From contig JAIEEQ010000005.1 in the NCBI GenBank assembly GCA_029067355.1, positions 1 through 51,513 of the forward strand: a DNA stretch of 51,513 bases, in the 5' to 3' direction. Below are positions 1 to 51,513 of the stretch, one piece after another (position 1 is the first letter of the stretch; each line of letters opens with the position of its first letter). Made by a program: the position numbers and the translations under genes. The notes under the pieces were generated by a model. It was not told the origin of the DNA. It saw only the letters and a list, made by a program, of their open reading frames with translations, and ran no database searches. Origin of the DNA: Anaeroplasmataceae bacterium (lineage in GTDB: Bacteria > Bacillota_I > Bacilli_A > Acholeplasmatales > Anaeroplasmataceae).

Positions 1-1
1 A

Positions 2-7
2 TATAAT
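2..7 (+). promoter_or_regulatory. possible -10 box upstream of rpiB
   Basis: A TATAAT hexamer sits at the very left edge of the window, about 63 nt before the rpiB start. Its -35 partner would lie outside the window. It is the only consensus-quality -10 ahead of the rpiB-upp-atp run, so it could serve that operon, but with half the promoter missing this is only a suggestion. Confidence 0.3.
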
Positions 8-70
8 AACGATTGAATATTTATATTTGGAATATTATGGTAAAAATAAGGGATAGAGGTGAGTATCAGA

Positions 71-526
71 ATGAATATCTCAATAGGCTGTGATCACTCA
101 GCTTTAGAAATGAAAGAGGAATTAATAAACTATTTAAAAGGCTTGGGAATTAAGGTAAAGGATTGCGGTACGTTCAGTAAGGAAAGCTGCGATTATACAG
201 ATTATGGAATAAAGGTTGCAGAGGATGTAAAAAACGGACTTGCAGATCGGGGTATAGTTATTTGTTATACTGGCATTGGAATGTCAATTATTGCAAATAA
301 GGTAAAGGGTGTTCGTTGTGCATTAGTTCACTCTAAAGAAGAGGCAATACTTACTCGTGAGCATAATGATTCTAATTGCTTGGCTTTATCTGCAAAATTT
401 ACATCAATAACAGAGGCAAAAGCTATTGCTGATATTTGGTTACAAACATCCTTTTCCTTTGGAGAACGGCATAGCAGAAGAATTGAAAAAATTAAACAAT
501 ATGAGGAGGAAAGATATGAGCTATAA
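71..526 (+). CDS. rpiB: ribose-5-phosphate isomerase B (RpiB/LacAB family)
   Basis: Interconverts ribose 5-phosphate and ribulose 5-phosphate in the cytoplasmic pentose phosphate pathway. About 151 aa, the usual length. The N-terminal [10 protein letters not shown], central TGIGMSI-ANK, REHNDSN and C-terminal [11 protein letters not shown] blocks are all family signatures, with the catalytic Cys in VICYTGIG. The residue after that Cys is Tyr where most RpiB have Gly. I start at ATG 71 because AGAGGTGA (55-62) is spaced correctly for it; the GTG at 59 used by the ORF track lies inside that ribosome-binding site. It overlaps upp by 11 bp. Together they lead into the ATP synthase genes and supply and use phosphoribosyl units. 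Confidence 0.93.
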
Positions 527-1139
527 AGTATTAGATCACCCTTTGATTAAGCATAAGCTTACAAACATTCGCAAGAAAGAAACGAAAATGAAAGATTTCT
601 ATCAAAATGTAGAAGAAATTGCAGGATTAATGGCTTATGAGATTACTCGAAATTTTCCTTTAAAGGAAGTTGAAATTTCAACACCCATTTGTGATACAAT
701 ACAGCATGAGCTTGCTTTAGATGTTGTTATCGTTCCTATCCTACGAGCGGGACTTGGTATGGTTGAGGGAATAAGAAGATTGATTCCAACGGCTAAGGTT
801 GGTTTTATAGGATTATATCGTAATGAGGAAACTCTAGAGCCTTGTGAATACTATGCTAAATTTCCAGAAACAATTACAAACTCTATTGTTTTAGTTGTGG
901 ATCCTATGCTGGCTACTGGTGGAAGTGCAGCTGCTGCAATTTCAATGTTGAAATTAAGGGGCTGTAAGGATATTCGTTATGTTGGACTGGTTGGAGCTCC
1001 AGAAGGAGTAGAGGCTTTACAAAAAAAGCATCCAGACGTAGATGTTTATTTGGCTGCCTTAGATGAAAAGCTGAATGAGAATGGATATATTGTTCCTGGC
1101 TTAGGAGATTGTGGAGACCGGTTATTTGGTACGAAGTAA
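516..1139 (+). CDS. upp: uracil phosphoribosyltransferase
   Basis: Salvages uracil to UMP using PRPP. 207 aa, normal length. The PRPP-binding loop [13 protein letters not shown] and the upstream [10 protein letters not shown] motif are clear, and the C-terminal [13 protein letters not shown] is the uracil-binding end of the family. The true start is ATG 516 ([14 protein letters not shown]), placed 5 nt after GAGGAGGA and overlapping the end of rpiB; the longer ORF in the track begins inside rpiB. upp directly upstream of atp genes is a common Firmicutes arrangement. Its TAA overlaps the next ATG by one base, so the operon is continuous. Confidence 0.97.
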
Positions 1140-1381
1140 TGAAATTCTCTAAGTATGCTAGGTTTTATGTATTAACTACACAGGGTATTATTACGATGGT
1201 CGTCCTTGTTGTTATAGGATATTTTATAGGACGAGCAATTGATGCTCAGTCTGTATGGCCAGGTGTATTAGCGGCTATTGGAGCATTATGCGGATTAGTT
1301 AGCTTTATCTATACTCTCTTAAGACTTTTAAAAGAGGAGGATAAGAATAAAAATGAATCAAAAATTGGATCTGAAGATTAG
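1139..1381 (+). CDS. atpZ: AtpZ/AtpI-like small membrane protein
   Basis: 80 aa, two hydrophobic helices (about residues 13-33 and 41-62) followed by a charged tail. Size, topology and position immediately before atpI fit the AtpZ family, thought to help assembly of the ATP synthase or Mg2+ supply. I use ATG 1139 (MKFSKYARF), whose A is the last base of the upp TAA; the upstream in-frame ATG at 1109 lies inside upp. The protein overlaps atpI by 29 bp, indicating translational coupling. Assignment rests on context and topology more than on a sequence motif. Confidence 0.7.
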   Translation: MKFSKYARFYVLTTQGIITMVVLVVIGYFIGRAIDAQSVWPGVLAAIGALCGLVSFIYTLLRLLKEEDKNKNESKIGSED

Positions 1382-1775
1382 TATTCTTGTTGTGCCAACC
1401 ACATGGGTTGTGGCAGCTATTGTAACCATTGTCCTTTGGGCAACACATTATGATTGGATGTACTACCTTATAGGCGTTTGTACAGGATTATTAAATTTTG
1501 GATTGATGATTAAAATGAATAGAAGAATTGTACGTATGTCAGAGCTTTACCCAGATACGGCAAAGATTATGGCAAAACGGCAGGCTTGGATTGGAGTATT
1601 ATTAAGAATTCTTGTGTTTACAGGAGTTTTCTTGGCAATCTTCTTTAAAGAGGTTTACCAAAACACAGATGAAAGCAGAATGTGGAATTTGGTTATTGCT
1701 TTTGGAGGATATGCCACAGTAAAGGTAGTACTCATCATCATTTACTTGATATTTAGAAGGAAGGTGAGTGAATAG
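1353..1775 (+). CDS. atpI: ATP synthase protein I
   Basis: 140 aa with four predicted membrane helices. AtpI proteins assist c-ring assembly of the Fo sector. The sequence is poorly conserved, as usual in this family; the call comes from four-helix topology, length and position immediately 5' of atpB. SD AAGAGGAGG precedes ATG 1353. Its TAG overlaps the atpB GTG by one base. Confidence 0.75.
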   Translation: MNQKLDLKISILVVPTTWVVAAIVTIVLWATHYDWMYYLIGVCTGLLNFGLMIKMNRRIVRMSELYPDTAKIMAKRQAWIGVLLRILVFTGVFLAIFFKEVYQNTDESRMWNLVIAFGGYATVKVVLIIIYLIFRRKVSE

Positions 1776-2467
1776 TGGCTGAATTTTGGCGTAGCTTCTG
1801 CGATGTTGGAACGATTTCAAAGCCAGTGGTTTCGACCTTAATTATCGTAGCTGTGCTAAGTATAATTTTTATCATAATGAGCTTTAAAATTAAAAAGGTG
1901 GACCCATTACAAAAAACACCTTTATGGTTAACTCCAATTATGATGCTGATAGATATAATAAATACATTTATAAAACAGAATATTGGAAAAAGATGGAAAT
2001 CCTTTGCCCCATGGTTTCTAACCATTGCAATCTTTATCTTTATATCCAATATTTCAGCAGTATTTTTGCTTGAAAATCCAACAAGCTATATTATGATAAC
2101 GTTAGCTTTGGCTTTGACCTCTTTCTTTGTAATACAAGGAGCAGGGATTGCCTCTAATGGGATATTAGGATATTTAAAGGGTTTTTTAGATCCGAATCCA
2201 GTTATGCTTCCTATGAACATTATTAGTGAAATATCGTTACCAATATCCTTATGCTTACGTTTATTTGGTAACATTGTCAGTGGATCAGTAATTGCCCTGC
2301 TGATTAAGGGATTTGCAGGATGGGCTGCAATTCCAATTATGCCACTTATAAATATTGTGTTTGACATTGGCTTTGGCTTGATACAAACAGCAGTATTTGT
2401 AATATTGTCGATTATCTTCACGTCGATGAAAATAAAAGATGAAGAAAAAATATTTAGTTTAGATTAA
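1775..2467 (+). CDS. atpB: F1Fo ATP synthase subunit a
   Basis: Membrane stator subunit that forms the ion half-channels next to the c-ring. 230 aa with five to six helices. The essential Arg helix is visible as LCLRLFGNIVSGSVIALLI, and FGLIQTAVFVILS matches the last conserved helix. Start is GTG 1775 (MAEFWRSF), overlapping the atpI stop by 1 bp with SD AAGGTGAGTG upstream. Encoded directly ahead of the c subunit in the usual order. Confidence 0.96.
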   Translation: MAEFWRSFCDVGTISKPVVSTLIIVAVLSIIFIIMSFKIKKVDPLQKTPLWLTPIMMLIDIINTFIKQNIGKRWKSFAPWFLTIAIFIFISNISAVFLLENPTSYIMITLALALTSFFVIQGAGIASNGILGYLKGFLDPNPVMLPMNIISEISLPISLCLRLFGNIVSGSVIALLIKGFAGWAAIPIMPLINIVFDIGFGLIQTAVFVILSIIFTSMKIKDEEKIFSLD

Positions 2468-2480
2468 GGAGAATATGAAA

Positions 2481-2762
2481 ATGCAAATTTTAACATTTAT
2501 TTCTAATTTTTTAGCAGAGGCTGCTGCTTATAATGAATATTTCAGAAGTGGTATGGCTTATATTGGAGCGGCAATTGCTGTATTTACAGGTATTGGTGCA
2601 GCTCTAGGAGAAGGTAGTGTAGCTGCAAAGGCGGTAGAAGCAATTGGTCGTCAGCCTGAGGCATCTGGTAAGATTACCATTACGATGTTAATTGGACAAG
2701 CTGTATCAGAAACTACGGGTCTATATGGATTTATTATTGCGTTAATGCTATTAGGTAAGTAA
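2481..2762 (+). CDS. atpE: F1Fo ATP synthase subunit c, Na+-type two-carboxylate ion site
   Basis: Rotor-ring subunit, about 93 aa, with a hairpin of two helices around the conserved RQPEA loop. The outer helix carries the ion-binding Glu in GQAVSETTGLYG. The inner helix reads GIGAALGEGS, placing a second Glu 33 residues before the first; this is the position of Gln32 in Na+-type Ilyobacter/Propionigenium c subunits and of Glu32 in the Fusobacterium two-carboxylate ring. Thr-Thr follows the outer Glu, supplying hydroxyl ligands. Na+ coupling is therefore likely by family knowledge, not shown directly. I prefer ATG 2481, 9 nt after AAGGAG; ATG 2475 in the same frame is too close to it. Confidence 0.96.
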   Translation: MQILTFISNFLAEAAAYNEYFRSGMAYIGAAIAVFTGIGAALGEGSVAAKAVEAIGRQPEASGKITITMLIGQAVSETTGLYGFIIALMLLGK

Positions 2763-2768
2763 AATAAA

Positions 2769-2808
2769 GGAAAGGAACATTGCGTAATAGCAATGCTTGA
2801 TGATTATG
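2769..2808 (+). promoter_or_regulatory. atpF translation initiation region with hairpin spacer
   Basis: The purine-rich SD AAAGGAA (2771-2777) is too far from the atpF starts (TTG 2797, ATG 2800, ATG 2806). Between them is a perfect 6-bp hairpin, CATTGC-GTAATA-GCAATG (2778-2795). Folding would bring the SD within normal distance of the start. The same bases contain ATG 2793 opening a 6-codon frame (MLDDYE, stop) that overlaps the atpF start. Either could set b-subunit dosage relative to the c subunit. Confidence 0.45.
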
Positions 2809-3351
2809 AATGAGATTTTAGAAAAGATTGCCGATGCAGTGAATCGTTGTTTAGGTCCTCTAAAAGATTTACAGGTTACAGGCGGAGATATTCGTGATTT
2901 ACTCATTCAGCTAATTGCAACAATTCTTTTATTTGTTGTTATTCGTGTTTTTCTTTGGAAGCCCGTTACTCGCATATTGGAAACGAGAAGACAGGCTATT
3001 GATCAAGCCTTAGAGGACGCTAAGAATTCTAAGGAAAATGCTAAGGCTCTAGAAGCTGAGTTGGCAGATGAACTTGCAAAGGCAAAGGCTTCTGTACAAG
3101 AATTATTGGCGAAGGCAGAAAAAGACGGAAATTTGAGAAGAGAGCAAATTATTAACGAGGCAAAGCTCGAGGCAAAGCAACGTTTAGAAAACCTTGAACT
3201 TGAATTGCAACAGGAAAAGAACAATATGCAAAAGGAAATTCGTAAGGAAATTGTAGATATAGCCTTTGCTGCTGCTGAAAAAATAGTGGCTAAAGAAATT
3301 GATCAAGACAAATATATGGATATTGTCGAGGAAATTCTGAAGGGAGCTTAG
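2800..3351 (+). CDS. atpF: F1Fo ATP synthase subunit b
   Basis: Peripheral stalk subunit. About 183 aa with one N-terminal membrane helix (about residues 30-50, LIQLIATILLFVVIRVF) followed by a long Ala/Glu/Lys-rich coiled coil, the standard b-subunit layout. The exact start is uncertain: TTG 2797, ATG 2800 and ATG 2806 are in frame and all sit behind a hairpin that separates them from the nearest SD. It ends 5 bp before atpH. Confidence 0.95.
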   Translation: MIMNEILEKIADAVNRCLGPLKDLQVTGGDIRDLLIQLIATILLFVVIRVFLWKPVTRILETRRQAIDQALEDAKNSKENAKALEAELADELAKAKASVQELLAKAEKDGNLRREQIINEAKLEAKQRLENLELELQQEKNNMQKEIRKEIVDIAFAAAEKIVAKEIDQDKYMDIVEEILKGA

Positions 3352-3356
3352 GATGT

Positions 3357-3875
3357 ATGGTTGAATACGAATATGCCAAAGCACTTTTTGATTTAGCTGT
3401 TGAGGAAAAGAAAACAGAGCTATTTTTAGATTATCTAAATGGAGTTTTAGATGCGACAAGCTCAAGTTTAGATTTTAGTAAAATTTTATCTTCTCCATTA
3501 GTTGATTTAGATGAAAAGATAAAAATAGTTAAAAAAGTATTTTATAGTTTTGATAGTACTTTTTTAGAATTCCTATGTGTTCTTGTACAAAACAATCGTT
3601 TTTTAAATATAGAACAAATTACAAAGGAGTATCACGAATTAGTAAGTGAATATAACTCTATTTTGAAAATAGAAGTAGTTAGCTCGGAGAAGTTGTCAAA
3701 AGACAGATTAAAAGAGGTAATCCATAGTCTTGAACAACGATATCCAGATAAAAAATTATATGTTGAAAATACAGTGAATCCAAAGATTTTGTATGGCTTA
3801 CAGATTATATGTAATGGGCAAAGCCTAGACATAAGCTTAAAAAATCGTCTTGCAAAATTAAAGAATTCATTATAG
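3357..3875 (+). CDS. atpH: F1Fo ATP synthase subunit delta
   Basis: Connects the peripheral stalk to the top of F1. 172 aa, normal length. The N-terminus [12 protein letters not shown] is the OSCP/delta family opening, and the C-terminus [25 protein letters not shown] matches the conserved membrane-proximal end. Lies between b and alpha genes, 5 bp and 14 bp from its neighbours. Confidence 0.94.
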
Positions 3876-3889
3876 GAAAGGATAAATGT

Positions 3890-5398
3890 ATGTCAAATAT
3901 TAATTTATCTGAAATATCAAGCCTGATTAAAGAACAAATCAAGGCTTATAAGGAACAGATTTATACAGAAAATGTTGGTCGTGTGGTTGAGGTTGGAGAT
4001 GGTATTGCGGTCGTTTATGGACTAGATAATGCAATGTCATCAGAGCTTTTAATTTTTCCAAATGATGTTTATGGAATGGTACAGGATCTTAGAAAGGATA
4101 GCGTTGGAGTTATTTTGTTAGGAGATTCTTCCAAAATTAAAGAGGGCGACATTGTAAAATGCAGTGGAAGAGTATTAGAGATTCCTGTGGGTGAAGAGTT
4201 TATTGGTCGTGTGGTTAATCCATTAGGACAACCTCTAGATGGGAATGGAGCAATACGCTCTGAAAAGACTCGTCCAATAGAGGTTAAGGCTACGGGAGTT
4301 ATGGACCGTAGTAGTGTCAATACGCCTTTACAAACGGGAATAAAGGTTTTAGATGCTCTTGTTCCAATTGGTCGTGGGCAAAGAGAGCTTATCATAGGTG
4401 ATCGTCAAACGGGGAAAACATCTCTTGCGGTTGATACCATTTTAAATCAAGCAGGACAAAATGTGATATGTATTTATGTTGCCATAGGACAGAAGGAATC
4501 TACGGTTTCCAATGTCTATGAAACTTTAAAAAGTCATAATGCAATGAAATACTCCATTATTGTTTCAGCATCTGCTTCAAACCCTGCGCCTTTATTATAT
4601 TTAGCACCCTATGCTGGTGTATCTTTGGCTGAGTATTTTATGTTTCAGGGGAAGGATGTATTGATTGTCTATGATGATTTGTCAAAGCACGCAGTAGCTT
4701 ATCGTGAAATGTCCTTACTTTTGCATAGACCACCAGGAAGAGAAGCCTATCCAGGAGATGTATTTTATCTACATTCTAGATTATTAGAGCGAGCTGCCAA
4801 GCTTTCTGATAAGCTGGGCGGTGGAAGTATTACAGCACTTCCAATTATTGAAACACAAGCAGGAGATATTTCTGCTTATATTCCTACAAACGTTATTTCT
4901 ATAACGGATGGGCAGATCTTCTTACAGTCTGATTATTTTTATAAAGGAATCCGTCCTGCCATCAATCCAGGTCTTTCTGTTTCTCGTGTTGGTGGTGCGG
5001 CTCAAACAAAGGCAGTTAAAAAGGTTTCAGGAACACTACGTTTGGATTTAGCTTCTTATCGAGAACTAGAGGCATTCACTCAATTTGGATCAGATTTAGA
5101 TGCTTCTACAAAGGCTAGATTGGATCGTGGAAAAAGAACTCAAGAAATTTTGAAGCAGGGACTTCATAAAACACTTTCAATGGAAGAAGAGGCTTTGATT
5201 CTTTATTGTTTGACTAGTGGAATATTAGATCACATAGAGGTAGAGGATTTAGCTCGATTTGAGGATCAATTATATTTAGATTTAAAGGTAAATGATGCTG
5301 GAAAAGAACTTGTTGCATATATTAAAGAAAATAAAGTTTTACCAGATAAGGAAAAATTAGATGCTTATCTGATGGCTTTTGCAAAAAGCTTTGAGTAG
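3890..5398 (+). CDS. atpA: F1Fo ATP synthase subunit alpha
   Basis: Non-catalytic nucleotide-binding subunit of the F1 head. 502 aa, full length. N-terminal beta barrel ([16 protein letters not shown]), Walker A GDRQTGKT near residue 170, and the signature [17 protein letters not shown] are intact. SD AGGAAAGG precedes ATG 3890. Confidence 0.98.
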
Positions 5399-5406
5399 GT
5401 GATGGT

Positions 5407-8075
<2,669 letters not shown>

Positions 8076-8077
<2 letters not shown>

Positions 8078-8102
8078 AGAACTCATATTGAGTTCTTTTT
8101 CC
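8076..8102 (+). terminator. intrinsic terminator of the atp operon
   Basis: Perfect stem AAGAACTCA/TGAGTTCTT (8077-8085 with 8089-8097) with a TAT loop, running into a T tract. It begins within the atpC stop codon, so it closes the ATP synthase operon. Confidence 0.9.
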
Positions 8103-8121
8103 TTATGGAAAGGAGTTACTT

Positions 8122-8325
8122 ATGATAGAAGGAGTTTTATTTTCTGTTGGCTTTTGTATCTTTTTTGTTGTAACCTTTTTAGTGCTGCAAGCCTCTAGAT
8201 TAGAAGAATGCTTTAAAAAAGGGAAAGTTGTTCATATACGCTTAGCATATTTTATGCTTTCGTTTATTATTGCCTTTTTAATAACCTTTGGTTTTTCTTA
8301 TCTGATTCATTTATTTAAATTTTAA
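8122..8325 (+). CDS. DUF1146-like small membrane protein (YwzB-like)
   Basis: 67 aa with two membrane helices (about residues 5-24 and 41-62) separated by a basic loop (RLEECFKKGKVVHIR). Length, topology and its location between atpC and spoIIQ/spoIIID match the DUF1146/YwzB family of Firmicutes; the biochemical role is unknown. Strong SD AAAGGAG before ATG 8122. The family call is from context plus topology. Confidence 0.65.
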   Translation: MIEGVLFSVGFCIFFVVTFLVLQASRLEECFKKGKVVHIRLAYFMLSFIIAFLITFGFSYLIHLFKF

Positions 8326-8343
8326 ATTTTTTAAAAAATCTTT

Positions 8344-8372
8344 GTATAACCTCATAGGGAGTAGACCATACT
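8344..8372 (+). promoter_or_regulatory. candidate forespore (sigma-F-type) promoter of spoIIQ
   Basis: GTATA (8344-8348), a 15-nt spacer and GACCATACT (8364-8372) match the sigma-F consensus GYWTA / GGNNANANT at all but one defined position. No sigma-A-like boxes are evident here. In B. subtilis spoIIQ is a sigma-F gene. The implied transcript start lies only about 12 nt before the start codon, just ahead of the SD. Confidence 0.45.
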
Positions 8373-8390
8373 ACTAGTGAGGTGAAAGAA

Positions 8391-9074
8391 ATGAAAGACA
8401 AAATTAAGAGATTTTTCATAGACAAGAAGGAATTATTAGTATTCATCACAGTAGTTGTTGTAGTATTTGCAACAGTGATTACAATTGCATCCTTAGCACT
8501 AAATGATACTCCAGTATCTAATGAGGATCCAATTGTAAAGCCAGGAACTGACGATGGAGAAAAACCAACAGTTAAACCTGGTGATGATGATCCTGTTGTT
8601 CCACAGCCTAAGGTGAAATTTGCTGTTCCTGTAAAAGGGGAATACAAGGTTGTAAGAATTTTCTTTGATTTATCCTTGTCTGATGAAGAGCTTGAAGATG
8701 CTATTATTACAGCAGGTAGCTATATGGTTGAATCTAAGGGAATAAGTTATGCAAAATCTGATAATAGCGTTTTTGATGTCTGTTCAATTTACGATGGCAA
8801 GGTAACATCAGTAGAAGAGGATGAACTAAATGGCGTTTGCGTTACTATTCAGCATGCTGATGGTGTTGAAAGTGTGTATTCTTCCTTAGCAGATGTAACT
8901 GTAAAAGTAAATGATACGATTACAGTTGGACAAGTTATTGGAAAAGCCTCTACATCTATTACAGACGTAGAAGCAGGAGTCCATGTCCATCTAGAGGTTA
9001 AGGTCAATGCTGATTATGTAAATCCAACAACTGTTTTTGGAAAAGAATTGTCTGAAGTACAAGTTGGAAAGTAA
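8391..9074 (+). CDS. spoIIQ: SpoIIQ-like forespore membrane protein with degenerate LytM/M23 domain
   Basis: About 227 aa: a short basic cytoplasmic N-terminus, one membrane helix (about residues 14-36), a Pro/Asp-rich linker (KPGTDDGEKPTVKPGDDD) and a C-terminal LytM fold. The HxH motif is present as VHVHLEV, but the first zinc ligands of active M23 peptidases (HxxxD) are replaced: the equivalent stretch reads ESKGISYAKSD. This resembles B. subtilis SpoIIQ, a non-enzymatic partner of SpoIIIAH in the channel linking forespore and mother cell. Start ATG 8391 follows GTGAGGTG; the GTG at 8382 belongs to that SD. The neighbouring spoIIID supports the call. Confidence 0.82.
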   Translation: MKDKIKRFFIDKKELLVFITVVVVVFATVITIASLALNDTPVSNEDPIVKPGTDDGEKPTVKPGDDDPVVPQPKVKFAVPVKGEYKVVRIFFDLSLSDEELEDAIITAGSYMVESKGISYAKSDNSVFDVCSIYDGKVTSVEEDELNGVCVTIQHADGVESVYSSLADVTVKVNDTITVGQVIGKASTSITDVEAGVHVHLEVKVNADYVNPTTVFGKELSEVQVGK

Positions 9075-9086
9075 ACCAAGAAAAAT

Positions 9087-9116
9087 AAAAGGCACGAGAG
9101 TGCCAATTTTTCTTTT
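9087..9116 (+). terminator. terminator after spoIIQ
   Basis: GGCAC-GAGA-GTGCC hairpin (9091-9104) flanked by A-rich sequence and followed by AATTTTTCTTTT. A short but GC-rich stem with a stable tetraloop; it separates spoIIQ from spoIIID. Confidence 0.8.
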
Positions 9117-9130
9117 ATAGAATTTTCTAA

Positions 9131-9159
9131 TCATAAAAATATTTTTTTGAGCATAACTA
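9131..9159 (+). promoter_or_regulatory. possible mother-cell (sigma-E-type) promoter of spoIIID
   Basis: TCATAAA (9131-9137), 14 nt, then CATAACTA (9152-9159). This partly matches the sigma-E pattern (KMATATT / CATACAMT); the CATA core is right but the 3' half of the -10 deviates. spoIIID is sigma-E dependent in B. subtilis, which is why I looked here. Confidence 0.35.
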
Positions 9160-9176
9160 ATACTAGGTGAAGGACA

Positions 9177-9449
9177 ATGGCTGAAACGAATTCTCGTGTG
9201 TTAGAAATGGCTTATTTAATGCTAGAAGGAAGAAGAACCGTACGTGAGGTTGCTAAAATGATTGGTTATTCAAAATCAACTGTGCATCATGATTTGACAA
9301 CAAAGCTTGAAAAAATAGATCCACTTCTGTATGAACAAGTAAAGGATTTGCTAGATTATAATAAAAATGTCCGCCATTTGCGTGGCGGAGAAGCTACTCG
9401 GTTAAAGTATCAACAGGAACCTCAATTGGAAAAACACCCAAATCCATAA
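9177..9449 (+). CDS. spoIIID: sporulation transcriptional regulator SpoIIID
   Basis: DNA-binding regulator of mother-cell gene expression during sporulation. 90 aa, normal size. The helix-turn-helix RTVREVAKMIGYSKSTVHHDL and the C-terminal RHLRGGEATRLKYQ are diagnostic of SpoIIID. ATG 9177 lies behind AGGTGAAGGA. The last 56 bp overlap the convergent yigZ gene, and the codons for the RHLRGG block contain a hairpin that appears to terminate yigZ on the other strand. Its presence implies an endospore former. Confidence 0.95.
   Translation: MAETNSRVLEMAYLMLEGRRTVREVAKMIGYSKSTVHHDLTTKLEKIDPLLYEQVKDLLDYNKNVRHLRGGEATRLKYQQEPQLEKHPNP
9361..9389 (-). terminator. minus-strand terminator for yigZ lying inside spoIIID
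   Basis: Read on the minus strand: stem TCCGCCA-CGCAAA-TGGCGGA followed by CATTTTTATTATA. Seven GC-rich pairs plus a T tract just after the yigZ stop form a good intrinsic terminator. On the plus strand these bases encode a conserved SpoIIID segment (VRHLRGG). Confidence 0.75.
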
Positions 9450-10017
9450 TTTGTGTATCTCCAATCTTATAGGTAAAGCAATCTTCTTTTATTTTATGAA
9501 ACATATTTTTTTTACAATAGCCTTGAAGGGTAACCTCAGTTAAAAATGAGGTTTTTTCTATTTTTATATACTTCATCATTTTTAAAATGGTTTGGTATGA
9601 GGAATAGGAGCAGGTAATTTGAAACTTGATTTGTTCCTCAACTTGGTATTTTAGCGTATTATCTAAAACTGCACTTGTTGCTCCACTATATGCTCGTACA
9701 AGCCCGCCAGCGCCTAAAAGAATTCCACCAAAATAACGAGTAACTACGACAAGAATATTTGTTAAATCCTGTTTTAGGATAACATCTAAGATAGGAGCTC
9801 CAGCTGTTTTTGCAGGTTCTCCGTCATCACTTATTTTTTGAATAGAGGCGTTTAGGCGGTAAGCAAAGCAATGGTGGCTTGCATCATAATATTTTCTTCG
9901 TATCAAACCAAGAATTTCTTCAATTTCTTCTAAAGAATTTACTCGATAGGCTTCAGCAATAAATCTTGATTTTTGTATGACAATCGTATTTTCATAGTTT
10001 CCTTGAATGAATTTCAT
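9394..10017 (-). CDS. yigZ: YigZ/IMPACT family protein
   Basis: About 207 aa. KSRFIAEAYRVNSLEE at the N-terminus, ASHHCFAYRL, the hallmark DDGEPAKTAGAPILDVI, and VTRYFGGILLGAGGLVRAYS place it in the YigZ/IMPACT (UPF0029) family, with the usual smaller C-terminal domain. Function is unsettled; eukaryotic IMPACT modulates translation control. I start at the internal Met (MKFIQGNYEN), which has GGTGAT 4 nt upstream on the minus strand; the longer ORF starts upstream of the promoter. Divergent from cca and convergent with spoIIID. Confidence 0.9.
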   Translation of the reverse strand: MKFIQGNYENTIVIQKSRFIAEAYRVNSLEEIEEILGLIRRKYYDASHHCFAYRLNASIQKISDDGEPAKTAGAPILDVILKQDLTNILVVVTRYFGGILLGAGGLVRAYSGATSAVLDNTLKYQVEEQIKFQITCSYSSYQTILKMMKYIKIEKTSFLTEVTLQGYCKKNMFHKIKEDCFTYKIGDTQIMDLGVFPIEVPVDTLTE

Positions 10018-10033
10018 AAATATCACCAAAGAT

Positions 10034-10085
10034 ATTATACAATGATTATTTTTTCTTTGCAAATAGGAACGTTTTGTTTTATAAT
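10034..10085. promoter_or_regulatory. divergent yigZ/cca promoters sharing one -35 box
   Basis: The self-complementary hexamer TTGCAA (10057-10062) is followed 17 nt to the right by TATAAT (10080-10085, for cca) and 17 nt to the left by TATAAT on the minus strand (10034-10039, for yigZ). Both are near-consensus sigma-A promoters with ideal spacing and use the same -35 element on opposite strands. Confidence 0.8.
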
Positions 10086-10101
10086 TAATTTGGTGTTTGC
10101 A

Positions 10102-11199
10102 ATGAATAAATTAAGATTAGGATTTGAAATTTTAAATATTCTACACAAGAACTCTTTTGATGCCTATATTGTTGGAGGGGCTGTAAGAGATTTTGTTCGC
10201 AATGCACCAATAGAGGATGTGGATATTGCTACTAACGCACTTCCAGAAGAGGTGTTTAAGCTTTTTCCTAAGGTTACCTATGAGGGAAAACCATATCTAA
10301 GCTGTCGTATTCATTTTAAGGGATGTATATTTGAGGTAACGACCTTTAGGAAAGAACTTACATATATAGATCATAGACATCCTGAATATGTTCCTGCTCA
10401 GACGATAGAAGAGGATCTTGTAAGAAGGGATTTTACAATGAATGCCCTAGCGATGAAGCATCCAGATCAAATTATAGATTTGTATCATGGAATAGAGGAT
10501 ATTAAGCAGGGAATTTTACGGATGATTGGAGATCCTGTTGTCCGATTTGATGAGGATGCATTACGTGTCTTTCGAGCTTTAGATTTTGTATCAAGATGGA
10601 ATTATAAGTTAGAACAGAATATTTTAGATAGCTTTTCAAAGGATTATTTGAAATATCTTAAGGAGGAGCTTGTCATTTCTATGATAAAAAGGATAGCTAC
10701 AAATCCTTTTCTGATTGGCCTTGCTTATATAAAAGAGTATCAGCTTTTACGCTCTTTTCCATTTTATCAGGTAGTATGCGAAGAAGCCTATGCTCAAGGC
10801 TATACAAAGAATATTTTTGCCTTGTTTTATGTGATTCATAATTTTCTTCCAGCAGATTGTAAGCTAACTAAGCAGGAGAAAACGAATGCCAAGGATATTG
10901 CCTTTTGGATTAGACATCAATTTGATAATATATCCTTGTATTATGGCAAATTAGATTGCTTAAATGAGGCAATTGATTTATATAATCATCTTTATGATAA
11001 GACTATGTCCTATGAAGAAATTGTTTTAAAGCGTCAAAAGCTTCCTATTCATAGTTCAAAGGATATTCAATTGGATTGGAGCAGGGTTCCTACTAAGGAA
11101 CGTGGAAAACAAACAAAACGGTTGGAAATGGCAATTTTATTAGGAATAATCAAAAACAGGGAAAAAGAAGTAATACAGTTTTTAGAAACAGAGGAATAA
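10102..11199 (+). CDS. cca: CCA-adding tRNA nucleotidyltransferase
   Basis: Adds or repairs the 3' CCA of tRNAs. About 365 aa. IVGGAVRDF, the catalytic DVDIAT, RRDFTMNALA and the primer-binding DALRVFRALDFVSRW motifs define a class II (bacterial) enzyme. I start at ATG 10102 (MNKLRLGFEIL), about 17 nt downstream of its TATAAT; the track's 408-aa version would require transcription from inside yigZ. First gene of an operon running through the pullulanase to about 15.5 kb. Confidence 0.94.
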   Translation: MNKLRLGFEILNILHKNSFDAYIVGGAVRDFVRNAPIEDVDIATNALPEEVFKLFPKVTYEGKPYLSCRIHFKGCIFEVTTFRKELTYIDHRHPEYVPAQTIEEDLVRRDFTMNALAMKHPDQIIDLYHGIEDIKQGILRMIGDPVVRFDEDALRVFRALDFVSRWNYKLEQNILDSFSKDYLKYLKEELVISMIKRIATNPFLIGLAYIKEYQLLRSFPFYQVVCEEAYAQGYTKNIFALFYVIHNFLPADCKLTKQEKTNAKDIAFWIRHQFDNISLYYGKLDCLNEAIDLYNHLYDKTMSYEEIVLKRQKLPIHSSKDIQLDWSRVPTKERGKQTKRLEMAILLGIIKNREKEVIQFLETEE

Positions 11200-11202
11200 A
11201 GT

Positions 11203-13275
11203 ATGCGTTATACAATGATGGCTTTTATGGATTCATACAATGAAATAACCTTTTTAGTACAACGAAAGAACAGATTTAAGGCAAAGAGCTTTTATCTTTA
11301 TGATGAAGATCATTTTCTTGAAGAATTGACAATAAATTATCAGTATAGTGAACATAATATGGTGAAAATTGGATTACAGGTAACAAACAATAAACTGAAG
11401 CTTCATCATAATTATTTTATAGTTGATGATTTGAAGCATCATGTTCCTGTTTATTCAGGAAGTATTGTAAGAACTTCAGAATTTGAATCTAAATATTTTT
11501 ATGAGGGTAAACTGGGCTTTGAATATAGAAAGGAGTCAACAACCTTTCGTGTGTGGAGTCCAGTAGCAAAGGCGATGTATGTAAGTATTATATTGCCTGA
11601 TGGATCACTAGACAGAAAGGATTTTTCCTACAAAAATCATGGCGTTTGGGAAGCAATCGTAGATAAGGATTTAGAGGGAGCAAGCTATGTCTATTATGTA
11701 AAAATATTTGATTACTATGAAAAAGTATTAGATCCCTATGGGATTTCAGCAGGAATCAATCGAGAAGCTAATTATATCATAGATACAAATAAGCTATATA
11801 AAATGAAATATGAAAAGCCATATTTCTCAGGCTATCCTGTGGATGCGGTTGTTTATGAAACAAATGTACGTGATATGACCTGTACTTTAAAAAATGAAAG
11901 AAAGGGAAGCTTTTTAGGATTAGTTGATGAGGATAAAAATAAGGGATTGAACTATATTTCTTCTTTAGGAGTAACTCATATACAATTTATGCCGATTTTT
12001 GATTTTGGTGGTGTAGATGATCAAAAAAGAGATTTATATTATAACTGGGGATACAATCCTGAACAGTATTTTGTTCCAAGTGGTTGGTATTCCTCTAATC
12101 CAAAGGACCCTTATTCTAGATTAAATGAAGTGTTACAGCTTGTAGATGAGGCTCACAAAAGAGGTATGCGAGTGATTATGGACGTTGTTTTTAACCATGT
12201 ATATAATATGAAAAACTCTCCATTAGAAAAGCTCGTTCCTGGTTATTTTTTTAGAGTTGATGCCTATGGAAATTATACCAATACCTGTGGCTGTGGAAAT
12301 GATTTAGCTACTGAAAAAAGAATGTGCTCTAGAATGATTGTAGATAATTTAGTTTATTGGGCAAAGAATTTTCACATTTCTGGTTTCCGTTTTGATTTGA
12401 TGGGATTATTAGATATTGAAACTTTAGGAATTGCTTACCGCAAATTAAAAGAGATTGATCCTGATATATTGCTTTATGGGGAAGGTTGGAATATGCCAAA
12501 TACAATTCCAGATGCCTATCGTCCACATATATATAATTCCTATAAAATGCCAAACTATGGATTTTTTAATGATAAATATCGAGACACCTTAAAAGGAAGT
12601 CAGTGGAATAAAAGTCTTGGCTTTGCCTTTGGACAAGCAACCTCTCCTAAAGAAATATTTTCATTATTGGGTGGAAGTGTACAAAGAGGATACCATTTTC
12701 AAACTCCAAATCAAAGTGTGAATTATGTGGAATGCCATGATAACTATACCCTATATGATTTTGCTACCTATGCATTAGGATTAGATGAAGAGCAGGCTAT
12801 TTGTGGAGGCAAACTTGCTATACAAATGATTATAATATCCTTAGGCATGGTATTTCTTCATGCAGGACAAGAATTCTTTAGAACAAAAAAAGGAGTAGAG
12901 AATTCGTATAAATCTGAGGATTATATTAATCGCTTTGATTATAGCAGAAGAGATTTTTATCAAGAGGATATAGAGGGAATTAAGGATCTCCTTCAGATTC
13001 GCAAGCGATATCCAGAATTTAGAATGCAAAATCCATATGAGATTGAACAAAAAATGATATTCATAGAGGAACTGTCAAATGAGCATACGATTTGTTACTG
13101 GTTAGAGGGAATTGGATATCGGTTGACGATTGTTGTGAAAAATAATAAAGACTCATTTACATTGCCTCTTCAGCATAGTGAAATGATTTTCAATGGACAT
13201 AGAGCAGTTTCTGTGCCACAGGAAAAATATGAATTAGAGGATATGGGTGTATATATCTTCAAGGAGGTAAAGTAA
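11203..13275 (+). CDS. pulA: type I pullulanase (GH13 debranching enzyme)
   Basis: Cleaves alpha-1,6 branches in pullulan, glycogen or starch dextrins. 690 aa. An N-terminal extension and a CBM48-like domain (TTFRVWSPVAKAMYVSI) are followed by the GH13 barrel. The pullulanase signature YNWGYNP, region I DVVFNHVY, the nucleophile region GFRFDLMG, the acid/base region LLYGEGWN and VECHDN are present. There is no signal peptide, so it acts inside the cell on imported or stored glucan. Its stop overlaps the following gene by one base. Confidence 0.93.
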   Translation: MRYTMMAFMDSYNEITFLVQRKNRFKAKSFYLYDEDHFLEELTINYQYSEHNMVKIGLQVTNNKLKLHHNYFIVDDLKHHVPVYSGSIVRTSEFESKYFYEGKLGFEYRKESTTFRVWSPVAKAMYVSIILPDGSLDRKDFSYKNHGVWEAIVDKDLEGASYVYYVKIFDYYEKVLDPYGISAGINREANYIIDTNKLYKMKYEKPYFSGYPVDAVVYETNVRDMTCTLKNERKGSFLGLVDEDKNKGLNYISSLGVTHIQFMPIFDFGGVDDQKRDLYYNWGYNPEQYFVPSGWYSSNPKDPYSRLNEVLQLVDEAHKRGMRVIMDVVFNHVYNMKNSPLEKLVPGYFFRVDAYGNYTNTCGCGNDLATEKRMCSRMIVDNLVYWAKNFHISGFRFDLMGLLDIETLGIAYRKLKEIDPDILLYGEGWNMPNTIPDAYRPHIYNSYKMPNYGFFNDKYRDTLKGSQWNKSLGFAFGQATSPKEIFSLLGGSVQRGYHFQTPNQSVNYVECHDNYTLYDFATYALGLDEEQAICGGKLAIQMIIISLGMVFLHAGQEFFRTKKGVENSYKSEDYINRFDYSRRDFYQEDIEGIKDLLQIRKRYPEFRMQNPYEIEQKMIFIEELSNEHTICYWLEGIGYRLTIVVKNNKDSFTLPLQHSEMIFNGHRAVSVPQEKYELEDMGVYIFKEVK

Positions 13276-14153
13276 TGGAAATTATTGGAAAAGTAGCAGC
13301 AATAAACACTTCTGATGGATTATCAAATCTGTCTATTGTTGATCAGGAGGGGACGCTATGGAATATTAAGGCTCCCTTGGACAAGATATTCTATATTGGG
13401 CATGTATATATTTTTACAGTAAAGAAAAATATAGGAGAGCGTGTGAGCTATCTTGTTGAAGGTGTTCAGAGTGTAGAAGAACTGCCTATCAAAGAAAGTG
13501 ATCAGCTTTTGAGAAGGTTTTTTCCAAAATCTCCTTATACCTTAGAAGAGTCAATGGATATGGTTTATTCTGTTATAGAAGGAATAGGGAATGTCGTCAT
13601 TCAAGGAATTACCAAATCACTTCTTGATACATATCAGAAGCAATTCTTTTTATATCCAGCAGCCTCTAGAATGCATCATACCTATGTTGGAGGACTTGCC
13701 TATCATACGATAGGTATGATTAAATTGGCAAAAGCCTTTTTAGAAAATTATCCTTATTTAAATGCGGATTATTTATACTCTGGAATTATTCTTCATGATT
13801 TGGGAAAAACAAAGGAGCTTACAGGAATAGAGGCTACGGAATATACCTTGGATGGACAGCTTTTAGGACATTTGGTTATAGGTGCTTTAGAGATTGGTAA
13901 AACAGCAGAGATCTTGGGCTATGGAACAACTAAGGAAGTTCAAATGCTTCAGCATATGTTAATTTCCCATCATGGACAGCCTCAGTTTGGAGCTGCAAAG
14001 CGTCCTATGACACCAGAGGCAGTTGCGTTATGGTATATTGATACCATTGATTCAAAGTTTAGGGTTTTAGGAGAAGAGCTTGACAAGACACAATCTAATC
14101 ATTTCACAGAATCTATTGGGGTTTTGGATAAGGTCAAGATTTATAAGGGGTAG
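13275..14153 (+). CDS. yhaM: YhaM-type 3'-5' exoribonuclease (OB fold plus HD domain)
   Basis: 292 aa. An N-terminal OB-like domain (about residues 1-70) precedes an HD phosphohydrolase domain with MHHTYVGGLAYHT, the metal-binding LHDLGK and a later HGQPQFGA. This layout is that of the Firmicutes RNase YhaM, an Mn2+-dependent 3'-5' exonuclease. ATG 13275 overlaps the pullulanase TAA. Confidence 0.88.
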   Translation: MEIIGKVAAINTSDGLSNLSIVDQEGTLWNIKAPLDKIFYIGHVYIFTVKKNIGERVSYLVEGVQSVEELPIKESDQLLRRFFPKSPYTLEESMDMVYSVIEGIGNVVIQGITKSLLDTYQKQFFLYPAASRMHHTYVGGLAYHTIGMIKLAKAFLENYPYLNADYLYSGIILHDLGKTKELTGIEATEYTLDGQLLGHLVIGALEIGKTAEILGYGTTKEVQMLQHMLISHHGQPQFGAAKRPMTPEAVALWYIDTIDSKFRVLGEELDKTQSNHFTESIGVLDKVKIYKG

Positions 14154-14156
14154 CTT

Positions 14157-14558
14157 ATGATTGAAAAGTTGTTATCAAATGAAATTTATGTTGTATTAAT
14201 CGCGATTGTGGTTACAGTATTTCCATTTCTGGTATGCTGTTACCATTATAAAAAGTATGGAATTTTACAAGGAGTATTTAGTATTTTAACAGTTCCTATG
14301 ATCTTTAATGGAATTGGAGATTTGATTTGCTTTATATTTAAAGGTGCTCCTGATGCTCAAAAGGTATTTCAAGGAATCTTCTTTGGGCTAGATTCAATTG
14401 CCCAGCTTTATCGAAAGCTATTTAGCTTTACAGGCTGGCAATGGCTTTATGATACAGGCTGGATTTATATGCCTGCGATTTTGATTTTCATATTAACCTA
14501 TGGATATAGCATTACATTTTATAAGAGAAGAAAGCACAAGAAAAAGAGGGAAGAGTAA
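14157..14558 (+). CDS. hypothetical membrane protein
   Basis: 133 aa with three likely membrane helices (about residues 10-28, 38-60 and 100-121) and a very basic C-terminal tail (YKRRKHKKKREE). I do not recognise a family. It starts 3 bp after yhaM behind AAGGGG, and its stop overlaps the next ATG, so it is co-translated with the following membrane protein; the pair may act together. Confidence 0.75.
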   Translation: MIEKLLSNEIYVVLIAIVVTVFPFLVCCYHYKKYGILQGVFSILTVPMIFNGIGDLICFIFKGAPDAQKVFQGIFFGLDSIAQLYRKLFSFTGWQWLYDTGWIYMPAILIFILTYGYSITFYKRRKHKKKREE

Positions 14559-15499
14559 TGAATAAAAAATTAACTAGTTTCTTAGTGGAAAATAATTTTA
14601 GTCTTGAACAGGAGGGGGCTTATTCCTATATCAATGATTATCAGGTTTCTATTGGGCAGGATAGAATGCAAAATGCCATATATGGATCTATGGATACTGT
14701 GATTCAAATATATAGTCATTTGGAAATTGAACAGATGGATGCCATAAAAGGCTATCTTAAGGAAATGAAAAAAAGTCTTTCGATTACAAAATATGAGGTT
14801 ACACAAATTGGGGTTTGCTTTGTAATTGTGAAGCATTATGATACTTTGCTAGATAGAATAAAACAAATCACAAGCTATATGATTTCTCAAAATGCCAAGA
14901 ATAAGGAATATTGTCCAGTAACTGGAGATCCTTTAGATGAGGAAACTAAGAAAAAGCTTTACTATAATAATTTAGTGATTTTCCTTAATGCTGTAAGTGT
15001 TGATATTATAAATTCACAAATTGAACAGGAAGAAGAGGAATTTCAGGCAGCTCCAAATAATTACGCCAAAGGATTGCTAGGTGCATTTGTTGGTGGAGCA
15101 TTAGGGGCTATTGTTTGGGTTGTTTTAGGAGCCTTAACGGGTATTATATCTGGATGGATTGCTTTTTTAATTGCTGTACTTGCGGGCTTGGGATATGATA
15201 AGATGAAGGGAAAACCTACCCATATGAAATTTGTCTTTTCTGCAATAGCTACTTTAATCTATGCAGTTGTCTCTATGTTTGTCATATATATTTTACTGGT
15301 TCGTAGTCTGATGATTACAGAAGGAATAAGTGGAAATCCTGTAAGCCTATTGTTTGAGCTTGTTTCTATTGATGAGGAAGTCCGTTCTGGATTTATAATG
15401 GATATGGTGCTCAGCTTATTCTTTGGAATTTTAGGTATAGGCTTTTCTTATCTTCAGATGAGAAAGTCTTTCCATCAAAAACAAGAAAAATTAAAATAA
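14558..15499 (+). CDS. hypothetical protein with C-terminal four-helix membrane region
   Basis: 313 aa. Residues 1-165 are soluble and mixed alpha/beta, with a short Cys-containing motif YCPVTGDPLDEETKKK near residue 130. The rest holds about four membrane helices, the first pair rich in Gly/Ala (LLGAFVGGALGAIVWVVLG). I know no function. Last gene of the cca operon, followed by the pheS T-box promoter region. Confidence 0.75.
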   Translation: MNKKLTSFLVENNFSLEQEGAYSYINDYQVSIGQDRMQNAIYGSMDTVIQIYSHLEIEQMDAIKGYLKEMKKSLSITKYEVTQIGVCFVIVKHYDTLLDRIKQITSYMISQNAKNKEYCPVTGDPLDEETKKKLYYNNLVIFLNAVSVDIINSQIEQEEEEFQAAPNNYAKGLLGAFVGGALGAIVWVVLGALTGIISGWIAFLIAVLAGLGYDKMKGKPTHMKFVFSAIATLIYAVVSMFVIYILLVRSLMITEGISGNPVSLLFELVSIDEEVRSGFIMDMVLSLFFGILGIGFSYLQMRKSFHQKQEKLK

Positions 15500-15549
15500 G
15501 ATTGAATAAAGCATAAAATTTTGATAAAATAATAAAGTATATAAAATAT

Positions 15550-15780
15550 GATGATGAAGGACAAGTAACAAAGCAATGTTATGAAAGAGAAGAGGAAGAT
15601 AGGTGCGAGCCTCACATAAATAGCTTTGTGAATTCACCTTTGGAGTGATGCTAATACCATCCGTAGCTGGGCGTTAACCAAAAAAATGAGTGCTATAAGT
15701 TTTTATAGAACTAGGGTGGTACCACGGAAAGCATATTTCGTCCTTAGAAGATTATTCTTTTAAGGACTTTTTATTTTTAA
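15550..15780 (+). promoter_or_regulatory. T-box riboswitch for pheST (tRNA-Phe)
   Basis: The leader contains the T-box sequence AGGGTGGTACCACGG (15713-15727), which pairs with the uncharged tRNA acceptor end. Upstream is a stem I region with GTGAATTCACC, where TTC (a Phe codon) followed by A is the expected specifier. Downstream is a terminator stem GTCCTTAGAAG/CTTTTAAGGAC (15740-15767) and TTTTTATTTTT. Uncharged tRNA-Phe should favour the antiterminator and turn on pheST. The left boundary is approximate; an AT-rich promoter lies at about 15520-15549. Confidence 0.93.
15740..15778 (+). terminator. regulated terminator of the pheST T-box
   Basis: An 11-bp stem (15740-15750 with 15757-15767, one G-U pair), a 6-nt loop and a T-rich tract, placed directly after the T-box sequence and just before the pheS SD. 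Confidence 0.85.
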
Positions 15781-15795
15781 GGAGGAAGAAAGGTT

Positions 15796-16836
15796 ATGAA
15801 TGAATTAGACGCATTAGATAAGGTGGTGGATTCCTTAGAGGCTGAACTGGAAACGGTTGAGGACTTAAACGCCTTACAGCAAAAAAAGGCAAGCTATCTA
15901 GGGAAAAAGGGTGTGATTGCTGAGGCTATGGCAAATATGCGTAATTTAACTATTGAGGCTAGAAAGGAAGTTGGAATGCGTTCAAATAAAATTAAACAGC
16001 TTTTGGAGGAACGCTTTGAACAGAAAAGACAGGCCATAGAGAATGCGATTATTGAAAAGAAATTAAAGAGTGAAGCTATTGATGTTACCTTACCAGGAGT
16101 AGCTCTTCCTGTTGGTGGAATTCATCCTTTAAATCAAACCATAATGGATTTAGAGGATTTGTATATTAGTATGGGGTATACTATTGCGGAGGGACCTGAA
16201 ATTGAAACAGACGAATACTGCTTTGAAAAGCTGAATTTACCTAAGGGACACCCTGCAAGAGATATGCAGGATACCTTCTACATTGATGCAGAGCTTCTTC
16301 TTAGAAGCCAAACCTCACCTGTTCAGGTAAGAACTATGCTTGAAAAGAAGGGAGAGCCCATTAAAATTGTATGTCCTGGCAAGGTGTATAGAAGAGATGA
16401 TGATGATGCGACCCATTCTCATCAGTTTATGCAGTTTGAAGGCTTAGTGCTAGGAAAGGATATTACTTTGGCTGATTTAAAGGGAGCTCTTTTGGAAATG
16501 GCAAGAAAAATGTTTGGTGAAGAAAGAGAAATACGATTACGTCCATCCTTTTTCCCTTTTACTGAGCCATCCGTAGAGGTAGATGTTTCCTGTGGATTAT
16601 GTGGGGGCAAGGGGTGCTCCGTATGTAAGAATACAGGCTGGATTGAGGTTTTAGGTGCAGGAATGGTAAATAACAACGTACTTAGAATGTGTGGCTATGA
16701 TCCAAAGGAAATTCAAGGGTTTGCCTTTGGAGCGGGTATAGAGCGTATTACAATGCTTAAATATCGCATAGATGATATTCGGAATTTTTATACCAACGAT
16801 ATTCGGTTTTTAAACCAGTTTAAGGAGGTTAAGTAA
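15796..16836 (+). CDS. pheS: phenylalanyl-tRNA synthetase alpha subunit
   Basis: Catalytic subunit of the (alpha-beta)2 PheRS. 346 aa. An N-terminal coiled-coil tRNA-binding arm is followed by the class II catalytic core: motif 2 region [20 protein letters not shown], the [12 protein letters not shown]-type motif ([14 protein letters not shown]) and motif 3 [20 protein letters not shown] lies ahead of ATG 15796, just past the T-box terminator. Confidence 0.98.
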
Positions 16837-16837
16837 A

Positions 16838-19210
16838 ATGAAAATTTCTAAAAATTGGTTAAAAGATTATTTGAATTTAGATGAAATCACAGATGATGAG
16901 CTACACCATAGGATTAGCTTTCATGTTTGTGAAATTGAGTCTTATAAAAAGCTTGTTAACGCAACCTCCTTATCTATTGGTAAGGTGGTAGAATGTGTTA
17001 TGCATCCAGATAGTGATCACCTTCATATCTGTCAGGTTGAAATAAGACCTGGTGAGGTTTCCCAAATTGTATGCGGGGCTCCTAATGTATGCGCTGGTGT
17101 TAAGGTTATTGTTGCTCTTCCTGGGGCAGTTTTACCTGGTGACTTTAAGATCAAGCCTTCTAAGATTAGGGGAGTTGAGTCCTTTGGAATGCTTTGTTCC
17201 TTACAGGAGTTGGGAATTGAAGAAAAGTATATTGATGAAGAATTTAAAAATGGAATCTATTTATTAGATGAGGATGCACCTGTTGGTGAAGATCCATTAG
17301 TCTATTTAGGCTTTGACGATACTGTGATTGATTTAGATGTAACCTCAAATCGTTCTGATTTATTATCAATTGAGGGAGTTGCTTATGACATTGGAGCTAC
17401 ATTGAATCAGCAGATTTATCCTATTGAGCCTTCCTTTAGCTTGAGTAATAAAATGAATCCAGTTTCTGTAAAGGTTGAAACAGATAAATGCTATAAGTAT
17501 CTTGCAAGATATATTGCAAATGTAAAAATAGCCCCATCCCCACAATGGATGAAAGCAAGACTTATCGCAAGCGGAATTCGACCTATTAATAACGTCGTTG
17601 ATATCACTAATTTCGTTTTGCTTGAATTAGGACAGCCTCTGCATGCCTTTGATGCAGATCGTCTTGGAAATCAAATTGTTGTGCGAATGGCTAAGGATAA
17701 TGAAAAATTAAAAACATTAGATAACATAGAGCGTACATTAAATTCAGATGATATTGTTATCACTAATGGTAAAGAAGCTGTATGTGTTGCAGGAGTTATG
17801 GGAGGACTTACAACAGAGGTGGAAGCAACTACCCAAAATATTATTTTAGAGGCAGCCTATTTTGATCCACTCTCTATAAGAAGAACCTCTAGTAAGCTAG
17901 GATTAAAAAGCGAATCTTCAACTCGCTTTGAACGTAAAATAGATTATGAACGTGTTGAACGAGCCTTGGATTATGCCACTCAGCTATTAGAGGAATTGTG
18001 TGATGCTGAAATCTATGATGGCATTGCCGAGGATGTTAAGGTCGTTATAGAGCCTAAATCGGTTGCTGTTACAGCGTCAAAAATTAATTCTATTTTAGGA
18101 ACCTCACTATCAGAAGTGGAGGTGGAAGATATTTTTAAGCGATTGGCTTATGTCTATACAAAAAACAAGGAGGAGTATACAATTATTCTTCCTTCAAGAA
18201 GAATGGATTTAGAGCCTTCTGTTCAGGATATAGCTGAAGATGTTGCTAGAATTTATGGATATGATAACATTCCAACCACTTTGGCTAAAACAGAAGCAAG
18301 AGGAGGGCTAACCTATGAACAAAAGAGAACCCGTCTAATTCGTCAGATTCTTGCGAATATGGGATTAAATGAGGTTGTATCCTATTCCTTAATTGCAAAA
18401 AAGGATTTAAATCGTTATACGTTATCTTCACAAGAGCCTATATGCGTGATGATGCCAATGACAGAGGATCGTGCAGTAATGCGACAAAGCCTATTAAATG
18501 GTGTTATGGATGCAGTGGCTTATAATAAGGCCCGCAAGCAGGAGAATCTTGCTTTGTTTGAAATTGGTAAAACCTATTCAGTAAATAAGGAAGAAACTAA
18601 ACTGGCAATAGCATTATCTGGCTTGTATTCCTCTCATCTTTGGAAGGGAGTTAAACAGGAGGCTAGCTTCTATCTATTGAAAGGAATTTTAGAAACCTTA
18701 TTTGAGAAATTAAATATTACAGTTACCTTTACACCCTACCAGCAGATTTCCGTTTTCCATCCAGGAAGATGTGCTGCCATAATATATAAGGACAAAATGA
18801 TAGGTGTGTTAGGACAGCTTCATCCTCGCTTCAGTAAGGAAATGGGTGTTGGAAATACAGTGGCTTTAGAAATAAGTATTGCAGATATTTTACAGGATTC
18901 TAAGCCGTTTAATTATCAATCCTTAAATAAATTTCCAACGATTGTTCGTGATTTAGCTATTGTATGCAAAAAAGATATATTAGCCTCTGACATTGAAAAG
19001 TTGATTAAGCAAACAGGAAAAAAGATGTTAACTCATATTGAATTATTTGATGTCTATACTGGAGAAAATGTAGGAGCCGATGAAAAATCCTTAGCATTTA
19101 AGCTTGTTTTTGAGGATTCAACAAAAACCTTAGAAACAGAAGAGGTAGATAAGATTATACGTTCTATTCTAAATCGCTTAGAGTTTGTTTATAAAGCAAG
19201 ATTAAGATAA
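16838..19210 (+). CDS. pheT: phenylalanyl-tRNA synthetase beta subunit
   Basis: 790 aa, full length. An EMAP-like tRNA-binding domain (about residues 40-150, VECVMHPDSDHLHICQVE), B3/B4 editing domain, B5, catalytic-like core and a C-terminal ferredoxin-fold anticodon-binding domain (FPTIVRDLAIVC...). It starts one base after the pheS stop behind TAAGGAGG, under the same T-box. Confidence 0.98.
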   Translation: MKISKNWLKDYLNLDEITDDELHHRISFHVCEIESYKKLVNATSLSIGKVVECVMHPDSDHLHICQVEIRPGEVSQIVCGAPNVCAGVKVIVALPGAVLPGDFKIKPSKIRGVESFGMLCSLQELGIEEKYIDEEFKNGIYLLDEDAPVGEDPLVYLGFDDTVIDLDVTSNRSDLLSIEGVAYDIGATLNQQIYPIEPSFSLSNKMNPVSVKVETDKCYKYLARYIANVKIAPSPQWMKARLIASGIRPINNVVDITNFVLLELGQPLHAFDADRLGNQIVVRMAKDNEKLKTLDNIERTLNSDDIVITNGKEAVCVAGVMGGLTTEVEATTQNIILEAAYFDPLSIRRTSSKLGLKSESSTRFERKIDYERVERALDYATQLLEELCDAEIYDGIAEDVKVVIEPKSVAVTASKINSILGTSLSEVEVEDIFKRLAYVYTKNKEEYTIILPSRRMDLEPSVQDIAEDVARIYGYDNIPTTLAKTEARGGLTYEQKRTRLIRQILANMGLNEVVSYSLIAKKDLNRYTLSSQEPICVMMPMTEDRAVMRQSLLNGVMDAVAYNKARKQENLALFEIGKTYSVNKEETKLAIALSGLYSSHLWKGVKQEASFYLLKGILETLFEKLNITVTFTPYQQISVFHPGRCAAIIYKDKMIGVLGQLHPRFSKEMGVGNTVALEISIADILQDSKPFNYQSLNKFPTIVRDLAIVCKKDILASDIEKLIKQTGKKMLTHIELFDVYTGENVGADEKSLAFKLVFEDSTKTLETEEVDKIIRSILNRLEFVYKARLR

Positions 19211-19223
19211 GTTGATAATTTTT

Positions 19224-19270
19224 AAAACCAATCGTTACTTTAGAAAACTAAAAACGGTTGGTTTTCTTTT
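19224..19270 (+). terminator. terminator after pheST
   Basis: AAAACCAATCGTT (19224-19236) pairs with AACGGTTGGTTTT (19253-19265), 13 pairs with one G-U, followed by CTTTT. Confidence 0.85.
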
Positions 19271-19290
19271 GCTATTAAAAAATTGAAATC

Positions 19291-19320
19291 TATAAAAGAA
19301 TAGGAGAATGGTCTTTTATA
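19291..19320. repeat. 9-bp inverted repeat upstream of rlmN
   Basis: TATAAAAGA (19291-19299) and TCTTTTATA (19312-19320) are perfect complements around a 12-nt loop. No T tract follows, so it is not an obvious terminator. It lies 50 bp before the rlmN -35 box; role unknown. Confidence 0.4.
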
Positions 19321-19369
19321 AAATTTTGAATTCAATTCTCATTGAAATAAAAATGAAGCTCTGTTCATC

Positions 19370-19398
19370 TTGAAATTTTTCTTTTCATTATGTATAAT
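19370..19398 (+). promoter_or_regulatory. sigma-A promoter of rlmN
   Basis: TTGAAA (19370-19375), 17-nt spacer, TATAAT (19393-19398). Consensus quality, about 24 nt before the rlmN start. Confidence 0.8.
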
Positions 19399-19421
19399 TT
19401 AGAAAGAAACTAGGTGATTTT

Positions 19422-20447
19422 ATGGAAAGTATTTATAATTATACTGAGGATATGCTAAAGGAATACTGGATTTCTAAGGGAGAAAAGCCTTTTCGTGCAT
19501 CTCAGACACTAGAATGGATTTATCGACATGATATTTCCTGTTTTGATGAAATCACCAATATGAAGAAGACCGTCATTGAGGAATTAAAAAAGGATTTTAC
19601 TTTAGATGGACTTTCTTGTGTGACACAGCAAAAATCAGTAGACGGAACACAAAAATTTTTATTTCAGCTAAAGGATGGTAATTTGATAGAAACAGTGCTA
19701 ATGCACCAGGAATATGGATATAGCGTTTGTGTTACAACTGAGGTTGGCTGTAATATGGATTGCCAATTTTGTGCAAGTGGTATGAAAAAGAAACTTAGAA
19801 ATTTGGAAACATCTGAGATTGTATTACAGGTGGTAATGGTTTCTAGATTGGCTAAAGTGCGTGTTAGTCATGTGGTTATTATGGGAATTGGGGAGCCCTT
19901 TGACAACTACGATAATGTAATTCGTTTTATGAAAATTATCAATCATCCTCTGGGTTTAGAAATTGGGGCTAGACATATAACTGTATCTACCTGTGGAATT
20001 GTTCCTAAAATTATTGAATATGCAGATTTTGATTTACAAGTGAATTTGGCTATCAGTCTGCACGCTCCAAACAATACGATTAGAAACCAAATTATGCCAA
20101 TTAACCGGGCTTATCCAATAGAAGATCTTGTAAGGGCGATTCAGTATTACATAAAAAAAACAAATCGAAGAGTTACCATTGAATACATTCTATTAAAGGG
20201 TCTAAATGATTCCATATCCTGTGCGGATGAGCTGGCTACCTTATTACACGGACTTAATGTCTATGTGAATCTAATTCCCTATAACGAGGTATCAGGAAAA
20301 TCTTATGAGCGTTCTTTAAAAGAGGATATGATAGCTTTTTTTGACTGGCTGAAAAAAAGAAGAATCAATGTACAGCTTCGTAAGGAGCAGGGCTCTGATA
20401 TAGATGCAGCCTGTGGGCAGTTGAGAAGCAAGCATATGAAATTGTAG
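19422..20447 (+). CDS. rlmN: 23S rRNA (adenine-2503-C2)-methyltransferase RlmN
   Basis: Radical-SAM enzyme that methylates A2503 of 23S rRNA and A37 of some tRNAs. 341 aa. The CxxxCxxC cluster motif is CNMDCQFC (about residue 110); GEPFDNYDNV, VSTCGIVPKI and NLAISLHAPN are typical, and the second methyl-carrying Cys is in DAACGQLR near the end. ATG 19422 is preceded by AGGTGAT at short spacing. It has its own promoter. Confidence 0.97.
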   Translation: MESIYNYTEDMLKEYWISKGEKPFRASQTLEWIYRHDISCFDEITNMKKTVIEELKKDFTLDGLSCVTQQKSVDGTQKFLFQLKDGNLIETVLMHQEYGYSVCVTTEVGCNMDCQFCASGMKKKLRNLETSEIVLQVVMVSRLAKVRVSHVVIMGIGEPFDNYDNVIRFMKIINHPLGLEIGARHITVSTCGIVPKIIEYADFDLQVNLAISLHAPNNTIRNQIMPINRAYPIEDLVRAIQYYIKKTNRRVTIEYILLKGLNDSISCADELATLLHGLNVYVNLIPYNEVSGKSYERSLKEDMIAFFDWLKKRRINVQLRKEQGSDIDAACGQLRSKHMKL

Positions 20448-20485
20448 AATTGTAAAAAACTCAAACTAAAAAGAGGAATAAGAAA

Positions 20486-20749
20486 ATGCCATTCATAGAA
20501 ACTAAGCATACCTTTGCCGCGGTTGATAAAATAAAGAAGGATTTAACAAATTTTTTAAAAATTATTAATATCATTTGTTTGATAGTTTTCTTTTTTTATT
20601 ATACATATTTAATTTATACAAATTATAAATCTCCCTTTTATCTTTCTATTTATGTTATATTATTTTTCACGCTGTTTTCAACTTTTCTTGCAGAAGTATT
20701 GATAAAAGGCAAGACTAGTGATTCACGAAAAAGCAAAGAATTAAATTAG
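20486..20749 (+). pseudogene. 5' part of a frameshift-split four-helix membrane protein
   Basis: 87 aa with two membrane helices (about residues 25-45 and 51-73), good SD AAGAGGA before ATG 20486, then an abrupt stop at 20747. The plus-strand frame one base to the left is open from 20722 across this stop and continues a sensible basic and hydrophobic protein to 21249. Adding one A to the run GAAAAAG (20728-20732) would fuse both parts into about 254 aa. I read this as one gene broken by a 1-nt deletion, a sequencing error, or a ribosomal frameshift. No family recognised. Confidence 0.6.
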
Positions 20750-21249
20750 AACGCAAAAGACTAATCAAAGGCATAATTAAAATTGTTAAATATTTAGCAA
20801 AATTTATTACCATTTGTATTGCATTATATGATCTCCTTCATCATGAATGGACTAGACCAGCTTTAATAACGAATTTTGTTTCCATAGTAATTTTAGGTAT
20901 TCAATTGATAGCGGAGTTTGTTGTTCACTATCTTAATAAATATATAGATTATATTAAATTTAGTGTAGAGTTAGACATTGAAGCAAGCTCAGCAGCAAGA
21001 CTTATGATGAGAAAACAAATGAAATCTGCCAAGCTTGAAAATCAAGTTTCTATTATAACAGGGAAGGATATTCATACCATTCAAGAAAATAAAATTATTA
21101 GCAGACTTAAAGAATCAGCAGAGGTATTAAAAAAGGAAAAAGAAGAAAAGCTGAATTCACATATAGAAAAAAATAAGCAAGAAATAAAGAATCATAAAAT
21201 AATGCTGAAACAAAAGAAAAAAGCTGAGAAGAAAAATAAAATCGCATAG
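20722..21249 (+). pseudogene. 3' part of the split membrane protein, with coiled-coil tail
   Basis: Open frame without any ATG, GTG or TTG until TTG 20905, which lies in the middle of a hydrophobic helix and has no SD. That argues against an independent start. From 20749 it reads basic residues (LERKRLIKGIIKIVKYLAK), two membrane helices (about 20779-20835 and 20860-20935), then a long Lys/Glu-rich coiled coil ending KKKAEKKNKIA. The ORF track lists only the part from 20905. Function unknown; best seen as the continuation of the 20486 gene. Confidence 0.55.
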
Positions 21250-21336
21250 AATATATTAGATTTGTTTATGCTTGTTCAATAAAACTATATGGAAAACAAT
21301 TGTAAATTAAGGAAAAAAGTAAAACGATAGATTATA

Positions 21337-21365
21337 TTGAAAAATAAAAAAATAAATTGTATAAT
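21337..21365 (+). promoter_or_regulatory. sigma-A promoter of an orphan transcript
   Basis: TTGAAA (21337-21342), 17-nt spacer, TATAAT (21360-21365): near-consensus, yet no gene follows within 250 bp. The first downstream element is a terminator-like hairpin at 21450. Confidence 0.7.
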
Positions 21366-21371
21366 CAAAGT

Positions 21372-21483
21372 GTGGGAGATAGTAGGTAAAGGGTATAGTT
21401 TTAGTAGATTTGTCAAAAAATGTTGTTTAATTAAATATTTGTTAAAGTTGCATACGCTCCTCACAAAGAAGGGCGTTTTTTTG
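21372..21483 (+). ncRNA. candidate small RNA of about 110 nt
   Basis: Defined by the strong promoter just upstream and a hairpin ACGCTC/GGGCGT (about 21451-21474) followed by TTTTTTTG. The interval has no credible ORF with an SD and matches no RNA family I recognise (not 6S, SRP, tmRNA or RNase P). It may be an independent sRNA or the attenuated leader of the large lipoprotein gene at 21623. The remainder of this 374-bp gap (21484-21622) is AT-rich with nothing I can identify. Confidence 0.4.
21450..21482 (+). terminator. terminator of the orphan transcript
   Basis: Six-pair stem ACGCTC/GGGCGT (one G-U) with an 11-nt loop followed by seven T residues. Weaker stem than the other terminators here, but the T tract is good. 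Confidence 0.6.
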
Positions 21484-21622
21484 TTTTCTTATATAAAATT
21501 TTGGTTAGTTTGAATAAAGAAGTTGGAGGTCAAAGAGAGATGTAATATTTTAAAGTCAATCTCCATTTTAAAAATTTAATATTTGTTTGTAATACTTTTA
21601 AAAAGAAAGTTGAGGAAGAAAG

Positions 21623-24600
21623 ATGAAAAGAAAAGCATTATTTTTATTTGTATTTTTAAATTTATTTACTTTTGTTTTGTTTTCTTGTGCTACATGTAAA
21701 CATGATTATGTTTGGAATCATAATGAGGAACAGCATTTTCAAATTTGTAATAAATGTAGCAAGGTTATCAACAAAAGTTCTCATGAGGCTAACTGGCAAG
21801 TTATAAAAGAGGAAACATGTAAAGAGGCAGGGTTAAAGGAATTTAGATGTGAAACTTGTAACTATGTTATGAATCAAGAAATAATGCCAAATGGGGATCA
21901 CGAGTTCCAGCCATTTACCACAGAATCATCTTGTACTAAGGATACTATTTATGGAAAGACTTGCTTACATTGCGATGAACAAGTATTAGAGTATGTTGAT
22001 TCTTGTACAGGGCATCATTTTTCAGAATGGGAAAAAGAAACTGAAAATACTTGTTCACAAACTGGATTAGAAAAGCGAGTTTGCTTAAATGAAGGATGTG
22101 GTCTTGAAGAAAAACGGGAAGTTAAAAAGGTCAGTCATGATTTTACCATTGAACAAACTATAACTCGTGATGATACGTTATTATATGAATGCAAAAATTG
22201 TGGATTAACCTATACGCGTCATAGACAAGATGAAAACTGTACTTATTGTGATTCCATTGAACTTTTTAACCAAAGTACAAACTTCACATTTAATATTATT
22301 TGTTTTGAAGATGAGCAGTATATTAAAGAGCATTTAAAAATTTATTTGAATTTTTTGGATGGAACTCAAAAAGCAAGTGAATTAGAAATGGAATATAGCA
22401 TCACTTTACTAGGAGATGGCCTATGTCAAATAAAAGGAGACTATGATTCTGGAGAAACGTATATTGCAAAACTAAATGGAGAGTTAAGATTTGAAAAGTA
22501 TCTTACAAGTAATATAGTATTTACAACGACTTTTCTATCAGATAATATTGTTGAATTTAATGACGAATTAAAATTCATAAATGATTATATTTCATTAGAT
22601 TGCTCAGAAAATTCGGAATGCTTTTATTTAACTGTTTTAGATATAGGCACATTAGAAGAAGATGATATAATTTGCATTGGCGAGATAAATTCCATAGAAG
22701 AATTAAAAACAATTAATTTATTTGAAGAAAAATCCCCAGCCATAACTTTTGGAAAAGTTCAAAGATGCTATAAAATTGATGGCGGATGGAAAATAATATT
22801 AACTTATCCTCAGTTAGATGAAATATTTAAAGACTTGGATTTCTATGAAAAAGGAAGTGTAGATTTAGAAAAATTAGGTGTTGATATAGAAGAAATTAAA
22901 CCAGAAGTGGAAGCGGCATTTATACAAAGTGAGGAATTTATTAATTTTTTAGCTGTATATCATGAAACCGTAGAAACGTATGCGAAAGAACGCGGCTATG
23001 ATTCAGTACGACTAAATAAAGAAAATCAAAAAGGCTTGTATATCTCTTCCCCTGAAATAAAAATTTCTGGTACAAAGTTTTCAATTCGCTTAAATGGTGG
23101 TGCAGAAACTCCAATTACTGTACAAGGAAAGAATATAGGAAATATTTCAGTAGATTTTTCAGCTTTTGCAGAAGTACAATTTATATTTTCTTTAAATATA
23201 AGTTTTAAGAAAAAATGGATTTTTATTACAGGAGTAAAGTATATTGATATACAATTAAAGCAATTAGATTCTTTTGATTTTGACTTTAAAATAAAAATGA
23301 ATATTGAGTATTCTTCAGAAGAAACAGAAGAAAAGGATTATGTTTATAATACAGACCCTAAGAGTCATAAGCTTCATGTGAAAAATTGTAGATATCTTGA
23401 AAATGTTCAAGATAAAAGCAAATTAGAATCACTTAATCAAAAACAGGCTTATATTAAATATCACGAAGGGGTTGCTAGTGAGTGTCAAATTTGCTTGCCT
23501 ATTGAAAAATTAAATAGAAAGTCATTTGTTATTAATGCAGATAGGAAAATAATTCATTGTTTAAATTGTAATCACGTAAAAAGAATGAATTTTGATAATG
23601 CCATATTTTCATCAGATTCAGCTCAGTCTCTTAATAGTAAGGGATATTCCTATTGTAGTTGGTGTCAGCCAGAACTCAAGGAAAGCTTAGATTTTGAAGA
23701 ACAAATGTTGGAAACTTTGAAATATGAAAATTGGAAAGAGCATATAGAGGAAATCAAGCAATGGGCTAAGAACTCTAATGTTGATGAGTATAAGCCTAAA
23801 GGAATACGTTTAGGAAGTGTACATTTTAATGTCGCAATATTATTTACTGTTAACCTAGATATTAGCTTAATAATTAATTTTAAGCTGGAAGCATCGTTAG
23901 ATTATAAGTATCAAATACAGCATGAATTAGTTTATGGTATGAGAATTCAAGATGGAAGAACCCAAACGTATAATTCCTCTAAGGAATTGAATTCTAAAAA
24001 CGAATTAGATTTGATGGGAAGGCTTGATGTTACTGTTGGAGTACAGGCCGATCTTTATGTCAGCGTTATAGGATTATCGAAATTAATACGTGCTGGATTT
24101 ACAGCCGAAGTAGGAGCGTATGCCAGTGCAAGTGGGGTTGTTCATCAAGGATTTGAAGATAAAAAGAATTATGGTGGCGCGTATTTAGAAATGGGAATAT
24201 ATATTCAAATAGATGCGTATTATAAAGTATTTGGATGGAACGGAAACCTGTCCTTGATTGATACTAAATTCCCTATCCTCCAATTTGGATATGATAAGGT
24301 ATATTATGCATTTGTAAATCCTATTGAGTATTTAGATTTATCTTTAGATTATACTTTGGAGGAAGAAAAATTTTTAACTTTAGAGTTTATAAATGTAAGG
24401 AATTTAAATTCAGGAACAGAAGTGCTGCATTTTAATAATAATGATGGAAAATATTCAGTAATTGTCACTTTATCAAACGGAGAGTATTGTAGATATGAAA
24501 ATGGAAGAATTCTAATTAATGATTCAGCTCCATGCCAATTTGAAGACATTCTAAGAATTCAGATTGTTGGAGATTCTTCTTGGAAAAACTATATTCCAAA

Positions 24601-25717
24601 CAATGCTACTTTTTGCTTAGATGACTACCTTATTCCTATCTACTATTATAGTGAGAATAGGCATAATTTTATTGCAGTTGAAAATAAGCCAGCTGATTGC
24701 TTTTCAGATGGTTATACCAAATATTCATGTGAGGTATGTAATCAAGAAAGGGAGGAAACTGAACCTCAATTAAGTCATCAAGTACAAATTAATAAAGGAC
24801 ATGCTGCAACCTGTTGGGAAAACGGAAAGACAGATGAGATGATTTGCTTATTATGCAATAGTGTCTTAATTGAAAGCAGTGTGCTACCTGTTTTGGGACA
24901 TAAGTTTAATGAAAAAGGAATTTGCTTACATTGTGGAAATGATGAGAATGACTGCATAAGTATTGGGTTGGAATATAAACTTGCTGAGGATGGAAAATCT
25001 TATAGTATTGTGGGAAATGGGCAAAATACGGATTCTAATTTAGTCATTCCAGAGGCCTATTTAAACATACCTGTTACAACGATAGAAAGAAATGCTTTTG
25101 CGGGATCTAGTTATGTAAGCATAAGTATAGGAAATGGAATAAAAAATATAGAGGAGAATGCTTTTGCCAATTGTAACAATTTGCGTAATTTAAAAATTGG
25201 CAAGGAAGTAACAGAAATAAATTCAAATCCTTTCAGAGATTGTTCTTCATTAGAATATATTATTGTAGATTCAAACAACACCTCATTTGTGAGTGAGAAT
25301 AATTGTATTCTTTCTGCCAACAAATCAACATTGTTTGTAGGCTGTAAAATGAGTATTATTCCTGAAGGAGTAACGAACATTCGATTACTAGCATTTTGTG
25401 GTTGTAGTGATTTAAATAGCATAGTAATTCCAAGCACAGTTGATACTTTGCAACCACAGGCTTTTCTGGATTGTACAAGCCTTGAAATTATTATATTGCC
25501 AAACTCACTAAAGTATATAAATTATAAATGCTTTGAAAATTGTCCTTTAAAAAATATATATTACGCTGGGAATTCTATTTCTTGGGATAGAATAAATATT
25601 GATAATAAAGATCTTAAACTTGAAGAAATTGTATATTTCTACTCATCTTCAAAGCCAACTTCTAAAGGCAATTATTGGTATATAGAAGAGGAACAAATTA
25701 AAATATGGAATTATTAA
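21623..25717 (+). CDS. very large cysteine-rich surface lipoprotein with BspA-type LRRs
   Basis: 1364 aa. A signal peptide ends in the lipobox FSC (Cys22), so it is probably lipid-anchored outside the membrane. Order: N-terminal CxxC repeats (about 24-215; CNKC, CETC, CLHC, CKNC); a large beta-rich region (about 220-570); two K-x-H-x(3)-C modules followed by CxxC (about 573-632 and 638-686), resembling small metal-binding modules; another beta-rich region; a second block of CxxC repeats (about 1012-1115; CEVC, CLLC, CLHC); and BspA-type LRR_5 repeats (about 1150-1305; IERNAFAG, IEENAFANC, LLAFCGCSDL). Adhesion or matrix binding is plausible for such proteins but is not shown. It stands alone between an orphan transcript and a strong terminator. 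Confidence 0.85.
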   Translation: MKRKALFLFVFLNLFTFVLFSCATCKHDYVWNHNEEQHFQICNKCSKVINKSSHEANWQVIKEETCKEAGLKEFRCETCNYVMNQEIMPNGDHEFQPFTTESSCTKDTIYGKTCLHCDEQVLEYVDSCTGHHFSEWEKETENTCSQTGLEKRVCLNEGCGLEEKREVKKVSHDFTIEQTITRDDTLLYECKNCGLTYTRHRQDENCTYCDSIELFNQSTNFTFNIICFEDEQYIKEHLKIYLNFLDGTQKASELEMEYSITLLGDGLCQIKGDYDSGETYIAKLNGELRFEKYLTSNIVFTTTFLSDNIVEFNDELKFINDYISLDCSENSECFYLTVLDIGTLEEDDIICIGEINSIEELKTINLFEEKSPAITFGKVQRCYKIDGGWKIILTYPQLDEIFKDLDFYEKGSVDLEKLGVDIEEIKPEVEAAFIQSEEFINFLAVYHETVETYAKERGYDSVRLNKENQKGLYISSPEIKISGTKFSIRLNGGAETPITVQGKNIGNISVDFSAFAEVQFIFSLNISFKKKWIFITGVKYIDIQLKQLDSFDFDFKIKMNIEYSSEETEEKDYVYNTDPKSHKLHVKNCRYLENVQDKSKLESLNQKQAYIKYHEGVASECQICLPIEKLNRKSFVINADRKIIHCLNCNHVKRMNFDNAIFSSDSAQSLNSKGYSYCSWCQPELKESLDFEEQMLETLKYENWKEHIEEIKQWAKNSNVDEYKPKGIRLGSVHFNVAILFTVNLDISLIINFKLEASLDYKYQIQHELVYGMRIQDGRTQTYNSSKELNSKNELDLMGRLDVTVGVQADLYVSVIGLSKLIRAGFTAEVGAYASASGVVHQGFEDKKNYGGAYLEMGIYIQIDAYYKVFGWNGNLSLIDTKFPILQFGYDKVYYAFVNPIEYLDLSLDYTLEEEKFLTLEFINVRNLNSGTEVLHFNNNDGKYSVIVTLSNGEYCRYENGRILINDSAPCQFEDILRIQIVGDSSWKNYIPNNATFCLDDYLIPIYYYSENRHNFIAVENKPADCFSDGYTKYSCEVCNQEREETEPQLSHQVQINKGHAATCWENGKTDEMICLLCNSVLIESSVLPVLGHKFNEKGICLHCGNDENDCISIGLEYKLAEDGKSYSIVGNGQNTDSNLVIPEAYLNIPVTTIERNAFAGSSYVSISIGNGIKNIEENAFANCNNLRNLKIGKEVTEINSNPFRDCSSLEYIIVDSNNTSFVSENNCILSANKSTLFVGCKMSIIPEGVTNIRLLAFCGCSDLNSIVIPSTVDTLQPQAFLDCTSLEIIILPNSLKYINYKCFENCPLKNIYYAGNSISWDRINIDNKDLKLEEIVYFYSSSKPTSKGNYWYIEEEQIKIWNY

Positions 25718-25765
25718 TTTGGCATTAGAATTATTTAAACAAGCATTAGATTTTGCCTAATTATT

Positions 25766-25806
25766 CAAGGGGTATGGGAGTCACCCTCTCATACCCCTTG
25801 ATTTTT
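25766..25806 (+). terminator. strong terminator after the large lipoprotein gene
   Basis: CAAGGGGTATG-GGAG-TCACC-CTCT-CATACCCCTTG (25766-25800), a 15-bp stem with one G-U pair, then ATTTTTC. Confidence 0.92.
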
Positions 25807-25881
25807 CAAATTAAAGCAAAGAAATAGTATAAGTTTTTTATAATGTTCTTGTTTTTTGAAAATACTATAACTGGTGATTTT

Positions 25882-26757
25882 ATGAAGTTGATTTTAAGAC
25901 TTTGGTTGGTTACATTTGGTATAATTTTAGTATGGGTGTATTTTTTATTTATATCACCTAAAATTTTTAATAATCATATCATTACCATTCCAAATGTAAT
26001 TAACCTAAGTGAAGAACAGGCAACTAAGGAGCTTGCCAGAAACAAAATAAAATATCAAATTACCTATGTGGAAAGTGAGAAAGAGCTTGCGATGAAGACA
26101 GTGCCCTATGCAGGAACTAAAATCAAGTCTGATTATGTGATATCCTTGTATGTTGGTAAGAAAATGCCTATTGCTTACAAAAGCTATTTAGGAAGAATTT
26201 ATGAGGATATTGCAGATGAAATTGAATTAATGTGTAATAATTATGGATTAAAGCTCAAAGTAGAGTATGAAGAAACTGACTTTACCATTGCTGGTGTTAT
26301 CATAAAAGAATCTCTCACTGATGGATCTGTATTAAATCAGGGGGATGAGCTCTGCTTGACGATTTCTTCTAATCATTCTACTTATATGCTTCCTGATTTT
26401 GTTGGATTATCTTTGTCTGAGGCAGTAAAACTGATTGACGAATATCATATTAAAGTCAATTTAACTTATATTTCAACTCCAGTAGATGAGGATATCATCA
26501 TTTATCAGTCTACTCCTGCCAATACATTAATCCAAAAAAATAACCCCTATGCTTTAGATCTTTATGTGTCTAAAGGAGTGAAGGACACGACTATTATTGA
26601 TGTGGAAACCTTCATAGAGGTCATTGCTCATTTGGGATATGAATTAGAGGTAAATTATGTAAATTCCAACGAATTAGAAAATAAATTAGTTGCGTTTCAG
26701 GTCCAAAAGTTATATGATATTAATAGAGTTAAATATATCCTTTGGATTACAAAATAG
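25882..26757 (+). CDS. kinase-less PASTA-domain membrane protein
   Basis: About 291 aa: five cytoplasmic residues, one membrane helix (about 6-28), then three clear and one partial extracellular PASTA repeats (about 34-97, 98-167, 168-235, 236-291; e.g. IPNVINLSEEQATKELARN and LPDFVGLSLSEAVKLI). PASTA domains bind muropeptides or peptidoglycan. The gene sits where prkC, the PASTA Ser/Thr kinase, is normally found before rsgA-rpe, but has no kinase domain. ATG 25882 follows GGTGAT at 4 nt; the ATG at 25843 in the track has no SD. Confidence 0.85.
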   Translation: MKLILRLWLVTFGIILVWVYFLFISPKIFNNHIITIPNVINLSEEQATKELARNKIKYQITYVESEKELAMKTVPYAGTKIKSDYVISLYVGKKMPIAYKSYLGRIYEDIADEIELMCNNYGLKLKVEYEETDFTIAGVIIKESLTDGSVLNQGDELCLTISSNHSTYMLPDFVGLSLSEAVKLIDEYHIKVNLTYISTPVDEDIIIYQSTPANTLIQKNNPYALDLYVSKGVKDTTIIDVETFIEVIAHLGYELEVNYVNSNELENKLVAFQVQKLYDINRVKYILWITK

Positions 26758-26765
26758 GAGAACGC

Positions 26766-27683
26766 ATGCAAGGAAGAATTATTAATTTAAATGGCGGAAA
26801 ATATCAGGTGGCATTAGAGGACAATTCTATTGTTACAATACCAGCAAGAGGTAAGTTTAGAAGCATCAAAACGATTCAGGCAAACCCTAACAGCTTAAGC
26901 AAAAAGGAAATCACACAAATTGTAAAGGTTTCTCCTAAGGTTGGAGATTTTGTTAGTGTAGCTGATGGTCGGATTGATACTCTTTTAGAAAGAAAAAATG
27001 AGCTTGTTCGTCCTGATATTGCTAATGTGGATCAAATTCTTTTAGTTTTTGCTGCTAAAGAGCCAGACTTTTCTTCCTATCTTTTAGATTTATTTCTTGT
27101 AAACATTACAAGGAAGCATATTTTTCCTATCATAGTTATAACAAAAATTGATAAAATGACTAAAGAAGAGCTAATAAATCTAAAAAAAGAATTAAGCTAT
27201 TATGAGCAAATGGGATATCCAGTTTGTTATGTGAATAGTAAAACAAAGGAGGGCGTTTCTTTAGTTGCTGAGCTACTGGAGGGAAAGGTTACGGTTTTGT
27301 CTGGACAGACGGGTGCTGGGAAATCGACCTTAATTAATGCAATTCTTCCAAATTTTGAATTAAAAACACAGGAAATCAGTCAGGCCCTGGGAAGAGGAAA
27401 GCATACCACTCGTGAAACAACGCTTTATTCCTATAAGGCTGGTTATATTGGAGATACTCCAGGCTTTTCAAAGCTAGATGTGATTGGAATAGAAAAAAGA
27501 GAGCTATCTGGTTTGTTTGTTGAATTTTCAAATGAATTTTGTCGCTTTAAGGATTGCTTGCATCAGAAGAATGCAAAGGAATGTGGCATTCATCAGGCTG
27601 TATCAAAAGGAAAAATTTTATCCTCTAGGTATGAAAACTATTTAAAAATGCTGTCACTTATTGAAAAGGGGGAAAAAAGATAA
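26766..27683 (+). CDS. rsgA: ribosome small subunit-dependent GTPase RsgA
   Basis: Circularly permuted GTPase acting in late 30S maturation. 305 aa. An N-terminal OB fold is followed by G4 TKIDK, G1 GQTGAGKSTLIN and G3 DTPG in the permuted order, and a C-terminal zinc site FCRFKDCLHQ...CGIH. The start is ATG 26766 (MQGRIINLNGGKY) behind TAGGAG; the track's TTG at 26742 would lie within the PASTA gene. Its stop overlaps the rpe ATG by one base. Confidence 0.96.
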   Translation: MQGRIINLNGGKYQVALEDNSIVTIPARGKFRSIKTIQANPNSLSKKEITQIVKVSPKVGDFVSVADGRIDTLLERKNELVRPDIANVDQILLVFAAKEPDFSSYLLDLFLVNITRKHIFPIIVITKIDKMTKEELINLKKELSYYEQMGYPVCYVNSKTKEGVSLVAELLEGKVTVLSGQTGAGKSTLINAILPNFELKTQEISQALGRGKHTTRETTLYSYKAGYIGDTPGFSKLDVIGIEKRELSGLFVEFSNEFCRFKDCLHQKNAKECGIHQAVSKGKILSSRYENYLKMLSLIEKGEKR

Positions 27684-28330
27684 TGGAAATTTCTTTATCC
27701 ATTTTAAATATGAATTATAATCATTTAGGAGAACAGTTAAGTTTGCTTAAAAATGAAATTAAATATCTTCACTTAGATGTTATGGATGGACATTTTGTTC
27801 CAAACATTAGCTTTGGGCCTGCTTTAATGAAATCTATTCATAAGGAGCATTCCTTTGTTTTAGATACTCATTTAATGATTTCTAATCCTAAGGAGTACAT
27901 CAAGAGCTTTGTAGATGCTGGAAGTGATTGTATTACCTTTCATTTGGAGGCTGTTGATAATGTAGCTGAGCTCATTGAATATATTCATAGCTTTGGGGTT
28001 AAGGCTGGAATATCCATAAAACCAAACACAAGTGTAGAAGAGCTTATTCCTTATCTTCCCTATATTGATTTACTACTAATTATGTCTGTTGAGCCTGGAT
28101 TTGGGGGACAAAAATTTATAGAAGCTTCTCTTGCTAAAATAAAGCAATTAAAAGAGTGGAAGGAAGACAAGGGGTATTCCTATCTCATAAGTATTGATGG
28201 TGGCATTACAGATCAAACCATAAGTCAGGTGTTTTCTTATCTGGATTTGGCGGTGGTTGGGTCCTATATCACATCTGCAAAAAATCCAATAGAAAATATA
28301 AAAAGGCTTAAGCATATTTTTAATAGCTAA
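27683..28330 (+). CDS. rpe: ribulose-phosphate 3-epimerase
   Basis: Pentose phosphate pathway enzyme, 215 aa TIM barrel. LDVMDGHFVPNISFG, DTHLMI, the metal-binding His/Asp residues, MSVEPGFGGQKFI and SIDGGI are all present. Coupled to rsgA, the normal Firmicutes order. The 246-bp gap after it carries a terminator and then the metal-efflux promoter. Confidence 0.97.
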   Translation: MEISLSILNMNYNHLGEQLSLLKNEIKYLHLDVMDGHFVPNISFGPALMKSIHKEHSFVLDTHLMISNPKEYIKSFVDAGSDCITFHLEAVDNVAELIEYIHSFGVKAGISIKPNTSVEELIPYLPYIDLLLIMSVEPGFGGQKFIEASLAKIKQLKEWKEDKGYSYLISIDGGITDQTISQVFSYLDLAVVGSYITSAKNPIENIKRLKHIFNS

Positions 28331-28443
28331 TTCATAAATTATACTAAAGGTGATACCCATTAGAATAATTATCATTAAGCTTCCAAATTTCTTAGTGAAG
28401 TTCTTAAGCTTGTTTAGCAGGAAAAAATAAATAAGATAAAAGG

Positions 28444-28481
28444 ATAGAAATTGTTTTTTTTAAATGATTTCTATTTTTTTT
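28444..28481 (+). terminator. terminator upstream of the metal-efflux operon
   Basis: ATAGAAAT (28444-28451) pairs with ATTTCTAT (28467-28474), followed by seven T residues. AT-rich stem, so moderate strength. Confidence 0.6.
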
Positions 28482-28501
28482 ATAAAAAATGAAAAAAACT
28501 A

Positions 28502-28531
28502 TTGACAGTTGAATGTGTATTCAACTATAAT
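28502..28531 (+). promoter_or_regulatory. sigma-A promoter of the metal-efflux operon
   Basis: Perfect TTGACA (28502-28507) and perfect TATAAT (28526-28531) with an 18-nt spacer. The spacer is filled by operator 1. This is the strongest promoter sequence in the window and would need repression. Confidence 0.85.
28507..28526. promoter_or_regulatory. operator 1 for the ArsR/SmtB repressor
   Basis: AGTTGAAT-GTGT-ATTCAACT, a perfect 8+8 palindrome occupying the -35/-10 spacer. It resembles the TTGAA/TTCAA-type operators bound by CadC/SmtB proteins. Confidence 0.8.
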
Positions 28532-28537
28532 ATGAAT

Positions 28538-28557
28538 GGTTGAACGAATATTCAACT
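28538..28557. promoter_or_regulatory. operator 2 for the ArsR/SmtB repressor
   Basis: GGTTGAAC-GAAT-ATTCAACT, a second copy with GTTGAA/TTCAAC arms just downstream of the -10, near the transcript start. Centre-to-centre distance from operator 1 is 31 bp, about three helical turns, allowing two dimers on one DNA face. Confidence 0.78.
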
Positions 28558-28576
28558 AAAAAGGAGGATGAGAGAG

Positions 28577-28951
28577 ATGAAGGAATTTGTAGACTGTGAA
28601 GTTGAACATCCGCATAAGACGCTGATTCAAGAGGTAAAGACCTTAATGCCAGCAGAAGAGCATCTTTATGATGTTGCTGAATTGTTTAAGGTTTTTGGAG
28701 ACTCTACTCGAACAAGAATTTTAGCGGCACTATTTAATCATGAGCTGTGTGTATGTGATATTTGTATGATTGTAGAGATGACAAAATCAGCTGTATCTCA
28801 TCAGCTTAAGGTTTTAAGAGACTTTAACTTAGTGAAGTATCGTAAGCAAGGAAAAGAAGTATTTTATTCCTTAGCAGATGAGCATGTGTTTTTAATCTAT
28901 GAAAAGGCTCTTGAGCATATTTTAGAAAAAAAGGAAGGTATAGAAAAATGA
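28577..28951 (+). CDS. cadC: ArsR/SmtB-family metal-responsive repressor (CadC-like)
   Basis: About 124 aa winged helix. It carries both classical metal sites: an alpha3N Cys set (ELCVCDIC plus Cys in DCEVEHPH near the N-terminus) as in CadC, and an alpha5 set D-x-H-x(10)-H-x(2)-E in ADEHVFLIYEKALEHILE, spaced exactly as in SmtB. This points to Cd/Zn/Pb sensing, with metal releasing the repressor from the twin operators. I start at ATG 28577; ATG 28568 abuts the SD AAGGAGG and is unlikely. Confidence 0.9.
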   Translation: MKEFVDCEVEHPHKTLIQEVKTLMPAEEHLYDVAELFKVFGDSTRTRILAALFNHELCVCDICMIVEMTKSAVSHQLKVLRDFNLVKYRKQGKEVFYSLADEHVFLIYEKALEHILEKKEGIEK

Positions 28952-29166
28952 AAAAGGTATTTAAATTAGTTGATTTGGATTGTGCTAATTGTGCAGCAAA
29001 GATGGAAAGAAATATTTTGAAAATTGATGGCGTCCAATCAGCAAATGTTAGCTTTATGTCACAGAAGCTAATGATTGAAGCTGATGATGAGCGCTTTGAA
29101 GAAATTATGGATGAAGTGGTTCGTGTATGCAAGAGGGTAGAGCCTGACTGTATAATTAAGCGATAA
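28948..29166 (+). CDS. free-standing heavy-metal-associated (HMA) domain protein
   Basis: 72 aa, one ferredoxin-like HMA domain with the metal-binding motif DCANCAAKM (CxxC). Such domains carry Cu+, Zn2+ or Cd2+. It overlaps the repressor gene by 4 bp (ATGA) and precedes a P-type ATPase that lacks its own N-terminal HMA domain, so it probably delivers metal to that pump. Confidence 0.9.
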   Translation: MKKVFKLVDLDCANCAAKMERNILKIDGVQSANVSFMSQKLMIEADDERFEEIMDEVVRVCKRVEPDCIIKR

Positions 29167-29267
29167 AAATAGTAAGGATACATATATCTTAACGATTTAG
29201 GCTTTGTGCTGGTATAGAGGATTAAAATCATAGATAGAGGTATCCATAGGAATGGAGGAAGTATGAA

Positions 29268-31136
29268 ATGACAAGAAGACAGAAAAAAAATTTGATTAGA
29301 ATTTGTTTAACGCTTTGTGCTTTTATTGTCTTATTTACTGTGGACCATATTTTTCATTTGGATCAGGTCATACCTGATGAAAAGCTGAGTTGGATTCTTC
29401 CAGCATGTCTTTATCTGCTGGTGTATTTATTTATTGCTTATGATGTACTTTGGAAAGCAATTAGAAATATTTTTCATGGACAGATTTTTGATGAAAATTT
29501 TTTAATGTGTGTTGCTACCATTGGTGCTTTTGCAATTAGCTCCTTTGATGAGGCTGTGGCAGTTATCCTTTTTTATCAGGTTGGAGAATTCTTCCAAAGC
29601 TATGCGGTAGGAAAATCCAGAAAATCCATTTCTAGTTTGATGGATATACGTCCAGATTTTGCCAATGTAATCCGCAATGATTCCATAGAAATGGTAGATC
29701 CTGATGAGGTTGAATTAGAAGAAATTATTGAGGTGAAGCCTGGGGAAAAGGTGCCGTTAGATGGCATAATTGTAAAGGGATCTTCAACATTAGACACAAA
29801 AGCCTTAACTGGAGAATCTCTGCCAAAAGAGGTAAAAACTGGTGATGAAATCATTAGTGGCTGTGTAAACCTCACACAAACGCTTCAAATTCAGGTCAAG
29901 AAGGCGTTTTATGACTCTACGGTATCTAAAATACTAGATTTAGTAGAAAACGCCTCTAGCCAGAAATCTAAGGCAGAAAACTTTATTACGAAATTTGCCA
30001 AGTTTTACACGCCAACGGTCGTTATTTTAGCTATTTTATTAGCTGTGATACCAGGAATGATTACAAGGGACTATCTGGTTTGGATATATCGCGCATTAAA
30101 CTTTTTAGTTGTTTCCTGCCCATGTGCTCTTGTTATTTCTATTCCATTATCCTTCTTTGCAGGTATTGGTGCTGCCTCCAAATATGGGATATTGATTAAG
30201 GGGTCTAATTATCTAGAAAAGTTGAATCAAGTAAATACCTTTGTCTTTGATAAAACGGGAACCTTAACAAAAGGAAACTTTGCAGTTACAAGGGTTATTC
30301 CTGAGGAAAGAAGAGAAGAAATTTTAAAGCTAGCAGCAATTGCTGAGGCCTCCTCTAATCATCCCATTGCCAAAAGTATATTAGCTGTGGTAGGATTACA
30401 GGAGGAAAAGGGATATACCTTGACAGATATTGCAGGACAAGGAATTTTGGCGGTTTCAGGAGATACAACGATTTATTGTGGGAATGAGAAACTTATGGCC
30501 TCCTATGGTATTGAGTATCAGACCTTTGAGCCTATGGGAACGACAATTTATGTTGCTAAAAATAAAGAATATATTGGCGCTATCTTCATTAGTGATGAAA
30601 TTAAGGAGGAAGCTCAAGAGGTTATAGAGTCTTTAAATCAGATGGGAAATGAAACTATTATGCTTACAGGAGATAATGAAACCATTGCCAAAGCGGTTGC
30701 CACTAGACTGGGAGTTACCTCTTATAAGGCATCCTTGCTTCCCCAGAATAAGGTGGAGGAGGTTGAAGGACTTCTTGCGAGAAAAAAAGAAAAAGAGTAT
30801 TTATCCTTTGTGGGGGATGGTATAAATGATGCTCCTGTATTAATGCGTTCAGATATTGGAATTTCTATGGGAAGTGTTGGCTCAGATGCTGCCATAGAGG
30901 CTTCAGATATTGTCTTAATGCAGGATGACCTAAGAGGACTTCATATTGCAAAGCGTATTGCTAGAAAGACAATGCGAATTGTATTTGAAAATATTATCTT
31001 TGCTTTAGGCGTAAAGGCTGTGGTTTTAGTTCTTTCAGCTTTAGGGTATAGTAATATGTGGTTAGGTGTATTTGCTGATGTTGGTGTTGCAATATTGGCA
31101 ATATTAAATGCTATGCGTTGTTCAAAAATCAAATGA
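29268..31136 (+). CDS. cadA: Zn/Cd/Pb-type P1B ATPase
   Basis: Metal-exporting P-type ATPase, 622 aa. TGES actuator motif (LTGESLPKE), the ion-site CPC in SCPCALVISIP, phosphorylation motif DKTGTLTKG, the HP dipeptide (SSNHPIAKS) and GDGINDAPVL are intact. The N-terminal HMA domain is absent and encoded as the separate gene upstream. SD TGGAGG precedes ATG 29268. About 100 bp lie between the HMA gene and this one, with GGATAC/GTATCC repeats at its ends. Confidence 0.95.
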   Translation: MTRRQKKNLIRICLTLCAFIVLFTVDHIFHLDQVIPDEKLSWILPACLYLLVYLFIAYDVLWKAIRNIFHGQIFDENFLMCVATIGAFAISSFDEAVAVILFYQVGEFFQSYAVGKSRKSISSLMDIRPDFANVIRNDSIEMVDPDEVELEEIIEVKPGEKVPLDGIIVKGSSTLDTKALTGESLPKEVKTGDEIISGCVNLTQTLQIQVKKAFYDSTVSKILDLVENASSQKSKAENFITKFAKFYTPTVVILAILLAVIPGMITRDYLVWIYRALNFLVVSCPCALVISIPLSFFAGIGAASKYGILIKGSNYLEKLNQVNTFVFDKTGTLTKGNFAVTRVIPEERREEILKLAAIAEASSNHPIAKSILAVVGLQEEKGYTLTDIAGQGILAVSGDTTIYCGNEKLMASYGIEYQTFEPMGTTIYVAKNKEYIGAIFISDEIKEEAQEVIESLNQMGNETIMLTGDNETIAKAVATRLGVTSYKASLLPQNKVEEVEGLLARKKEKEYLSFVGDGINDAPVLMRSDIGISMGSVGSDAAIEASDIVLMQDDLRGLHIAKRIARKTMRIVFENIIFALGVKAVVLVLSALGYSNMWLGVFADVGVAILAILNAMRCSKIK

Positions 31137-31139
31137 AAT

Positions 31140-31186
31140 AAAAGGCTTCAATTTGTAAAAGAAATTTGAAGCCTTTTATTTTTTTG
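31140..31186 (+). terminator. terminator of the metal-efflux operon
   Basis: AAAAGGCTTCAA (31140-31151) pairs with TTGAAGCCTTTT (31166-31177), then ATTTTTTTG. Confidence 0.92.
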
Positions 31187-31254
31187 TGATAAAATTAAAA
31201 TATCTTCTAAAAAAATCTTTAGATATTCGTTCTATATAGTAGGGGTGAGGGAAA

Positions 31255-31752
31255 GTGGATTTGGAAAAAGAAGTAGAAAAGTATAAATTGGGAAATGAAC
31301 TGGCCTTTCATCAGATTTACAAGGAAACAAGGTCATTAGTTCAGTTTGCAATTTATTCCTATATTCCAAATCGTCATATTGTTGAGGATTTGATGCAGGA
31401 CACTTATGTAAAAGTTCATCAGAAAATAAAAGAGTATCACCAGAAAAGCTTTCGTTCATGGATTTATCTAATTGCTAAAAATACAGCACTAGACTATTTG
31501 AAAAAGAAAAAGGAAATGATTATGGATTCTCTTGATGTTTTTCCTGATATGAGCAGCACGCATCCCTTTTTGTATTATGCAATCCGTCATCTTAAAGAAC
31601 TGGAGCGTGAGGTTTTCCTGATGAAGGTATTGTGTGGCCACACATCAAAACGCATTTCAGAAATCTTAGAAATAAAGCCTTCAATGGTTAACCAGTATTA
31701 TCTTTTAGCAAAGCAAAAATTAAGAGAATATTTAAAGGACGTGGAAGAATGA
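31255..31752 (+). CDS. ECF-type RNA polymerase sigma factor
   Basis: 165 aa. Region 2 (ELAFHQIYKETRSLV...HIVEDLMQDTYVKVHQKI) and region 4 (LKELEREVFLMKVLCGHTSKRISEILEIKPSMVNQYYLLAKQKL) are clear. Start is GTG 31255 behind AGGGGTGAGGG. ATG of the next gene overlaps its stop, so sigma factor and membrane protein are coupled, the usual sign of a sigma/anti-sigma pair. Target regulon unknown. Confidence 0.9.
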   Translation: MDLEKEVEKYKLGNELAFHQIYKETRSLVQFAIYSYIPNRHIVEDLMQDTYVKVHQKIKEYHQKSFRSWIYLIAKNTALDYLKKKKEMIMDSLDVFPDMSSTHPFLYYAIRHLKELEREVFLMKVLCGHTSKRISEILEIKPSMVNQYYLLAKQKLREYLKDVEE

Positions 31753-33491
31753 AATTAAAGAAATATGAAAAAAGACTGAAAAAGGAATACAAAGAAACCT
31801 TTGTGTCTAAGAAAATAAAAAGTAAAAGATATATTCAATTTAAGCTTAGGTATGTGGTAGCTACTGTGCTTGGAATTTTACTTGTAGGTTTGTTTATACA
31901 ACACCTTTGTGTATTAGGGCATAATGCAGCAGTAAAAAAGCATAATCTAGCCATTCGTCAAAAGGTTTATGATGTAGAAAATTCAAGCGCGCTTACAAAA
32001 GTAAAAGATGAGAAGGAAATAAATACTATTATTTTAAATTATAAAAATGAGAGTACCTATCAAGAGAAGGAAACCTCTATTTTGAGTAAGATATTTTCTT
32101 TGCGCATTGGCGGCTGTGCTGGCAAGGCTTATGCACCTCAACCAGCCCCAGGAGATTCAGGATCTAAGGATGCTTTTCATACCAATGTACAAATTGAGGG
32201 GATAGAGGAGGCAGATGTTGCTAAATCAGATGGAAGGTATATCTATTACTTGAATCTAAGCACACTTTTTGTTTATGACATGACAGAAGAAAAAAATATT
32301 GCAAGTATTCAAGATGATGGCTATGAGCTTTTTATTTATGAAGATATAATAATTACAATTGGAACAGCTTCGACCTGTATTTATGAGTTTACACAAAATG
32401 AATTAAATCAGCAAAAGAAGATTAGCTATAATTATTATCTTACCTCAAGAATGATGAAAGACAGCTTATATTTAGCTTTTGGAGATTATGTAAAAGAAAA
32501 TCAAATTTTATATAACAATTGTTATTATGATGCTTGTAGTAATCCAAATTACATTTACACCCTTTATCATTTAGATCTGAAGACGCTAGATACTAAAGTG
32601 GTACAGCTTTTAGCATCAAAAGATACAAAGCTTTATGCTTCTAATAATGCCTTCTATTTTGCCTCTTTAGAAAAACAATATACATCAATTTCTATTTTCT
32701 CTTTAAGCTTAGAGCCTATGGGGGTTATTCGTGTTCGCGGATATGTATTAAATCAATTCTCTATGGACGAATATGATAATTACTTTAGAGTGATTACAAC
32801 AGATACTTCTAGAAATGCAGAGGAGTTGAATACAATATCCATTTTTGATTTAACTACCTTGACTCGAGTTGGTTATTTAGATCAAGGAATTGGAAAGGAA
32901 AGACAGGTTGTTAAATCAGTTCGATTTGATAAGGAAATTTGTTATGTGGTCACGTATGAAACGAAGGATCCCCTTTATGAAATTAACTGTTCTAACCCTG
33001 AAGAACCAATCATAATCTCAGCCTATGAAGCCCCTGGCTATTCAAGTTATCTTCATCCTTTTAAAATGGGAGATAAGGAGTATGTATTTGGGCTTGGATA
33101 TACAGATAATGGGAGTATGAAAATTTCAGTCTATGAAAGAACCGAAGGGACTACACAAGTTGGGAATGACTTTATACTGAGTCAAAACGAGTATTACACC
33201 AAAGCAGATTATTATAATCCAAATTTAAATGAATCCATCTTTAATAATCATAAGGCGCTATTTATATATGAGGAGGATAGCTATCTTTATTTGGGGATGG
33301 CAGTGGCCTTTGATGCTTATCTAATTTTTAAAATTGATGTCACCTCAGAAGAGGTAATTACAATATATCAAGACATTACTTTAATTCTAGTTAGTTGGGA
33401 AGAATCCCTATCTAGAGCCTTTTTGAAAAATGGAAAGCTTTATATAACCAACTATAATCAAGTTATTGTAAGGTCTTTTACAAATGAGTAG
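31749..33491 (+). CDS. membrane-anchored beta-propeller protein, possible ECF regulator
   Basis: 580 aa: a very basic cytoplasmic N-terminus (residues 1-34), one membrane helix (about 35-57), a linker with GGCAGKAYAPQP, and an extracellular beta-propeller domain of the PF09826 type whose start TNVQIEGIEEADVAKSDGRYI (from about residue 145) is characteristic. Coupled to the ECF sigma gene, it takes the position of an anti-sigma factor, but the cytoplasmic part is too short for a known anti-sigma domain. Substrate or signal unknown. Confidence 0.85.
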   Translation: MKLKKYEKRLKKEYKETFVSKKIKSKRYIQFKLRYVVATVLGILLVGLFIQHLCVLGHNAAVKKHNLAIRQKVYDVENSSALTKVKDEKEINTIILNYKNESTYQEKETSILSKIFSLRIGGCAGKAYAPQPAPGDSGSKDAFHTNVQIEGIEEADVAKSDGRYIYYLNLSTLFVYDMTEEKNIASIQDDGYELFIYEDIIITIGTASTCIYEFTQNELNQQKKISYNYYLTSRMMKDSLYLAFGDYVKENQILYNNCYYDACSNPNYIYTLYHLDLKTLDTKVVQLLASKDTKLYASNNAFYFASLEKQYTSISIFSLSLEPMGVIRVRGYVLNQFSMDEYDNYFRVITTDTSRNAEELNTISIFDLTTLTRVGYLDQGIGKERQVVKSVRFDKEICYVVTYETKDPLYEINCSNPEEPIIISAYEAPGYSSYLHPFKMGDKEYVFGLGYTDNGSMKISVYERTEGTTQVGNDFILSQNEYYTKADYYNPNLNESIFNNHKALFIYEEDSYLYLGMAVAFDAYLIFKIDVTSEEVITIYQDITLILVSWEESLSRAFLKNGKLYITNYNQVIVRSFTNE

Positions 33492-34020
33492 AAAAATGGG
33501 AATGAGGCTCCTATTGATTTTTTTGATTGTGATGCTGACAAGTAGCTGTATAGAAAATGAATATAAAGAATATGAAGCAAAGATGATTTCTAAAATTGAA
33601 ACAGAGATTTTGGGAGAGTATCATATGTGGACTAGGTGTAAACGTATTTTTGATTTTGAGCAAAATCAAGTCCTTGACATTATAGATGTAGATGAGGAAG
33701 CATTAAATCAATTTAAACAGAATTCTTATAATGATTTTGAGTATGATGATATTAACAATCAAAAAAAGGTAATTACTACCTTTACTGAAGACAAAAAGAT
33801 AACGTTTATTAAAAATATAATATTTTTAAATATCTATTCTTGGCAGGATGACTATATTTCAAAGGATGTAGTATGTGGTAGTAGTTCAAGCATAACTATT
33901 TATTTTACAGATTGCACCTATAAGTCTACTATTTTCTATTATCTATATCCTAAAAATTATGAAAAGATTGTGTCGTGCTTTCAAGATTCATTTGAGGTTG
34001 GATGCTGGTATAATTCTTAA
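33484..34020 (+). CDS. hypothetical lipoprotein of the ECF sigma operon
   Basis: 178 aa with signal peptide and lipobox LTSSC (Cys about residue 22). The remainder is Tyr/Asp/Lys-rich with no family I recognise. It overlaps the beta-propeller gene by 8 bp and is thus probably co-translated and exported to the same compartment. Confidence 0.78.
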   Translation: MSRKMGMRLLLIFLIVMLTSSCIENEYKEYEAKMISKIETEILGEYHMWTRCKRIFDFEQNQVLDIIDVDEEALNQFKQNSYNDFEYDDINNQKKVITTFTEDKKITFIKNIIFLNIYSWQDDYISKDVVCGSSSSITIYFTDCTYKSTIFYYLYPKNYEKIVSCFQDSFEVGCWYNS

Positions 34021-34082
34021 AAATTACTTTGTTTTTTTAAGAAACAGAGATTTTTAAAGCCCCTAGAAGTGTGAATTTTAAA

Positions 34083-34111
34083 TTGACAAATTGAGTGAAA
34101 AATGATAAAAT
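34083..34111 (+). promoter_or_regulatory. sigma-A promoter of the mepA-like gene
   Basis: TTGACA (34083-34088), 17-nt spacer, TAAAAT (34106-34111). It drives a leader of about 120 nt that contains an internal terminator. Confidence 0.8.
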
Positions 34112-34115
34112 AATT

Positions 34116-34236
34116 AGCGTCGAACAGCAACAAAACGGCGTAGAATTTCGTCAAGATTTTCTATGCCGTTTTTTCTATTCTTCGTAGGTTTCAGACGCTC
34201 TTTACTCTGAGAAAGACGAATACTTTTTAGGAGAAT
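34116..34236 (+). promoter_or_regulatory. structured leader with attenuator before a MATE pump (possible guanidine-IV riboswitch)
   Basis: The leader contains AGCGTCGAACAGCAAC, a terminator hairpin AACGGCGTAGAA/TTCTATGCCGTT (34134-34170) with a T run, and then GACGCT (34194-34199), which complements the start of the leader. A promoter-proximal terminator between promoter and gene implies transcriptional control. Guanidine-IV (mepA motif) riboswitches occur upstream of exactly this transporter family and use a terminator, so that class is my leading guess; I could not match the consensus base by base. Confidence 0.5.
34133..34174 (+). terminator. internal terminator in the mepA-like leader
   Basis: Eleven or more pairs with one G-U (AAACGGCGTAGAA with TTCTATGCCGTTT), 13-nt loop, followed by T residues; located before the ORF rather than after one. 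Confidence 0.88.
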
Positions 34237-34239
34237 ATT

Positions 34240-35664
34240 ATGAATGATAAACAGAATTATGAAGCCTTAGGAAAAGAAAAAATCTCTAAGCTGATGGTTA
34301 AATTTTGTATTCCGTGTATACTATCCTTGCTGGTAAGCGCCTTATACAATATTGTTGACCAAATTTTCGTTGGAAATAGCGAATTATCTACATTAGGAAA
34401 TGCCGCAACAGGAGTAGTGTTTCCAATATTTATTATAGCTCAAGGCTTTGCATGGTATTTTGGTGATGGTGTAGCGGCATATATTAATATCCACCAAGGC
34501 AAGAAAGATACAGAAAAAATTCACAAATGTGTAGGAACTGGAATGGTGCTTACTCTAATTGCAAGTGTCCTTTTATTAGCCATATTTTATCCACTTAAGA
34601 TGAAAATCCTTATGCTATTTGGTGCATCTGAAAATAGTATTGGCTATGCAGTAGAGTACTTCAATATCATCCTTGGATTTTTCCCAATTTATATGCTATC
34701 TAATATGATTAATGCCGTAGTTCGTGCAGACGGAAGTCCATCTTGGTCTATGCTTTCTATGCTTGGTGGAGCAATTGTCAATATTATTCTTGATCCAATA
34801 TTTATCTTTGCCTGTAAGTGGGGAATGTCTGGTGCCGCATGGGCTACTGTAATAGGGCAGGTTGTTTCATTTGTCATTTCAATTGCTTATCTATTTCGCT
34901 CAAAAACCTTCCGTCTTTCTCTAAAAAGCTTTATTCCTGATTTGAAAGAATATGGAGAGGCCTTTAAGCTGGGAATTTCCTCCCTAATTACTCAAATGAC
35001 AATAGTTGTTATTTCTCTTGTTTGCAATATTATGCTTGCTAAATATGGCTCTATGTCAAAGTATGGTGTGGATATTCCTATTGCCATCATAGGAATTGAA
35101 AGTAAGGTATTTACAGTAGTAATTAATATTGTTGTAGGCATTGTGCTTGGTTCTCAGCCCATCATAGGATATAACATGGGATTAGGAGATTATGGCAGAG
35201 TCAAAAAGCTATATCGAGCAATATTACTTTCAACACTTGTTGTAGGACTGCTTTCCACAATTCTATTTGAAGCTGCTCCTGATGTGGTTGTAGGAATGTT
35301 TGGTAAGCCAACCAATATACCCAATCCTGATGATTATTGGGAGTTTGCACGCTTGACCTTCCGAATTTTCCTTGCACTAGTTACATTTACTTGTACGATA
35401 AAAATGACCTCTATATTTTTCCAAGCTGTGGGTAAACCAGTATTTGCTGTGTTAACATCTCTTATAAGAGATATCATCTGCTTTGTTCCGTTGATTTGTA
35501 TTTTACCAATATTTCAGGGCATAAATGGAATTTTGATTTCTGCGCCAATTGCAGATTTAATTGCTATGCTTGTAACAGCAATTTTGACAATTTTATTTTT
35601 TGTTCAGCTTGACAAAACGGGAAATCCAGTTCCAGAAGAAGTAGTAAATATTATCAAAAAATAA
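34240..35664 (+). CDS. mepA: MATE-family efflux transporter (MepA-like)
   Basis: 474 aa with 12 membrane helices. The N-terminal ISKLMVKFCIPCILSLLVSALYNIVDQIFVG and the mid-protein GAIVNIILDPIFIFACKWGMSGAAWATVIGQ are MepA-type MATE hallmarks. Such proteins expel cationic drugs, and guanidinium-like compounds when under a guanidine riboswitch. SD TAGGAGA before ATG 34240. Monocistronic, with leader control upstream and a terminator downstream. Confidence 0.93.
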   Translation: MNDKQNYEALGKEKISKLMVKFCIPCILSLLVSALYNIVDQIFVGNSELSTLGNAATGVVFPIFIIAQGFAWYFGDGVAAYINIHQGKKDTEKIHKCVGTGMVLTLIASVLLLAIFYPLKMKILMLFGASENSIGYAVEYFNIILGFFPIYMLSNMINAVVRADGSPSWSMLSMLGGAIVNIILDPIFIFACKWGMSGAAWATVIGQVVSFVISIAYLFRSKTFRLSLKSFIPDLKEYGEAFKLGISSLITQMTIVVISLVCNIMLAKYGSMSKYGVDIPIAIIGIESKVFTVVINIVVGIVLGSQPIIGYNMGLGDYGRVKKLYRAILLSTLVVGLLSTILFEAAPDVVVGMFGKPTNIPNPDDYWEFARLTFRIFLALVTFTCTIKMTSIFFQAVGKPVFAVLTSLIRDIICFVPLICILPIFQGINGILISAPIADLIAMLVTAILTILFFVQLDKTGNPVPEEVVNIIKK

Positions 35665-35665
35665 A

Positions 35666-35710
35666 CTATACTTTTGTGAAGTATAGCCTATTGATGATTC
35701 ATCATTTTTT
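35666..35710 (+). terminator. terminator region after the MATE gene
   Basis: Hairpin CTATACTT-TTGTG-AAGTATAG (35666-35686), then a short TGATG-ATT-CATCA hairpin (35692-35704) followed by six T residues. Confidence 0.65.
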
Positions 35711-35726
35711 ATAAATTATGCCAGGC

Positions 35727-35755
35727 TTGTCAATGCGGGAAAATTGTGCTACAAT
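35727..35755 (+). promoter_or_regulatory. sigma-A promoter with extended -10
   Basis: TTGTCA (35727-35732), 17-nt spacer, TACAAT (35750-35755) preceded by TGC (extended -10). It serves the small split gene starting at 35795. Confidence 0.7.
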
Positions 35756-35794
35756 CCTCTTGTGAAAATCTACAACAAATAATATGGAGTGTCT

Positions 35795-35908
35795 ATGGAA
35801 GAAAAAAGCAAGCCATTCAAATTTAAAGGGATAAGTCTATTTGTAATATTGTTTTTATTGTTGACTTTGTTTTCTTCATTATGGAAAAACAACTTATATT
35901 CTTATTGA
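35795..35908 (+). pseudogene. 5' part of a frameshift-split small membrane protein
   Basis: ATG 35795 with SD TGGAG opens MEEKSKPFKFKGISLFVILFLLL, one membrane helix, and stops at 35906 after 37 aa. Too short for the ORF track. The frame one base to the right is open from 35865 and continues as a matching protein to 36164. Removing one T from GTTTTC (35870-35873) joins both into about 122 aa. Broken gene, sequencing error, or frameshift-dependent product; no family recognised. Confidence 0.5.
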
Positions 35909-36164
35909 TAGAGAATATGGTAAAGCAATTTCTTATAGTGAAAATGCAATAAAAAGTGATGTTCCTATTGATATAATCGTGTATAGCGTCCTGTTGGCTT
36001 TCTGTTTGGCTTTTACAGCATTAAGTGTAGTCAAAATTACAAAAAAGAATATAAAGCATTGGATATGGATAATGATAGTTATACTCTTAATGTCAGGGCT
36101 AGCCACTTATGTTGCCTATGCATCATTTGATATGAATTATATAAATCAATTAAGGAATTTATAA
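35865..36164 (+). pseudogene. 3' part of the split small membrane protein
   Basis: Open frame reading HYGKTTYILIDREYGKAISY, then two membrane helices (around 35985-36040 and 36060-36120). The track starts it at GTG 35979, which is inside a helix and has no SD, so an independent start is unlikely. It ends just before a good terminator. Interpreted together with 35795-35908. Confidence 0.5.
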
Positions 36165-36184
36165 AAACAAATATCAAAGAATAC

Positions 36185-36223
36185 AAAAACACTCTTGAAT
36201 GGTTTATTTAAGAGTGTTTTTCC
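36185..36223 (+). terminator. terminator after the split small gene
   Basis: AAAAACACTCTT (36185-36196) pairs with AAGAGTGTTTTT (36210-36221), ending in Ts. The A-rich left arm means it may also work on the minus strand. Confidence 0.85.
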
Positions 36224-36303
36224 ATCAATTGAAAGCCCAACTTGAAAATTTTAGTTATTAATTTTCTATATGAAGTGCAATTTATGATTGTTACATATAT
36301 TAA

Positions 36304-36338
36304 TAAAAAAATAAAGGGGACTATAATCAGTCCCCTTT
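36304..36338 (-). terminator. terminator of rpmB
   Basis: On the minus strand: AAAGGGGACT-GATTAT-AGTCCCCTTT followed by ATTTTTTTATTA. Ten perfect pairs. Confidence 0.92.
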
Positions 36339-36351
36339 GAAAACAAGTCTA

Positions 36352-36540
36352 TTAAGCTCTTTCAAGATTGCACTTTTTTAAAGCTCTAGCAGAAATTTTT
36401 ACTTTCTTAACGTTACCGTTCTCATCTTTGATATGAACAGTTTGAAGATTTGCTTTCCATGTGCGACGTGTTGCATTTAAAGCATGAGATCTCTTGTTAC
36501 CTGTTACAGTACCTTTACCAGTGATATAACATTTAGCCAT
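36352..36540 (-). CDS. rpmB: 50S ribosomal protein L28
   Basis: 62 aa, complete. [32 protein letters not shown] is the L28 signature; no CxxC zinc motif is present (single Cys residues only). SD AAGGAGG on the minus strand. Divergent from fakA, the usual Firmicutes context. Confidence 0.98.
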
Positions 36541-36596
36541 AGTTCTTACCTCCTTATGACGTTAAAATTAAACTTCAAGCCCTATTAGTATACCTT

Positions 36597-36625
36597 AATT
36601 CTATAAGAATTGCAAGAACTTTTTA
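36597..36625 (-). promoter_or_regulatory. sigma-A promoter of rpmB
   Basis: On the minus strand TTGCAA (36625-36620), 17-nt spacer, TATACT (36602-36597). Confidence 0.75.
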
Positions 36626-36704
36626 ATTTTTTTCTAAAATGTTTGACTTTTGTTAAAAAAATTGATATATTTTATAAGTCGTTACTGATAAATGAAAATT
36701 TTGT

Positions 36705-36733
36705 TTTACATTTTCTATTTTTAATGTTATAAT
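36705..36733 (+). promoter_or_regulatory. sigma-A promoter of fakA
   Basis: TTTACA (36705-36710), 17-nt spacer, TATAAT (36728-36733) preceded by TGT (extended -10). It leaves a 155-nt leader before fakA. Confidence 0.75.
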
Positions 36734-36739
36734 GTTAAA

Positions 36740-36894
36740 TGAATTAAACATTTTGAAGTGCGAGAGGTGATTTTACAAGAGTCGAATTGTGTCTTTTTGG
36801 AAGTTTTTTTGGAAGAGTTGTTTATTATTTTGATTACCCTATAGCCTTTGAGCTATAACATATATACTTAATTTGATATTTTAGGAGGATTACC
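36740..36894 (+). promoter_or_regulatory. long fakA leader with orphan SD and hairpin
   Basis: Contains AGAGGTGAT (36763-36771) in the spacing seen at real starts in this window, but the codon at the expected place is ACA (36775). From there a 27-codon frame runs to TAA at 36856-36858, ending DYPIAFEL. A hairpin TATAGC-CTTTGA-GCTATA (about 36840-36857) follows. asp23 (yloU), which usually lies between rpmB and fakA, is not here. This may be a leader peptide relic or structured regulatory RNA. Confidence 0.35.
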
Positions 36895-38514
36895 ATGGCG
36901 GTAAGCAGTGTTAGCGTAGCTTTATTTAAGAAAATGGTAATGAATGGCGCTATTAATTTAAAGAATAACCACAAGAAAGTGGATGAGTTAAATGTTTTCC
37001 CTGTGCCAGATGGCGATACAGGTACAAATATGTCTATGACAGTAATGTCAGGAGTAAGAGAGATGGAATCTTGTGAGTCTTCTTCTATAATAGAAGTTGG
37101 AAAGGTTTTGTCTCGTGGAGCTTTAATGGGAGCTCGTGGAAATTCTGGAGTTATTTTATCTCAGTTTTTCCGAGGGGTTTATGTTGGAATGCAGAAGCTT
37201 GAACATAACGAATTAACAATTGAAGATTTTATGAACTGCTTGGAGTCAGGCTGTCGTGTTGCCTATAAGGCGGTTATGGAACCAGTAGAAGGTACAATAT
37301 TGACCGTTGTAAGAGAAGCAGCAGAACATACAAGATCACACATCAATGAGTTTGATACCATTGATGCTTTATTAGAATGCTATCAAAATGAAGCCCAAAA
37401 GTCTTTAGAGAATACTCCAAATCTTTTGCCTGTATTAAAGGAATCTGGAGTAGTTGATAGTGGTGGGGCAGGCTTTATAGAAATCATAAAAGGAATGATA
37501 ATGGCATTAAATGGAAAAATGCTAGAGGCAAATGAAGGGGCTTCTGCTCCTAAGACTGAAGAAAAGCCTGTTGAAATGCAAAATATTTACTGTACAGAGT
37601 TTTTTATTGCCTTGAAGGATTTAGGTATGTTTGATGAAGCGGGTTTAAAATCTTCTTTATCATGCCTTGGTGATTCCTTGTGCGTGGCTTTAGAAGGCTC
37701 TTGTTGTAAGATTCATCTCCATACAGATCATCCTGGACGTGTTTTGGAGCAGGCATTAAAATATGGAGAGCTAACTGACATTAAGATAGAAAATCAAAGA
37801 ATTCAGCATACTCATTTAAAAAATGGAGCCAAGGAATTAGGAAATGGACCTAAAAAGAAGTTTGCTTTAGTAGCTGTATGCTTTGGAGAGGGAATTTCTC
37901 AAACCTTTAAGGATTTAGGCGTTGACTATATTATTGAAGGTGGACAAACAATGAATCCTTCAACGGAGGCTTTTGTAGAAGCTTGTTCTAAGGTAAATGC
38001 AGAAAATATCATAATTATTCCAAATAACGGGAATGTTGTAATGGCTGCGGGGCAAGCAGCAGCATTAGTTAAGGATGCAGAGGTAGCTGTTCTTAAGGCT
38101 AAAACAATTGCTCAGGGCTATGCTTCCCTAATGGTATTTGACCCTGAAGCAGATATGGAAAGCAATCTTTCTGCAATGTTTGAAGCTGTTGAACACGTAA
38201 AAACTGGAGAAATCACATATTCTGTACGAGATACAGAAATAGGTGGCATAAAAATAGCTGAGGGCGACTTTATGGGTATTGCTAATGGTGAAATTGTGGT
38301 TTCTACAAAGAAGCAAATGGATGCTTTAACTAGCTTATTGCGTAAACTGATTGATGAGGAAAGTCAAATTATCACATTCTTCTGTGGAAAAGATGTTACA
38401 GAAGAAGAAAAGGGCACTCTTGAAGGCTTATGTCAGGTAATTAATCCAAATATTGAAGTTGAAATTGTTGATGGAGAACAGGATATTTATTCCTATATTC
38501 TTGCTATTGAATAA
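36895..38514 (+). CDS. fakA: DAK2-domain fatty acid kinase subunit FakA (YloV)
   Basis: 539 aa. The N-terminal DhaL-like ATP-binding domain shows NVFPVPDGDTGTNMSMT and GARGNSGVILSQFFRG; the C-terminal half is the DegV-associated FakA region (NGNVVMAAGQAA, IPNN). FakA with a FakB partner phosphorylates exogenous fatty acids for incorporation into phospholipids, which fits the nearby plsX. SD AGGAGG before ATG 36895. Confidence 0.92.
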   Translation: MAVSSVSVALFKKMVMNGAINLKNNHKKVDELNVFPVPDGDTGTNMSMTVMSGVREMESCESSSIIEVGKVLSRGALMGARGNSGVILSQFFRGVYVGMQKLEHNELTIEDFMNCLESGCRVAYKAVMEPVEGTILTVVREAAEHTRSHINEFDTIDALLECYQNEAQKSLENTPNLLPVLKESGVVDSGGAGFIEIIKGMIMALNGKMLEANEGASAPKTEEKPVEMQNIYCTEFFIALKDLGMFDEAGLKSSLSCLGDSLCVALEGSCCKIHLHTDHPGRVLEQALKYGELTDIKIENQRIQHTHLKNGAKELGNGPKKKFALVAVCFGEGISQTFKDLGVDYIIEGGQTMNPSTEAFVEACSKVNAENIIIIPNNGNVVMAAGQAAALVKDAEVAVLKAKTIAQGYASLMVFDPEADMESNLSAMFEAVEHVKTGEITYSVRDTEIGGIKIAEGDFMGIANGEIVVSTKKQMDALTSLLRKLIDEESQIITFFCGKDVTEEEKGTLEGLCQVINPNIEVEIVDGEQDIYSYILAIE

Positions 38515-38531
38515 TTTTTTGATAAAAAGTG

Positions 38532-38558
38532 ATGGTTGGAGGAATCCAACCATTTTTC
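38532..38558 (+). terminator. terminator between fakA and recG
   Basis: ATGGTTGGA-GGAA-TCCAACCAT (38532-38553) with a T-rich tail. It would limit read-through into recG. Confidence 0.85.
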
Positions 38559-38581
38559 TACACTAGAAAGGAGGCTATACT

Positions 38582-40570
38582 TTGGAATTAAAGGATATAA
38601 AGCACATTGGACCTGTAACCTTAGATACATTATATGCAAATAAAATTTATACACCAAAGGACCTTCTTTTACATTTCCCAAAGAAATATACCTTTTATCA
38701 GGTTGATAATGAGCATGCCTTTTGTGGAGAACTTCTTTGCTTTCGTGCAGTAATTGCTACAAGACCTGTATGGATAAAGACCATAAAAAAGACAAAGGCT
38801 TTTGTTTTTTATGCTTATGTGAATGAAAGAAAGATAAAATGTATTATTTTTTCTGGAGATTATTTGCGATTCAAATTGCAGGTAGGGGTATCAATAATTT
38901 GTTATGGAAAGTACAAGGAAAAAGAAAATGAATTTAGTCTAAGCGCTATTTTTTTTGATGATTTTACTTGTCGGATTGTGTTAGATTATGGAATACCTGA
39001 AATTCATAATAAGTTGATTCAAAATGCAATAGAAAAAATAGTAAAGGCTGGATATCATATTGAGGACGATCTACCTGATTATCTAATTGAAAAATATCGT
39101 TTAGGTCGAATGGATGAAATTGTTCGTCTGGCTCATTTTCCTAAGTCAGCAGTAGATTGTTCAAAAGTTTACAGAAGGGTGCGATATGAGGATTTTTTTT
39201 GGTATACTGCCTCTTTAGAGGCAGTAAAAAGGCTGAGAGATACTGAAATGAAGCAACCAAAGCAGGTAGAAAGAGCCATTTTAGAAGCTGAAATTCAAAA
39301 GTTATCCTATGAGTTAACTATGGATCAGACTATGGTGATTGAGGAGTGCTTACACGATCTTGAATCTTCTAAAATTATGAATCGCTTGATTCAAGGAGAT
39401 GTTGGCTCTGGGAAAAGTATCGTAGCCTTTTTATGCTCCTTAGCTGTAATTCATTCAGGATATCAGGTTGCCTTTATGGCTCCCACAGAACTTCTTGCTA
39501 AGCAACATTTTGAAAATGCAAAAAAATTATTTCCAGATCTTTCAATAGAACTTTTAACTTCTTCAGTGAAACAAAAGGATAAAGCAGAGGTTTTATATAA
39601 GCTTTTGCATGGAAGAATTTCGCTGATTATTGGAACCCATGCTCTATTAGAGAGTAAAGTCCTTTTTCATAGATTAGGTCTTGTTATCATTGATGAACAG
39701 CATCGCTTTGGTGTGAATCAAAGAAGAATGCTTTTAGAAAAGCTAAAGGGAGTAGATGCCTTATATTTAACGGCCACCCCTATTCCAAGAACTCTTGGAT
39801 TGACAAGCTTTGGAGATTTAGATTTATCTATGATTAAGACAATGCCTAAAAATAGAAAGCCTGTGATAACCAAGATTGTTTCTATGGATAATCTTTCAAG
39901 ATTAGCAATTACCCTGGAGAGACATTTAGCACTAGATGAGCAGATTTATGTTGTTGTGCCCTTGATTTCTGAAAGTGAGCATTTGGATTATACGGATATG
40001 ACCCAAGCCTTATCTATTTTTAAGGAATTATTGCCTCAAGCAAAAATTGGAGTTTTGCATGGAAAGATGAAAACTAGTGATAAGGATGCGATTATGAATG
40101 ATTTTAAAAATCATAAATTAGATTGTTTATTATCTACAACAGTTATTGAGGTTGGAGTTGATGTCAAAAATGCAACAGTAATGGTAATTTTAGATGCAGA
40201 GCGATATGGTTTGTCTCAAATCCATCAGCTACGTGGACGTGTTGGAAGAGGAGATATTCAATCCTATTGTTACTTGGTTACAACTAAGGAAGGAGTTCAA
40301 AGGCTAGATATCTTAGAAAAAACTGTGGATGGATTTGTATTAGCGGAGGAAGATTTTAAGCTTCGTGGTCCAGGAGATTATTTAGGAGAAGAACAGTCTG
40401 GTTTTAACAGCTTAAATTTTGATTTTGAATCTAAGGATATTTCAATTTGGAAATGTGCTTTAGCCGATAGTAAGGAATATATTTCCAAATTTATGGCAAA
40501 TGAAGTTCAAAATACAAGGTTGGCAGAGATTTTTAAACAGATTTCTTTGAAAAAAACAAAAATTAACTAG
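38582..40570 (+). CDS. recG: ATP-dependent DNA helicase RecG
   Basis: Remodels stalled replication forks and branched DNA. 662 aa. The N-terminal wedge/OB domain is followed by superfamily 2 motifs: Walker A GDVGSGKS, MAPTELLAKQH, DEQHRFGVNQR, LTATPIPRTL and HQLRGRVGRG. Start is TTG 38582 (MELKDIKHIG) with AAAGGAGG 7 nt upstream; no ATG alternative is near. It ends 51 bp before plsX. Confidence 0.96.
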   Translation: MELKDIKHIGPVTLDTLYANKIYTPKDLLLHFPKKYTFYQVDNEHAFCGELLCFRAVIATRPVWIKTIKKTKAFVFYAYVNERKIKCIIFSGDYLRFKLQVGVSIICYGKYKEKENEFSLSAIFFDDFTCRIVLDYGIPEIHNKLIQNAIEKIVKAGYHIEDDLPDYLIEKYRLGRMDEIVRLAHFPKSAVDCSKVYRRVRYEDFFWYTASLEAVKRLRDTEMKQPKQVERAILEAEIQKLSYELTMDQTMVIEECLHDLESSKIMNRLIQGDVGSGKSIVAFLCSLAVIHSGYQVAFMAPTELLAKQHFENAKKLFPDLSIELLTSSVKQKDKAEVLYKLLHGRISLIIGTHALLESKVLFHRLGLVIIDEQHRFGVNQRRMLLEKLKGVDALYLTATPIPRTLGLTSFGDLDLSMIKTMPKNRKPVITKIVSMDNLSRLAITLERHLALDEQIYVVVPLISESEHLDYTDMTQALSIFKELLPQAKIGVLHGKMKTSDKDAIMNDFKNHKLDCLLSTTVIEVGVDVKNATVMVILDAERYGLSQIHQLRGRVGRGDIQSYCYLVTTKEGVQRLDILEKTVDGFVLAEEDFKLRGPGDYLGEEQSGFNSLNFDFESKDISIWKCALADSKEYISKFMANEVQNTRLAEIFKQISLKKTKIN

Positions 40571-40621
40571 TTTTTAAAGGCATAAAATGCTAAAATGAAT
40601 GTAATTAGGAGGAGAAGACCT

Positions 40622-41620
40622 ATGATTAAAATTGCAGTAGATGCGAATGGTGGAGATTATGGTGTTGAAACTACTGTATTAGGTAGTATGATGGCCATAA
40701 AACAATTTAAGGATATAGAGCTTATTTTATATGGAGATGAAAATAAAATTAAGCCTTTATTAAAGGATTCAACAAGAATAACAATTGTTCATACTGAGGA
40801 TACAATCTCTATGGGAGAGCATGATCCAGTAAGAGCAATTCGTACGCAAAAGGAGGCTTCCTTATGTCTTGCGATGAAAGCATGTAAGCTTGGAGAAGCG
40901 GATGCGTGTGTTACTAGTGGACCTACACAATGTGTTGTAGTGGGGGCACATTTATTGGTTCGCCGACTACCACAGATGGAGCGTGTTGCGTTATGCCCTT
41001 TTGTTCCAAACTTAGATGGTCGTCCAAGACTTTTACTTGATGTTGGAGCAAATGTTGAGTTAAAAAAGGAGCATTTAGGAAGTCTTGCAATGTTTGCATC
41101 AGTAGTAGCAGAGGAGGTCCTTAAGGTTAAGAATCCTAAGGTAGGATTACTAAATATTGGTTCAGAGCCTGGAAAGGGCAGAGAACTGGAAAAAGAGGCC
41201 TATGAATATTTAAAGGACTTACATGGGATTCATTTTTATGGCAATGTAGAGCCTACTGAAATGATTAATTGTCCTTGTGATGTTGTTGTTACAGATGGAT
41301 TTTCAGGAAATATTTGCTTAAAGTCTATTGAGGGAACAGCCAAAACTATGGGAACCATGCTGACTCAGGAAATTAAATCCTCTCTTGGTGGTAAGCTTGG
41401 ATACTTATTTATGCGCAAAAATTTAAAGCGATTCAAAAAAAGAATGAGCACAAAGGAAGTTGGGGGTGCTATGCTTTTTGGTTTATCTAAGATTGTTGTT
41501 AAAGCCCATGGAAATTCAGACCCGCTTGCATTTTTCCATGCCATACGCTTGACTAGAGAGCTTGTTGAAGCTGACATTATTCAAAAGGTTGTAGCAAAGC
41601 TTCCAACAGAAGAGGTATAA
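40622..41620 (+). CDS. plsX: phosphate acyltransferase PlsX
   Basis: Makes acyl-phosphate from acyl-ACP, entering phospholipid synthesis with PlsY. 332 aa. DANGGDYG (the usual DAMGGD motif), GSEPGKGRE and VTDGFSGNICLKSIEG are family blocks. ATG 40622 follows AGGAGGAGA; the track's upstream ATG 40595 lies before this SD. With fakA it suggests use of host or environmental fatty acids. Confidence 0.95.
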   Translation: MIKIAVDANGGDYGVETTVLGSMMAIKQFKDIELILYGDENKIKPLLKDSTRITIVHTEDTISMGEHDPVRAIRTQKEASLCLAMKACKLGEADACVTSGPTQCVVVGAHLLVRRLPQMERVALCPFVPNLDGRPRLLLDVGANVELKKEHLGSLAMFASVVAEEVLKVKNPKVGLLNIGSEPGKGRELEKEAYEYLKDLHGIHFYGNVEPTEMINCPCDVVVTDGFSGNICLKSIEGTAKTMGTMLTQEIKSSLGGKLGYLFMRKNLKRFKKRMSTKEVGGAMLFGLSKIVVKAHGNSDPLAFFHAIRLTRELVEADIIQKVVAKLPTEEV

Positions 41621-41621
41621 A

Positions 41622-42380
41622 ATGAAGAAGAGAGGCCGAATAGCCCTCATATATATTGGAGCTATCATTTTTGTTTTTGGGGGCTTGGCATTAACAATAA
41701 TCACTCAGAATATCTTATTTATTTATGCTATTTTTGGATTATTCTTTCTTTTGGGATTACTATCAATTTTTTTCCATTTCAAGAGATTTTATCATGAATA
41801 TGAAAGACAAGTGGATATGGACATGGATAAAGTTTTAGAGGATATTAATGAGAATAGTAATAATAGACTAGAGTATGAGGTACAGCAGGTTAAGGCTGTG
41901 GTTGATACTTGGAAGCTAAGCAATAAGGGGGATAAAATAAAAGGGATTCTTTTTGTGACTTTTTTTATTGGATGCTTGCTTGCTTTTGCTATTTGTATGT
42001 TCTTGGGACATATGGTCTATGGCTTTATCTTTTTTGGATTGGGAGTAGGAGAAATTTTAATTTCTTTCATTGTAGTCAAACTATTAGAAACACGTTCCTT
42101 GCACTTTAAAAAAAGAAGATGTTATCGTAAGGCAACTGCCATAGTTTTAGGAACTACCATGTCTAGTCAATCCACAATGGGGACAAAAAGGCAGGTCCGT
42201 ATTGGAAATACAACCTATAAGGTTTTTTTAAGAATAAATGATACAAAGGTTACCACTTACAGTAAAGAATATTATGATGTTGGTGACAAGGTTAGTGTGA
42301 ACATTGACGAAAAAAATCCAAAGATTGTTCATATTATTGGTAAGCAAATAGATATTTTTGAAATGGATGAAGAATTGTAG
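41622..42380 (+). CDS. hypothetical membrane protein between plsX and rnc
   Basis: 252 aa. Two N-terminal helices, a 60-residue cytoplasmic or external stretch, two more helices (about 109-130 and 132-155) and a C-terminal beta-rich soluble domain (about 165-252, ATAIVLGTTM...YDVGDKVSVNIDEKNPK) that recalls DUF3592-type domains. Function unknown. It takes the place that fabD/fabG/acpP occupy between plsX and rnc in many Firmicutes. It starts one base after plsX. Confidence 0.75.
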   Translation: MKKRGRIALIYIGAIIFVFGGLALTIITQNILFIYAIFGLFFLLGLLSIFFHFKRFYHEYERQVDMDMDKVLEDINENSNNRLEYEVQQVKAVVDTWKLSNKGDKIKGILFVTFFIGCLLAFAICMFLGHMVYGFIFFGLGVGEILISFIVVKLLETRSLHFKKRRCYRKATAIVLGTTMSSQSTMGTKRQVRIGNTTYKVFLRINDTKVTTYSKEYYDVGDKVSVNIDEKNPKIVHIIGKQIDIFEMDEEL

Positions 42381-42391
42381 GAGTTGATACT

Positions 42392-43057
42392 ATGAGAGCA
42401 GTAGAATTGGAGCAAACAATAGAATATACATTTCGTGATGCAGAACTTTTAAAGCTTGCCTTAACGCATTCATCCTATGCAAATGAACATCATGTGGAGT
42501 GTAATGAACGATTAGAGTATTTGGGAGATGCTGTTTTGCAACTTTGTATGTCTAAATATCTCTATCAGAAAATTCATTTAGATGAGGGTGTTTTATCTAA
42601 AACAAGAGCCCGAAGTGTATGTGAAGAGGCATTAAATATATATGCAGAGAAAATAAACTTGCGTAGATATTTAATGCTTGGAAATGGAGAAGAGCATACA
42701 GGGGGAAGAGCACGTCCTGCTATTGTTGCAGATGCCTTTGAGGCAATGTTGGGGGCAATACTTTTAGATTCTGATTTTGAAAAAGTTTATGAAGTGTTTG
42801 AAAGAATTGTTGTTCCTTATCAGGATTTGGTAGTACAAATTAAGGATTATAAATCCACCTTTCAGGAGAAGGTACAGGCGGATAAGCGGTCCTTGCATTA
42901 TGAAATTATTCGTGAGGATGGTCCTGCGAATGATAGAACCTATGAGGCTGTCGTATATATGGATGAGCTATTGATGGGAAGAGGCATTGGTAAAACAAAG
43001 AAGGAAGCTGAGCAAAATGCTGCAAAAGAGGCTCTAAATAAAGAGGCAAGAGGATAA
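42392..43057 (+). CDS. rnc: ribonuclease III
   Basis: Double-strand-specific endonuclease for rRNA and mRNA processing. 221 aa. Signature NERLEYLGDAVLQL, ADAFEAMLGAILLD with the metal-binding acidic residues, and a C-terminal dsRBD (YKSTFQEKVQ...GIGKTKKEAEQNAAKEAL). Confidence 0.97.
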   Translation: MRAVELEQTIEYTFRDAELLKLALTHSSYANEHHVECNERLEYLGDAVLQLCMSKYLYQKIHLDEGVLSKTRARSVCEEALNIYAEKINLRRYLMLGNGEEHTGGRARPAIVADAFEAMLGAILLDSDFEKVYEVFERIVVPYQDLVVQIKDYKSTFQEKVQADKRSLHYEIIREDGPANDRTYEAVVYMDELLMGRGIGKTKKEAEQNAAKEALNKEARG

Positions 43058-43087
43058 ATATCATCATATAATAGAGTGGTGATATTT

Positions 43088-43717
43088 GTGCAAATGGCAA
43101 TTATAGGAATCTGTGGAAAAATGGGGAATCAAATATATGAGAAATATAAGGATGATTTTGAAATTGTTGGTATTGATGTTTTGAAGCATAGGAATGCAAG
43201 AACAGTTCAAAGCATTGAAGAAATTTCTGATAGAATTGATGTTGTTGTTGACTTTTCCTCTCCAGATGCTTATGATACACTTGCTTTTGCGATTCGTCAG
43301 GGGTGTCCTGTCTTAAGTGGAACAACTGGCTATCGCTTTGAGCAGATTGACGAACTTGAAAAATTGGCAAAGGAAAATCATACTAGCTTTATTTGGAAGG
43401 CAAATTATGCCAAGGGAATAAAGCTATTTACAAAGCTGATTGAAGCTTGTGAAAAAGAATTTGAAATTCTGGATTTTGTAGAAATTCATGCAACCTCAAA
43501 AAAGGACGCACCTAGTGGTACAGCTAAGGTTTTGGCAAGAAATTTACATATTCCTGAACGAAAAATTCAGTCTTTACGGATTAATCAAGCTCCAGCAATT
43601 CATGAGATAATCTTTTCATCTGAGGATGAACGAGTGATTTTGCGTCATGAAATCATTCATAAACGAGCATTTATTATAGGCTTTGATGAGGAGCTAAGAA
43701 AAATACTTAGGAGTTGA
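43088..43717 (+). CDS. dapB: 4-hydroxy-tetrahydrodipicolinate reductase
   Basis: Lysine/diaminopimelate pathway. About 209 aa, shorter than the usual 240-270. The nucleotide loop is GICGKMG (variant of GxxGRMG); GTTGYRFEQID, and the catalytic EIHATSKKDAPSGTA, where the equivalents of E. coli His159 and Lys163 are kept but the second His of the HH pair is Ala. No other dap genes are nearby. I choose GTG 43088 because GGTGAT precedes it exactly as before other starts here; ATG 43094 is the alternative. Confidence 0.9.
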   Translation: MQMAIIGICGKMGNQIYEKYKDDFEIVGIDVLKHRNARTVQSIEEISDRIDVVVDFSSPDAYDTLAFAIRQGCPVLSGTTGYRFEQIDELEKLAKENHTSFIWKANYAKGIKLFTKLIEACEKEFEILDFVEIHATSKKDAPSGTAKVLARNLHIPERKIQSLRINQAPAIHEIIFSSEDERVILRHEIIHKRAFIIGFDEELRKILRS

Positions 43718-43722
43718 AGTAT

Positions 43723-44322
43723 ATGCTAGAAGAATTATTTAAAAAAGGATATTTAAGATATGAGCAGTTGATTTTTGATCATGCTAAAACTTTAGGGCTA
43801 AATGCAGAAGAGGTTTTTGTCTTAATTCATATTTTAAGAAATTATTCAAAGACAAATACAGTATCTATTGAAGAGATTCAAGATCAGGTCTTGATGAGCT
43901 CTACTAAGCTAGACAAGCTTGTTGCCTCCTTAATGGAACGAGGCTTTTATGAGGTATACTTAACCTATGATAAAGGAAAAGGAACAGAGTGTATTTCATT
44001 TAAGCCACTCTTTGAAATGCTTAAGAAGGCTCTTAAACAAAGCAATGATATAGATACCTATGATATTGAAAAGGCAAATCAATATATTTCTTCTAAAATG
44101 AACCGTGTGTTAACTGCTTCTGAATTAGAAATTCTGCAAGGCTTTATGTTTGATGATCATTACACCTTTGATCAAATTGCTGGTGTTGTGGATTATATTT
44201 TAGAAAATAAGCGTGCTCTATCTATGCGCAGTATTGCTTTAGGATTGTCTAATAAACGGTATGAGGTAAAGACAACCTCAGAGGCCCCAGCTGTATTTCA
44301 GGATTTTTTAAAGAGGATATAA
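43723..44322 (+). CDS. dnaD: DnaD-like replication initiation protein
   Basis: 199 aa. N-terminal winged helix (LGLNAEEVFVLIHILRNYSKTNTVSIEEI) and C-terminal DnaD/DnaB-type helical domain (MNRVLTASELEILQGFMFDDHYTFDQI, then YILENKRALSMRSIALGL). DnaD helps load the helicase at origins. Directly upstream of nth, the conserved Bacillus order. ATG 43723 is 9 nt after TAGGAG; the TTG at 43714 is too close. Confidence 0.88.
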   Translation: MLEELFKKGYLRYEQLIFDHAKTLGLNAEEVFVLIHILRNYSKTNTVSIEEIQDQVLMSSTKLDKLVASLMERGFYEVYLTYDKGKGTECISFKPLFEMLKKALKQSNDIDTYDIEKANQYISSKMNRVLTASELEILQGFMFDDHYTFDQIAGVVDYILENKRALSMRSIALGLSNKRYEVKTTSEAPAVFQDFLKRI

Positions 44323-44324
44323 GT

Positions 44325-44963
44325 ATGACATTAGAACAATCTACCCTAATTCTTGATGAAATTAAGAAAATTATTCCAAACCCAAAGTGTGAATTAAACT
44401 ATAAAAATCTTTATGAATTGGTATGTGCTGTAATGATTTCTAGTCAGACAACAGATAAAAGAGTTAATCAGGTTACTCCAGCATTATTTGCAAAGTATCC
44501 CACACCAGTTCTTTTAGCTCAAGCATCCTACGAGGATGTTTTTGAAATTATAAAATCCTTAGGCTTTGCAAGAAACAAAGCTAAAAATTTAATTTCAATG
44601 GCAAATACCTTACATTTTGTATTTCATGACGAGGTTCCTAAAACCTTAGAAGAACTTGAAACCTTAAGCGGAGTTGGAAGAAAGACAGCAAGTGTGGTTT
44701 TAGCAGAGGGATATAAAATTCCTGCAATGCCAGTAGATACTCATTTAGAGCGTATGGCAAAACGATTTGGCTATGCAAAAGCAGATGCAACGATATTAGA
44801 GGTAGAACAGGCCTACCGGAAATACATTCCACAGGAAAGATGGATTGAAGCACATCATTTATTATTACTTTTTGGAAGGTATTATTGTAAGGCAATTCAC
44901 CCAGAATGTGAAACCTGTACATTAAAAAAATATTGTAAAGAAAAATCTGGCTCATCTATATAG
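44325..44963 (+). CDS. nth: endonuclease III
   Basis: Base-excision repair glycosylase/AP lyase. 212 aa. Helix-hairpin-helix with catalytic Lys in LSGVGRKTASVVL, catalytic Asp in MPVDTHLERM, and a 4Fe-4S motif C-x6-C-x2-C-x5-C at CKAIHPECETCTLKKYC. Confidence 0.97.
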   Translation: MTLEQSTLILDEIKKIIPNPKCELNYKNLYELVCAVMISSQTTDKRVNQVTPALFAKYPTPVLLAQASYEDVFEIIKSLGFARNKAKNLISMANTLHFVFHDEVPKTLEELETLSGVGRKTASVVLAEGYKIPAMPVDTHLERMAKRFGYAKADATILEVEQAYRKYIPQERWIEAHHLLLLFGRYYCKAIHPECETCTLKKYCKEKSGSSI

Positions 44964-44977
44964 AAGCTAGATTTTTT
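44943..44977 (+). terminator. terminator overlapping the 3' end of nth
   Basis: AAATCTGGCT (44943-44952) pairs with AGCTAGATTT (44965-44974) with one G-U, followed by TTT. The left arm is inside nth coding sequence. Confidence 0.75.
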
Positions 44978-45041
44978 ATTTTGTTAGAACTTTCTACATA
45001 TTTTATGGGATGCACTATGATATAGTCCTTTTGGTGATATT

Positions 45042-45215
45042 ATGAAAGCAAAGCTATTTGATTTTGAACATGAGAAGGATTTAGAGGATGCCCTAAATAC
45101 TTTTTTTTCTGAGCATCCACGAGTAGAAATCAAATCCTTAAATTATCAAACCAGTCATTTTGCAATTAATGGAGAACAAATTTATTCTTTTTCCTGCCTA
45201 ATTCTATATAAGTGA
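45042..45215 (+). CDS. cse60: probable sporulation protein Cse60
   Basis: 57 aa, below the ORF-track cutoff. It reads MKAKLFDFEHEKDLEDALNTF, then NGEQIYSFSCLILYK. The opening (K-x-K-x-FD-x-x-HEKDLE) and the closing aromatic-Ser-x-x-IxY segment resemble the small sporulation protein Cse60 of Bacillus. GGTGAT lies 4 nt before ATG 45042, the same arrangement as other real starts here. It sits alone in a 367-bp gap between the nth terminator and the XRE gene; the remaining gap is AT-rich with no further feature. Confidence 0.6.
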   Translation: MKAKLFDFEHEKDLEDALNTFFSEHPRVEIKSLNYQTSHFAINGEQIYSFSCLILYK

Positions 45216-45329
45216 TTTTTCCTTGGAAAAAAAACAATATTTTATCAATACGATTTTTCTTTTCTTCTAATTTTTTTGCAATTATAATAGTATTACAAAT
45301 TTTTAATTGTGGGTAAAAGGAGAAAAGAA

Positions 45330-46514
45330 ATGAAGAAAAATGTATTTTTAGAAGAAATGAAAAGGAGAGATAAAGAGGATGATAATGCCTATTCAATGAT
45401 TGGGACTGAGCTTAAAAGAGTACGTACAAGCCAATCTCAGACTCTTTCATCTATTGCTGGAAATCTTTGCTCTGTATCGTATTTATGCAAAATTGAAAAT
45501 GCGCAGCTTAAGCCAAATCGGTATATGCTGAATGAAATTTGTAAAAAACTAAATGTAGAATCACCAAAGATTACCCTTTTGTTTGAATTGAAAAATCTTT
45601 TAAATCAGATAGTTAAACACTACTATGATAAGGAATATGAAGCCATTGATGCTATTTATGAGAAGTGTCAAGCGTTTGATAATTATCGAACAAAGCTGAT
45701 TTTTTTGATTTATTATATTTCAAAAAATAAATTTGATGAAGCCAATTATGTTTCTAAAGAGCTTTTTAAGATTACGAGTGTTATGCAAGATGAGGAATTG
45801 AGTATCTTTATGGTCTTTCATTCAATTTTACTATATTATGAGGAAAATTATGTAGAAACCATAGACAATTTAAGACAGATGAGTAATTTATATGATTTAG
45901 AGGATACCTTAGGAAAAACGGCCTCCTTAGTTTGCCTAGAATGCTATTTAAAGATGAATAGCCCTATGACATTATTACATAGTCATAAATTACTAGAGTT
46001 ATTTTTGAAGACTTCTGAATATCAGCAGGCAGAGTATGTTCGATATCTTCAGGCGCTATATATGATTCAAAACAATATGCTTGATTGTGTATATAAGGAA
46101 ATAAAATATATACAAACCCTAGAATATCGTAATACACTTGAGTTCTATTTTGATATTCAGAAAAAAGAATATAAAAATAAGGAAGAATATCAGCATTTAC
46201 GCCCTTTTGCTAAGCTAATATATACCTATATTTTTGACTCTAAAAACTATTTGAATGTATTTTGTGGTATGGATAAGAATTTAGGTTATGCCTGTGATTT
46301 CAGTTACAATATAGCAAATTATTTAACCTTAAGTGATGATTTAGAACGTTATTCAGAATTGAGTGAAATGATTATTCCTAACATTAAGCAAACAAATAAT
46401 TTGTGGGAGCACAGATTTTTTTTAAAAGAGTTTTGTCGAATTTGCTCAGATTTTAGCAGATATAAAAGCTTTTGTAAGGCCTATAAGGATTTAAATGGAG
46501 GAGAAGAGATATGA
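45330..46514 (+). CDS. XRE-family regulator with long helical C-terminal domain
   Basis: 394 aa. An HTH_XRE domain (about residues 20-70; LKRVRTSQSQTLSSIAGNLCSVSYLCKIENAQLKP) is followed by some 320 residues of helical, probably TPR-like sequence, a layout like Rgg/PlcR-type peptide-sensing regulators. No binding ligand can be read from the sequence. ATG 45330 is 7 nt after AAGGAG. The stop overlaps the surface protein gene (ATGA), so regulator and surface protein are co-expressed. Confidence 0.82.
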   Translation: MKKNVFLEEMKRRDKEDDNAYSMIGTELKRVRTSQSQTLSSIAGNLCSVSYLCKIENAQLKPNRYMLNEICKKLNVESPKITLLFELKNLLNQIVKHYYDKEYEAIDAIYEKCQAFDNYRTKLIFLIYYISKNKFDEANYVSKELFKITSVMQDEELSIFMVFHSILLYYEENYVETIDNLRQMSNLYDLEDTLGKTASLVCLECYLKMNSPMTLLHSHKLLELFLKTSEYQQAEYVRYLQALYMIQNNMLDCVYKEIKYIQTLEYRNTLEFYFDIQKKEYKNKEEYQHLRPFAKLIYTYIFDSKNYLNVFCGMDKNLGYACDFSYNIANYLTLSDDLERYSELSEMIIPNIKQTNNLWEHRFFLKEFCRICSDFSRYKSFCKAYKDLNGGEEI

Positions 46515-47950
46515 AAAAGCTTTTAGTGTTTGTTTTGTTTTTATCTTGCTTTTCGATTAAAATTAGTGCAAGTAGCTGGAGGTTTGTCTGGGAAGAACAG
46601 AGTACAATTGTTGAGATTCCCTTAGGAGGTAATTTGCAAAATTATACTTCAATACCTAAGGCGTATTTATACAGAGATGGGCAAGTTTTAGAGGATGCAC
46701 AGATTCAGTATGTAACGACGGGGGATTGGCTTTATTTGCTGACAGATGTAGATACTCAAACTGTTGGAAACTATCAGGTTTGGTATAAGGCTGTGGAAAC
46801 CAAGTATAAGCCAGGACAGTGTCAAGGCTATAAAACACTTGTTACCTTTAGAGTGGTTGACAAAGAAGCTCCAATTTTTCAAAAATATCCTAAAACAATC
46901 ACATACTGGATTGGATCAGAAAAACCAAAATATCTTGAGCAAATAATAGCCATAGATAATAGCAAAACCTGTGAAATTAGTATAGATGATTCTTTAGTTA
47001 ATTATCAGGAGCCTGGGAATTATAAAGTAATCATTCGTGCAATAGATAAAAGCAACATAACTGAACAAGAAATAGACCTGATTGTCAAGGATCCAATAGG
47101 GCCTGTGATTACATTTTTAGGAGAGAATAATCGTATTCTTCTAACTAAAGGGGAAGAGGTATCTATTCAAAAGTACTTTAAAGCCATAGATAAAATAGAT
47201 GGTGATGTTACTGATACTATTTCCTATCCTTCATTCTCAACAGATGAGGAGCGGAGCTTTGAACTAGAGGTTACTTTTACAGATAAAAATTTAAATTCTT
47301 CACAAATTAAAATTTTTATTGAAATTGTTGATAAAGACGAGGTTTTAATAGAACTATATCAAAAGCAATTACTCTTAGAATATAATCAAGATTTTAAGAA
47401 GGCGATAGAGGAGAATATTAAAAGTGCATTTTTGGGAAAACGAAATATTAAGGATGAAATTCATATAGATATGAGCAAGGTGAAAAATGAGGTTGGAAGC
47501 TACATCGTTAGCTATTCTTATTTTCATAATCAAAGGGAGGTAAATGTAGAGTGTGAGGTAAAAATGCTTTCTAATACGGCTCCAATTTTACTTGTTGAAA
47601 ATATCATAACCTCTGTGAATGAAAAGCCACAAATTATTTCCTATATTACAGTAAAGGATTCTTCTGATTCAGAAATTCAAAGTAAGCTTGAGTGGGATGA
47701 TAGCCTAGTAGATTATTCTAAGGCAGGAACATATCCTGTTAGAGTTTCTGTAACAAATTCTTCTGGATTATCCTCCTTTGAAACTTTATATATTACAGTT
47801 TGTAAGGACTCTTTAGATAAGGATGAGGGAGAGGGGGATTTTTTCATGATCCTCATCCTTATTGGAGGTGTTGCTGTTTTGATAGGAATTGGAGGATTTC
47901 TTTATTTTAAGAAAAAGAGAAATTGCAATAAGGAACAAAATCAACTATAA
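46511..47950 (+). CDS. membrane-anchored surface protein with Ig-like (DUF5011-type) domains
   Basis: 479 aa: signal peptide (about 1-20), several beta-sandwich modules, and a C-terminal membrane helix (about 448-468) with basic stop-transfer tail KKKRNCNK. The segment GPVITFLGENNRILLTKGEEVSIQKYFKAIDKIDGDVT is a typical DUF5011 domain; at least one more Ig-like module lies on either side. No LPXTG motif. Likely displayed on the cell surface; partner unknown. It is translationally coupled to the XRE regulator. Confidence 0.85.
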   Translation: MKKLLVFVLFLSCFSIKISASSWRFVWEEQSTIVEIPLGGNLQNYTSIPKAYLYRDGQVLEDAQIQYVTTGDWLYLLTDVDTQTVGNYQVWYKAVETKYKPGQCQGYKTLVTFRVVDKEAPIFQKYPKTITYWIGSEKPKYLEQIIAIDNSKTCEISIDDSLVNYQEPGNYKVIIRAIDKSNITEQEIDLIVKDPIGPVITFLGENNRILLTKGEEVSIQKYFKAIDKIDGDVTDTISYPSFSTDEERSFELEVTFTDKNLNSSQIKIFIEIVDKDEVLIELYQKQLLLEYNQDFKKAIEENIKSAFLGKRNIKDEIHIDMSKVKNEVGSYIVSYSYFHNQREVNVECEVKMLSNTAPILLVENIITSVNEKPQIISYITVKDSSDSEIQSKLEWDDSLVDYSKAGTYPVRVSVTNSSGLSSFETLYITVCKDSLDKDEGEGDFFMILILIGGVAVLIGIGGFLYFKKKRNCNKEQNQL

Positions 47951-47976
47951 TATAGATAACTAAGGTGGTGAAGGAA

Positions 47977-50913
47977 ATGAAAGGATTTCTATATGGACAG
48001 ACAGAATTTAATTTGCTAAATAATTCAATTCATTTGAAAGATTACATAGAAACCGCTAAAAAAAATTCCTTTACCTTTCTTTCTCTAACAGACAAAAGCT
48101 TATATGGATGTTATAAATTCTATCAGGCTTGTATTGCAAATCATATCAAGCCATTGATTGGAATAGAGATTAGTTATGTAGATGATGATAGCTTTGAATC
48201 AAAGCTTCTTGCTTATGCGATGAATGAAAACGGCTATCAAAATCTTTTAAAAATCAGTACATATTTAGCCACGAATGATCTCCCTTATGGGCTAGAATTT
48301 TTAATCCCATATCAAGAGGGCATTGCGTTTATTTCTGTATATAATGAATCCATTCTTGAACGATATCACTATTCCAATGCCTATAATGAATTAAAAGCTA
48401 AGCTTATTCAGCTCAATACATATTTTAATTTTTATGTAGGATATTCTTATACGAACCGATTGGATCGGCTAAACTCGAATCAAGAGATTAAAGAGATTTC
48501 TTCCACATTGGGTATAAAGGTCTTACCTATACATAATTGCAGATATTTAAAAAATGAAGATATTATTATTTATGAAGCATTAACACAAATTGCTGGAAAG
48601 CCAGTTGAGATTAAAGAGTATGAAGATTATAGTTTTGATGCTGACCCATTGTGTACAGAAGATTTAGAAAAATTCGTTTCTAGTGTTGAACTCCAATTAT
48701 TTCCTAAAAAATTTTATTTGCCTGCATATCCTAATACTAAAGGAGCAAGTGCAATTTCTTTTTTGACAAATCTATGTTCTAAGGGGCTTTATCGAAGACG
48801 ACAAGGAAGGATTACTCCTTTGTATCAGGAACGATTACAATATGAGCTTTCCATTATAGATAAAATGGGATATAGTGATTATTTTTTGATTGTTTGGGAT
48901 TTTATATTATATGCGAAGAAAAAAAATATTTTGGTTGGGCCAGGGCGTGGATCTGCGGCAGGCTCCCTTGTGGCATACTGCTTAGGAATTACAGAGATTG
49001 ATCCATTAGAATATGATTTATTATTTGAGCGATTTTTGAATCCAGAACGAATTAGTATGCCTGATATTGATACAGATTTCCCAGACACCTATCGTGATGA
49101 TGTCATCCAGTATGTGAATCATCTTTATGGGGAAAAGCATGTTTGTAATATATCTGCCTTTAATACCTTTCAGATAAAATCCTCTATTCGGGATTTGGGA
49201 AGAATTAAAAAAATAGATACATCTCGTTTGAATGAAATGATACGTATGGTAGATTCAAATCCAAACTATGATGCACTTCTTGAACAATTTGAGAATCGCC
49301 CTGAAATTTATGATTTTCTATATATAATACGTGGATTGGATGGGCTGCCAAGACATATTTCTACACATGCAGCAGGTATTATTATTTCCTCTGCTACTTT
49401 AGATGATATTATTCCATTACAGGAAGGAATGAATGGACTATATCAATCTCAGCTAGAAGCCATAGATTTAGAAAAAATAGGCTTACTAAAAATGGATTTT
49501 TTGGGAATACGTAATTTGACAATTATTGATAAGGTTATGAAAGGCATCCCTGGCTTTACGATGGAAAAACTTCGTAATCTTCCATTAAATAACAATAAAA
49601 CCTATCAGCTTCTGCAAGTGGCAGATACATTAGGAGTATTCCAGCTTGAATCAGATGGAATTAGAAGAGTTTTATACAAGCTTAAGCCAGAACGATTTGA
49701 TGATCTGGTTGCAGTACTTGCTTTATATAGACCAGGTCCTATGGAAAACATTGATGAATTTATTGCTAGAAGACATGGGAAACCCTTTTCCTATGAGCAT
49801 CCTGTTTTAGAGCCAATTTTGAAAAGCACGTATGGTATTATTGTCTATCAGGAGCAAATTATGCAAATTGCTCAGAACTTTGCAGGCTTTACATTGGGGC
49901 AGGCAGATTTATTAAGACGAGCTATTTCAAAAAAGAATGAAGAAGAACTAAGAGGTCAGGAGATAGCTTTTATAAATGGGGCTATAAAGAAGGGGCATAG
50001 AGAAGCAGTTGCAAAGCATATTTATGAATATTTTTTAAAATTTAATAACTATGGCTTTAATAAATCCCATGCAGTAGCTTATGCACTTGTTGCCTATCAG
50101 ATGGCATTCTTAAAAGCAAATTTTTTTAATGTCTTTATATCTCAGATTCTTAATAATGTCATAGGAGCAACAAAAACCATGATCAGCTACATACAATATG
50201 CAAAGCAGAATAAGGTTGCAACCTATAAACCAAATGTGAATATTTCTACAAATCAATTTGAAGTTCAGCAGATGGGAATGTTTATGCCTTTGCAATCCAT
50301 ACATTCTATTGGAGAAACAATAACTCTTGAAATTGTTAATGAAAGAAATAGAAATGGACTCTTTAAAAGCTTTCAAGATTTTAAAGAGCGTACTAAACTT
50401 AGTGAATCAACTTTAGAGGCATTGATTTATGCTGGAGCGTTGGATTGTTTTGGAATGACGAAAAAGCAAATGATAGAAGCTAAAGACTCTTTGAATGAAA
50501 TATTTGCAAGGCATTTAGAAGGAAAAATAGAGGATAATACTGAATTTGAATTTAAGCTTTTACAGCAAAAAGAATTCACTTACTTAGGTTTTAATTTAAC
50601 CTATGATATCTTCTTGAATGTGGAGGAACTTCATAAAAAATATAAAGCGAGTTATTTAAATCAACGTACAGGCAGAGGGATTGGTTGTTTTGAAAATTTT
50701 AAGGTTATTTCTACTAAAAAAAGAGAGCCTATGCTAGTGGGCGAATTTAGAGATGGAATTGAATCAAAAAGCTTTGTGTTATTTCCTTCAGACTATCAAA
50801 AATTAACAAAAGAGATTGAAGAAAATCAATTATATTATATTGAATATTCATTGCGAAATGATGAAAAGAAGAATCAGTTACAGCTTGTTGTAAAAAATGT
50901 GATAGAGTGCTAA
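47977..50913 (+). CDS. dnaE: DNA polymerase III alpha subunit (DnaE), short form
   Basis: 978 aa, shorter than the usual 1070-1160. The polymerase core is intact (VGPGRGSAAGSLVAYCLGI, MPDIDTDF with catalytic Asp residues, LYRPGPMENIDEFI, NKSHAVAYALVAYQMAFLKA) and a C-terminal OB fold remains. The N-terminal PHP domain is degenerate: the expected HxH is replaced (LYGQTEFNLL) and TDH has become TDK (LSLTDKSLYG), so no metal-dependent proofreading is expected from it. ATG 47977 follows GGTGGTG; the GTGs at 47965/47968 form part of that SD. Confidence 0.94.
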   Translation: MKGFLYGQTEFNLLNNSIHLKDYIETAKKNSFTFLSLTDKSLYGCYKFYQACIANHIKPLIGIEISYVDDDSFESKLLAYAMNENGYQNLLKISTYLATNDLPYGLEFLIPYQEGIAFISVYNESILERYHYSNAYNELKAKLIQLNTYFNFYVGYSYTNRLDRLNSNQEIKEISSTLGIKVLPIHNCRYLKNEDIIIYEALTQIAGKPVEIKEYEDYSFDADPLCTEDLEKFVSSVELQLFPKKFYLPAYPNTKGASAISFLTNLCSKGLYRRRQGRITPLYQERLQYELSIIDKMGYSDYFLIVWDFILYAKKKNILVGPGRGSAAGSLVAYCLGITEIDPLEYDLLFERFLNPERISMPDIDTDFPDTYRDDVIQYVNHLYGEKHVCNISAFNTFQIKSSIRDLGRIKKIDTSRLNEMIRMVDSNPNYDALLEQFENRPEIYDFLYIIRGLDGLPRHISTHAAGIIISSATLDDIIPLQEGMNGLYQSQLEAIDLEKIGLLKMDFLGIRNLTIIDKVMKGIPGFTMEKLRNLPLNNNKTYQLLQVADTLGVFQLESDGIRRVLYKLKPERFDDLVAVLALYRPGPMENIDEFIARRHGKPFSYEHPVLEPILKSTYGIIVYQEQIMQIAQNFAGFTLGQADLLRRAISKKNEEELRGQEIAFINGAIKKGHREAVAKHIYEYFLKFNNYGFNKSHAVAYALVAYQMAFLKANFFNVFISQILNNVIGATKTMISYIQYAKQNKVATYKPNVNISTNQFEVQQMGMFMPLQSIHSIGETITLEIVNERNRNGLFKSFQDFKERTKLSESTLEALIYAGALDCFGMTKKQMIEAKDSLNEIFARHLEGKIEDNTEFEFKLLQQKEFTYLGFNLTYDIFLNVEELHKKYKASYLNQRTGRGIGCFENFKVISTKKREPMLVGEFRDGIESKSFVLFPSDYQKLTKEIEENQLYYIEYSLRNDEKKNQLQLVVKNVIEC

Positions 50914-50944
50914 GCTTTATCATATTTTTTATTAGGTGATTATT

Positions 50945-51513
50945 TTGGAAATCTGCTACACATTTAAAAAAGAGCTTGACTTAAATGAATTGAAAAATCA
51001 ATTTCAAAATAAAATAAAGGATAATCCAAAGTTTAATTCTGAAATAGATGTAGAACATATTTCAATAACAGAGGGCTACATAGTTTATCCATTTTTTGAA
51101 GGAAGCTTAAAAAACCTAGAGTACTTAGTTCTTAGAGGTGGAAAGCAGCAATCAGGAGTTATTGATGTATCTTGCAATTTGGTTTCAAAAGAATTTCTTT
51201 TGCTGGAACATTCAACAAAGCCGTTTACTGAAACAGAAGTAACGATTGATGAATTTAATATTTTTAATTTTAAAGATATTGAGCGATATGAAAAGGAATT
51301 TATAGAACGTATTTTAGATAAAACAGAAAGTGGCATTTGTAAACGTCATAATTTGATTTTAACAGATAAAGCAAATTCCTTAGATATTTCTCCTATTCAA
51401 AATTTTGAAGAGTTTAATAAAAGATATTATCTGGAAATGGTATATTGTATTGATTACTTTTCAAAAAAGCATAGGAAACCCTTTAAAAGCTATTTTTCTA
51501 CGCTATATAATGA
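50945..51513 (+). CDS. unrecognised protein, 3' end outside the window
   Basis: An open frame of at least 189 codons running off the right edge, absent from the ORF track because it has no stop here. TTG 50945 is placed 5 nt after GGTGA, as for other genes here; reading MEICYTFKKELDLNELKNQF. Soluble, rich in Phe/Glu/Lys, with no motif I recognise. The minus-strand ORF 51085-51336 in the track is its shadow. It lies 31 bp after dnaE and is probably co-transcribed. Confidence 0.7.
   Translation, partial: MEICYTFKKELDLNELKNQFQNKIKDNPKFNSEIDVEHISITEGYIVYPFFEGSLKNLEYLVLRGGKQQSGVIDVSCNLVSKEFLLLEHSTKPFTETEVTIDEFNIFNFKDIERYEKEFIERILDKTESGICKRHNLILTDKANSLDISPIQNFEEFNKRYYLEMVYCIDYFSKKHRKPFKSYFSTLYN

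Follow-up and report, generated by a model that had tools for sequence, protein, structure and literature searches.

The window analysed here is a stretch of 51,513 nucleotides from an Anaeroplasmataceae bacterium, in which a gene for a MATE family efflux transporter is preceded, on the forward strand, by a leader of approximately 120 nt. The first-pass annotation had described a strong promoter, a leader with a strong terminator and then the MATE gene, and all three are present (34083–34111, 34132–34174 and 34240–35664, respectively). The protein passes the cut-off of the MATE model TIGR00797; with the MepA equivalog model it scores 117.8 bits, far below the cut-off of 850, and the gene is not a MepA equivalog. 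Elsewhere in the window, positions 15542–15748 hold a T-box leader (Rfam RF00230, 103.7 bits). The features of the MATE locus are as follows.

34083–34111, + strand: promoter TTGACA-17-TAAAAT with an extended −10 TG, matching 11 of 12 consensus positions
34116–34121, + strand: AGCGTC, left arm of an outer repeat, specific to the window and overlapping the P1 5′ strand (from sequence and fold)
34119–34124, + strand: P1 5′ strand GUCGAA, at or no more than 2 nt from the inferred transcription start (conserved; covaries with the terminator loop)
34125–34128, + strand: CAGC, unpaired and invariant (100% in 54 aligned leaders)
34132–34145, + strand: terminator stem, 5′ strand, containing GCGUAGAA (34138–34145), which is invariant on the 5′ strand only (from fold and alignment)
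34147–34152, + strand: P1 3′ strand UUCGUC in the terminator loop, with one U·U mismatch to GUCGAA in the window (from the alignment; mismatch read off the sequence)
34159–34174, + strand: terminator stem, 3′ strand (34159–34172), and U-tract of six T (34169–34174) (from the fold)
34178–34219, + strand: element 2, UUCUUCGUAGGUUUCAGACG-CUUU-loop-AAAG-ACGA, between terminator and start codon (from homologues; putative masking of the Shine–Dalgarno sequence)
34194–34199, + strand: GACGCT, right arm of the outer repeat (from sequence and fold)
34229–34233, + strand: Shine–Dalgarno sequence AGGAG (read from the sequence)
34240–35664, + strand: MATE family efflux transporter gene, 474 amino acids (TIGR00797 score above cut-off)

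The window leader folds with an energy of −31.1 kcal/mol, compared with −14.8 ± 2.7 kcal/mol for dinucleotide shuffles (z = −6.0), and the main feature of the fold is a terminator hairpin of 14 bp (34132–34145 with 34159–34172), which was missed by a terminator scan because the loop limit of the scan is 8 nt. The outer repeat AGCGTC/GACGCT, suggested at first pass to form an alternative structure, is present and takes part in the minimum-energy fold, but it is not kept in homologues; the chance occurrence of a 6-nt inverted repeat inside approximately 85 nt is not rare, and we dropped the repeat as a conserved alternative structure because it is specific to the window. What exceeds chance in the window leader is instead a conserved core.

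This core was found in the leaders of homologous pumps. A search of genome contigs with the MATE protein gave 80 loci at 55–81% identity, 79 of them with upstream DNA, and 69 of these 79, from Clostridia, Anaeroplasmataceae and other Bacilli and mostly from gut metagenome-assembled genomes (MAGs), carry the sequence 5′-GUC(R)AACAGC-N3-12-GCGUAGAA-loop(CGAC)-UUCUACGC-U-tract, where UUCUACGC is the complement of GCGUAGAA and the loop may also read UUUGAC, CGGC, AGAC and others. A sequence pattern detected the core at 66 loci and a covariance model, R1, added L035 (hairpin part only), L045 and L064; R1 gives the window leader 47 bits, the window being among its 57 training sequences. The window contains a single instance of the string CAGC-N3-12-GCGTAGAA, and none of 100 shuffles contains any. 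The 54 leaders that were aligned show one hairpin; pairing along its stem reaches 97%, and its outer and apical pairs include compensatory changes. In Rfam 15 neither the window leader nor its homologues matched any family at gathering or permissive thresholds, and we found no report of the motif there or in the main texts of the literature. The leader apparently belongs to a real, conserved attenuator family, undescribed in Rfam 15 and in those main texts, and we are highly confident that the family is a conserved regulatory RNA.

The core lies at a fixed distance from the promoter. In 68 of 72 leaders the initial G of the motif comes 6–8 nt after the −10 box ends. Promoters matching at least 10 of 12 consensus positions precede 81% of leaders, compared with 3% of shuffles; judged from this spacing, the RNA would start at the GUC of the motif or 1–2 nt ahead of it. 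The GUCG at this 5′ end can pair with the CGAC in the apical loop of the terminator, a pairing that we call P1 and that is formed in 96.3% of the cells of the 54-leader alignment. Double changes that preserve it include UA to CG (L089 and L130), CG to UA and GC to AU, with 13 double-change cells observed against 2.5 after shuffling, and further variants among the Bacilli (GUCU/AGAC and GUCAA/UUGAC) also fit. Control alignments in which the partner strand was slid by one column reduced pairing to 10–37%; a slide of three columns left 75–80% of the remaining cells paired, with lower covariation. Two observations count against the model. Four Bacilli leaders (L065, L066, L069 and L073) have at most two to three P1 pairs, and in the window P1 reads G-C, U·U, C-G, G-C, A-U and A-U, one mismatch in six, with a nascent pairing probability of only 0.07. 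More generally, the computed energy of nascent RNA folded with P1 only is near zero, with a pairing probability of approximately 0.5. Because the P1-only fold is at best marginally stable, a stabilising factor would be needed, which we count in favour of the model. GUUC of element 2, present in many homologues, is an alternative partner for the 5′ end, with less clear support than P1.

The strongest clue to the mechanism is an asymmetry in the terminator stem. Its outer pairs vary on both strands, whereas in the inner eight pairs the 5′ strand, GCGUAGAA, shows no change in 432 alignment cells and the 3′ strand shows 38 in 432, mostly to G-U, these cells coming from sequences related by descent and the counts not being independent events. 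Were termination the only function of the stem, changes would be expected on both strands, so the asymmetry points to a second role for GCGUAGAA; its one-sided invariance suggests that the 5′ strand is also recognised elsewhere, together with the equally invariant CAGC, as expected if it also took part in an antiterminating fold. The simplest other context for GCGUAGAA would be the growing transcript at a stage when the 3′ strand has yet to be made.

These features bear on the reading in which nothing switches and the hairpin is a plain terminator of an upstream transcript, or the repeat a DNA operator. The terminator is indeed strong, and GUC...GAC is an inverted repeat in DNA as well as in RNA, but in almost all homologues the pump has its own promoter upstream of the hairpin, the covariation follows RNA pairing, G-U included, at variable spacing, and the invariance of CAGC and of one side of the stem would be left unexplained. 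We consider this reading very improbable.

We propose instead that the leader is a switch, working as follows. The transcript would open with GUC(R)AACAGC, and these first nucleotides would pair with the future loop, (UUY)GAC, while the polymerase is still copying the 5′ half of the terminator. The resulting helix, P1, would close a loop in which both invariant segments, CAGC and GCGUAGAA, lie. Stabilisation of this fold by a ligand or another factor would withhold GCGUAGAA from its 3′ partner and let the polymerase continue to the pump gene. In the absence of such stabilisation the 14-bp terminator, the second of two presumably exclusive folds, would form and transcription would end. Element 2, further downstream, would probably add translational control.

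As to the stabilising factor, it might be a protein rather than a small molecule, whether an antiterminator or, on the model of put-type RNAs, the RNA polymerase. The position of the motif at the very start of the transcript, its highly conserved sequence and its single target gene per genome would all suit a protein, but nothing speaks positively in favour of one, and we regard this as unlikely, if deserving of consideration. In switches of this kind the usual stabilising agent is a ligand and a pump is a usual target, and it is for this reason that we read the leader as an attenuation riboswitch of the ON type. The 5′ leader unites a conserved RNA with an intrinsic terminator and with a conserved pairing that would compete with it, the combination by which transcription-attenuation riboswitches are recognised, and the first-pass annotation was right in describing an attenuator leader that resembles a riboswitch. 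Our favoured interpretation, held with moderate confidence, is that the leader is a cis-acting attenuator, most likely a candidate ON-type riboswitch, with a putative ligand related to the substrate of the pump. Because a single gene family is associated with the motif, gene context is uninformative on the ligand. A fuller claim, that the leader represents a previously undescribed candidate riboswitch class of approximately 55 nt, acting from the first nucleotides of the RNA, sensing the exported compound and stacking a terminator on masking of the Shine–Dalgarno sequence, we advance more tentatively, at slightly less than even confidence.

The case for the second of these stacked controls comes from element 2, a sequence of approximately 40 nt with 46 distinct homologous copies and a mean column identity of 85% in the 41 that were aligned; it is mostly absent from the Bacilli group L065–L081. 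It contains a small possible hairpin (CUUU-loop-AAAG), and RNAalifold returned no structure for the element, the sequence of which varies too little. Either its loop (CUCYGA) or its tail (CUCC) can pair with the Shine–Dalgarno sequence, most clearly in L003, L004 and L006 (CUCCGA with UCGGAG) and in L002 and L005 (CUCUGA with UUGGAG), so that element 2 may mask the ribosome-binding site. Pairing energies between element 2 and the Shine–Dalgarno sequence differ little between own and cross-species combinations, and translational control is for this reason offered as a suggestion. At one locus (L045:1177–1900) an insertion sequence, of the IS200/IS605 type by its open frame, separates the terminator from element 2 and has left both in place.

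Antibiotic-inducible resistance genes can be attenuated by ribosomes that translate a leader peptide, and element 2 raised the question of such a mechanism here, since in some homologues it holds a short frame that starts AUG/UUG-UUC-UUC. However, neither the window nor the consensus core has a start codon ahead of the terminator, and among homologues the frames in element 2 are broken by changes of CAG to the stop TAG, as well as by length differences of one base. We dropped the leader peptide because the frames are not conserved, and we judge this mechanism to be most unlikely.

The first-pass annotation had raised the possibility of a guanidine-IV riboswitch. In both guanidine-IV and the Gd4v motif a pseudoknot links two hairpins, of which the one on the 3′ side is the terminator (PMC7736828, PMC9788692, PMC12186494), and in such a mechanism guanidine, or a relative of it, would stabilise the loop–loop pseudoknot and block the terminator. 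There are likenesses. The guanidine-IV (mepA or GGAM-1) motif is likewise a terminator leader before genes for MATE/MepA-like and other exporters and a presumed ON switch, with a 5′ element that pairs into the terminator loop, as P1 does here, but it has its own separate 5′ hairpin and a loop–loop contact (PMC7736828, PMC11611296). Gd4v is also an orphan attenuator, enriched in the gut and with MATE genes among its targets, but it has an extra hairpin on the terminator besides its two hairpins and is found mostly before a transaminase gene (PMC9788692), whereas the present motif has one hairpin and precedes MATE genes only. In the window leader nothing is folded ahead of the terminator, the motif starting, unpaired at approximately +1, 6–8 nt past the −10 box; the covarying contact is between a single-stranded 5′ end and the terminator loop, and the conserved nucleotides appear to be different. 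As one hairpin with a 5′-terminal strand lacks the defining architecture, we do not file the leader under guanidine-IV and take it to be another RNA motif, although it may work similarly, by way of a 5′ element entering the terminator loop.

The guanidine families of Rfam 15 gave no match with the leader at gathering level or at E ≤ 10, yet that release may well not include a guanidine-IV model, and the guanidine negative therefore counts for little. The same search found eight guanidine-I riboswitches upstream of Clostridia SMR exporters. A positive control for guanidine-IV by way of SMR genes met almost no SMR genes in the first group of genomes and guanidine-I only in the second. A search of the genome of the window at E ≤ 1e−15 yielded no SMR guanidine exporter, and the motif precedes this MATE gene only, never occurring in the SMR loci examined. 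Taking likenesses and differences together, we think a guanidine-IV or Gd4v identity very doubtful. Approximately 90 nt upstream of one SMR gene (L148) lies a two-hairpin leader that ends in a terminator and has no Rfam hit; it may be a guanidine-IV riboswitch.

Small pseudoknot riboswitches such as preQ1-I, and the HMP-PP (thiS) riboswitch, which is embedded in a terminator, are likewise very small, with a pseudoknot or a terminator strand shared with the aptamer. By description they differ from the window leader, in which the 5′-terminal strand enters the terminator loop, in both sequence and topology, and these families gave no Rfam match in these leaders.

A switch made by pairing the extreme 5′ end of an RNA with the loop of its own terminator would be unusually economical, and such an architecture would bear on the origin of guanidine-IV-like mechanisms. 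If the leader binds a ligand, gut bacteria would possess in it a compact orphan riboswitch serving a single efflux pump. Identifying the ligand would point to a compound that they must expel, and a reporter made from the leader would help to reveal the natural substrate of the pump.

The motif is rare, occurring before one gene group and mostly in gut metagenome-assembled genomes. Searches with R1 covered 395 genomes from the class of the window, 391 from the class of L007 and 399 from the phylum of L007 (approximately 1,180 genomes). Among the hits inspected, those scoring clearly precede this MATE group, normally once per genome, and the weaker ones (E above approximately 1e−6 to 1e−5) look like ordinary terminators. 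Twelve of the 13 genomes reached through the loci have the motif, each as a single copy where it was expected, and a second, partial match in one of the 13 is a different hairpin. Within the genus of the window the genomes with the MATE gene have the motif, and three genomes without the gene have no genuine copy. The motif is absent from four leaders (L154–L157) of plasmid-borne MATE relatives of less than 60% identity.

The genome of the window encodes a second MATE paralogue (60% identical; contig C55), the leader of which (L169:1–260) has ACAGC and a sequence like element 2, with no clear terminator and no match to R1; from its sequence it looks like a decayed copy of the window leader. Finally, six MAGs carry, before the same MATE group, another conserved terminator leader with no Rfam hit, GACACAUGUG...GCGCGUAAAUCUGAUCACGGUACGCG...CAUGUGUC-U-tract (L040, by eye; L043:1883–1951; L044:1880–1947; L053:223–314; L054:1878–1946; L057:1900–1981), which is possibly a second type of switch for the same pump.
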